From: Bugula neritina
Lineage: Eukaryota; Bryozoa; Gymnolaemata; Cheilostomatida; Bugulidae
Direction: 5' to 3'
NCBI GenBank assembly: GCA_964035545.1
Contig: OZ037771.1
Span: 4,081,128-4,145,127 of the forward strand
DNA: 64,000 nucleotides
Every line of letters starts with the position of its first letter. Positions within the stretch are counted from its first letter, which is position 1. Made by a program: the position numbers and the translations under genes. Under the pieces are notes generated by a model. That model was given only the letters and a program-made list of their open reading frames with translations. It made no database searches and was not told where the DNA came from. This document shows positions 1 to 64,000 of this stretch, in pieces.

Positions 1-198
1 TTAAATCAAATAATCTACAAAGAGAATACAAAGTGAAAAACACACCTATTTCAAATCTGCCCTAAAATATTCTTTTGTGAGAACAATTTAATACATCAGT
101 TTTTAAATCTAAAAACTTTTACATCACGCGTGTTTCAAACTTCTTTAAACTATAAGAAATCTACGTGATCTATGTAAGTGTCAAGTAATATATTGCAG

Positions 199-3586
<3,388 letters not shown>

Positions 3587-4270
3587 CTTAGTACTAGCAG
3601 TTGAGTCAAGGGCACATAACTCTGCTAACAGAAGGTGTGGTATGGTAGTTGCATGTACATAATATGTGTTTTTATTAAACCTATACCAATATTCTCTTCA
3701 CCAATCTAGGACACTTCTAAATATCAACCATATGATATTATCATGTTGCATATGTTCATTCCAAATCGTATCACATTGGCTTTAAATTAAATAAATATGT
3801 TTATTTGCAAAAAAAATGGCATATACTTTAAATAATAAGATAGTTATCTAAGAGTATAATTAATAATGGTATTATTTTAAAACATGTAGCATTTGGTATA
3901 TTGTACAAGATATTATAAGTTATCCTAATAAACACACTCATATGCCACTAAAAACTGTATGTTCCACAAATGGTCAAAAATGTTTGTAAAAAGCGACAAT
4001 TTCACTAAAATTGGGCATTCAACACAATGTTGTGTCTTTAAATGAAAGATTAACTTATTCAATTAAAAATGATTAAATTAAACTTGGGCTATTAATTTTA
4101 CTAATTTTTATGAATCAAGCCCCATGAAAGCCCTATCAAGACCTTTCTAAAACTCAATCATGCTGAATAATACACAATGAGTCATAGATGACAACAACTC
4201 AGTGTAACTCCTGACTGATGACCTGTTTGAATGTGCTAGAACATGCTAGAATGTGCTAGAATGCCGTGGG
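3587..4270. other. Short convergent intergenic region ABCC5 / EFHC2
   Basis: Only 684 bp separate the two stop codons. It holds AT-rich 3'-UTR-like sequence, a poly(A) signal on each strand at 3790-3805, and a short tandem of the decamer AATGTGCTAG (about three degenerate copies, 4230-4262) just beyond the EFHC2 stop. No other gene seen. Confidence 0.6.
3790..3805. terminator. Possible bidirectional poly(A) signal
   Basis: AATAAA on the plus strand (3790-3795) and TTTATT (AATAAA on the minus strand, 3800-3805) are four bases apart and form a small palindrome between two convergent genes. Either gene could use it: about 205 nt past the ABCC5 stop and about 465 nt past the EFHC2 stop. Use is inferred only. 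Confidence 0.4.
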
Positions 4271-7200
4271 TTAGTTCTGTTGTTCTATTAGCGAGTTGAT
4301 GGCTTCTCCAAAGATGTCTCTCAGAAGAGTTGGATACTGAATTCTATGAACTTGATCAGCTGGAGACCTCTGAGACCAGCTCTGGTTGAAGACTCCTTGC
4401 TGGTAGTTTGTTGGCGGTGGTACTGGGTATGTCTTCCAGTCCATGTACTGGAGCAACTCTCTGTAGTTCACTTCCTCTCGCTCATTACGACTGCATCTGT
4501 AAAATACCATAAGAAGACTGCATGAGCACTTCCTTTACTACTTGCTAAAAACAATCACAAGAAACTAGAGGATTATGCAGGATCAAGATGAATTGAAAAT
4601 AAGACCATTTTTAATTCATTTGACTTTGATTTGAACAACTGAAGATTTGGAGGTAGGTGCAGTAATGGAGAAATTGAGAAAAGCCTGTGCTCTAAACTAG
4701 AAATGTAGCAAAAAAGTATGTTCTTGCAAAAATTTCAACTCGCAGCCCAAACCAAAATTTAATAAGAAAATTGAAGAATTTAGGCTTGAGTTACACTGAT
4801 GAGAAATAGGAGTTTGTAGGCTATCAGGCGTACCTAGAAACTAGAGTGGCCAGCATATCGCGTGGCACCGGGATCTTAACGGCCTTGCAAGCTGTCACCA
4901 CTTCATTCAGACACAAATACTCTGATTTCTGAGCATCTCTTTGGATGAGCGCTTCTTGGAGCTTGTTAGTTCGGATATCAAAGTTGTGTTTCCTGAGGCT
5001 ATCTTGTACAAGATAAATAAGGCCGGCTGTCTCCACGTCCCCATCTTGAGTTCTCTCCCTGCAACACAAAACCTATGCTACATTTGTTGGCAAGCTTCTT
5101 ATAAAAACTTGAAAAAACTTTTTGTTTGGTGTTTTGAAAAATTATTCAAGTTTACATATAAACTTTAGCATTCACATGTTGCAGTTAGCTTCCCTTATCT
5201 GTAATTGTTATATATTTGTAAAACAAATTTGATATTAATCAGTGTTAAGATAAAATGGTCAACACAAAGTAGAACTACAGAAACTATTATGCAATATATC
5301 ACATTATATTTATAATATTGTCATGAATTATATAACCAGTATATATTCAATTATTATGAAAATACTTTATATTAAAAAACACTGCAGTGTGTATTGGCAA
5401 ACAATGTGGTGAACTTAAGTTTCAAAACCATGGGAACCATGTCAAATTTTTTGAAAATATTGCTCTAAATCACACATTTCTACAAATAAAAGCCACCCGC
5501 ATAGTTTTTGATTTAAAATAATCTAAATTCTATATAACATTTTATTATCAAATTACAAACTCAAATACAAAGTGATCTTCACACAGCTATGTTTTGATTG
5601 CACACTGCTATCAGCCAATACCATAAAATTCTTCCAGCTAGTCAACGTGAATTGTAAGCTTACCCATAAACCCTGGCCAGGGTCATAATTTCCTGTGCGC
5701 TGATGGTAGAGCTGAGGAGCTGCACGAGTGCGACAAAGTCATCGTAGCTGATGTAACCGCTTCGAGATGGGTCACATTTCTGGAAAGCAGACAGAACTTC
5801 TTCCACCTGCTGACTCGGCGCGCCTCTCACTCTGTCAAGGATGGCTTGAGGGGCGCAGCGTGGGAACTACAACATTTCAAAATACCATCACTATGAACCA
5901 AGACTATTTTTGTAGATTTAAGTAGTAATAGTCCTTAGAAGACCTGGTTTAATGTTGTTAATTGTATGACATTATTTATTTTAGCTCCAAAATTTTGGGT
6001 TCAGACTATACATGTGTGTAGAATACATGGTACTGTTTACTATACACTGTATACCACACACTGTATACTACACTATGTTTATACCAGGAGGCTACAACTC
6101 ACCTCGTTTCCGTGGGCCTCCATGTATCTGAAGGCATATTCGTCGGCATCTATCAAGACAAATCTAAACTTGTTCAGCTCTACCAAATTACCGACAAACA
6201 TATCACTGGCCTTGTAGTACTCGCTTAGCTCAGTTCCATAGCGAGGTTGGTTGGGCTTCTTAACCCTCTGTCTCTCCAGAAACTTGCCACCACCCATACC
6301 TAAGTGCAGAGAACACAGGGCTTGTGAAATGTTAGATTTCTAGCATATTCCACACTAATAGACTAGAATACTTTATCTTATAAAATGTGTAAATAATAAC
6401 GGTGTGAAACGTGGTGTTCGGTGTTCATGTAAACATTTATTTCTAATTTGTTATTTTATTATTTTACTATTTTTTGTCATAATCTTAATAATTAATTGTA
6501 TCACTTATTGTAATAGTTTTAGTATTTTCGTGTATATATATTGTGGTAATAAATCACGGCTTCGGCCTCTTACGTTTATCAACTAACTCGAGCACGTTCT
6601 GTCTTTTCACGATAGCTGAAATAATATCACAAATCAACATAAAACATGGTGCCCCGAGTCTAATTATTATTAATATTACACTGAAATAACATGGAGCAAT
6701 TACTAGCGCCAAAACCATTAGCAGATGGACCGAATTTACCTGAGGAATGGAAGATTTTCAAACGTGACTTCGAACTTTTTTTAACTGCCACATCGAAAGA
6801 TACAGCCGAAGGCAAAGTGAAAACTGCATACCTACTTAGAACTATCGGTCGCCGAGGCAACCAAATATACGACTCTTTCAACTGGACTGACAACAATGAC
6901 AAAACTGACTATGACAAAGTTGTGACGCAGTTTGATGACTACTGCAAACCAAGAATAAACTTAGTGGCTAAGACTCACTCACTACTGACTTGTAAGCAAG
7001 GAAATAGAACTATTGACGAATTTTTGACTGAACTACATACCATTGCAGGACTATGTGACTTAAAAGACATGTACAACCGACTGATACTACAAGCACTGAT
7101 ATTGGGAATTGAAAGTGACAAGATTAGAAAGAAACTGTTTGACTTGACTGACTTTGACAAAGCAATTGAACTCTGCAGACGAGAAGAAGCATCGGCTATT

Positions 7201-10200
7201 GACTACAAGACTATGACTAAGGATAACACATATGGACTCGAACAAGTGAACTTGGTAAAACATAGACCTCCGACTCATCAATATCACTCTAATGACACTC
7301 GTAACACTGATAAACACAGAGGACAACTTTCACACACTCACTCTCAGCCCAACGTCAGAAAATCAGTTGGTGCTTCTAGGTGTGGAAACTGTGGAGGCAA
7401 TCACCCACCTCGAGCATGCCCAGCATATGGGAAACAGTGCAATCATTGCAAGAAATTTAACCACTTTGCTACATACTGCAGGTCACGCATGCATCATTAT
7501 CGCGACTCAACCGAAACAGCCAATCAAGTCACCTGGAATTACTCTTCAGACAGTGACTCTCAACATGTAAGTACTATCTCCACTACTGTACGAGATCGTA
7601 AATTATTAGCGATGCTCACTGCTAAGCAAGCAGATACTATTTATGACATTGAATTCCAACTTGACACTGGTGCATCATGCAATACTTTGAATACGATCGA
7701 CTACGACAAGCTAGGTAGACCGAAACTTACACCGACTGATACTGTACTAACTTTATATGACCAGAGCAAGTGTGCACCACTAGGGTGGACACGGATACAG
7801 ATACTAAACAAGCAAGGATGTTACACTACATTAAAATTCCTAGTTGTGGAAACCACCCAACATAGCTTGCTGTCATGGAAATCATGTTTGCACCTGGATT
7901 TATTACAAATGCCCAGCACCAAAAGCGAGAATGTAAACTTTGCCACTACTGACCCAGACCTTCAGACTTTACTGACTAACTTTGATGACATATTTACCGG
8001 ACTTGGAAAGTTTGAACAGGAATATAGGATAGAGCTAAGACCTGAAGCTGTACCAGTGCAAGTCCGACCGCGGAAGGTGCCCTTGTCGATGAAATCAGAT
8101 CTCATCAAGACTATTCTTGAACTAGAACAACGTCAAATTATCGCTAAGGTAGAAGCACCTACAGACTGGATAAGCCATCTACAACCAGTGCGCAAGCCTA
8201 ATGGAAAGATACGCATCTGCATAGATCCGCAAAATCTCAACCAAGCAATTAAACGAAACCACGCTGTCATGCCAACATTGGAAGATGTTTTGCCACAACT
8301 CAACGGTGCCAAGTTTTTCTCCTTGTGTGACGCCAAAGAAGGTTTCTATCAAATTCCCCTAGCTGAGGAATCTACAGACTTGACAACTTTCTGGACTCCC
8401 ATAGGAAAGTACAAGTACCTAAGGCTACCCTTTGGAATTGCATCAGCGCCGGAGGAGTTTCAGAGAAGGCTCACGGAAAATCTTGCTGGTCTTGATGGCA
8501 TCACCATAGTTGCAGATGACATCCTAATTTTTGGAAGCACAAGGAAAGAGCATGATAGAAACCTTGAAGCGCTCTTCAAACGTGCTCGACAGACAGGACT
8601 GAGACTGAACAAGGAAAAATCCCGCTTCCTTCAGGACGAACTACCTTACATCGGACACATACTGACAACTAATGGACTTAAACCAGATCCTAACAAAGTA
8701 AAAGCCATTCTTAAGATGAAACCTCCCTCATCTCCACAGGGAGTAAAACGATTCCTTGGTCACATCACATACATGTCAAAATTTATTAGCAACCTAGCAT
8801 CGGAATCTGAACCATTACGACGTTTACTGACACAAGACAATGCTCAAGACTTTCACTGGACTGACGACCAAATGAACGCTTTTAATAGACTGAAGACCTT
8901 ACTAACTGACTCAGAAACTCTACAATACTTTGACTGCAACAAGCCAGTAACTATACAAACTGACGCTTCAAATGCTGGTGTGGGTGCAACACTCATGCAA
9001 GGAGGCAAGCCTGTAGCATATGCATCTCGCAGTTTAACAAAATCGGAACAGAACTATGTGCCACTAGAGCTTGAGTGCCTTGCCATAGTGTTTGGCACTG
9101 AACGCTTTGACCAGTATATCTTTGGTCACCATGCTGTCACTATCCAAACTGACCACAAACCCCTTGTATCTATTTTCAGGAAATCCATTCATAAGGCATC
9201 TCGGAGGTTGCAGGCTATGCTTCTTCACTTACAAAGATACCCCAACATTAAGGTAACTTGGCAAAAGGGTGCTGAACAGATCACGGCTGACTTACTCTCA
9301 AGAGACTCATACTTTGACTCCCCCAACTATCAACAACTACCAGAACACATTTTTCACATTGACTCTCAAAATAATGATACTCCTGTTTGTGACGACTTAA
9401 TTGACAACATTAGGACTGCTACTGCACAGGACAATGAACTTATGACACTGACAAACCTTATTAAACATGACTGGAACATTGCCAACTGCACAACTCACGA
9501 CAAGTACAAACACTTTCAGGACGAACTATCTATTGACAATGGCATTGTTTACAAAGGACTACGAGCCATTATTCCAAAGACACTCCAGAGAAAGTTTCTC
9601 CAACTACTTCACGCCGGCCATAATGGGATTAACTCCACACTAAGACGTGCCCGCCACACAGTGTTTTGGCTTGGCATCACCAATGACATCAAAAACAATA
9701 TTGCTAACTGTCGACAATGTCAACTGGATGCTCCCCGGCAACAGAAGGAAACACTTTTACTCCACACAGTTCCCCAACGACCCTGGACCAAAGTAGGAAT
9801 TGACTTGTTTGAATACAATCACACTCACTACATTACTATTGTTGACTATACGACTGACTACCTTGAATATGACCGACTGGACAACCAAACAGCAGAGGCT
9901 GTTATCAACTCCATAAAGCGCTGTTTTGGACGCCTGGGAATACCCAGACAGGTTCACACTGACAACGGACCACAGTTTACCTCGCACCAGTTTTCCACTT
10001 TCAGCCAATCATGGAATTTCACACACACCACCAGCTCTCCATATCATCCTCAGTCCAATGGGAAGGCAGAGTCTGCCGTGAAGATAGCCAAACGTATACT
10101 CCGCAGATGTGAAGAGCCCGAACTTGCGTTACTGGAACATCTCAACACCACCAAAGAAGGCCTGACGGCCAGCCCAATTCAGCAACTTATCGGAAGACCC

Positions 10201-13200
10201 ACCAGGTCAGTACTCCCACAAGTTCGGCCAGAAACAGAGAACAACCAAGGTTGGTGGGAAAAGCAGGGCCGCAATGAAAAACTGCAGCAGAGATGCAATG
10301 ACGGTGCAAGAGATTTGGCAGTGCTGAAAGAAGGGCAACCAGTTTTGGTTCGAGACTGGAGTCAGCACCGGAGAAAATGGCAGGAGGCGCAAATTAACAA
10401 ACAATTGAGTAGCAGAGCCTATGCCATACAACTTAACAACAACCTCTTACGGAGAAACCGGCGAGACATCAGACCACTCGTCACGGAGCCAGCGAGTCCT
10501 GAGACACCAAAGGATCCTAAACAAAACGCTAGTAGTACCCAGGTTGACACCACCGAGAGCGCCAATCATAGCGACAATCTAAGACGTTCAACCAGAGAAC
10601 GGAAGCCACCTAGTTGGATGGCAGACTATGTGCCCTCTTAAAACAATCATATCTAAATAGCTTTTTTCTATTCTGTGGGAGATGTTCGGTGTTCATGTAA
10701 ACATTTATTTCTAATTTGTTATTTTATTATTTTACTATTTTTTGTCATAATCTTAATAATTAATTGTATCACTTATTGTAATAGTTTTAGTATTTTCGTG
10801 TATATATATTGTGGTAATAAATCACGGCTTCGGCCTCTTACGTTTATCAACTAACTCGAGCACGTTCTGTCTTTTCACGATAGCTGAAATAATATCACAA
10901 ATCAACATAAAACACGTGGGACAGCTTTATATTTCAGAAATGTTATTTTGTACTTGTCACTCCATCAATCACTAGGTTAGTTGTACTATGCTATCTTGAT
11001 TTCTGTGTTACATACTAGACTCTAGAGCTTGAATTTTTATGTAACTTACTAGCCAGGGTTCTTAAGTTGACTATTAGCCTGGGTTCTATGTTACCTATTA
11101 GCTTGGATTTCTTTATGGGCTGCTAGCCTACACTTCTAGGTCAACTGTAGACCCACATTTTGTAATAATTTCTAGCCCAAGTTCCTATGCTGACTACTAA
11201 CCTGAGTTCCTTACTGGAGGCTCAAATACCAGGAGAGTGTCATCAGCCAGGAAGTAGCTGATGATGAATCGTCTGTCCATGTCAATAGGCTTAGTGGTTT
11301 CCATTTTAGCAAGAAATCGTAGTACGTTGCTCTCAAGGCCGCACCTGTTTCAAGCCAATCGTCATTTTTAATACATTAAACAACAAAAAAATTTTAAATT
11401 GGTCATAATAAACAGTTTTTGAAATTAGTAATTACTTTAAATTTAAAATTAAATGTTTTCTATATAATTCAATCTTATGAGCTTTTCGGCTGAGTATTTA
11501 GTTTTAGTATTTAGTCTCACCTGTCCTTCTCCATAAACTTGACAAAGTCTCGGCGAGGTGGTTTGGGCAGCAAACCGGCACAAGAACAGAGAGAGTCTTC
11601 CTCCGAACCAAATCCATTGTAAGGTGGGACCTCTTTGGCTCTGGGGGCTGCTGGTCCACTCTTATACGGGATAGGGGCACTCTCCTCTACAATCAGGTGT
11701 GAAACTGTTAATCCTACCCACATGGTGAGAGTTATAAACTCACGCAAGTTTATAGTCACTATTTCTGTGAGAACCCCTGATGAAAGGGGTTTTTAAAAGG
11801 GCTAAGGACTTATTCATATGTACACAAGGGCAATTATGACTGAATGTTTGTAAGAGTTATTTAATAGTCGACATGATATTTATTATCAGAAGTCATAGCG
11901 AGTTGCAATAAGTAAAAACAATCTCACGTTTGATGGGCATCTCATTCACACTGAGGAGTAATTGTGTTTATTACATCACTATTTCAGTAGATTTTATTTA
12001 ACAAAAAGGCTGCTATAGAAATATTTGCTATCTGTTGTTAGCTAGTCCTAAACATCATAAAGTTTAGCAAACAGATTCCAGCTGAAAAAATATTAACTGT
12101 TGTTTGGTCTACAATGGTAGTTAATTTGATATATCAATGATAAATTATTATGACATCCTATAGCTACAGCACTACATTATTCTTCAGTCTATGAAATTGA
12201 AAACAATTTGTGTTTTTAAAACTGTTCATTGGTTTACCCAAAAGAAATTATTTCGCAACGCAGATGAAAATTTAAGTAGTGCCAACTAGAAGGGTCTACA
12301 TGTATATAACTCATCACTATTAATTTATCTTATAATTAGATTTTCTAAGGCGAGGCTAGAATATATGGCATAAGTACTTACTGACTCCATATTTAGTTCT
12401 GTAGAATTCCTTGGTGAAATCATCACAATCACACAAAACTATCTTACGGCCCCAAACATTCAGTTGAGCCCCTATGCTAAGATCAGAGTCTTTGTAGCTG
12501 TCCACATTCACTGCCCCAGTCTGCAATGTACTTAAAGGTAGAGTCGTTTGGTAAACACATCAACTCAAAGAGACAAGGCAGCATATATACATATATATAA
12601 AGTTTTACTGACTGCTTTATTAAGATTTGCTTCATTAAAATTTAAAACAACTTATTATTTCAGGTGTTAATTTATTTTAATAAAAAATTGTAAAATTAAT
12701 AACTTAGTGCTACCTAGAAAAGTTTTTCATATCAATGATAACTTTTCATTTATGGAATGCGCTAAATCGTTCTATTAATTATCTTATGACTTACTTTCAA
12801 ACTGTCTAGGATGTATCTACTTCCGTGCCCAGTTGGCCCAAACACATTTAACACAGTTCTTTCAGTGATTTCTCCAGGTTGTTTCAGTGCCACAACATCT
12901 TTGGGAACTTTACCTCTACGGAGAAATACTGGGGCCGCATCTCGTCCAGAATTAGCAGGTATGACTTCTCGTATCTCAATAGTGTCATCAGCCAGGAAGT
13001 AGTGGAGTACCAGTTCTCGGGGGTCCCCAAACATGCTGTCTGTGTCATCCCAGAAACAGTAGAATCTGAGCACATGCCGGTCATGATCAAGAAACTGCTT
13101 CAGAGTGTCAAATCTCTCGTATGGCCTTAGTGGCTGCATAGACTCGTCCAGCTATAAATACATTGACACCACACATCACAATGGATAGATACACATGATG

Positions 13201-14792
13201 TGTGTGAAATGACAAATACGGGTGACAATTCTATTTTCCTGACTTGCATCTTTACTCAACTGTCTGTTGAAATAACTTTCTATAATTGTTGATTTATTTA
13301 TTTTTATTTCAGTATTCTTCTACTATGTAAGTATATGCTATAATATAGTATTTCACTTTCTTGTTATACAAAGCAGCATATAGTTTATTTAATTTACAAA
13401 TCAATGACTAATGTTTAACATACAGCCTTGCGATGGTCAGCGTAAGGATCGTTAGGAGTGCCATCTGGTGGCGGAACTCTCACACCCAATTTTGTCAGAA
13501 AGTTTCGGGAAAACTCATCACATGATGTTAGTTTAAAAACTCTGCCATACAGAGTGAGTTCTCTTCCAACATTGAAATCTTCTACAGTGTAGTACTTGGC
13601 ATCATTCGGTGGAGGTCGAGGTATTCTGCAACAACAATCATGCTATCATTCAGTTTCACATGTTTGAATTTTGCCAAATCAAGCTGTTTTATTTCCCTTA
13701 AAACTATGCATAATGAATTTATTCCTTAAATAATAGAAGACACATGTAAAATAATTGTCTACACCGGGATTCAAACCACAGACCTCCGGCTTGCAAGCAG
13801 GTGCACTAACCAATTACACCATAGGGACTGCTAGAAAAACTCAACACTACAACATACCTATGCCTTCTGATCAAAGTCCCTTGAGGTAGCCCAGCATTTT
13901 TTTGGCGTGGTTCAACAACCTGAATACTGTCATCTTCTAGGTAAAAGTAGATTAAGCAGGGCCTCACTCTATACTGCTCTTCTCTTCTCTCCACAACTGA
14001 CTCTTGAAAGTAGCTAAAACAGATGTTTTATAAGTTAAACTTTAAAATACAATTTGTTGATTGAAACTATAAAAATACTAATAAAAAGTTGCTAGTATAC
14101 AGTAACATAAATAACACTAATTATTAGGTATCATTTTGTTTGTATAATCAATATAGTAACAAGTAACAAAAACAGCTTTTCTGTCTATACTCAAGAATTG
14201 GCACGTTTTAATTATAAAACTTGCTTTTAAATATAATTATAATAGTTCTAATTTACAAAAACAATTAGTTTGGTATTTTCTGTTATACATTACCCATTAA
14301 AGCTTAGCACTTGTTTGTCAAATGCTACCCATGCTGGTTGGTTTGCTCCTTCACCACGAGGAAATACAGAATTCTTAGGTGTTAAATCTTGACCTGGCAA
14401 TGGTACGCCACCAATACCAGCCTTATCGTCCATCATTTTAGCAACATCTCGATTTACATAATCAAAGTGATGTGATTTATGAAACTTTTCTTTTCCAAGC
14501 TAGAAAAAATTAAAATACCATTTACAAATTTTAAAACTTAGATTACATTTAATTTAAAGCAACATAAAAATGACATAAAATTAAAGAAGTGAAATTATTA
14601 TACACTGAGAATCAAATTGGGCAGCTTATAGTTATTCTTAGCAATAAGAATATGATGAGAAAGCTATAACTATAAGTATAAGTATAAGACTTTCAAAATC
14701 ATTTTAATTTAAAAGAGTCATTACTCCCAGAAAACATTGAATAATCTTACATTTTTGCTAAAATTGTTTCCTGGCAAAAAGGGTAGAGCCAT
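4271..14792 (-). CDS. EFHC2: EFHC2 orthologue, DM10/EF-hand ciliary microtubule protein, complete
   Basis: Twelve exons in gene order: 14751-14792, 14294-14499, 13858-14013, 13424-13625, 12795-13151, 12382-12520, 11521-11686, 11202-11344, 6103-6299, 5664-5866, 4834-5058, 4271-4496. They join in phase to 753 aa, the usual EFHC2 length. The start [11 protein letters not shown] and the following GKEKFHKS are hallmarks of EFHC2. Three DM10 domains lie roughly at residues 74-180, 215-360 and 417-530, with blocks such as [28 protein letters not shown] and [19 protein letters not shown] single EF-hand-like loop ([13 protein letters not shown]) is near residue 567. DM10 proteins are microtubule inner proteins of motile cilia doublets, so a ciliated animal is implied. 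Intron 8 (6300-11201) is inflated by an antisense gypsy element. Exon 1 is only 42 nt. No break or missing domain. EFHC1 is the alternative, but the length and N-terminus favour EFHC2. Confidence 0.95.
4646..4800. repeat. Dispersed repeat, copy A (EFHC2 intron 11)
   Basis: About 150 bp containing GTGCAGTAATGGAGAAATTG, AAAGCCTGTG and AGAAATGTAGCAAAA match, in opposite orientation, the stretch at 30935-31085 in TM9SF2 intron 4. There is no coding capacity, and I cannot assign the family. Confidence 0.65.
6415..6646 (+). repeat. 5' LTR of the gypsy element
   Basis: Starts TGTTCGG and ends AAAACA (TG...CA). Internal signals: TATATATA at 6533-6540 and AATAAA at 6548-6553, which could serve as promoter and poly(A) signal. 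The sequence appears identical to 10683-10914. Confidence 0.93.
6647..6660 (+). promoter_or_regulatory. Primer-binding site (PBS)
   Basis: TGGTGCCCCGAGTC directly follows the 5' LTR. TGG complements the universal tRNA 3' CCA, so this is where a host tRNA would prime minus-strand synthesis. I do not recognise the tRNA species. Confidence 0.75.
6691..10641 (+). CDS. Gag-Pol polyprotein of the Ty3/gypsy element (1316 aa)
   Basis: A single ORF encodes gag and pol without a frameshift. Order: gag; two zinc knuckles near residues 231-264 (a CX2CX3HX4C variant, then CX2CX4HX4C); retropepsin LDTGAS near 324; reverse transcriptase with [10 protein letters not shown] near 579 and catalytic VADD near 607; RNase H with TDASNAG near 757 and TDHKPL; integrase with an HHCC zinc finger from about 974, then Asp about 1038, Asp about 1091 (TDNGPQF) and Glu about 1127 for the DDE triad. 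All catalytic motifs are present and there are no stops. Start choice: ATG 6691 is the first in-frame ATG and lies 31 nt after the PBS. The fused, env-less architecture fits a metazoan Ty3/gypsy lineage. Confidence 0.95.
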   Translation: MEQLLAPKPLADGPNLPEEWKIFKRDFELFLTATSKDTAEGKVKTAYLLRTIGRRGNQIYDSFNWTDNNDKTDYDKVVTQFDDYCKPRINLVAKTHSLLTCKQGNRTIDEFLTELHTIAGLCDLKDMYNRLILQALILGIESDKIRKKLFDLTDFDKAIELCRREEASAIDYKTMTKDNTYGLEQVNLVKHRPPTHQYHSNDTRNTDKHRGQLSHTHSQPNVRKSVGASRCGNCGGNHPPRACPAYGKQCNHCKKFNHFATYCRSRMHHYRDSTETANQVTWNYSSDSDSQHVSTISTTVRDRKLLAMLTAKQADTIYDIEFQLDTGASCNTLNTIDYDKLGRPKLTPTDTVLTLYDQSKCAPLGWTRIQILNKQGCYTTLKFLVVETTQHSLLSWKSCLHLDLLQMPSTKSENVNFATTDPDLQTLLTNFDDIFTGLGKFEQEYRIELRPEAVPVQVRPRKVPLSMKSDLIKTILELEQRQIIAKVEAPTDWISHLQPVRKPNGKIRICIDPQNLNQAIKRNHAVMPTLEDVLPQLNGAKFFSLCDAKEGFYQIPLAEESTDLTTFWTPIGKYKYLRLPFGIASAPEEFQRRLTENLAGLDGITIVADDILIFGSTRKEHDRNLEALFKRARQTGLRLNKEKSRFLQDELPYIGHILTTNGLKPDPNKVKAILKMKPPSSPQGVKRFLGHITYMSKFISNLASESEPLRRLLTQDNAQDFHWTDDQMNAFNRLKTLLTDSETLQYFDCNKPVTIQTDASNAGVGATLMQGGKPVAYASRSLTKSEQNYVPLELECLAIVFGTERFDQYIFGHHAVTIQTDHKPLVSIFRKSIHKASRRLQAMLLHLQRYPNIKVTWQKGAEQITADLLSRDSYFDSPNYQQLPEHIFHIDSQNNDTPVCDDLIDNIRTATAQDNELMTLTNLIKHDWNIANCTTHDKYKHFQDELSIDNGIVYKGLRAIIPKTLQRKFLQLLHAGHNGINSTLRRARHTVFWLGITNDIKNNIANCRQCQLDAPRQQKETLLLHTVPQRPWTKVGIDLFEYNHTHYITIVDYTTDYLEYDRLDNQTAEAVINSIKRCFGRLGIPRQVHTDNGPQFTSHQFSTFSQSWNFTHTTSSPYHPQSNGKAESAVKIAKRILRRCEEPELALLEHLNTTKEGLTASPIQQLIGRPTRSVLPQVRPETENNQGWWEKQGRNEKLQQRCNDGARDLAVLKEGQPVLVRDWSQHRRKWQEAQINKQLSSRAYAIQLNNNLLRRNRRDIRPLVTEPASPETPKDPKQNASSTQVDTTESANHSDNLRRSTRERKPPSWMADYVPS
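10675..10682 (+). promoter_or_regulatory. Polypurine tract
   Basis: GTGGGAGA lies immediately upstream of the 3' LTR, the expected place for the plus-strand primer. It is short and includes one T. Confidence 0.55.
10683..10914 (+). repeat. 3' LTR of the gypsy element
   Basis: 232 bp, starting TGTTCGG and ending AAAACA. By eye no difference from the 5' LTR (6415-6646). Followed by the TSD CGTGG. Confidence 0.93.
11041..11215. repeat. Degenerate minisatellite derived from the EFHC2 exon 8 donor
   Basis: About seven imperfect units of 23-27 bp on the plus strand: ACTATTAGCCTGGGTTCTATG and relatives. The last unit (about 11195-11215) is the real exon 8 / intron 8 junction of EFHC2 on the minus strand (GAACTCAG then GTTAGT). 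The other units look like diverged copies of that junction (for example GAACCCAG then GCTAAT). Confidence 0.65.
13757..13828 (-). repeat. tRNA-derived SINE or tRNA pseudogene (EFHC2 intron 3)
   Basis: On the minus strand the sequence has a pol III A box (TGGTGTAATTGG) and B box (GGTTTGAATCC) about 30 nt apart, and an anticodon-arm-like CTTGCAA loop. The acceptor and T stems pair poorly and the anticodon stem is one base short. It is therefore tRNA-like but probably not a functional tRNA. Confidence 0.55.
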
Positions 14793-16286
14793 GGTTAACT
14801 GTCTGACAATCTTCTCAAGTTAAAAATATTGACCGTGAATGCCAGTTACAACATTGACTTTAAGACGGATTGCCCCAGTCACTGTACAGTGTTGCACTGG
14901 TATCCAAGCAACATACGCATGTAAATGTAGTGATATTATGCATTTCCTGTTAGTTACAGGACTCTTTTTCTTTCGCACAATATTTTTTGAAGCCTTAGCT
15001 TTTCAAATATTGCGGCTCAATAAAGCTATCTGGGCTAAAAAATCTAATAAGACTTTCAGAAACAGGCTATAGGCAGTATTTCAGCGAGTAGCTTTAAAAA
15101 ATATTACCACTAGATCTGCTTCCGTTTTCGTTTAAGAGTTTTTTTATGAAAGTCTGACAAGTTATGAGACCCACGTTTACAATTCAGCGTGGTTTTCTGA
15201 TCACTAAATCTGTTGACCATCATCGTGACCATGTATGATGTATATCATTATTATTTTACTATTCAATAATATGTCATTGAATAGTTATCCAAATCTAATG
15301 CTGTTTAATTATTAAGCTTAGCCTTAGGCTCCCTCTCATCAGTCATCAATCACTAAAACTAAAAGTAAAACTAAAAAGTAACTTATTAAATACCAATAGT
15401 AAAACTAAATGTAATAAGTAATTGTAAACACTAAATAACTATAAAAAGTACAAATACTAAATATTAATAGCTCTGCCTATGGCTATTAGTATTAGTATAA
15501 GTTTTAGTGTTACTAGTAGTAGTACTCAACTAGTAGTATTACTATTGCCATTGGTATTACTTATTAGAGTATTACTATTAGTATTAGTATTAGACTTAAG
15601 TTAGTAATTTACTCTGTCTCTTATGACTTATCTCCACTCTTAGTATAACATCAACTATACCTTATACTTACAGTTATAGATATGTATTACTATTAGTAAT
15701 ACTAATAGTTATACTAATAGTAATAGTAGTAGTAACTAATACTATTACTGTAATACTAAGACTTATAGTATAAGCCTTAGTATCACAGTAATTGTATTAT
15801 ATTTAGTTACTACTATTATTATTACTATTAAGTATTAGCATTACTTATTAATATTACAAAAATAGTCTAATAGTAATAGTAGTACTGTGAGTATGTGTAT
15901 TGCTATGCCTATTGGTATTACTTATATTATTACTATTAGTGTTACTGTTAGTTACTACAATTTTTACTAGTTATTACTCAGTCTTATCGCTGTTTAGACT
16001 TAGTTAATAATTATTAAGTTTTAAATTCATTTTGTTATTTTCATCCCGCAATATCTCAAGTATCTCCCTCTCCATAAGAAGTGATTATTTGCATGCTATG
16101 TTTGTGATGTCTAAACAATTTAAATTAAATATTTTTTGTAAGATTATTCCTTTTTCAGTATAATTAGTCTAGGTGAAGACTTGTGAATTTAATTACTTTC
16201 TTTATCAGATAGAACTACCGGCATTCATCTGCATACTATGTGTATCATCTTTCTGCAGTCTACTCAACTATCACAGGTTTGAGATA
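14793..16286. other. Divergent intergenic region EFHC2 / TM9SF2-like
   Basis: EFHC2 starts leftward and the TM9SF2-like gene starts rightward, so both promoters should lie here. 15360-15990 is a cryptically simple stretch of TAGTA/TACTA and AATACTAATAG words. I see no TATA box I would defend and no further gene. Confidence 0.5.
15360..15990. repeat. Low-complexity TAGTA/TACTA-rich tract
   Basis: Interspersed AGTAATAGT, ACTATTAGT and TAGTATTACT words on both strands give many short inverted repeats but no fixed period. Similar sequence occurs around 28400-28620 and 41940-42060. Confidence 0.6.
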
Positions 16287-19200
16287 ATGCTAAAGCCAGG
16301 CTCACTGCCTCTCAGCTGTGTACTGATATACTTGGTTATAGCTGCTCCATTGACGTTGGCTTATTACTTTTCGTCAGCGTCTCCCAATAACTACTGTGAT
16401 TTGTATCCCAATGGAACAGAAGTGCCGAACTGTCCGGTATGTTTTAGTAATTTCAATAAAATATGTTAATATGGGAATTTTTAAAGTTTAAATTTTTAAG
16501 TTGGCTCAGTTATTAGGCTAAGCATAGTATGCAATGAAAGCCAGTAATTAGTATTATAATAACTCAGGAGCTGAACGAAAACTTCTTCAGCATGAAAACA
16601 AAAATTATTATAAGCCAAAATTAATTAAGCATACAACACTCAAACAGTCTGTATGAGATAGCTTTGATGTACATTAATATTTTAATCCTGCATAAATGAG
16701 GTCTGTTAGGGGTTCTTTAATTAAAATAATCAAAATTGAAGATAAATATAATGTCGTAAGCTGGTGAAAAGATCTTATAATTGAACAAGTTAATATGGCT
16801 GTCTCTACAGTATTTTTACTTTTTTAAAGCTATGCTTTTTATCGTAATTTGTAGAATGGAGTTGCAGTATATGCTGGGAGTCTAGATTCTTCTAAATCAG
16901 TTCTTGCCTTCAATTACAACAGGTACGTACAGTACACACTCGACTAATATTCCATTTATTTTATGAAACCAAAAATTTTATTTTTTGACCCAATATTAAT
17001 CATGTTTTTTTTTAAATTTGTTGTGATTCTTTGCTAGTGATAAGAGAAACAGTAGCAATCTGTTTGGTGGACTCAGTATATGTTTTATAGCTAAAGTGGC
17101 AACTGCAACATGTGTTCTGTAGTATTTGTTAAGTGCTCTGGTGTTGCAGATTTCCATTCTGCTCTGTAGAAGATGGATCAGCTTTGACCAAATATCGAGG
17201 GTTAAGATTTTTTACAGACAAGATTGTAAAGGCACCCATTAATGTTAGTTTGATATTATTCTTAATCTTATCAAGTTAACTCTGTATTCTATTCAAGTTG
17301 ACTTTACTCCTTTAAAATATTATTTTCCATTTAATTATCATTTGCCTTGTGTGCTACTGCGTTGCAGTTGTAAGAAACACTTGTGATTCATATTTATTCC
17401 TCTCTTTATTGACAATACCCGCAAGAAAGTTAATATTGAAACTATATAAGACATATAATGACATTCAGTGATTGAGCTCTCTCACCATGGTCACAAACTC
17501 AAGCTGCTAGCATTTAGCAAGGCTCGTGACTCCTAGGTGACCCCTAGAGTCACTTGAGCTCTCTGGCTTGAGTTTACACACCTTTTGAATATACTTTAGT
17601 AAAAACAAAGTTTCCTCTATTGCCAATGTGTGGGCCATGGTACTCTGTTCTGTGCTGATGAGGGGACAAATCCTGAAACAGCTGCTGTCCACAGATGGAG
17701 TTGTTTAAATGCTCAAGTTCTTGTGATCTTTGTGTTAGCTGTTGTTTTATTATTGCCTCACTGTGTTACATTTCAGCTGGAGTATCGTAAACAAGTAGCG
17801 TGCAATGTCATATGTGAAAAGGAAATGATAATTCCAGGGTCAGATAAGTCTAAGAACACCGATAAGTCTAAGATGGCTGATATAAATACATCTCAACTTT
17901 TGATGAGAGCCATTCAGTTGAACTACCAGCAACACTGGTTAGTAGAATTATAACTCTATACTTAGTATTAGTTATACTTATTACAGTATTTATTTAGTAT
18001 GATATTTTATTAAGTTAATGCAACTACCAGCAATAATGGTTAATAGAGTTGTTAAGAAATAATATTGATATGTGAAAGCTGAAAGTAAAGTGTCATGTGT
18101 ATAAAAAAAAACTTGTGGTAGCGTATCCTAATTTTGTTAGAACATTTTGTTGAAAAGTTGGAACGTTTCATGCTAGAGTCCATCATTCATGACACCAAAG
18201 TGTGTTTTTGTAGGATTGTAGATGATATTCCAGTGCAGTTTTGCTATAAAATCCAGCCTATAATGAATGGACCAATAGTAACTCATTGTGAACGCTCGTT
18301 TCCTATTGGCTGTTATGTAGATGAAAAAGGAGAGCAAAAAGATTTCTGTAACTCAGATGTAAGCAGCTGTAAATTTTACTTTTATGTTATTAGTAAAATA
18401 TTGTATGTGATTAGAAACACGTTCATATGCAAAAAAATTTAAACATACATTTGTTTTTTTTTTAATTTTGTAATTTTTTTCAATCATTTAAGATTTTGAT
18501 TGAAGATCTTCTGCCACTTTACAGTTGTATGCATCATTAGAAAGCCTATGGTTAAACCAACACAATATACAATACACACCAGGTTAAATATGCTTTTTAA
18601 TAGACCCTTTACAGAGGTCCGTAATATCCCCTTTACAATTAAGAGTTGTGTCCTCCCAAAGTGAATAGGTTGAATCTTTGTATAAAGAGCAAGCTCATTA
18701 AAAGTTTAAAGTTCGGCTGCTACTTAACATTTTAATTATGCTATAGAATTGTTATTTAGGAGATAGATATTTTGGTATAAGCACATATATTAGCAGTTCA
18801 AAAAACTTTTTTTAAAATATTTCTTTATGGATAATTTTGACGGAAATAAACTTGAAAGCATTTTTGTGGTTTTGGCTACTGAGCAATGCTGAAGTGGCAC
18901 TCTAGCATTTCTCAGCAACCAAAACCACAAAAATGAGTTCAAGTCTATTTTGCTCCACCAATTTCATTTTGGGAGACCACAACTCTTAACTGTAAGGGGG
19001 ACAATGGGGACCTCTCAAAAAGGTCTATTACATTTATGCCCTTCTATGACATGGACTTTGGTGTTGCACAGCATTCAAATGACAGTCCTCCAACAGTATT
19101 ATAGATACGTCTCTTAGTCAGGCTTTAGTACTCAGAATATGAGGCTAATTGCACACTGTTTATATTCATCTTCTCACGGCTCTTTCTTAGAAGTTTATAT

Positions 19201-22200
19201 TAAGTTTAAATTTATGTGAAACATGACTATATCGTAATTTCAATTGGAGTTTCCTAATAAGTGACCCACCACCTCTTTATATAACTGGCTGGACTGTCTG
19301 TAACAAACAGCATATACCTTTTAGATTGGTCGTTATACAGAAGAGAAAGCTTTCTATCTATTCAATCACTTAGACATTATCATCACTTACCACCCTGCTG
19401 GTGATGAGTCCGAGTGGTTGTCTACCCTTCCTGATGGAGCTAAGGAGAGAAATCCTGGTAGAATAATAGATATCAGAGTCACTGTCAGCAGGTATATATA
19501 TTAGATATATGATATACTTGTTAAATCACCTGTTTCAAAAGTTTCTCCCATAGTAAACTAAAAACTTTTTGATGATAAAAAAAACTTAATTCATAGAAAT
19601 TTGTGAAACACTGGATTTTCTGTGCAAATATATCAATTGAAAAATTGTTTTACCCAGTGTCAACCAGATTATAAATAAAGATCATCCAACATGTGAGATC
19701 ATCCATAATGCCCCTCCTCAGTTCTTCAAGTTGGAAGAAGAATCCAAAGCTAAGACTGTTGCTTACTCTTACTCAACCAACTGGGTGAGTCTTTAATTTC
19801 ATTCAGCTGTTATCAAGTTGCAATTTTACTCATATTTAATAAATCACCTAGTATTTCATCATTTTTATTAATTTAATGCTCATAAAATATGAAAGTTTTA
19901 AGCGTAAAAATTTCAATTCTTCTGTGGTTAAAATTTTTTTAATTTTTTCAAATAAGTTGAATATTTTTCACTGTTCTCAGCTCTGGTTTGCAGGTAAGAT
20001 CCGACGTGCACTGGTCATACAGATGGAATCAAATACTGCAACCTTTCTCTGATGCTAACGTGCTGAGGTTTACTCTGATTAATAACTTAGTGGTTCTAGC
20101 ATTCTGCACTTTGGCGTCTATTGTCGTTGTAAAGAGAATCAACTGTGCCACAAAATGCACTCTGGACAGTCAAGTGAAGGTGGGATAACTCTTAAATATT
20201 GTAAATATCTTTTGTATACACTTGAAGCTAGCTGGAATTCTATCACCAGTTTTTCTGTTTTTGTCAAAGAATTTTTGTTTTGTGTCAATAAATGGCAAAA
20301 CTCAGTTTCAGTTATTTTTGTAATGACTTTATTGAAAATCTTTTTAAAATTTTGATATTTTTTTAAAATTGATAAAGGATTTTCGAAAAAGAATTTCATC
20401 TGACAATTTGACATGAATTTGTAACATCTTGAGTTACTTTTGTTGCCAAAACCTGAAAAGATTAATAGACAGTTCTGTCCCTTCAATTTATTGAAGTAGT
20501 ATAATATAACAATATGCTCCATAATCACCTGACGCTCATATTGATGTGTTTAGAAAGAGTTTGCTTGGCGGAAGAAGTGTGAATGGACGTTGATTCATGG
20601 AAATTTGTTTAAATCTCCTCGCAGGAAGATGCTTGTGTCGCTGTGTGTGGGTCAGGGGTCACAGTTCACATGCGCTGCCGTGCTGACTCTTTGTAAGTCT
20701 GATTGGTCACGTTATGCAGGTTATACATGTGTTTTTACTTTGCCAAGTATCAGAGTTGTCAGTAATTCTGTTGGCAAACACTGATCTCTATCTATATTAT
20801 ACTCACTTCAGAGTATAATATAGCTAGAGATCAGGGTCTTGCTATATTATACATAAGGATGTTAATAAGGTTAATAATAATTAATAATGCTATGTTCATA
20901 TTTGCAATTACCATTAAAAATTCAGCGCTATTATAATACTAAAGTTATAGAAAGGTATACTGTAACATATAGGTAAATAGGAACATATGCTGCTAATAGT
21001 GCAACCTGCTAAATTGTTCCTGTCTTAGACTTTAAAAATGATATGCAAGGTAGGTTTATTAAAAATATCGTTCATTTGGATCCAATTGAGTTGTAGTTTT
21101 TAAATTGATTAAAATTTCAATTTAATGATCTTATTTTGAAGAATAATACTGACTCAGTCTCCCGGTATTTTTACACTAAAAACATATGCTGTATCATGTG
21201 TTTTATGTTCTGTGTATAATATCAATGTGTAGGTGTAGCGAGTTTTGGAGTTCTCTCCCCCGCCAACCCTGGAGCACTTGTATTGTGTTCTGTCATATGT
21301 TACGTGCTGTCGGGATTCATTGCTGGTATTTTATCTACTAAAGTTTACAAGGCATTCGGAGGAATATTCTGGAAAACTAACGCCGCTCTGACATCTTTGT
21401 TAGTTCCGGGGTGAGTTGGTCGACCAATTAGAGTTATGTTAGCATTCACTTCTAGCTTAAAATTAGACAAAGAGATGATATGACCATAAACCACCATAAT
21501 TGATGTTTTTTGTTATTATTTGTTATTATCCAGTCATTCTTGAAAAGTTTATGCAAAGGTAAACAATTTATAAACACTAAACACCTTACCTAAATGCACT
21601 GTTTATATGCGTTTTCCTAATTCGTCAACTTTTTGTTCAAATTTTTTCAATAATGCATTTTATTTACTTTATGTAGGATATATTATGGATGGTATGTAGC
21701 GATGAACCTTATTATTCAGCTACACGGGGGAGACAATTCAACTCCTTTCAGTACTCTGGCTGTCATGCTTGGCCTATGGCTCTGTGTCTCCGTCCCCCTA
21801 ACATTTGCTGGAGCCTATGTCGTCGCTCGGCAACCTGTAAGTTCTCTAGTATTTTGACACTCCACTACACTATGTCTTAATCACACAAATAAAGTCAAGA
21901 TGCGCCATTTATTATTTCTAGTTCACATCGATTACTTCTCGGTGAAATAAAAATGTACAATTTTCATTCATAGCTAAAATTGCCCGGTCAATTCTTTTAA
22001 TATTTTGTACAGTTTTACTCATTAACAGAACTCACCTTGCTTTCTTATGCTTCCCAGTCTCATAGTACTCCAATAATGTTCTTTGAGGCATTCCCAAACA
22101 GGTGGTGACAGGTGCTTGCTTACATTAGCTGTTGGTATATCTACAGAGCCACTACTGGCCGTAAATTTGAGTGTCCAGGCTTAATGCTTTTTTCATTACG

Positions 22201-23921
22201 CCCGGACACCCAAATTATTAAAAAATTAGGAAATCAAGAAAAATTACAAAACAACTTTTCTTGTTCAGTTGTATCTGTTGATATTCTATCATTTTAATGC
22301 AAGAGACCATATACATTAGCTGCTAAACTGTGAAAAATAGCTAAAAGCTAAAGATATTTAGTGTGTATTAAATGAAGTAAAATGACTCATATGTTGTAGA
22401 ATGTGTCACCTTATAAACAAGCTAAAGACAGCCTTGCAGACTCTCAGCCACCTGTTCCTAAGCGTCAGGCTAAAGTCAAGCAACTAATTATGGCACTGGC
22501 AGGAGGTGTCCTTCCTTTAGGTGCAATATTCCTTCACATCTACTTTATCCTCAACAACCTGTGGTAGGTGTCAGTTATTGCGTAGTCTGTTGTCATGTCA
22601 TCTGAGCTGAGAGGGTTGTGAAAATAGTATGAAAACTTCCACATAGGAGCAGACACTAAAAAGATGTTGCAGTCACAAAACTGATTGTTTTATAAAGAAA
22701 ACCTTCTTAGTTGATAAATGTAAAATGTAAATGACTACGACTCTGTATTTAAGTTTCTTTCTGAGCGATTTTAAGGCTGTGTGTTGGATGCAAAGTTTGC
22801 AGTTTTCTTGTGTATTTCTGGGTCATTATAATTGAATGAAAAACGAAGTTTTTATCTCTTCTATAGACACTAAAGTTTTCATGTAGTATTGTTTTACCAG
22901 CGGGAATGATATGAAACCATAATTTTAACCATCTAGCTGTCGAACCATTTGCTGCCATTCAACTTTTACCTTACATTAATGCTCCTTCTACTCCTCATTC
23001 TTTCTTTCCAGCCTTTTATTACATTATTTGTATTATTTATCTATTATTTTATGTGTCCTGCAGGTTTAACCAGGTATACGACGCGTTTGGTCTGCTCCTT
23101 GTTATGGTTCTGATATGTATTGTTCTCGCAATGGAGGAAGCTATTCTATTTGGTCAATTTCAGCTGCGTTTTGGAGTAAGTTGCCTTCTGCAATCTAAAT
23201 GTTTCCTGCATAGCTGTAAACAACACAGTTGTGTGTATCCCTTGTATTCTCGTAAAATATTAGTTCGTGCTGATGTTTGTAGAGAGCTCATTGGTTGATT
23301 ATCTGATGTTTGTAGATAACTAATTGGCATACAAGAGTTTTGGGTACAGGAGGTTTGGCTGCTCTCTATCTCTTTATTTATATCATCCATTTTTTCGTAA
23401 AGAACGTCTCTTTGGTCGACTCCGTATCTAAATTTATCATCTCATCATATACTCTGATGGCCACATTTGCCTACTTCTTAGCAATGGGTGAGTAGCTCTT
23501 ATTATCGTTGGCTCTATGCGGATCGTACCTTAGCATTGTTGATTTATCATAAGTATGATAGTATTTCTCTATAAAGTGTCAAGAATTGTGATAAATTTAG
23601 TTGACCACAACACTCCAAGTGTACTAAATAATTTGTTATGTCTGTACTTGGTATTATTATTAGCTTTTTGAAACCATCTTTAGTCTTGTTCATTTGTCAT
23701 AAGTGTGATATTATTTATACATATTTCACTATAGTTTTCAGAATTATAATAAACTTTAAGTGTACTACGTTGTCCGTTACACTTATACTTGGTATGTTGT
23801 AGCATGCTGGAGTTTTCTCGCCACTTGGCTGTTTTTTAAAAGGATGCATGCTGTCGTCAGCAAAGATTTTATTCACCAACCCTTATCTCTGGAGCAGACA
23901 GAAGTTGAAGGTCAAATATAA
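16287..23921 (+). CDS. Diverged TM9SF2-like nonaspanin paralogue (713 aa)
   Basis: Fifteen exons: 16287-16436, 16855-16922, 17150-17243, 17777-17937, 18214-18358, 19325-19491, 19658-19784, 19994-20179, 20554-20692, 21233-21410, 21677-21836, 22400-22563, 23064-23175, 23316-23487, 23803-23921. All phases agree. The layout is that of TM9SF proteins: signal peptide, lumenal domain (exons 1-7), then nine membrane segments. Exon 10 has SFGVLSPANPG, equivalent to the family's GFLSPANRG. Thirteen intron positions match TM9SF2 at 27894-37759; one extra intron (23176-23315) splits the equivalent of TM9SF2 exon 13. Departures from the family: no FYLPG after the signal peptide, no [10 protein letters not shown] in exon 3, and a C-terminus ending EVEGQI instead of KVD. 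TM9SF proteins are Golgi/endosomal membrane proteins whose terminal KxD/E binds COPI; loss suggests different sorting (inference). Intron 3 carries a hammerhead ribozyme, intron 5 a foldback element. Confidence 0.88.
17649..17695 (+). ncRNA. Type I hammerhead ribozyme in TM9SF2-like intron 3
   Basis: Core CTGATGA at 17655-17661 and GAAA at 17675-17678. Stem I: 17649-17654 pairs with 17690-17695 (6 bp). Stem II: 17662-17665 with 17671-17674 (two G-C and two G-U pairs, loop ACAAA). Stem III: 17678-17681 with 17685-17688 (4 bp, loop CTG). The NUH site is GTC at 17687-17689, so cleavage would fall between 17689 and 17690. It lies in sense orientation in the intron 17244-17776. The closing G-U pair of stem II is suboptimal, since G-C is usual. 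I see nothing similar in intron 3 of the TM9SF2 paralogue. Confidence 0.72.
18598..19030. mobile_element. Foldback / MITE-like element in TM9SF2-like intron 5
   Basis: Ends are inverted: TAATAGACC at the left and GGTCTATTA at the right, with about 70-bp outer arms (18598-18670 and 18963-19030). A second inner inverted pair, about 55 bp each around TTTGTGGTTTTGG, is centred near 18893. TA at both ends could be a mariner-type target duplication. The homologous intron of TM9SF2 (31420-31860) matches on both sides but lacks it, which gives an empty-site comparison. Confidence 0.75.
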
Positions 23922-24674
23922 TCAAAGTCAGATGTTATTTGTTAATGCATACATGTTTATTTTTTAATATAATATTTAATTTGTTACAGCATTATATGAT
24001 TTTATATGATTCAGGTATACATTTATTTTTACATGATGCAGGTATATAATATCTGTATGCATCTTCCAATTTGTGCTTAGATTGTCTCTACTATTTACTG
24101 TTTATATTACTATTTTAGTTGTAAATTTTATCTACACTTCAAGTTAAAAAATGTGATATGGGAATTGCAGGTCTAACATAGAAATGTAGCATAGTGTAAA
24201 TAATGTTGCTACAACTGTCAAACTATACTGGAGAATATTATTGTTTGCTATACTCATTTATTTATTTTCATAACTAATACAATTTTTATTACATCATCAT
24301 CATAGGGTTTCCTTGCATGATAAATTTGTTGCATTTTTCATTTATGAGATCATTTCTTGTAATATTATTACATGTTCTGGTCAAAACAGGAAATAAGTGA
24401 TGTAATAGTTTTAGCTATTTATTAGTTTAAATAATTATAATTGATATTATTTGACCAAAATTCAACAAATGATAAACAATTGACTAGTTTGTGTAACAGC
24501 TTATGTTTGCTGCTTTAATATTAGCTTTTCAACAAATCATAAAACAATAGAACATAAAGTTTACTATATAACTGATACTACATATAACTTTGGAATACAT
24601 TATCGTCATGAGCAATTAATCCAGATTCTGGGCAGAGCTTTTAGAAAACTGATCGGTCAAAGTTCAGATACGCT
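23922..24674. other. Intergenic region, convergent 3' ends
   Basis: AT-rich sequence between the TM9SF2-like stop and the stop of the minus-strand secreted-protein gene. I see no gene, repeat family or clear poly(A) signal. Confidence 0.4.
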
Positions 24675-26856
24675 TCAAAAAAGCTGCCAGTAATACATAA
24701 ACCGCATCCATCTGCAAGACCACCAGATGATGGGCTTAGTTATATTAAAGAACTTGTACAGAGTGCGTCTGAAGAAGCCAGCTGATTTTGGTTTTACACA
24801 ATCGCCAGAATCACCAACACATACTTCAGTATCAGACTTTTCTATATCGGAGATAAATGGAGATATCGGCATAGCCGAGCCGACAGACTCCAATTCACTG
24901 CTGTCTCCTCCAGCCATCCCCGGATGCCAAGTCCGCATTCGTCTGGGAGTTGGAGGTCTGTTCTGGCACCTAATAGCACAATAAAACACACAATATAATC
25001 TAATTTCAATTCATATAGTTGGCATGACCTGAGTGTTGAGCTCAAATTTTCAATTGTTGACTTTGAGTTTTTGCTCAATATACAGTTTGCAAGTTTGCTG
25101 ATAGGTAGATATCAGTTAAAAGTGTGCTGATTAGCAGATGCGGACTCTTGTGCCCGATGCGTTTTTCACTTGTCGTGACGCTCAGGCACTCGCCCCAGTG
25201 CCCTCACTGCAAGCGCTATATATAGTTGCTTCTGGCAGATCTTTTTGTTATAACTCGCAGACATTTTACAAACAATGATGGGGTAAGGAAAGATTACATA
25301 GTTTTAGACTCTAGAGTAACAGATATTACAGCTTTACTATTCACCTATTATTTCTCCTTCGGAGAGTCACCGGGGTTGATGTGGGGGGAATCGGAGTTTC
25401 AGTTACCAGCGGAGAGGCTGGTGCTGGCTGAGTAACGTTTCTACTACTCTTTACTTTACTCCTCTTATCTTTCTTCGCGTACACAGGAGGTGGCACAAGC
25501 GTATAGTTCACAGGCCTCGAGTCATTGATTTGTTTCATATTTTGTTTGAGCAATCGTGGGTCTAGCGTTTTCTTACATCTTGAAGGTGCAGGTTGTTTTG
25601 GCAACTTCCTAAAAGAGGTATTTAGATATACGTATACCTATCAATAAACATTCAAACACTCTGCTACAAAGAATACTACTCAGGCTAGTTGAAGGACAAA
25701 ATGAATATATTGTTGGTTATAGCAAATTAATTGACTATTCATTAAAACAACTATGCCCCACAGTGAGTCGAACCTGAGACTTGCTAACCATTACACCACA
25801 GGGGCTACTGGATAATCTCATTTCTATAGTAGCCACCATTTCTAGGCAGTTCATTGGTAACCAGTTGAACATTAATTAGTTGCAAAGGAAAATTGGACTG
25901 TTTTTCTGCACTGAACAATTATCTTATATACATTTACTGTATACTTATGTTTGACTTACTTTCTACTTTTCTTCTTTCGGATGGTCATCATTGCGGATGT
26001 GGAAGGAATTGGAGTTTCGGTGGCTAACAGAATAACAGAAGATGAGTCATCGCTACGTCCACCATCCTCACTGCTGACTCTGTTATCACCATCGATATCT
26101 GATACGCAAGCTGACATGGGCATGGATTTGACGCTTTCGGGATCACTGACCTCTTCCTCATCCTCCATTCCTGGATGCCAAGTCCTGAGCCGTCTTGTTG
26201 GGAGAGCCTGTTGTTGAGGGCTGCAAAGATGAAAGCAAAATATAGGAAAATATATAAAAAAAAAATTTTTGCAGTCTCATCGTTTTCTTGTTAACTTTCA
26301 TAGTTGTTGAATAAAGTGTAACAGATATTTGATGATATCAGTGTGGTAAATTAACTCTTCTAGCATTCGTAAAACTACAATCACTGCTTTGAGTCATGAT
26401 ATGTAACAGTTTTTTAAATTTTTAAAACAAAAAAAAAATTAAAATAGATTCAAACATTCGGCTTAATAATTTATACTATATATATGTGCTTTGGTATTAC
26501 AATATTGCTAGTATAGACTCACGTGCTATTCCCCATACCATAGGCGGATAGACCGAGCATGAGCACGGAGGACAGTATTGGACCAATTCCAAGCTGAAAT
26601 CAAAATGCTATCCTTAGTTAAGACAAATAAATTTTACTTAGTACACTGCATGGTTATATACAACTTACATTTATGCAGCGCTATTAATGGTGAGCTCTAT
26701 TTAAAACTGATGCATATGCATATGATAAATTTGTAGCTCTACAAAAGAGTTACAGCTGAAGCAGATATAAAAATTAGATGCAATGTTGTATAAATACAAC
26801 GAGAGAATTAAATATAGGCCAAAGCAAGATAATAGATTAAATCAACTTACCTGCAT
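24675..26856 (-). CDS. Unrecognised secreted/membrane protein with duplicated motifs (298 aa)
   Basis: Five exons in gene order: 26851-26856 (ATG CAG only), 26523-26593, 25960-26220, 25345-25608, 24675-24969. Splice sites and phases agree throughout. The first 26 residues (MQLGIGPILSSVLMLGLSAYG...) look like a signal peptide. Exon 3 and exon 5 share RRxRTWHPGM followed by ESV, MPxS and SDI. Exon 3 and exon 4 both end in TETPIPxTS followed by a basic RKKK/RRRN run. The protein is Ser/Pro/acidic and probably disordered, with basic patches. It ends in an aromatic, basic, hydrophobic segment (FFRRTLYKFF to MRFMYYWQLF) that could contact membrane. I recognise no family. It lies between the two TM9SF genes on the opposite strand and may share a divergent promoter with TM9SF2. 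A taxon-restricted gene is likely. Confidence 0.7.
25755..25806 (-). repeat. Truncated tRNA-like sequence (secreted-protein gene, intron 3)
   Basis: The minus strand reads GCCCCTG, A box TGGTGTAATGG, B box GGTTCGACTCA, then GGGGCA. The acceptor ends pair over five bases, but the A-to-B spacing is only about 13 nt, so the anticodon arm is missing. It is a tRNA pseudogene or SINE head related in its A-box region to 13757-13828. Confidence 0.5.
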
Positions 26857-27893
26857 CCTGACAGACACAACACAGTTTTAGTTCAACAAGAGTTAGATAA
26901 TAATAATACGCAAGTTTACAATATTTTCAAAGCAATCAGAAGAAAATTAGCTGCAGAATTCACATTAAACGAAGTTTGAGCTGAATTCAACAATCGGAAT
27001 GCAACAATGCAGCAGTCATGGAAGCCATTTCTAATTGTTGAAATTACTAACACTGGCCACTGTTAAAAATATTTTTCCTTATATGGTAATTCTAGTGTTG
27101 GTATATTATTACTCATTATAACTATATATAATAGCATATATTACATATCTAGTAGCATTATAATATAAGATGATATATAAAATTATATACATATATATAG
27201 AAATGTACATAGTGGGATAAAAGTGCTACTTAGCTATGCTCAAGCTGCATAATTGCAACTGCAATGTCAATTTTTTTCAAAATTTATAGTGAATATTTGT
27301 TTTATTAAAATATTCATAGTATCGCTTTAGATCTGTTAAGTGTGTAAGGATATTATATTTAAGATTCATACAGGCAGTATTAAAAAATGTTATATATACG
27401 CAGTATTTCATCATATTATTTGTATTTAAATTTGTTAAATCAATTTAAGGCATTGTCATAGGTGCAATAAATCAATAACTGAATAAAGTTATAAAATATT
27501 ATATCAGATGCAAAAAATATTTGTTATATAGAGTTATCTCCCGCACAAAAATATAACTTGCAAACAGGTTTCGCAATTTGTCGACTTGGGTGAAGAATTT
27601 TCTTCTAGACTTCATGGTTTAGTTAACACTGCGGGTACGATAGAAGAAATTGTGGACATTGACTAAAAAGCGTTTAATAATACGATTTAATACTAGGTAT
27701 TGATGTCTATTGAAGATACATTAGCCTTCGTTCCAACGCATAAGCAAGTTTGACATCATGACGTTGTCATGAATGATGTTTGAACGCTTTCGGGAAATTA
27801 TTTCTATTGGTATGGGAGGATTGTGACTGAACTTTTTCATCGTTCAGTTAAATTAAGACATTTATATTTAAGAATAAGTATACTTGCACAAAA
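26857..27893. other. Divergent intergenic region (promoters inferred)
   Basis: Separates the minus-strand secreted-protein gene from TM9SF2 on the plus strand, which start in opposite directions. AT-rich; includes TATATATA-type words at about 27180-27200. I see no open frame of note. Confidence 0.4.
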
Positions 27894-30800
27894 ATGCTTC
27901 TAAAAGCATCTTTAGTTTTTTATTGTGCAATTCAAATGGTTCAGACTTTTTATCTTCCAGGTCTGGCCCCAAACACTTATTGTGACCTGGACTCAGATGG
28001 AAAGGAAATTGAAGGATGTGCGGTAGGTTTTTGAACCTATAAGTAATTAACTTTGAATTACAATCAATTATATTGGTATTTAATATTTATGATTTGACAT
28101 TAAACTGGATATTTAACGTACTTTACAAGGCTTGTGTTTAATAATAGTGCCAGTAGTGTAGCTAACGCTTCAAGTTTAACTTCAAGTTCAGCTTATAGTT
28201 TAAGTTATACTTATAGTTATTAGTATTACATTTAATTTTACAATTTAAATTATTATTTCAATTTATATTATGTTTCTAGCTGTAAATTGCTAAAAGTAAG
28301 AGTAAGTCAGTAAAAATTTTACATTTGCGATTAGTTCTTTTAAAACTTTAGCTTTAGTTCATTCATCCTAGTCATCATGATCATCACCATGATGATGAAG
28401 CTAAACCATGTTCAATTACTAATACTATTAGTAGGCTATTACTATTACTATTGGTTCAAATTTAAGTTTAAGAATCATGCTGATGCTGATAGTTATAGTA
28501 ATACTCATAATGATACTCATATTTGGTATTATGACTTATTACTAGCATAGAGATCTATAGTATTTACAATGGTTTTTATTTATTTTTTATTTATTACTAT
28601 TAGTAGAACTGTAGTGCTAAACAAATTGACCCTGCAGTAGTTTTCAAAACTTCTGTTATTTTAAATAGTGACTTTTGGCTACAATTATTTTAAAAATGGA
28701 GTCTCACTGGTTAAATTATATCACTAAGGTAATATTAGTATACAGTATACACATTAGTATAATTAAATTTTTATTAATTAAACTATCACTACTGCAATGT
28801 GTTAGTGTTAAGTATTCTTACAGTTAATTATTATAATATATATTTATATCATACATGTCAATTTATAATTAAATACAATATATTTTTGGGCCTATTATAG
28901 AGTTTATGGAAATTATTTAGGATTAAGTCAATTTCTACGTTCTATGAAATCATTCTAATAGTAATTTATTATAAATATGTTAGTTTATTTTTATTATGAA
29001 ATTTTTCCATATTTAAACTTTTAGCGTCAACATCCAGTAAAATTTTTAGCTATTTGATAAAATAGTGTATTGCAATAATTGTTTATTTTATAGAATGTAA
29101 TAAAAGTTTATGCAAACAGACTAGATTCAGAAAAATCTGTGTTGCCATTTGATTATAGAAGGTGAGTAATCTGTGTGTATTTAGGTTGATTTGCTGAGTT
29201 CTAGAATGCTGACCTGGTTTTAACAAATAAATAAATACTTTAAACAATATAAAGATATAAATTCTAAAAGTTTCAGTTGTTAAATATGTTTTGAGCTACT
29301 ATGTGAATTAGTTTTTTGTGTGTTTTAATAGTCAGTAGTAAATCGATAAAATCCTCTATGCATGTTTTCACAGTACATAAATGCACAGCGTGACTCTTTC
29401 GTATGACTGAACATTAGTCACAGCTCCTGTCATGTCATCACCAGAGTTTCATGGTGACTATTTTAGGGTGTTTATTTGTTGGAACCTTTTTTTACAAAAA
29501 GAACTTCTTAGTTACAATGTGTGTTTAAAAAGGGTTTGTGTTACTTTATGCATTTTCAAATAAAATGTAGCTGTTTCAAGTGGTTGAACTGTTGCAGATT
29601 TCCCTTCTGCAAAGCTAATGGTGGACCTCGTCCTACAGAAAACCTGGGACAGGTGTTGTTTGGAGAGAGACTGACCCCTGCACCCATCAACGTTAGTCCC
29701 TCAGTTACTATATTTTTCATCAGTTGGCTGTCTACTGAATATAGTCACTCTTATAACCAGTATTGCCTTTGATTATGAATTACTCATTCTGTATATTGCA
29801 GCTTTTGTCTATAAATTAGCATATTGACCATCAATGCCGGCTTACTAAGGTTTTGTTTTGTTTTTGAATTGAAAGGTATCTATAGCTCATTGAAGTTACA
29901 TTCACCAGCAACTTGAGTGCAAAATTACTTTGCCCAATAATTATTCTCACAACGGGTGCCCTACTTGCACCAGATGCTGGAGAAGTTGAGATTTAGTCAT
30001 AGTAAAAAATGTTTATATTTTCTTTGTAATTATGACAGGATTTCCTGTTTTTAAGATAGGAATTAGTTTGCAGAGTAAGTTTAATAGTTTTCGGGCAACA
30101 AATTAATTAATGATCACTAGCTCAATACCAGGCAACTTCTCACATTATCAATATTTGTGAGAAGGACATCGTTTTTCATGCCTCATGTGTTAAATCACCA
30201 ATTTTGTTGCCCATTTGATATATGCTATTTAATAACACTAAATGCTTCATTTTTTAATCTTTTTTTTTTTTGTAACCAATAACATCGTGTAGTTTGTATT
30301 TGCTTGATTTTTGGACCCTTTTGCATTTTAATGGTGATTTTGCAGCTGGAGTATCGTAAACAAGTAGCGTGCAATGTCATATGTGAGAAGGAAATGATAA
30401 TTCCAGGGTCAGATAAGTCTAAGAACACTGATAAATCTAAAATGGCTGATATAAAATCATCTCAACTTTTGATGAGAGCCATTCAGTTGAACTACCAACA
30501 ACACTGGTTAGTGGAATTATGATTTTATATTTAGTATTAGTTATTCTTATTATAGTATGATATATCATTTAGTTAATGCAACCCATGCTGTAGGAAACTG
30601 CATTTTAGTCATATAATGGTATGGGTTTTTCTGATGAATTTGATTTCCTTTGGTAGATGGATTGACTTGTGTATATTATGCATATCTGAGATATTGCTTG
30701 CTATATGCAGGGGTCACATGATTCAGTCTCTTACAGATTAAGCTCTACAAATACTGTAACATATCTTCACATACATTGTGCTGCACAAGATTGAATTATG

Positions 30801-33280
30801 AATTATGAATAGAGGATATGTAACTTGCTTTGTTTTCGTACAATTTCTTAGTTGAACAACCTCTGCTGAAATATATTTATTCCTACAGCAGTAGTTGTAG
30901 TCTAGACTAGGCTATTTAGGAGAAGTAGTGGAGAAATTTGGATAGCCCAAGCTCTTTAAATTTGTTTATAAACTTTGGTTTGGGGTGTGGGTTAAAATTT
31001 TTGCGATAGCATAACTTATTTTGCTACATTTCTAATCTAGAACACAGGCTTTTCTCAATTTCTCCATTACTGCATCTACCTCAACTGGCCATTAGACATC
31101 AGCTATAGTTACTCCTGCATTAGTTAGATAGTATCTATTAACTTGGGTTGAATCTGTAAACAGCATTTCTAAAGGCATTGTTTTCTCCACCCAATAAGTG
31201 GCATGTGAAGAATATCACAATAATGCATTCTGTTTTGTTGCTCTATAGTGTATGTTTTTGTTTGTGGTTTGTAGGATTGCAGACAATTTACCTGCCGTTT
31301 TTTGCTATAAAGTCCAGCCTAAAATGAATGGACCAATAGTAACTCATTGTGATCGCTCGTTTCCTATTGGCTGTTATGTGGCTGAAAAAGGAGAGCAAAG
31401 GGATTTCTGTAACTCAGATGTAAGCAGCTGTAGATGTTAGGACTGTTAGTTTGTAAATTATTTCGTGTGATTACAAACACATCCGTATGCAAAATTTCAA
31501 ACAGACAGATATATTGTAAATTTGTTTTTACAACTTTCAGTAGAACAAAAAGTTGTAATGTAAGCTTTGTTCTCTTTTTCTTTTACAATAGTTACAAAAT
31601 TTTAACTAATGTTTTACTTTTAGTTTGTCCGATTAGATGTATTTTAATAGAAATGCTAAGTACTTCGATTATCTTGCTGTTTATACTCAGAATGTAAAGC
31701 TAATTTTATGGTGTCTTCTTTCTCAGAAGTTTATATCAAGTTTAAATTGATGTGAAACATGACTATATCGTAATTTCAATTGGAGTTTCTTAATAAGTGA
31801 CCCACCATATCTTTATGTAACTGGCCGGACTGTCTGTAACCAACAGCATATACCTTTCAGATTGGTCGTTATACAGAAGAGAAAGCTTTCTATCTATTCA
31901 ATCACTTAGACATTGTCATCACTTACCACCCTGCTGGTGATAAGTCCGAGTGGTTGTCTACCCTTCCTGATGGAGCTAAGGAAAGAAATCCTGGTAGAAT
32001 AATAGATATCAGAGTGACTGTCAGCAGGTATGTGCTGCTCCAGTATATAGGTCACATGCACTTCCTGTGTAAATTCAACTATTTCTTTCAACTTCTCAAT
32101 ACTTTTAGTCGAGCAAGTTGCTTTTTTAATATTGAAGCAGAAGCAAGCAATTGTTTTCTCCTGTTTTAACTGTTATATCAGGAGCTGTAGTCTGGGTTTA
32201 ATAGTGAATATGTTCTTTTGTCTAGCGTTGATCAAAAATTAAAAAAAGTCAAGGATCAGCCAACAACCTGTGAAATTTACAAGGAGACGCCTCCTCAATT
32301 CTTTAAAAGAGATCAGGGACCAAAGACTAAGACTGTTGCCTACTCGTACTCTGTATCTTGGGTGGTAAGTAAATGGTGCTGGTGTCTTGCAGAACGCTGC
32401 CTAGGTCACGTGTAGTCAGCATCTGTGTTCAGTGCTTCAAATCTGCATGTGTTTACCCGCTAATGTATTTTCTTCAATGGCTGACTTTTTAGATCCCAGA
32501 AATTCTTACTCATGTGGCCTCAGTTCACTGAGCAAACGAAACATAAAATGCAAAGAAAATTGTTTGAGTTTGATTTTTTCTGTTTTAACTGTTTCAACTA
32601 GTTTTTTGTCTGTTTAAGGGACGCATTTTGAATACTTATTTCTCACCTAATCGACTGCGGTCCTGCACTTGTAAGTCATAATGTTTATAGCTACCAGTGC
32701 AGGTCTTATCACCAACTTGAATCAGTGGTTACGGTTTTATCGATATTTTACTATTTTTGTTTCTTATAACAGCACTACTACAATATTCGACTAATGAGTC
32801 TTTTTCGTTGATTTAATTTCGAATAGTTGATTTCCAATACAACATGAAACACCCTCTCTGTTGTAGGGAAACGAGACAGTCAAGTGGTCCTCCAGGTGGG
32901 ATTACATTCTCAACAGCCTGCAGGAAGGGGAGATTCAGTGGTTTCAGATCCTCAACTCACTGGTCATTGTGATTTTTATGTCTGGGATGATTGCAATGAT
33001 TCTACTACGTACTCTGCATAGAGACATCGCTAGATACAACATGGAGAGTGTGGTGAGTCTCACACTGTTACAACAAGACCTCGCTGGTCTTGATTGTATT
33101 TAAAGTAAAGTACTTGAGATTGATTTCTTTAACTGAGTTTTCCAGCAGTCTATATGCTTCATATTATGCCTTCATCTAAAGCTCAATGACGTTGCATATC
33201 TTATGGGTTCAGTTTTGATCATTTTTGCCATTTGTTTCTGCTTTCAATTCTTCTAGAGGTATTTGAAAGCAGTATACACT

Positions 33281-33334
<54 letters not shown>

Positions 33335-36146
33335 AAATAACCAAACTGGATCTGTTGTAGGAAGATGCTCAAGAAGAATTTGGCTGGAAGCTGGTACATG
33401 GGGATGTTTTCAGACCACCAGCAAAGGGAATGCTTCTCTCCGTCTTCCTTGGCAATGGTGTTCAACTCTTCTTTATGACATTAATCACTTTGTGTGAGTA
33501 TAACACGTGTTGGCCATTTTATGGCTAATCTGCCATCTTGTGGCTGATTTTAATGGTTTGTGGTGTGACTGTTATGTGTATCTAGAATAAATAACTAGAC
33601 TTTTCTCTTGGGCAAGCTTTTCATTTAAGATTACACTAAAAAGAGTTCACTTGCACCAGTCTTGAACTGTTATAGAATATAAATGGTTAAACTAATGAGA
33701 AGAACTTATCTACACTAATAAGTTTGGCCTCCCTTTTTGCTAAGCATTTCTCACATAACATATCGTGTAATTGCCATTGCGTTGCTCACTCAACATAATA
33801 TACCTGTAATCACTGAACTGAAACTATAACACTGGGGTTATAGTTCAATGCCTGTAATATATTTCAACTAACATAGGGTGAAGGTTACAAATGTGTGTAG
33901 CTGGTAAATGATGTACATAGACTTGTATAATAGTAGATATGTCATTTCCTTGCCGCTATTGGTTTGGGTCTGCTATAATATTCCTTTCTTATTCCATTAG
34001 TGCCACTCTTACATTCATATCTCCTTCACCATTCTATATGTACCCATATTTGTGTCTACTTTTTTAATTTTTTACTATGAACCACTAATGGAGGAACCAA
34101 TTTTTATTGGCAGCAGCCCTGTTGTGTTGGCGGCAGCCATGTTTTATTGGCGGCAGCCATGTTGTATATCAACAACAACTACTCTTGTAGTTTTTGCCTG
34201 CCTTGGATTCCTCTCCCCTGCTAACCGAGGGTTCCTCATGACCTGTGCTGTCGTCTGCTATGTTCTTATGGGCACTCCGGCTGGCTACTCGTCTGCCAGA
34301 ATATACAAAATGTTTGGTGGAGAGAAATGGAAGTCTAACGTTTTACTAACAGCATTCTTGGTCCCAGGGTGAGTCTAGACAGGAGTGATTTGCTGTAACC
34401 ACGTGTGATTGGTTAAAACCAGGTGGTATACTGAGATGAGATGCTGTATGGTTGTACAAACAGTGAACACAATTAATTTTGTTCATTGAAAGGTGTTGAG
34501 CAATGCAGCTTTAGAGTAGATTTCTCTGTAAATGAGACAATGTGCTTTTGAGAATGGCACAGCTCCACTAATTGCGATACGATACAATATATATGCAATA
34601 TACGATACAATATATTGCGGTTATAGGGTATTTGTCTGCTTTTAGCAGCTGAGTGGTAATGAGTTTGCTGATGTGGTCAGTAGTAAGCTGGTCGAAGGGT
34701 GTCTGTCTGTCTGTCTGTCTGTCTGTCTGCTGATGCATTGTGGTGAATGTAATTACAATAGAGTCCAACCAGACTGTGTGTTGATGTATACTTCTCTTGT
34801 AGATTGGTGTTTGGCTGTTTCTTCCTACTGAACCTGGTATTGTGGGGTGAAGGAAGTAGTGCCGCCATGCCTTTCGGCACTCTCGTCGCCATCTTGGCTC
34901 TGTGGTTTTGTGTTTCTGCGCCTCTTACTTTCATTGGGGCATACTTTGGCTTCAAGAGATCCGTAAGTTATCTCCGTGTCATACAGAAGTGTCCATTTTG
35001 TCTTTCACGACTTGCAAAGTTCCAATTTACTGTATCTATAGTACTCTAAGGTAATGATATACCTGATGGACAATCACAAGCCTGATCTGTGTGACATATC
35101 GGCTAACATTGATTAGTAGCAGCTAATGATCATCATTTATTAATAATTTATGGTTTGCTCCGCATTATTTTACTGGTTATGTCATTCACACCATCAGTGA
35201 TTATGAAAATTAAATTATTATGTATATTTAGTATAGTTCTACTTGTAAATTGTGTTTTTATCTATTACATGCCCTATTACTATATTACTATACACTATTA
35301 CCTACAGTATTACTATATGCTATTACCTACAGTATTACTATACACTATTACCTACAGCTTTACTATACGCTATTACCTACAGTATTACTATACACTATTA
35401 CCTACAGTATTACTATACACTATTACCTAAAGTATTACTATACGTTATTACCTACAGTATTACTATATACTATTGCCTACAGTGTTACTATACGCTATTA
35501 CCTACAGTATTACTATACACTATTACCTACAGTATTACTATACACTATTACCTAAAGTATTACTATACGTTATTACCTACAGTATTACTATATACTATTG
35601 CCTACAGTGTTACTATACGCTATTACCTACAGTATTACTATACACTATTACCTACAGTATTACTATACGCTATTACTTACAGTATTACTATACGCTATTA
35701 CCTACAGTATTACTATACACTATTACCTACAGTATTACTATACACTATTACCTACAGTGTTACTATACACTATTACCTACAGTATTACTATACGCTATTA
35801 CCTACAGTATTACTATACGCTATTACCTACAGTATTACTATACACTATTACCTACAGTATTACTATACACTATTACCTACAGCATCACTATTCTGTATTT
35901 CTTTCAGCCAATTGAAAACCCTGTGAGAACCAATCAAATTCCTCGCCAGGTGCCCCCACAGTCCTGCTATACAAGGCCGCTGCCCGGTGTCCTCATGGGG
36001 GCCATCTTGCCTTTCGGGTGTATTTTCCTGCAGCTCTACTTTATTCTCAACAGCATCTGGTAGGTTCATGACTTCTTGTGCACACCTACACAGTATATAC
36101 ATATTACACAGTAAATATATATATACACAGTAACTACATATACACA

Positions 36147-36215
<69 letters not shown>

Positions 36216-37759
36216 GTAATACATATACACAGTAAATATATATACACTGTAATACACAGTTGTAAATTTTACTATACATTGTATATACACTGTAATACAT
36301 ACACTTTATATACTACTATACTCTGTAATACATACCTTTATATACTACTATACACTGTAATACATACCTTTATATACTACTATACTCTGTAATACATACC
36401 TTTATATACTACTATACACTGTAATACATACCTTTATATACTACTATACTCTGTAATACATACACTTTATATACTACTATACACTGTAATACATACCTTT
36501 ATATACTACTATACACTGTAATACATACCTTTATATACTACTATACACTGTAATACATACCTTTATATACTACTATACACTGTAATACATACCTTTATAT
36601 ACTATTATACACTGTAATACATACCTTTATATACTACTATACACTGTAATACATACACTTTACGTTATATACTACTATACACTGTAATACATACCTTTAT
36701 ATACTACTATACACTGTAATACATACCTTTATATACTACTATATACTGTAATACATACACTTGTAGGTCACACCACGTCTACTATATGTTTGGTTTCCTA
36801 TTCCTCGTGTTCATAATACTGATCATCACCTGCTCTGAGACGGCCATTCTCCTTTGCTACTTCCACCTGTGTGCCGAGGACTACAACTGGTGGTGGAGAT
36901 CCTTCATGACTACCGGCTTTACCTCCGTCTACCTCTTCTTCTACTCCATTCATTTCTTTGTCACCAAAATGGCCATCAGCGGCACGGCTTCTACATTCCT
37001 CTTCTTCGGCTACACACTGATGATGGTCTTTGGCTTCTTTCTCATTACGGGTAAGTGTTAAGATCCCTGGCTAAGTCGAATGTATAGCTTGTCCTGGTAG
37101 CTCAGGCTACGTCTAATGTGATATCTTGTCTTACAAGATAATGATTGAGATAAGTATTGTAGCCTGTAGTCTACTCTGAATTTGTGGGATTATTTCATTA
37201 GTTCTTGGGAGTTGTCCTCTTAATCTAACATTTATAACCGCAGCAGCAACAACTAGCTTTGCATACATCAAGCGGCTAGAGTGTGGCTTGGCAGAAACCA
37301 CCAGATAAAGCTGCTTGCTTTTCCACCACTGGAATGAGGAAATCTGATTTTAGCCATAAAAGTGATATAATGAACAGTAAATTTAGTTTGTAAAGAAAGG
37401 TTAACCTTGACTTAGCAGTGTAATTCATCGACCACGTAAGCCCCCTCCTCAACCAACTGTGATTAATTTACATTGAGAATCTCAATCCAATTTCTAAGCT
37501 ACTCCAATCATTAATTTGTAGTAAGTCACTGTGTTGTGACTGTAGCCATTAGCTTTCATCGTGGGTGATACTGGTCAGGGTTTCCTCCGGTTTCAATGCA
37601 TTAAAAGGTGGTTTAAGTGTTTTTAAGCTTTGTGATTAGATCCACACAAGAAAAAGATTCCATACTCAAATATGCTCTGTTTATGTTGCAGGCTGCATGG
37701 GATTCTTCTCTTGCTTCTGGTTTGTAAGGAAAATATACAGCGTGGTGAAAGTGGACTAG
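27894..37759 (+). CDS. TM9SF2: TM9SF2 orthologue, nonaspanin (687 aa), complete
   Basis: Fourteen exons: 27894-28022, 29094-29161, 29598-29691, 30346-30506, 31275-31419, 31861-32027, 32226-32364, 32867-33052, 33361-33493, 34191-34368, 34803-34962, 35908-36059, 36767-37050, 37692-37759. Phases agree. Family marks: FYLPGLAP after the signal peptide, [12 protein letters not shown] in exon 3, [14 protein letters not shown] in exon 9, [12 protein letters not shown] in exon 10, [18 protein letters not shown] in exon 11, [11 protein letters not shown] in exon 12, and the C-terminus KIYSVVKVD with the COPI-binding KxD motif. The family acts in the Golgi/endosomal membrane in glycosylation and trafficking. 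Length is close to human TM9SF2. Exons 4-6 are nearly identical to those of the upstream paralogue. Introns 11 and 12, on either side of exon 12, are filled by minisatellites. TM9SF4 is excluded by these motifs. Confidence 0.96.
30935..31085. repeat. Dispersed repeat, copy B (TM9SF2 intron 4)
   Basis: Reverse complement of the repeat at 4646-4800, with about 150 bp recognisable, including CAATTTCTCCATTACTGCA. It lies in the part of intron 4 that is absent from the shorter paralogue intron (17938-18213), so it arrived after the two introns separated or was lost from the other. Confidence 0.65.
33281..33332. repeat. (CA)n microsatellite with CG head
   Basis: CACGCGCGCG followed by about 21 CA repeats, ending 28 bp upstream of TM9SF2 exon 9. 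Alternating purine-pyrimidine, so capable in principle of Z-DNA. Confidence 0.9.
34095..34165. repeat. Short tandem of about 20 bp before TM9SF2 exon 10
   Basis: Three imperfect copies of GGCGGCAGCCATGTTTTATT, just upstream of the exon 10 acceptor (34190). Confidence 0.75.
34699..34729. repeat. (CTGT)n microsatellite
   Basis: About seven GTCT/CTGT tetramers in TM9SF2 intron 10. Confidence 0.9.
35268..35890 (+). repeat. 25-bp minisatellite, about 25 copies (TM9SF2 intron 11)
   Basis: Unit of the type TATTACTATACACTATTACC then TACAG (25 bp), with variants at a few fixed sites. A higher-order repeat of five units (125 bp) is visible: the variant CCTAAAG occurs at 35426 and again at 35551 with the same neighbouring variants. 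It ends 18 bp before the exon 12 acceptor. It stays open in all frames and gives false periodic ORFs. Confidence 0.95.
36148..36209. repeat. (TA)n microsatellite
   Basis: About 31 TA units between the two minisatellite regions of TM9SF2, within intron 12. Confidence 0.95.
36270..36760 (+). repeat. 32-bp minisatellite, about 14 copies (TM9SF2 intron 12)
   Basis: Unit of the type ACACTGTAATACATACCTTT then ATATACTACTAT (32 bp). It runs to a few bases before the exon 13 acceptor (36766). It shares the core TACTATACACT with the 25-bp array on the other side of exon 12. Confidence 0.93.
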
Positions 37760-38984
37760 ATGAAGAGTACAGCATGGCACATCTAAGGGCTGTACTGTAA
37801 CCATGTGGATATATATTTATGAGATGCAGAATATTACTGACAGTGTTTAGTATTGTAAGCTCCAGCCTTGGTGTTTCCACAACCCTCAGCTGACATTTGT
37901 TTGAATATGTAATTTTTTCTGTACAAACTCTCATTACTTATGTGGTCATGTGATAGTATTTGTTAGTATTCAATACAGAAATGCTAGCATGCTTACACAA
38001 TTAAATGTTTTATTATATAGTTGTGTTTTCTCTCACAATTACTGCTACAATATTTCCTAAATCTTTGCACCATATCAGCATAATCGTTTTCTTTCAACTA
38101 ATCTCTGGTATTTACTTTATTTAATTAGATGATGCAGGTTGTATAACATAGCTGAAAAATATAATACCATTACTGTTTTAGTTTTACTTATGCAGTGCAG
38201 TAGCTCTTTGATTTAGTTGCTATTCTATATTGATATTATCCCCACGCTGGAAGAAATTGTTCTTGTACGACAGCTTTTTTCACTTGAGCTGTAAATGCAA
38301 TAGGTTTGCACTGTGCAAACCAGGTTGTAATATTTGTGTGGAGTTATATTTCTTTCGGTGGTGAAGATCTTGAAGTTGTTTTTTTCTTGGTACTGCTTTG
38401 AGTTAAAGAGTGAATGTTAATAAATATTATATGAAATATAATAATGGGATAGTGTTGCTTCAGCTGCTTCTGGAATATTCCAACTTCTAGCATTATAAGA
38501 AATTAGCCAAACATTTGTTGGCGGTCTTAAGAAAAAGGTGCTAAAAGTTGATTCACTTGTAGCATAGACAGCAGCATTATACAACTCTGTAAAAGCTATA
38601 TCTATAATCATATGAACCTCTGCACTACTTGGAAGAGAGGAAGAACTTTCTGGAAGCTATCTGCAGTTATATCTTTTGTCGACTCTTGAAGCCCACTAGG
38701 GATCAACACCCTAGTTGATTTTATATTAGACAAACACAATCTATATGCTGTATGGTAGCATAATAATATACCATTGCTAGCACATACTTTGTGCGGTGAT
38801 AGATTTTAACAAAGCGTAGCTAGCTAAAAAATCAATTATTATTCAAATAGCTAGCCAAGTTGGGTTGGTAAAACGTAAACAGTGTCATTTGTTGTTAAGA
38901 CACTAAGCATAAGTGTCAGGTTGCAGTCGGTTCTTACAGAATAAATTATCACATCTTCCTTACCGTTTGTGTACTCGGAGAACT
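37760..38984. other. 3' flank of TM9SF2 and intergenic DNA
   Basis: Probable TM9SF2 3' UTR followed by AT-rich sequence; nothing else recognisable. Confidence 0.4.
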
Positions 38985-38998
38985 CTAGATATATATAG
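38985..38998 (+). promoter_or_regulatory. TATA box of the small membrane-protein gene
   Basis: TAGATATATATAGA lies about 60 bp upstream of the ATG at 39053, a fitting distance for a short leader. It is the only well-placed TATA-like element I would defend for a host gene here. Confidence 0.45.
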
Positions 38999-39052
38999 AA
39001 CAGCATAGAACATAGTAGGAATCTGTTGCACAGAGACAAGCTTGTCAATAGC

Positions 39053-39514
39053 ATGGAAAGCTCTCAATTTATTATTGCTGATAATAGCACTGGAACCTCT
39101 CACGGAAGTAAGTTACTGTACGGGGAGGAGGGAGCTGCGCTGTACATCTGTATCATCATCCTTACCTTTGCTATGGCAATAGTGTTCACCATCATAGCCC
39201 AGATGTCCTACCAGCCAGAAAACCAGGTAACCAGTTATCTGAAACAGCGCAGTATTCTGAGAGACAGAATTATTCTCCATTACTATCTACAGAAAAAGGA
39301 AAAAAGACAATCCATGAAATTAAATAGTTCTCAAGATGAAACCACCAGAAGAAGAAGTCTTTTGAGAAAGAAGCGAAGACAAGCTTCTCTGCCATCTTCT
39401 ACCTGCACAGCTACACTGAATGGTATGCCTGCTTTGACCAGCCAGCAACAGTACCGAAGGTGCAACTCAGACTATCATGAAAGACTTTATAGGGACATCA
39501 ACTTACAGTTGTGA
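39053..39514 (+). CDS. Small single-pass membrane protein, unrecognised (153 aa)
   Basis: Intronless. The N-terminus is short and polar with an N-glycosylation sequon (NST), then one membrane segment (about residues 27-50, ALYICIIILTFAMAIVFTII). A basic cytoplasmic-type tail of about 100 residues follows, with QKKEKRQ and TTRRRSLLRKKRRQ. No signal peptide precedes the helix, so it is probably a type III or signal-anchor protein with the tail inside. Size and topology recall KCNE potassium-channel beta subunits, but I see no KCNE motif that would prove it. ATG 39053 is chosen as the first ATG of the frame. AATAAA near 39816 could be its poly(A) signal. A TATA box, one clean exon and balanced composition support a real gene. 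Confidence 0.6.
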   Translation: MESSQFIIADNSTGTSHGSKLLYGEEGAALYICIIILTFAMAIVFTIIAQMSYQPENQVTSYLKQRSILRDRIILHYYLQKKEKRQSMKLNSSQDETTRRRSLLRKKRRQASLPSSTCTATLNGMPALTSQQQYRRCNSDYHERLYRDINLQL

Positions 39515-41679
39515 CTTAAAGTGATTATGTAGACTGTAGCCTGTAATAGAACATTTGATGGAAAAGTAACTTTATAATTAGTTGATTCGACAAAAGTCAT
39601 TTGGGAGGAAAAGCATTAAACATGACATGATCTTAAGTATTGCATTTACATATTGAGTTGCATATGTATTAATTACTTATTATCCCCCAATGGTCCTGCT
39701 GAAACTGAACTCAGTTTTATATTACCTATTTTAATAGAGTCAAGTAATTTGTAATTTCAAAGCTTGCACTTACTTGTTGCCTTTTAAATGAAGAAATAAG
39801 TTGTATTAAAGGTTTAATAAATCTGACTGCAAAAAAGCAAGAAACTGCTTAAAAAATATATAATTATCGTTAAAACCATTTTCATTGAATCAAGTTTCCT
39901 TCAAAACCTAATTTTAGCTTATTGATACTTTAATCTAAATCATATACAAATAAAAAAAGTGGTTAAATAATTGTGAAATGTGAAACAGCATATTTTTCCA
40001 AAATGTAATTTTGTGGTTAATTCACTAATGCTGCAATACTAATGCTGTATTATTAAAAGCTGTCAGCTTTTAAACTCTCACCCAAGTCATCACCGTCACT
40101 GCTGCTTGTATGCAGAGTTTGGGTCAACCTGACAAGTCACTGGCTCTGGCTACCTTATAAACTTTGAAATGGATACTGAACTGCAAACACACAACATTGG
40201 CTGAATGTTAAAATATTTTGTTATAGTAACTCATATTTGTACACTTTTAGACAGTCCCAAAACCCTATTACTGTAAGTAATGATCAAGCAGGGCGTATGC
40301 AGTATAATAAATATACCTGAAGCGCGCCTTTGTACTGTAGACTCTATAATATAATATATGTTGTACACAATGTACTATAGTCTATAGTCTATACTATGAA
40401 GAATACAATGCAACGTGCTAGGTGCTTTGGTTGTATTTTATGCCTCGTGAATTATTAAAGTGTGTTGGGCAGCTTTAATTGTGTTGGAATGTGTATAAAG
40501 ATGAGATATAATATATCTTTTAAATAAACCAAGAATGCAAAGGCCTTCATTAAAGTATAGCTGCTAAGTTACAAAATAATGCCATTACATTATGGACATA
40601 TTTAATTACAACGTTATCACAGGTTTCTGACACCAAGAGAGGTTCAATCATATATCAAGTATCTGACCAAACATGACTATTTCACGTGCTATATACCTAC
40701 TCTGCAATATCTAATACAAGAACTATAATATATACCTAGGCAGATAAAATAAAAATTTAAAAGCAGCTCTTCCTAGCTGTTTCTTTTTCTAAACTTTGGC
40801 TGTAGTAATAAATTATTCTATATTATGTTAACATAATAGTGTCAGAATTACTTCAAGAAACAATATTGACCAGTTGCTTGTGGTGAGGGTGAAAATCATA
40901 AACTCCATACTCCAATGATTACTACGATTAAATTTTTTCCCTTCTAGTTGATAATTGGCTTAATGTCAGCACTACCTGGCTTTGTCAAGTTATAAATTTG
41001 CAGCAATTAGGTAGGGTTTTTGTATTTATCATAGCTCATGTGTGATAGGCAAAGCAGCTAAAATTAACTTAAAAGTCTTCCTACAGACATTTTATTTTTT
41101 CAAAATTTGAAAGTTTCTGCGGTGCTAATGGCTTTATTGTAAAAGCAGTAATTGTGTATTATGTAATTATATGATATAATATACAGTCTTCTACTGTACA
41201 TGTTACGTTCTGTTGTAATTCAATAGCAGAACTGCGGTTGCAATAGCCTACTTTTGTTTTATGAATGTTGTCCGTTTTGGTGAATAAAGCCGTCATGAAC
41301 CTCAAGAGAACTATTTTAACTACAGTTTTTCTTTAGTTTGGGTGCTAGCCAATCCTTTAAAATCTATTGCTAATTTATTCAAGACTGAGTTTGAATACTT
41401 AAATCAGAACGGAATTATTTACCAAATATTTTTCTTTTCTATCAACATTGTTACGCGTGCGGAGAAATACCGAGTTGTCTTTTCTAAGTGTGGTAACTAT
41501 ATCAGCTGAGCGAAGGTTACACATAATTACGTTACAAGCAAATTTTTCCTGTGTTAAAAGTATTCATTAATTTTTCAAAGTATACAATTTTATTTCGTTT
41601 GAATGACATGCTTCTAATGTCATAGCTGCTGTGCTCACGCAAATCTTTAATTTCCCAGCATTACATCATCATAATGATA
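39515..41679. other. Intergenic AT-rich DNA
   Basis: 3' flank of the small membrane-protein gene, then AT-rich sequence without an open frame or repeat I can identify. Confidence 0.4.
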
Positions 41680-42420
41680 TTGAACTCGATGATCATGCCT
41701 CATGGTCATGGTGTTCATCATGAATCATGATGATCATGATCATGATGATGGTGATGATTCATCATCATGATCATCATGATCAAGTTCAACTCATCATGAT
41801 CATCATCATGATCATCACCATCGCAGTCATTTATTTTATCATTCATTATCATTGTGATTATCATTATTTCTTACCATTATGAGTATGACAATGATCAATT
41901 GATAATAAAACTAAATTAGTAAATAGTAAAATACTAGGTCTAGTACAGTAAAACTAAATGTAATACTAATACTAATAGTAATAGTAATACTAGTAGTAAT
42001 ATTAATAGTAATACTAATAGTAATAGTAATAGTATTACTATTAGTATTAGTATAACTATAAGTATTATTAACTTTAATGCTAACATCAATTAATAGATGA
42101 CAATCACAATGATACCGATTAATGAATACAATCAAGGTCATAATAATTGCTGATCTCATGATTATCATAATGATAATGAATATTATTATCACCATGACAC
42201 AGATAAACCATAATCATAATGATGATCACTACATTATCATAATGATGATCTAAATCAATAATGATAATCATTATGATAATAATAATATTGCTTTTCATAA
42301 ATTAAATAATTATAATTGAGATTCAATGAATATTTATATTATGATAATCATTAATGAACAATATCAATATGAATATCATATTGATGATAATAATTTTAAT
42401 AATAACTCATATCAAATTCA
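41680..42420. repeat. Palindrome-rich ATGATC / TAGTAAT simple sequence
   Basis: 41680-41830 is built of CATGATC, ATCATGATG and CATCATG words that read nearly the same on both strands. 41940-42060 is AGTAATACTAATAG simple sequence, and 42100-42420 an ATAATGATAATCATTATGA mixture. Strong hairpin potential; non-coding. Confidence 0.7.
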
Positions 42421-42607
42421 TTAATCGTTGTTTTTGGTTTTTTGTAAGGTAAAAAAAACAAATCTTAGAGTGTGTGACTAGCAATTACTTTTTGAGATAG
42501 TATTTGATCTTTGCCTGTTGTGGTCAATACGTGAGAAACAGTTGTATTTTCTAGGAAAAAATTCATTTTGCTATTGCATGCAAGTGTACTTTTCTACAGT
42601 TGGAAAT

Positions 42608-43841
42608 ATGAATCAAAATGAGCTGGCCAAGACAGCCAGAATGGCTTTACCGTTCTTTGCTAGTGGGACAGTTGTTCATGGGTTTGGCAGAGGAAGTAAA
42701 GAGCTGGGCGTGCCCACAGCCAACCTTGCTGATGAAGTAGTAGATAACCTTCCTGATCAGCTAACCTGTGGGGTGTACTGTGGGTTTGCATCTGTCAACC
42801 ATGGCACTGTATATCCTATGGTTAGTAGCTGTTGATTCCACTTATCCATGATGTAGTATTTTGCACCCAAGTAGTATTTTTTAACTAATTTTTTAATTGT
42901 TGGAGTTGTCCTGTGTGTTAAGAGGTATATATGTGTTGTGCTGTGATTTTAGTGTCTCAGCATTGGCTGGAACCCATACTACAAGAATGAAAAGCGGACA
43001 ATGGAGACTCACATAATGCATTCATTTGACAAGGATTTCTACGGTGAAATTCTCAAGGTATATATAGTAATATAAACAGTATCTCGTACAGTGCTCCCTC
43101 CATATTTCACTTTGCTGAGAGTCTCAAAACCTCAATTATTGACATAGTAGAATACCAGATCAACTCACGGATTCATTAAATTTGGCCATTTGGTCTTTAT
43201 TCATTCATGCTTAAACCACATAAGCCCTTCTTGCAACCTATGGAATTTCCTGAGATATGGATCTGTGGGAGATGGCAGGATCAATGTATCTTAACATTGC
43301 ACTATTCCACATATAGTTGTATAGCATCACCAAAGCAACCAGTATTTTAACTTCAACTTCAAACGTTAATGTACTACTCTTACAAGTTTGCCCTATTGCA
43401 CGCTTTTCTCTTATTGATCTTAAATAGTATTTTTATCTCATACAAATAACAGACACTGTGTTGCTAGTTATTAATTCAATTTCTTTTGTGCATAACAGCA
43501 ATATATACTCCTCTGCTCTCAGTGTCAAATTAAAGCCATGACTGTTGAATCAAAACATGTAGCCGTATAGATTCCTCCTAAATTACAGCAACACCACAAA
43601 TAGTTATGTTGCCCTTTTATGCTTTGTCATTTAATAGTCATAACTTTACTTCTGTTCTATCAGGTAAAAGTTTGTATTTCAGATTGTCATTGTGGAGTAT
43701 ATACGGCCTATGCTAGATTTCAAATCTTTGGAGGAGCTAAAACTTGCCATATCAAGTGATATTAGGATATCCACCGAGAAACTGTTAGAAGAAAAGTGTG
43801 CTGAGTTTAGTAAGCACAAGTTCTTCTGTCCACCCGAGTAG
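42608..43841 (+). CDS. RFK: Riboflavin kinase (158 aa), complete
   Basis: Phosphorylates riboflavin with ATP to FMN, the first step of flavin cofactor synthesis in the cytosol. Exons 42608-42820, 42953-43057, 43683-43841 (stop TAG), all phase 0. Diagnostic motifs: GFGRGSKELGVPTAN (flavokinase nucleotide-binding region with PTAN), then GVYCGFASV, IGWNPYYKNEKRTMETHI and the FDKDFYGEIL block containing the catalytic Glu region. Length equals animal RFK (about 155 aa); there is no bacterial-type FAD synthetase domain. ATG 42608 gives a 12-residue leader before MALPFFASG; the internal Met is an alternative start. Intron 2 carries a Stowaway-like MITE. Confidence 0.97.
43089..43280. mobile_element. 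Stowaway-like MITE, degenerate copy (RFK intron 2)
   Basis: Begins CAGTGCTCCCTCCATAT after TA and shares its internal sequence (ACATAGTAGA, ACCAGAT, CCATTTGGTC) with the better-preserved copy at 60134-60333. The right terminal repeat is eroded. Confidence 0.65.
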
Positions 43842-45966
43842 GACTCTAATAGACTCTTATAGAACTGATTCGTCTAGTCTGGTTTAAGTAAAATCACCAG
43901 CTTGGGCAGAGTATATACTGCAAGCCTACAGTCCAGAACATGTCCTCTCATATTCTCTGTTTATTAAGTTATTCTAGGATACTTTTCATTCCATTCTACT
44001 GAGGCATTCCTTTATTTTGTTAGAATGCAATAGGCCAAATTATCACCATGATTTCATAAATTAAATCTCTCACACGTGATACGTGCATTGCCTACAATTA
44101 CACTAAGCCTGCTCTGTGCCATAAGCATATATATTATATATATATATATATATAATATAATATATATAACATGCCGACTATGGGATGAAATATTTGATTA
44201 GTTTTTATTCTTTACACCAAGTTTAATTGTTATCAATGATTATTTGTATTGACCCACCAATTATTGAGTACTTGAATTTTTCTCTGTGATGTAATGACCG
44301 CTGGTTGATAAACACTTCAGCTAGATATAATTTATAATTATATAGAGTTATCTTCTTATTTAAAATTTTTGAATGTATTTCTAGTGCTAAAAATAGATGA
44401 TGGAAGTAAATATTATGGCATCTCCTTCTCCAGGATTAACCTTTTACATCCCCAATTTTACTATATGTTAATTTTTAGTAATTATTTTAACTTAATGTCT
44501 AATCTCTAAATGCTGTGAGACCCTGGAGCTTAGACTTCAACTTCCCATGGTGCTATCTTTATTATGGTGTTGCGAGACAAGTTATCTGTTCAGTAATAGA
44601 TAGTATGTATAATCTTGTACAACCTTTTGTCATTGCATCTCTATATTTTCCAACTAACCTTAATAGACATTTTTCGTTATATGCTACTTTTAATTTTATA
44701 AACCCAATAAATCTTTTCAATTACACCATCGATATTTCTACTACTAACTGTCTTTAAGATGAAGCTTTTTTGGAAGTCTAGAATTTACTGTTTCAGATGC
44801 CATTTTGGAGTTATCTGTTCTTATTTTGACAATTCGACATTTCAGTGATAATGTTTGAGGAAATCGGCCAATTTAGTTACAATAATTTTTGATTATCAGA
44901 TGAAATGTGTGCTAGCACTGTTTTACTTTGTATTTCATATCACGACTCACCAATATTACTTTTTACTCCATATTATGCAAATTTTTGGTAGTAGGAAATG
45001 AATTTAATGTGGTCACCAGGGTTGGGGTAATTGGGTCACTATGACCATTGTAATTCGTGCTTGCAATACTTTGGATTTAAAAACTACAATAGATTGGAAT
45101 GGTTTTTTCTAACACAATGTAGTGATCTTAAAAATAAAAGTCTTCTGCAATGCATAAAATATTTTTTTGGAATACTCAAACCTCTCCCACATGGATATAA
45201 CAACTCCGATGATATTAAATGTTTCGGAGTTGTCTTACTTCTTCCAACTGACGGGCATGCCTTAAAGTCTAAACTATGGGCTGCAGGTACTATTTACAGA
45301 GATAGCAAGTACTCACAAAACTTGATGCGTTACTTGGGGTATATTTTAATTCTAACGGAATATTGTTTGAACCAGGCCAGTGCGGTACATAGCAAAATAT
45401 CTCTTCAACAAGAATCAAAATTTCAGACTTGATCGAACTGCTGCAGCGTCCTACTTCTTTATTTTTACCAAAACAATACAATTTGCTCATAGAAAAAAAG
45501 GAAGTAAATCAAGTAATGCCTGAAAATATTATGATATTTAAACCTATTCCCTTAGTATTAATTATGTAAAGTTGATATGAAGTCAATCTATAATAAGGAA
45601 AATTTCATCCTTTACATTACAATATCTAAAATGTTTGTGTGATGCCAGAATATATTATAGCTAACAGCTCTTGCAATTGGTGTATAAAAATGATCAATTA
45701 TAACTAATAGCTTTGAGGTCACATTAACATTTAGTTTTATTGCCATCACAATGCCATAAATTCCTTATAAAATTGTTTGGCAAAGTATTTAGTACAACAA
45801 GTTCACTTGCATATACCTAGTTATTCCAGCTGTTATTTACAAACATCATCAAAATAAACATGTAGTTCTATCGAAGAATTCGAATCACGCAAAGAATATG
45901 TTCTATTCTACATATAAGCTTCTAGAATTTTTTTATAATTCGACCTTTTGGATGCATGTATAACTA

Positions 45967-45968
<2 letters not shown>
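43842..45968. other. Intergenic AT-rich DNA
   Basis: Contains a TA-rich tract at 44130-44170 and some open frames, such as 45031-45432, that resemble no known protein and have no splice or codon support. No gene is called. Confidence 0.4.

Positions 45969-46012
<44 letters not shown>
45969..46012. repeat. (TA)n microsatellite, left of the palindrome
   Basis: About 22 TA units ending exactly where the perfect palindrome begins. Confidence 0.9.
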
Positions 46013-46019
<7 letters not shown>

Positions 46020-46048
46020 GAAGTAAAATGAGATTTGATTAATATAAT

Positions 46049-46109
46049 GGCATTTATTACTAGTAGTTTCGTACACAAGAACGATGTGCACTCGTCAGAT
46101 AAATTAGCC
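46049..46109 (-). ncRNA. Type I hammerhead ribozyme, minus-strand copy
   Basis: Exact mirror of 46121-46181 across the palindrome centre: core CTGACGA (46098-46092) and GAAAC (46070-46066) on the minus strand, with the same three helices. Predicted cleavage is between 46058 and 46057. Confidence 0.8.
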
Positions 46110-46120
46110 ACTATGATAGT

Positions 46121-46181
46121 GGCTAATTTATCTGACGAGTGCACATCGTTCTTGTGTACGAAACTACTAGTAATAAATGCC
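46121..46181 (+). ncRNA. Type I hammerhead ribozyme, plus-strand copy
   Basis: Core CTGACGA at 46132-46138 and GAAA at 46160-46163. Stem I: 46126-46131 pairs with 46173-46178 (6 bp), then a two-base bulge (TA), then GGC 46121-46123 with GCC 46179-46181. Stem II: GTGCAC 46139-46144 with GTGTAC 46154-46159 (6 bp, one G-U), loop of 9. Stem III: ACT 46163-46165 with AGT 46169-46171 (3 bp, loop 3). The NUH site is GTA at 46170-46172, cleavage between 46172 and 46173. The invariant G8 (46137) and G12 (46160) are present. A stem I bulge facing a stem II loop is typical of natural fast hammerheads, and a very short stem III is typical of Penelope-like-element and retrozyme ribozymes. Confidence 0.82.
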
Positions 46182-46277
46182 ATTATATTAATCAAATCTC
46201 ATTTTACTTCTTCTAATGTTTACGCTCTAGATTTATTTCTATAGAGCACTCTAGTAACGTTTTATAAACACTCATTT

Positions 46278-46280
<3 letters not shown>

Positions 46281-46369
<89 letters not shown>
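46281..46369. repeat. (TA)n microsatellite, right of the palindrome
   Basis: About 44 TA units, separated from the palindrome by 63 bp that include a small hairpin (CTCTAG...CTATAGAG). Confidence 0.95.
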
Positions 46370-46371
<2 letters not shown>

Positions 46372-48580
46372 AATGAAATTTGTATATCAGTATTTTTAAT
46401 ATATTGTTTTAATAATTTAAAAAGGATTTGATGTTGTTTTATGATAATATTGTACTACGTAAAAATTAAAACAATATTATGGCAATATCATATAAAATTA
46501 TATTGTAATAGAAATTATTACCTGGAGATAAAGCTATATAAGCCAATGAAATAAACTTTCTTATATTATTCACTTACATATGTATAAAACACTGTAATTA
46601 CAAAAAAATTAAAAATGTTTATTATAAACAAGATCACGAAACTTGACTAGTGAATTTGTAGTTGTCCTACCAATTTCCTGCGATCCAGCTAGTGGAATAT
46701 ATTGGGTGATAGTGGTGATGCACTGGGAGAGGGGGGGGGGGTACCATGTATTCAGATTTAGATTCAAGTCCAGCTCAGCTATGGTAGACCATAGAAAATC
46801 AAAATTATCTTTGGCTAATATTACAAATAAAGCAATAAGTAAATGTTTTATTTTAAAATATTATAAGCTTGCATCTCCAGTTTCGTTAAAATACTAACTC
46901 TGAATTTACAATTAATGATGTTGGGTGAAATGATTTGCTTGAAGCATTTAAAATACATACACTATGTTTGTCTAGTTTTAACTTTGTTGCATTCAAACAA
47001 AAGCATAATTCCTTTTGATGATGCTTGCTTTGAATTTTTGCATTTCAGGTGAGTGCAATGAGTGTTTTTAAAGGCTTAAACATGCGCTCATCATAATTAA
47101 AATGCATATTAGTAATTTAATTAGCACTTCATTCTTATTCTTCCTTGGAATCATCCCAAAGCCCTGTAAGTATAGCAAAATGGCTATTGAACAATCTTAT
47201 CATTGCCACATATCAATATGTACTGGACTTTAACATTTCATAATGCTTCCTGACATTGTTGTGTTGATTAATAGCAGTTTAATAGTTATTAATATTTGCT
47301 ATAAACAATAATAGATATAAGTTCAACATGTATGATTCAGAGGTTTTGTTACATGTTGATCTATACATGGGGTAATACATATTGTGTCTCAAGACTGAAA
47401 CATTACTATTATTGAAATCACAACAGAAATATTTAGGTCACATTCCATTGTCATTAATCTAGTTAAATTCTTTTCATTGTTTAATTTCCTGTAAATTTCC
47501 AGCCATGTGGTTAAGGAGACAGCCCTATAAATTCATTATCATTTTATTACCATCTTCTAGTGACTGTCCCATGCAGAAGACTCAAACCAATTTGCTGTTT
47601 GAAGACAAACTGGTAATTAAAGCTTAGTTTTTCTTCTCGGTCTCACTTCAACTCACGTGAAGCTATTATATCCAGCCTCCAACTTCAGAGATCTAGTCTA
47701 GTTTTCAGTTAGAAACAGTAGAATATGACTAGCTAAATCTACAAAATAGAAATTATAGAATTCAAACATTCCACACACTGTAGACCAACTGTGTGTAGAT
47801 CTTGTAGATTAAAGCATTTAACAGACTGTAGGCTGTAGGTACTTCTATATTATAGCTATATGGAATTTTCATTTGAATATGGAGTTGTCTTGCATCAGGA
47901 TTGTTGTATAGTTACCAGTTTTTAGTTCATTGATCAAATATTTGCAGGTTAAAAGATATTTAATTTTGTGTTGTCCGTTAACATAATACATACGCATTAG
48001 ATTTCTGTAGTTCATAATTGGAAAGTTTGTAAGCTCATATTGTATTGTATATCATAGAATACATTACTGATTTATCTATTAGTTTCTATAATATTTGTAA
48101 AGTTTTTATTAATATTATTACATATAATATGTATTCAGTTTCAATCAAAAATGTTTATATAAAGCTAGAACATAATATTGGAAATATAAAAGCAGTGCAT
48201 AGAAAACAAGGAAATGTTAAATGATTGATGCTACAAACTTAGCTTGTGCAGCATGGACTAATCATGAATATATCACTTTGATGGCTTCCATAAATAAGCC
48301 ATGTGTTATATTTAACCTATCACTGTAGCTGCGCAGTAGCTTCGTCGATAACCAACAATAAAATATGCGAATTTGGCTTACAGACCAAACTCCGCCCCGC
48401 GTTCCAAATAATTTTTAGCTCCGCCCTTCAAGTTGCTACTAATTATACCCTGCACTTGTCATTGTTTGTCTCCGGTCTCATGTGATCAGCAGGCGCTATT
48501 TTTAACACGCGTTAACAAGCACCGCTTGGTTCATTTTCTATTTTGCTCACGAATACTAATCCACTGCAAAACTAGCTACC
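46370..48580. other. Intergenic DNA upstream of the SDR gene
   Basis: AT-rich, with a G10 run at 46732-46741. The last 200 bp become more GC-rich (CCGCCCC, CGCGTTAAC near 48395-48515), the likely TATA-less promoter of the dehydrogenase gene. No other gene seen. Confidence 0.45.
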
Positions 48581-51500
48581 ATGTCAGACCAACCAACAGA
48601 AACTTCTGCCCCAGCAGAAGAAGTTACTGCTCCAACCGAACCCTCAACAACTACTGAAACTGAGGTTCCCGAAACTCAAACTGAAGCTGCCCCCAGCACT
48701 AATGAACAGGAAGCTCCGAAAGCTGAAGGTGAAGAAGCTACCACCGAGGAAGCGGCAAAGCAAGAAGAATCTAAGGATGAACCTGATGGCGATACTGAGC
48801 CAAGTGCAGAAGCTGAGGAAGCTGTTGTACCCCCACCAGAACCTATAGAAATCCCAGAAGGAAATGGTGAATGTAAGTGTCACTGTATCAGTATGACTAT
48901 ATGAGTATGAGTATCTGATTCTAGTAATCACTAATCTACTGGCCTGTAATTATTTAATCACAACGTGAATTTTAAAATAAGCACAACAGCGTTATCCTAG
49001 TTTGCTAATTAGTAATTCAAATTGTAATACCGAAGTGGTAAAAAACAAAATAATAAATATAATGATTGTTTTAATTTTGTCGAACTCGATATAATATTTT
49101 AATTGTCTCTATGAGTATGAAACCAGCGTGAAACCAGAACCTCGATAGTACCACATTGTTGAAAATTTCACGTTTCTTTTACTTCATAGTTTGAACAAAA
49201 CGAGATGGTAATCCTAGTAATACCGAATAAATAATTTGTCGCGGTGGCGATTTGCCTCTGTATGTCACTATATGAATATAATAATATTATTATTAATAAT
49301 CAGCATGTTGACCATCACGTTAAATGACAATGGACAATGGCTGTTCTAGCATAAATATGAAAATAACTATAATTGCTACGAAAGGCTCGGGCTTCTCTAA
49401 ATTATAATGTTTAATTTGGTAAGTCTTCCCTGAGATCATAACTGTCCAATTATGATAAGCTATTAATTTGTTAATGGGTGATTATTTGGGTTTCTTATAG
49501 TTATAGATATTCTATTGAACAATTCTTGCTAACAGATTTACAGTGTTCTAGAGCACTATCTAAATCAGCATATTTGATAAAAAATATTAGAATTGTCTGC
49601 GTTGTTGTAAATGTTTATTGACGTTATTCATAAATTGAAGAGTAAGCATTTTTTTAAGTTGGAGCTAGTTTTTGAGTATTATCCCACATTCATATTTAAG
49701 CAACTCTTGTAAAACGGATAAGATAATAAAAAAAATTATCTAAAGTTTTGATGAAAACAGTGGAGCAAAAATTTGCAATATCTATCAATAGATAAGAGCT
49801 ATTTTGACAAAAACAATTTGTAATATCAGATGATGAATGTCACACATGTCTAGATGTATACCAGTGATGATTTGGTGAAGATAATTTTTATTAGATATAA
49901 ATGACATGAGTTGTAGTGTAAGTTGTATTTTGCTCGAAGCCAACTTTGCGTTGTGAATGGTTATCGCTATTTAAAAGCTCAGTTCCTTGTAAACATGTTT
50001 ATATTAATTAATTATTATTATTCGGTCATGTTTTCATTTTGACTTTGAGCAATGAAATTTATTGTTGTATGCCACTAATCTCGAAGTTGGGCAGATGCGT
50101 TATGAATATATTATAATGAATTTAAATCACGAATTGGAATAGTGATTAGTGAAGGGTGATATCAGAGAGAGGAGTACTCACAGCTCTTTGTCTGTATTCA
50201 ACGAGATCCACCCGGTTCCCCCTTGTAATGCAATCAACAGAAGCTGTTATTTCTATTTATGCTGATTGATAAGGTCATATGCTGTAAAGATCTTCCTTTG
50301 TACGCAGCAGACAGTGGCAGGGCATGGGCTAGAGCAACATTCAGTTGAATGCACTTCTCAATCCTCACCACCATCAGAAATATTAAATTTTATGCACGGC
50401 TATTGATGTATTGTTGGGCATTTCTTTTGTCACAACTGTTAGGAACACGTCTGTCTGATTGGATGGCTGTCTGCATGAGAATGACTGCAATGGCCTAGTT
50501 CTTATATTTCCACAGCACCAGTGGTTGTGCCCCATATCAGCAACTGTGTGTCTCATGAGTCATCCTGGGTGGAACTGTTTTCCATTTGCAGAGGTCTCTG
50601 TAGTATTCCTGTTCTCACCGTGATAAGGGCTCTCGTTTGACATCTAGAAAATATGTCCGACTATGGAAGTGATAATGTCTCCCTGTTAACTGCTGCATAT
50701 TACAATAGATGCAACCCTTCGTATTGTTCCCTTGTTTATTTAGAGCCCATGATTTTGTGGTTTTTGTGTAGAAAAGAATTGGTTTGAATAGCTTTTGGTT
50801 GAAATGTAATTATCTCGGGTTTGAAGTTAGGCATGCAGGTTCATCGACATGATACTAGCTGCTGTAGCATACTCTGCCTACATATGGCCGACATGTTCTA
50901 TATCTTTACAACGATCTTTCTTTATATCTAGCTCTTTGCAGCACAGTTTTGCTATCATAAGCAGAACGGTTTTCTGCATGTACTGGCATGTACTGTATTA
51001 TGTGGCGCTACTACTTGCTATACAGTCTAGAAGCTGGTTTTATTTCTTTTAATCCAAGAACTTCAGTTTCTGGTATTATGCAAATATCACTTTTAAAAGA
51101 TTTACACCAAGTTACAAATTGTATGACAAATAATTACAATTTTTATTACAACCTTGTGATTACAATTTTACTTGTCATTCTTCCAAAATATTTCGGTTTT
51201 GGCAAAGCGTTTGTATTCAATCCACCAATCATAAACTTATTAATAGTTCTCACATCTGGAACTGGTTGCTATGGTTGTGTACTCTATTCTAGTGACAGCG
51301 ACTGACAACTGACAATTTAATTGGTGTAATGGGACGTGGTAAATGCTAGCAGATGTAATGTTAGCTAACCTATGAGATGGGGCTTGCAGTACCTACTCTG
51401 TCCATAATGTTCTCAATATGACTCTAAGAGCAGTAATTAATTATTGCTGTAATGTGAATTGCATCTTGTATACACATTGGTGGGCATTACAGCTGTCCCT

Positions 51501-54500
51501 GAGTTTGGCCGAGTTCTATATATCTCTACTTCTATTTGACCTTTGTTTTGGCATCTTTAGCAGATGGTGTGCTCTTCATAGAGCTTCACAAGTGAACAGC
51601 CTTTAGCCTTCTATTGAGATAGTCTTAATGTTATTAAAAGCTAAAAGAGTAACCCTAAAAGGAGGCAGCTTAATGATGACTATTTCATGTTCTTGACAGG
51701 CTATTCAAAATAATGTAGAGTTGAAATATAATATTCTTAAAACATTTTTTATTAATTGAAAGTTATAAAATAATAGAATTACTGAATTTTAAAAACTAGA
51801 TTTTTTACCCCAGGAAGTGAATGTGCTTTGTTTGAAGAGAAGATAACTTGTATTATGTTAGGAATATTTTCTAAAGTTGAGGTCGCACCGCTTTCTGCAA
51901 ATCATTTGCTCCAAGTAATTTTAAAACAAGGTTTTACACTTCTATTTTCCAGGCTTCGTGAAGTTTCCTGGGTATAAGAGTAAATATTTTTATTTTTTAC
52001 AAATAAAATTATGGTGGTGGCTACAAAATATTGTGCTGGGTATTAAACACGCAGTGCCTAGTTCTGTAGACCAACAAAGATGTTTCTGGTTGCCTTGAGA
52101 GGTGATGATTAACCATCAAACTGTAATGGCCTTTGTGCGAACCTCACTTTGTAATGGTGGCATTGCATTTCAAAGTAGCAGTTCACTGCTGCAGATATTT
52201 GTTTAGCTAGTAGTTAATGTCATTAATAGACAAAAGAGATTAGGCCCTGTCTGTCTGTGCGTCTTGCCTGAATAAACTACTAGACAACGGAGTGACATTT
52301 GAGAAGGCCGGGTCAGTTGTCTCCGCTCTGTTTTCTCAAATAAATGTAATTTAAAATAAAAGCAAAACCGAGATTCTCAATTCTGATTAGTTCTGTGTGT
52401 AACATCATTGATTTCTTTGCATAGAGTGGCTTCGGCTGACTCATTCTGACGCTGACCTAGTCAGGCAGCGATCGGTGAGTCAGACAGCACGCTGCTTCAG
52501 TTTTAATGATGGAGTGGGCAGCATTGCTACTCGTGAATCAGCGAATTTGTTGCTGCAAATGTTAAGGGATGATTCAAAATAAATTGGCACATTTTAATCA
52601 ATAATTATTAAACAAGCAATTGGCAGAGAATAATATTGCTTGTAACTAATATCATCACTATTCCACTAAAAATTATCACAATGTTATTTAGCAAACTTTC
52701 GTTATTTTTTTAACATTAATTTAGTCAAAAATATTTGTGGGCAAAGAGAGCGGCAGCTGTGTGAGTATTTTGAGACTCCGAGCCACTGTAAAGCTTATCA
52801 CAAGTTGTTTGGCTGGTTTGGTGGCTGCGTGTTAACCACAGAGTTACCACAGCCAGTCAAGTCTCCATGCTTGTGAACAAAATGTGATTTGGTAGTTGGG
52901 AACTAGCAATGCACACAATTTAGACTACGAATAACCAACAGTATCACTTTAAGTATTGTTTTATTAACACGAAATAAAATATGATGGCTGGAAGCCAGCA
53001 TTTGTTGGTTGGTGGCGGTTTGTTAGAATATTTTCAGCACGGCATAGTCGGCGGACTAATGTAGCTGGGCTTTCATCGTACCAGATTGTTCTTCCGCTAT
53101 GCTGTGAGCTACTGTGGCTGCATATGGATTAGCATCGCGGGTAAACTTGAGTCATAAGTATTAGTCTATTTTTGAATCACTTAGGGGATTTCTTTATTGA
53201 TTTACGCTTTATCACACGCCTTTGAAGGGCTGCTGTCCGTGCTAGATCGTAGCAATATGTAGGTTGGCTAAGAAACTGACTAGAACACTGTAGGTCAAGT
53301 ATTACAGTATCTGAACGTTACATTGGTGTGAATTATGTTAGATTCATTGCCTAATGCTATTACTGAGAGCTATGCAGGTTACTTGTTTATAAAAATCTGG
53401 TTCCAATAAAAAGTATAACAACATATTTGTCACATGACAAGCTTTCAGCTGTGCTGGATACGTTTTCCAAAACAAGAAACACAACTATTGAAAGCACATA
53501 ATTGAAATTTTTGAGAAGCCTTCATGATTATTTCATCCTTTCCTCTCTGTGGCCTAATTATGTTTCATCGGCCATTCAATCTACCAGCTTGTCATCACGT
53601 TGGTTAACTGACAGTCCTAATATAGTTTTACTTTAGTACAATAATCATTTCGCCGACAACTGTTTTAGAATTACTTTAAATTTCTTAGTACCAGCAGTGC
53701 AGATTAAAACCCATTATTTTCGTTGCAAACGTGCGGTTCGTAGGAATTTTAAGTCAATGGGAAAAGTATTCAATAAAGCAGCCAATGGGAAGGCCGATCT
53801 TGTGACCTACATAAGCCACCGCGAGCATTACGCGCCATTGTAAGCTTCCCTTGCTGCTGGTTGGTCTATCGATTATCTGGTTTGAAATGATTCACTAGAT
53901 GACTACGTGAGTTAAAGCCTCACTCAAGAACCCGATGTTGACCGTGATGTAATCTACATAATTACTGTAGAATAACTATAAATTATTGCATATAATAAAC
54001 CGATGGCCTTCTTAATTGTGTTTTTGACATTGAGGCAATAGCATAGCATATGGCTGCGCTTGTTCTGCCATTATTGAGCTAATTATCAAGGCTGGCTGTA
54101 ATCTACCAGCAAGTCCAGCTTCGGTTATGATGAATAAATTATTGTATTTATTATCCTATCAAGTATTGCTGTTGACTAGCTACATGATGTTGTAGAGACA
54201 CCAGACTGGAATGTATTCTGAGGTATTTCTCAGTCACATCCTTACACTTGTTCTCTTCTTGATTTTCAGTGGTGCTGGTGACAGGAGCCACTGGCTACTT
54301 GGCATCGCACATCATCAAGCAGCTAGTCGAGTCTGGACAGTTCAAAGTTCGTGGCACAGTCAGAAGTTTGGAGAATAATGAAAAACTGGAGAAACTGAAG
54401 TCTTTGCTCCAAGAGAATTCTAAATACGAGTTGGAGTTTGTGGAGGCCGACCTTACAAAGGCAGATACATGGAAAGAGTGAGTAGCTGCATACCATAAGT

Positions 54501-57500
54501 GTGGAGGGGGGGGGGGGGGGGTTACATGTCTAGGGTATGTTTAGGAGTCTTTGTGGAGATGTATCCAGTAAATATTGAAATTGCTAATTGAAAAAGGGGA
54601 GAGGGTGGGTCTAAAGTTATGATCTAAAATTTTGTAGTTTCTAAATGCTAGAGTCATGTCCTGGCATGTGCTATCACGATGATCACCCAGTAGTAGTCGA
54701 TTATATTTGAGAGTTGAGTGAGTTATAGTTCAGGGATAGAGTTAGTTACAGTTCAGAGTTAAAGTCGATGAGCTAAAGCAAAGTTTGGTGGTAGAAAGAG
54801 GCTTATAAACACTGTGTTGCTACGGTGTGAAATGAAATATCCTCTAAGAAATGTGGTATTAGTTTTATTTATGCATAGTATTGTATAGAGCTCTTCTTTC
54901 CCTAAACACAATAAAATCAGCTTTGCAGCTCTTTTTGCTGGTAATGCTTGTGGGGATTATCAACGTTGCTTGCAGATTTGCTGCAGTGTACTAATTTTAT
55001 TCCTATTTATGCTGGGTGTCGCACTTTGTACACGAGTGTGTTACCAGTCAAAGTTCTTGCTTTGAAACTGCTGAAACTGTATTGATGACACCCAAACCAA
55101 CTTTTCAACTTTCTAATACCTTCAGTTTAATTTCTACTCTCGGAATAAGACATAAATTGTCGTATTCTCTTTCAGTCGAACTTTCTGGTTGGAGTAAAGG
55201 AAGTTTTATGTGTCTCATACAGCTACAGCTTTTATTGATTTTTTAAGCAAAAACATGCACAGATGTAGACCAAGAAATATATAATTGAAGTTTTTATTAA
55301 TTAGCCCCATTTACAGTTTGTGAAGTTTATGATTCTAAAGATTTTTTCGGGAAGCAACCCAAGTTTCCTTTGGTTATAAATCCCTCTCAGGTCAGTTGTT
55401 GCGCTAGCTGGGGCATATTTTAAAGTCTGGGTTTTTAATCTTATAGTCCACCTCCTGTTTGAGAATCATTTGAAATTGAAAAATCTAGGGTTAGAAAACT
55501 CCGCTTGCTATCCAGAAGGGCACAACTCTCTTCAGCCAAATGCTGGTCTCAAAGTACAAAGCTATCTCTATTGTTGAATTTTTATTAAATTGATTTTCAC
55601 TTAGCCACATTTGATACTGCTTCTACATGAAGTTTTTTTCAGACAAAAAGTATTGATTTTTAATTACCTCATGCATGCTCATTCTTAGATTAAGACTTAA
55701 CAGTTTAATGCTTAAATTGAGTAAATTAACGATACACCTCTTGTATCCCCCTACTAAAATGATTTCATCACGGAATACAGAAGCTACTATGTTACAAACT
55801 GCACTGCATTATTTAGCTGAGTGTATTCCCATCGGATCTGGGCTTTCTTTTAAAAAGAAAAGAAATTGTTCCTAATAATAGTCTGTGTAACAGAATTGGC
55901 AATTATTTTTCAGTACAGTGCAATGTCTGGCTGCATTGACTACCGTTTTTCAAACAGTTTTCACTCCCTGACCCAGACTGCAATCCAGGGTCAGTTGGGA
56001 TGATTTAGTTTTGTGGGCAGACCTTCAGATTTGTCAACTAATAGCCAATTATGGATAGTCAAAACTTTCACTCTTTCTAAAGTTGTAAACAGAAACAGTT
56101 TTGTCATCGCCCATTAGTTCTGTAATGGTAGAGCTCCTCCTAAAATTTGTATTTAGTGATCAGTATACACTTGAATTTTTATTGTTTATTATTCATGTTA
56201 TTGTTTATTGTTTTTTTAGTGCTGTCAAAGGGTGTGAATATGTGATTCACACAGCTAGCCCTTTCCCAGTGACGGAGCCAGAAAACTCTAACGATGTAAT
56301 TGATCCAGCCAGGGATGGCACAATCTCTGTACTCAAGGCTTGTGTAGAAGATGGAGGAGTGAAAAGAGTCGTAATGACCAGCTCCCTCGTCGCCATCACG
56401 TCTGGCAAAACTCGTGAGTTGGCCACTTCCAACTATAATTTGTATCAAAGTTCTTATGATTCTGAAGATGGTATTATTTGTAGTTATAAACTAAAGTTAT
56501 TGCATTTAACAAACGCTAGAGAGATATGAGCCACTTGCCACAGGAGCCCTCATGGCCTTCTCAGTTGAGGTTATAAATTGCCCTGAAGATTTTCCCCAGA
56601 CTTCCAATACCTTCCTTCTGATGTGCTGTTCATCTCTAGCTTGCTCTGTAGTTGATGGTGACTTTTGGCAAGGCCGATCTCTTGCAAATATTTCTGAATG
56701 AAATCAAACCATAATTTTATTGAGAAAACAACTCCCTTGCAGAAACTTAAACGTCAGCAATCCTGAATGAAAGCTTAGTAGCAAATATAATACACCAGAG
56801 CAGCTAGCAGCTAGGCCACTCATACAAACTAAAATATTACTCCTCACCTATGCTTTCTATCTTCAGTTGGTGCCACCTTTGCTTCTTTTGAAAATTAAAA
56901 AAGTTCTGTATTTGAGACTCTACCACATTATGCCATGCAACTAGTGTGTTTGAATAACGTAAACTAAAAAAATAGAAAAACCTGACTAGATTCATTCAGG
57001 AAGATTTTCACAACATCTAGCTGCTTGTAGTTGACAAGAATGTGTGCACTGAGGAGATGTGGGCGGATACGGAGAAAAGCACCAGTGCATACGACAAGAG
57101 CAAAGCCTTAGCTGAGAAGGCAGCATGGGACTTCATCAAGACAGAGCTGCCAGGTTGGTAGTGAATTAACTACTTAGTTACAACAGAGGCAGCAGCATTG
57201 GCAGCATTTCATCTCATCCTTCTCAGGGGATGGCTGCTGTGTTACATCATCTGTGCTGATTTACATTGATAGTGGGGCAGCATTCTTACGTAACACTGCC
57301 TTATGCAGTGCTTGTCTGATGTGTGTTAGCTGCTGGTGCTGTGTTCCAGTTGGCTACATTGTAATTATATCTTGTGTATAACTAATGTGGAGCTTCCTTT
57401 GTGCAGTTCAACTTCACACTTGATGTGCTAGTGGAATAGTTTTAATGTGGGTATTGAGTATAGTTATGTGTGGGTTATACATATGTGGGCCTTCTGTTAC

Positions 57501-60500
57501 GTAATGCTATGTGTTTGGTATTTAGAAGGCAGCGGTTTGGAGCTGTCGGTAATCAATCCTGGATTTCTTGTTGGCCCTCCATTGATGAAGATGGACAGCT
57601 TCAGTGTTGAGGTAATTCATTGATGAACTTTCTATTAAATATATGTAGAGTAATATCTACAGTAAATATACAAAATAATATTTTCATAGTAAATATACAA
57701 AAAATAGCTACATTAAATAACAACAAAAGTAAGTCATAATAACATCCCAATTGAAAAACCAAGATTTTGTTTTATAAAATAAAGTGACAACGATCAGGGT
57801 AAAATTTGGTGAAGTTGGGTTGGGAGTAGAGCAGTTATTAGAGATGTTGAATCCATGGTACAAAGCAGATACAAGGTACACTGTTGTTTGTGCTGTGAAC
57901 ATCTATAATCTGTCAGGGCAGCTGCTCACATTGTAAACAGAGAGTATGCAGGCAGCGAATGAACTACTCTCACATGACAACCACACTTGCCAATCTGCAG
58001 TAGAGAGTATCAGTAGAAAAATGCTGGTGTTATGACATGATTCCTGCTTTGAATGGTATCTCGGTGACATTCTCCACTTGCTTGCATGATAGCTGTGCGA
58101 GTAAAGAATTTGAAATGGATTTTGAACAAGCCTATAAAATGTCTCAATATTGAAGTGAGATATTCCATTGTAATGTATACTACTATGGGTTATGCACTAA
58201 CAACAATGGTAGATATTATCATGTATTCCCATTGAACACTCGGGTTTAACCGGGGTGCCATTTGTGTGACATATTTGGTGTCTTATATCATAGAATTGCT
58301 GAGCTGAGGCTACCAGCCTGTAGGTAGAACCCACCACTATGCTAAACTACCACCACATTCATTTGCCTCTTTGTGAATGAATACAAACCAGTCATATTCT
58401 ATGAACTGCTTCCTGCTTGTGGGTAGATGTTGTAGAAAAGATGACAACTCTACACCATACACTTCTCTCTACACGATATACTTCTCTCTACATGATATAC
58501 TCTTCTCTCTACATGATATACTCTTCTCTCTACATGATATACTCTTCTCTCTACACGATATACTTTTCTCTACATGATTCACTTCTTTCTACACCATATA
58601 GTTCTCTCTATTCTTGATATACACTTCTCTACACGATACACTTCTCTCTACACGATATACACTTCTCTCTACGCGATACACTTCTCTACACGACATACTT
58701 CTCTCTATACGAGATACACTTCTCTCTACACAATACACTTCTCTCTACATGATATACTCTTCTCTCTACATGATATACTCTTCTCTCTACTTGATATACT
58801 TCTCTCTACACGATATAGTTCTCTCTACATGATATACTCTTCTCTCTACATGATATACTTCTCTCTACATGATATACTCTTCTCTCTACATGATATACTT
58901 CTCTCTACACGATATAGTTCTCTCTACATGATATACTCTTCTCTCTACATGATATACTTCTCTCTACACGATATACTCCTCTCTACATGATATACTCCTC
59001 TCTACATGATATACTTCCCTCTACACTTCCCTCTACATTTCTCTCTACATTTCTCTCTATGCGAAACACTTCTCTCTACACGATATACACTTCTCTCTAC
59101 AAGACATACTCCTCTCTACAAGACATACACTATACATGTTCCACATAACACAGGAGTTACTGTGTTGCAGGTAATCAAGAAGCTGATGAATAGAGAGTAC
59201 TCCGTTCTCCCTAAGATCAGCTACAGCTGCTCAGATGTTCGGGATGTGGCCCTGGCGCACATGAGAGCTATGATGATCAAACAGGCCGCAGGTAAAACCT
59301 ACCTACCTACAGTTCCATTGTTTTTATTTTTTATTCTGTATCTAATCACATTTAGTAAATGAAAGTGGCAGATGAATACAGGCAACATAGGGTAAAGTAT
59401 GAGATTGGCAAATTACAACAATAATTTTCCCTATGTGTATTGGTTTGCAGCCTGCTTCTAACTGTATAGAAACTTACATTTAGTTTTCTCATATCCTTCA
59501 TACTAACAAATTCTGGTGTTATTTATTATTTAATTTAAGAGAGTTTTATAATGCAATAAGTAGGTTTTATCACAGTGGTAGCCCAGACTGCCTGAACTGT
59601 AACGACCACTATGTGTATTGTATAGCGAGAGGGAGGTTTGAATAACTACCAACTAGTTCAAAGGGAGCATGGAATATTCATACAGTTCTATGGGATATTT
59701 TTTATCATTTAATATTTGATTTGCAGCTGCGAAATGAATTGTTTGTCACTTTCACCACGGTGCAAAGTCCAACATAATAAGAGTAATAATGATGACAGAT
59801 ACATGAACCATAATTATGTTATTTTTTATTTGTTAGCAAAAGTGGTGCTCTACTTGTCAAATATTGTCTGTAAGCAACATTTCCATAAATAACAGAGTTG
59901 ACTAGTCCTGGCCAACCAAACATTTCGCTGAGCTCTGTGCTACATGCTTTGTGGATGGATATAATAATAAGTGACATGTTAGGGCAACTCCCGACTTATA
60001 TTTAGCAACTCCTTAAAAACAATATAGTTGATGGTCACCTGAAAACTTCTACTTCAGCTAGTATATTTAAAAAAAATGATTTGGCACGACTACAAATTAA
60101 TACAGCTTGTAGAATTAGTTGAGAAAGGTTATACAGTACTCCCTCTGTATCTCACTAAGTTGCGGGTCCTGAAACTTCGATTCCCGACATAGTAGAGTAA
60201 CAGATGTAACTCTCAGATCCGTTAAATGCAGCCATTTTGTCCCTATAAACACATACGTAAGCCACAAATAGGGGGTCCAAGCCCTTGTGTGACCTGTGGA
60301 GTTTTGTGAGGAACGGATATGTAGGGAGCACTGTAATTGGTTATAAGATGTTGAGCTGTTTTGTTACCAAAGAACTACCACAGTTCCCCAGAGTATTTTA
60401 ACTTATACATCCCACAGGATAGCTGGATTAATAGATACATACAATCAATATCTGTCCATCAACATCTACTTGGCAAATGTACAAAACTTTAATCAGAGTT

Positions 60501-63500
60501 GCAAATAAGAATGTAAAGTATGTTAGAGATATACTGGTATGCATAATGGAATATCCTGAAAAACTGATGTTTTTAGAGTTTACCAAAGGTTAGCATTCTA
60601 GTTATTTCAGCAATTTGAATTTCTTTTTATGCTTTTTTTTACCAAATATTAGTTTGCATTGTTTTGCATGAGTAAGCTGTAATAGTACTTACTGGTAGTG
60701 ACTATGTCTAAATATTGTCGCAATGTTGTGTATCATCATATCACCATTCTCTGGTTTATGGAGAAGATAATTAGCAGGAAGGTTTTAATTGACATAGTTA
60801 TTGCCTATAAGTATCAAAAGTTCACATGTGTATAATTAGAGAGATGCATATACAATATTTCTTGAAAATTTCTCTAGTAGGTTTATTATTTTCTCTAATT
60901 CTGTGTGAAAGACGTATCAGTTTCTGCAGGTGTAAGTTTATTAGTATGTACTGTAGGTGTAAGTATGTTGTAAGTATATTAACATGTACTGCAGTTGTAA
61001 GTGTGTTAATATATACTGCAGGTGTAAGTGTGTTGCTACGTACTGTAGGTGTAAGTGTGTTAACAAATATATCCTTGCCATTCCCAGGTCACAGGCACGT
61101 GGTAACCAAGGAATCTGTGTGGCTCAAAGACATGGCTAACATCTTGTCCCAGGAATTCAACAGCCAAGGTGGGAAAGCCTTCAATTTGCCACCATGAAGT
61201 GGTGTGGGTTGTGTTGGCGTCATGTTTTCTGCGACTTCCTGAAATATTAGAGTAGTATTTTGGTCTCTGGACTCTAGAACAGTTCTAATACCACAGTTCA
61301 CTCTCCACGTATATTCTATTGCAGCACCTCAGCACATGCTAGCTGCCTGAGCATTACTTCACTTCCCCTTGTATATGCCAACACACTTACATGTGTATAT
61401 TTTATATAATAGTGATATCTTGCAAGAAGGCTGCCAATTTCTTCTATCTTGTAAGGATAACAATCAGTCTGTCTGTGTGTCTATATTCTATAGGATGTTG
61501 GCTTCTTGCCAACTTTTTCATAGCTGTTGGGAGTTATGCTGTGTGTGATTCCATTCTTAAATCTTTGAATATCTTGCAGTAATGCTACTGCAAATAAAGC
61601 GACAAATTTGTTAAAAGAATTTAGGTTCAAATCTGAAACACAAAAATTACTAATGCTAACTGTTTGATTTTTCACCTCCCCTTTCCCCAAGACTTATTTA
61701 TTTGTATTGAAAAGTATCGTGTTATATGGTTGTGATGTTTATCTCCAGAGTTTTTACAGCTACAACAATTACAAAATGCCTGTAATTGGCAACTTATCAA
61801 TTAGCATTAGTAATGTTGTTCTTATCTGGAATTGCTAGATATACTAATAATCATACTAAACATGTTCCATTAAGATTAGTAACCAGCAATCAATATGTTA
61901 TCTTATGTTTCTAGGATTCAACATTCCAACATCACAAGTTCCTTATGTGATCGTGTGGATTAAGTCTCAGTTTGATCCTGAGATGAAACGAATGCTTCCA
62001 TCTATTGGCAAGATATGCCAGTATGATACTAAGAGGGTGAGCAGTTATTGTTCTGCGTTGATACTGCAGTTATGCTGGCCTTGCTGTGGGTGCTGATTAT
62101 AGCTTGCAGTAGTTAGTACAATATATGATAGTCTAGTTGGATGTTAACCAGTTTTTGTTTGAAAAAATTGAACACAATTTTAGTAGCTTTCAGTTTCTTC
62201 GATTTCACTTGAATTACAAATGGGCTCAATAGGTTATTTTTTATAAACTATTGAATTAGATGAAGTAAGTTGATAACAATCAGTAAGTTTTGTAATTAAA
62301 TAGTGAATTGAGTTGTAAGGATTAAAAAAGACAGCAGCTATCAGCATTTACCTGGTAGACTTGGCTCACCACTTGCATGCTGTAAGTTGAAGCTAGTCAT
62401 TTGATAAACCAATGTTTGTACTTGCTGTCAAAGGGTGTCAGCAAGTTCTGAAACATATACCCACAATCAACTGTTTTACCGTCAATTCACTATCTATTTA
62501 ATCACTCACCTAGTGTACTGTACCACCGGGTATGCTGCTGAATGTGGTGCGGCAAAGTATGGTGCTTGTGCAATCCAAAGTCAAAACTAATGCATTTTCT
62601 TCCATCATTTCCAGATGACTAATATACTACAAGTAGAGGCGAGGGAAATAAAGGACTCCTTATTGGAGATGGGACACGCCATGATCAACTTGGAGGTTGT
62701 GCAAAAAGTGGAAAAAACAGATAAGAAATCTCGCAAAGCCACTAACAAGAAGAAAAAAGTCGCGGTTAGTTACGCAGCACGTATAAATAATTGCTCTAAA
62801 GATGCTATTGCTTGTTCTGCTCATCGTTGCAGCCTATACTTGAGATTCGCACTGAATTTTGAACTCATCTTGATGAAACCGAGAGTTGTCTTTGCTATGC
62901 CTGGCATTAAAAGGACAGATAATTCTTATGATTCACCTTATGAGTTGAATAAATGAATAAATCTGTCACATTGTGGATAACTTAACATGTATTATGAATG
63001 GATTTTTATGAACAGAAAGACATGGAAGATGGTGAAGAGAAGAAAGATGAGCCGGAAAAGGCAGCTTCCACATCTGGGTCAGCAGAAAATGGCTCTGGAG
63101 CTGATGCTGCCGTTACAATTGAAGAGGTTGAAATCATTGATGATAACAAGGAAGTTGAAAATCAGGTTTGTTCTTTTTGACATGTTTGACATCAATGATT
63201 TTTGAACTTTGGAATTAAATATCCCATTTGTTCACTTCATGACTAGCTTTTGCTTAGACTCGGTCTGTAGAGCTGATTAAAGATGGCCGACGTGAAGTTA
63301 TTTGAAGCAGAACGTTTGATTGATGAGTTGCTTTGAGTTTAGACTGATTATTCAGTAACCAATGATTCTCATTTACGTTTTAGGAGGTTAAGCCTGCTGA
63401 AACTGAAGAAGCTGCTGGCGAGGTCAAAGTTGAGGCATCAGCTGATGCGGCAGAGCCTCTTTCTGAAGAAGAGGTGAAAGATGAAGCCACCACCTCTGAC

Positions 63501-63757
63501 CCAGAGTCATCTAAAAAGAAAGGCACGTTCATCTAATGTCCTACTCATCCCTTGGATATTACTGTGTACCTATTGATAGCTGTTAGGAGATCTGTGATTG
63601 GACAGACAATTTGAATAGTTGTTGTGAATTTATGAGCTTTTCTGTTGAACTTCGTGTTTTATGTTAATAGCAGACAAGAAGGATAAACCTAAGAAGGAGA
63701 AGAAAGAGAAGAAGAAAGGAGGACTGTTTTCATTCTCATTCAAAAAGACCAAAAAGC
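48581..63757 (+). CDS. Extended SDR (DFR/CCR-like) with acidic N- and Lys-rich C-extensions; 3' end open
   Basis: Twelve phase-consistent exons: 48581-48872, 54270-54477, 56220-56413, 57031-57153, 57526-57611, 59171-59291, 61088-61168, 61915-62036, 62615-62764, 63016-63165, 63384-63522, 63674-63757, at least 583 aa. Exon 1 is a 97-residue Glu/Thr/Pro/Ala-rich, probably disordered extension. Residues about 98-400 form an NAD(P)-dependent extended SDR of the dihydroflavonol/cinnamoyl-CoA reductase type: VLVTGATGYLASHI (Rossmann glycine motif), HTASPFP, catalytic Ser in VVMTSSL, catalytic YDKSK near 252, then INPGFLVGPPL and DVRDVALAHM. Substrate unknown. Exons 9-12 encode a Lys/Glu tail (KATNKKKKVA, EEKKDEPEKAAST, GLFSFSFKKTKK). 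Intron 11 appears to be GC-AG (63523) with a tandem TAGCAG acceptor. Exon 12 ends at a strong GTGAGT, so more exons probably lie beyond the window; reading through would stop at 63776. Intron 1 is 5.4 kb. Confidence 0.85.
48873..54269. other. Large first intron of the SDR gene
   Basis: 5.4 kb, donor GTAAGT and acceptor TTTTCAG. AT-rich; I see no embedded gene, MITE or tRNA. Small open frames around 50850-51600 lack any recognisable protein. Confidence 0.6.
54507..54522 (+). repeat. Poly(G) run
   Basis: An uninterrupted run of about 16 G just inside SDR intron 2; a possible G-quadruplex on the transcript and a likely assembly or sequencing weak point. Confidence 0.85.
58445..59130 (+). repeat. 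20-21-bp minisatellite (SDR intron 5)
   Basis: More than 30 units of the type CTCTCTACATGATATACTCT, with CACGATATAC and truncated variants, running to about 40 bp before the exon 6 acceptor (59170). Pyrimidine-rich on the sense strand. It keeps several frames open and yields false periodic ORFs. Confidence 0.93.
60134..60333. mobile_element. Stowaway-like MITE, 200 bp (SDR intron 6)
   Basis: Terminal inverted repeats CAGTACTCCCTCTGTAT and, at the right, ATATGTAGGGAGCACTG, flanked by TA on both sides. The CTCCCT-type end and TA target are the marks of Tc1/mariner-derived MITEs. A second copy is at 43089-43280. Confidence 0.8.
60928..61065 (+). repeat. Minisatellite of about 30 bp with splice-like units (SDR intron 6)
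   Basis: Four to five units of the type TACTGCAGGTGTAAGTGTGT, spaced 25-30 bp and ending 22 bp before the exon 7 acceptor (61087). Each unit carries an acceptor-like GCAG next to a donor-like GTAAGT. Confidence 0.75.
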
Positions 63758-63881
63758 GTGAGTGTTTTGCTCCTTAAGCATAAAGAGTTGCCAGAAAGGC
63801 TATCAGTTTTATTTTTAAATGAAGTAATTTTTCATCTTCACTCTGTTATACAGGAACAAAAATATTAGTAATCGTTGAATG

Positions 63882-64000
63882 TTTCTATTAGCAGCTCCAA
63901 ATTGGGGGTGACTTGGTGTAGTGGTTTGCAGTTCTCGGGTTTGGAGTTGGGGGTTCAATAAACACCAATTCTAAACTCGAAAACCTCAAACCACTGCATT
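63882..64000. mobile_element. Foldback MITE, copy 2 (SDR 3' region), cut by window end
   Basis: TTCTATTAGCAGCTCC, TTGGGGGTGACTTGG and TTCTCGGGTTTGGAG match the left arm of the element at 318-486, and the last 40 bp begin the inverted right arm. The element runs past the window edge. Confidence 0.78.

Follow-up and report, generated by a model that had tools for sequence, protein, structure and literature searches.

A hammerhead-bearing palindrome in Bugula neritina as a probable two-ended insertion of a Penelope-like element

Penelope-like elements (PLEs) are the third class of eukaryotic retroelements; their integration route is unsettled and their inverted ends have had no tested explanation. 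In the PAc/Poseidon PLE of Anolis carolinensis, Frangieh et al. 2024 described two adjacent internal start sites for the reverse transcriptase (RT), and in vitro both DNA strands were cut and extended; in the available text, no start-site difference between the strands is reported, and the ribozyme of this element cleaves only with its protein (PMC11167929). In Adineta vaga, the Pen2a, Pen2 and Pen3 elements carry a tail on one of their inverted pLTRs, and the authors favour antisense self-priming as the origin of the head-to-head repeats (PMC3846280).

The window analysed here is a stretch of 64,000 nucleotides of Bugula neritina contig OZ037771.1. Sequence comparison upheld the original prediction of a perfect palindrome with 102-bp arms and a one-base centre: 46013-46114 is the exact reverse complement of 46116-46217, around a G at 46115. 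A repeat search of the window lengthens the inverted repeat to 107 nt at 98% identity. The inserted unit is larger than the palindrome and is taken as 46013-46282, because 46218-46282 recurs as the tail of insertions of the same family (family A) elsewhere. It does lie in a TA microsatellite, as had been claimed. The left end of this insertion is of the type termed N below and the right end of the type termed T, and its parts are as follows.

45970-46012, no strand: (TA)n target tract, left side, read from the sequence
46013-46114, minus strand: left half, reverse copy of the PLE leader; the outer end is RT start site N, without tail; the inner end passes the usual stop by 3 nt
46049-46109, minus strand: mirror hammerhead motif, predicted cleavage between 46058 and 46057
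46115, no strand: centre; the GCCACTATG[AT]AGTGGC junction can be read as a 2-nt AT microhomology join
46116-46217, plus strand: arm portion of the right half, a forward copy of the PLE leader; it starts at the truncation hotspot, the putative RNA 5' end
46121-46181, plus strand: type I hammerhead ribozyme motif (CUGACGA 46132-46138, GAAA 46160-46163, GUA 46170-46172), predicted cleavage 46172/46173
46198-46208, plus strand: first copy of CTCATTTTACT, 9 nt upstream of site N, with a single-base change in the T-variant subfamily
46218-46282, plus strand: 65-bp PLE tail with a GCTCTA..TAGAGC hairpin; the outer end is RT start site T
46271-46281, plus strand: second copy of CTCATTTTACT, at site T
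46283-46369, no strand: (TA)n target tract, right side

An exact 11-mer repeat as long as CTCATTTTACT appeared in 29 of 3000 leader shuffles. Elsewhere in the window are an open Ty3/gypsy-type polyprotein of ~1317 aa with RT, RNase H and integrase domains (6685-10641, plus strand) and minisatellites at 35283-35891, 36284-36758 and 58448-59131 (units of 25, 32 and about 19/40/59 bp, respectively).

Each arm has the CUGACGA and GAAA boxes, a bulged stem I of 6+3 bp, a 6-bp stem II and a short stem III that is closed by GUA. The full type I signature claimed for each arm is thus in place: the conserved core CUGANGA...GAAA...GUH and three stems with stem I open are present, the named pairs of the predicted fold are standard in 18/18, and cleavage would be expected after 46172 (plus strand) and, in the mirror copy, 46058 (minus strand). 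The covariance check divides. The Rfam model RF00163 matches both arms significantly (28.3 bits, E 6.8e-5 in 501 bases), but below the gathering score of 34, so that at gathering thresholds Rfam gives no match across the window and the score literally falls below threshold, an outcome that the original prediction had named as counting against it. Genome-wide, RF00163 returned one weak match under the cut-off (25.4 bits, in family C, L086), in a search that also gave matches in 11 of 14 control genomes. Our own descriptor (core, stem II of at least 4, stem III of at least 1 and stem I of at least 4 pairs) found 82 family A matches and two variants in the window plus the 51 merged loci described below, and none in ten base-shuffled windows. 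Against the hammerhead, its calculated energy in a 64-nt piece is -9.2 kcal/mol versus -13.2 for the minimum-energy fold, tertiary contacts being outside the model. We infer ribozyme activity of the arms.

Compensatory evidence for the hammerhead comes from sibling families, which retain pairing despite changed bases. In family D (L088, L089), which has a palindrome and a hammerhead of its own, there is a GUC site and, in the tail, a GCTC..GAGC hairpin; its stem I pairs 1, 3, 4 and 6 and the last stem II pair differ on both sides from family A and still pair, while pair 5 is an A.G mismatch. RF00163 gave no match on family D at E≤0.1. The family D palindrome at L088 162-231 scores over the Rfam gathering cut-off for mir-29 (49 versus 46.7 bits), a false-positive risk for microRNA annotation. 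Family C, a further PLE family at L086 and in the C2:20481782 and C1:15580388 stretches, has its hammerhead downstream of the end of another PLE ORF, with copies with and without a hairpin tail, and ends in (TA)n. A second hammerhead family, family B, is present in the window as a diverged single copy (17480-17700, plus strand, core at 17655), for which Rfam has no match at E≤1.

The original prediction that transcription from either side would give a self-cleaving RNA is doubtful for read-through RNA, because the antisense arm would be made first and the whole 270-nt insertion RNA is predicted to fold as one long hairpin (-176.8 kcal/mol). Outward RNA begun at the palindrome centre would correspond to the element leader with one free ribozyme, and could be copied again. 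For the host, the palindrome probably does nothing.

The proposed genome-wide search for a parent element led to a dispersed Penelope-like family, family A. Its 33-nt ribozyme core occurs 239 times at ≤3 mismatches in the 215.8-Mb genome (0 for a reversed-pattern control), so that chance does not account for them; many of the cores listed are arranged in pairs, the first on the minus strand and the second on the plus strand, at spacings from tens to thousands of bases. The loci collected comprised 20 regions chosen by place, loci from genome searches and one array, merged to 51 stretches, a sample partly selected for palindromes. Copy L066 served as reference, its arm being ref 1865-1966 and its tail ref 1967-2032; L076 was rejected as one long reference copy since it consists of separate insertions. 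A typical insertion is composed of a reverse and a forward copy, each 5'-truncated, placed head to head in a (TA)n tract; several copies among the collected loci are single. This agrees with the PLE arrangement of pLTRs, direct or inverted with an optional tail on one, as described for Adineta (PMC3846280). The claimed Penelope-like source is borne out by the longer insertions, which encode an RT domain and, C-terminal to it within one ORF, a GIY-YIG endonuclease, the arrangement of EN-containing PLEs. Out of 7994 scored, 3547 are homologues at E≤1e-3, with Oculina, Watersipora and Stylophora among the named sources, and the longest half spans residues 163-697 of a 707-aa homologue. A Pfam search of the ORFs gave no RT or GIY-YIG match, a PDB sequence search gave no relative (the sole match is unrelated, E 0.08), and no uninterrupted full-length parent element was seen among the copies examined. 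In one stretch (G000 C5:6882255), an inverted repeat (GAGCTTGTCAGC / GCTGACAAGCTC) lies on either side of the TA tract bearing the insertion.

The outer ends of family A insertions lie nearly always at one of two positions, site N (ref 1966) or the tail-bearing site T (ref 2032), which in the window are 46217 and 46282, about 66 nt apart. The collected loci contain 43 two-ended insertions, and most two-ended insertions in the listed set are flanked by TA runs. Both ends were typed in 36: 35 are T/N and one is T/T. Among the 7 untyped, 4 are broken by an interruption or truncated where the locus ends, 2 end on one side at other positions (ref 1918 and 1937), and one was overextended by BLAST and is N by the end search. 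That search looked genome-wide for outer ends abutting (TA)n, independently of ribozyme and palindrome, and found 118 N and 125 T ends. Of 200 ends listed, 190 fall where both lists are complete; when neighbours within 4.5 kb were paired, the matches listed gave 68 pairs, with 66 T/N, 2 T/T and 0 N/N (binomial versus one half, 1.6e-17), 54 of the 190 ends being left without a partner under this rule and at least one pair (C2:29065871 with 29067022) linking neighbouring insertions, the first of which is itself N/T. Family D likewise has one T and one N at 2/2 loci (N/T and T/N, typed by eye). The pattern makes the "optional tail" a quantitative rule, which a two-strand reaction can yield and which fold-back models do not predict. 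In the titles and abstract openings of the literature searched, a coverage with most subscription papers outside it, the one-T-one-N rule was not found stated.

Both halves of an insertion were probably copied from the same RNA source, as judged from sequence. A C/T site at ref 1956 is concordant between halves in 33 of 34 insertions (24 CC, 9 TT, 1 CT), where 13.7 discordant would be expected, and at C2:1745469 the same 10-bp deletion is present in both halves and in no other half compared. A 1-bp deletion at ref 1786/1787 lies in both halves of two other insertions; being common to both, it is not private. Private substitutions were rejected as proof, with 4 common versus 38 differing, so the common-source case rests on the C/T site and the 10-bp deletion. 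The concordance fits one RNA or two RNAs of one locus alike.

Facing-core pattern searches yielded 39 centres with 3-33 nt between cores (2 of them in family D) and 11 with 34-64 nt. In the 48 family A centres (3-64 nt), ref 1865/1866 is the stop of 54 of 96 halves, and 13 of 96 extend past it by up to 8 nt. For the first 37 centres, the figures were 43 of 74 at the stop and 4 beyond, in a search whose pattern could hardly accommodate longer halves; the notion of a "sharp" RNA 5' end was accordingly weakened by the wider search. Distances between paired outer ends, obtained without a centre-size limit, agree: 30 of the 68 are 244-273 bp and none is 274-336 bp, two halves reaching ref 1865 giving 270. 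The palindrome had been proposed to be a remnant or inverted duplication of an element; it is instead a common primary insertion product, 48 of the 68 end pairs being about 59-273 bp and 20 being 337-2456 bp apart. In the predicted leader fold, ref 1865 is the first base of the ribozyme's outer helix, and this stop hotspot is probably the RNA 5' end. RT may add a C at the RNA cap. Added bases stand beside an exact 1865 stop in six centres (C3:31838981, C6:489503, C6:10980431, C1:23099872, C8:11714799 and C9:1954585), and in 6/6 a C follows at least one such stop, at C1:23099872 on both sides, where the genome sequence upstream would supply G, not C. At C8:11714799 an A stands on the other side, and at C9:1954585 the added bases read like element sequence. 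The added C is suggestive of a capped RNA 5' end, the half to which the bases belong being ambiguous.

At the inner joint, overlaps of at least 2 nt were found in 28 of 43 junctions, versus 16% expected for random joins, the overlaps being taken from BLAST ends and the expectation from exact runs. Neither RT leads: of 37 insertions (two typed by reading), 18 have the longer 5' reach in the T half, 13 have it in the N half and 6 show no difference. The halves agree in class: both are near the hotspot in 16, neither in 16 (14 with both longer) and one in 5 of 37 from the palindrome-enriched sample. In the C1-C2 stretch, listed by core alone, both are near it in 8, neither in 6 and one in 1 of 15 (p 0.0014), 4 of 19 insertions being excluded as single or atypical.

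Together, these results lead us to regard as probable that the window palindrome, like the typical family A insertion, is a complete short PLE insertion in which cDNA was made from both cut ends, beginning at T on one and at N on the other. The element RNA would start with the hammerhead and have the two RT start sites downstream. The element nuclease would cut both strands within the (TA)n tract, and both cut ends would look alike because (TA)n is self-complementary. Each 3' end would then prime cDNA on the element RNA, one from T and the other from N, the pairing itself being what is observed. Both cDNAs would reach about the RNA 5' end, to which the observed hotspot may correspond, or go beyond it on read-through RNA, and would be joined, mostly at the short microhomologies seen, into a head-to-head inverted dimer. 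When both cDNAs run off the leader, a palindrome with two outward-facing hammerheads would result. Ribozyme cleavage does not appear to be a template-preparation step here, because no stop is seen at the cleavage site and the RNA copied would be uncleaved; a protein-dependent or later role for the ribozyme is possible.

One RNA bearing both start sites, one per protomer, would be the simplest reading of the pairing of T with N, which independent priming leaves unexplained. A more specific proposal, which we offer as a tentative one, is that PLE integration is obligately two-ended and target-primed: a protein dimer on one RNA at tandem N/T sites, each near a CTCATTTTACT copy, would cut both strands of the self-complementary target and prime its two ends simultaneously, and short ribozyme palindromes would be a SINE-like by-product of capped leader RNA. 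If so, integration would normally yield a head-to-head dimer with one tail, of which the classical "inverted pLTR plus full copy" would be an asymmetric case. The evidence bearing on these models is the assembly sequence of one genome and one target type, (TA)n, in which TSDs are invisible.

Antisense self-priming, in which antisense RNA of a PLE, or its cDNA, would act as its own primer after folding back, so that the head-to-head repeat would arise before or during one-ended integration, has been published for similar structures (PMC3846280) and accounts for perfect arms and small centres. It should however repeat the same outer end (T/T or N/N), barring trimming to the exact base, whereas 66 of 68 pairs are T/N, and in several insertions the halves are truncated hundreds of bases apart. 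We therefore consider it unlikely; the genomic pattern favours a double-strand break at which both sides act as primers. Far less probable is an origin of the arms from a ribozyme-bearing circular RNA mobilised in trans, as in retrozymes. Such an origin could appeal to family B, which elsewhere in the genome, near family A insertions, is arranged, retrozyme-like, as a tandem dimer of 272 bp with TA tracts on both sides (minus strand, C2:6310278 stretch), and to one array of arm and tail. Yet family A halves cross the cleavage site uncut (0 of 74 start at ref 1919-1925, the ribozyme cut), and the family consists not of ORF-less tandem monomers but of head-to-head copies, the long ones with a PLE ORF. 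The array itself (L087, G000:C3:9893600-9895100) has about eight tandem 110-bp units, each made of the 3' part of the arm and most of the tail, and ends tail-less in (TA)n; it might have arisen by template jumping or from a small RNA circle that was copied.

The original prediction had left open whether the palindrome was very young, kept by arm-to-arm conversion or an assembly artefact. The first of these fits: the window palindrome appears to be one of many young, little-diverged insertions, age being judged by arm identity only. Conversion is not needed, because both arms were probably copied from the same RNA source, as the C/T site suggests. Perfect palindromes in TA tracts are hard to assemble, but a fold-back of long reads or of the assembly would have mirrored the flanks too, yet these differ; with 48 centres, and with outer ends offset by a constant 66 nt at dozens of loci across contigs C1-C9, the family is no artefact, and one at this locus is very unlikely. 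Least probable of all is that the palindrome moved as preformed DNA, in the manner of a foldback MITE with long terminal inverted repeats, since, for all the inverted ends, the TA target, the many short near-identical copies and a stop pair (1866/1872) recurring six times, the centres vary (20 distinct forms in the first 37, and 11 further ones all different from one another), the terminal repeats are not identical, with the 66-nt tail on one end only in 66 of 68 pairs, and the long copies carry RT and GIY-YIG while no transposase was present in the ORFs examined.

Two-ended priming can be set beside several known systems. In L1 twin priming, two primers on the RNA give an inverted joint; in family A, the two starts lie at set positions 66 nt apart, which keeps the outer ends constant and leaves only the inner ends to vary. 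With Adineta Penelope elements, family A has in common inverted head-to-head pLTRs, an optional tail at one of them, a palindromic junction and microhomology at the 5' junction; the Adineta elements have few copies and, in some, TSDs of 8-10 bp, which in (TA)n are not measurable, and the main text of that paper has 0 occurrences of the word hammerhead (PMC3846280). Like the metazoan retrozymes described in PMC7229834, family A is a dispersed repeat bearing a type I hammerhead whose stem III is weak; retrozymes are non-autonomous and tandem, whereas family A copies are arranged head to head and include PLE-coding ones. Family A names a source of the hammerhead palindromes that genome scans will keep finding, and it is a natural record of many insertions into a single kind of target, in which each outer end and the inner joint can be read. 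A further close parallel is PAc/Poseidon, which like family A has a hammerhead in the pLTR, GIY-YIG with RT, AT-rich targets and two start sites that define the tail; priming from both sides would fit its two start sites and two-strand extension in vitro. What family A provides is a (TA)n target and the genomic record of which sites pair at each insertion, T with N almost always. Such pairing is not described in the available text of PMC11167929, and its strictness is not predicted by it, because no strand difference in start site is reported there. The T/N pattern bears directly on the anole in vitro system.
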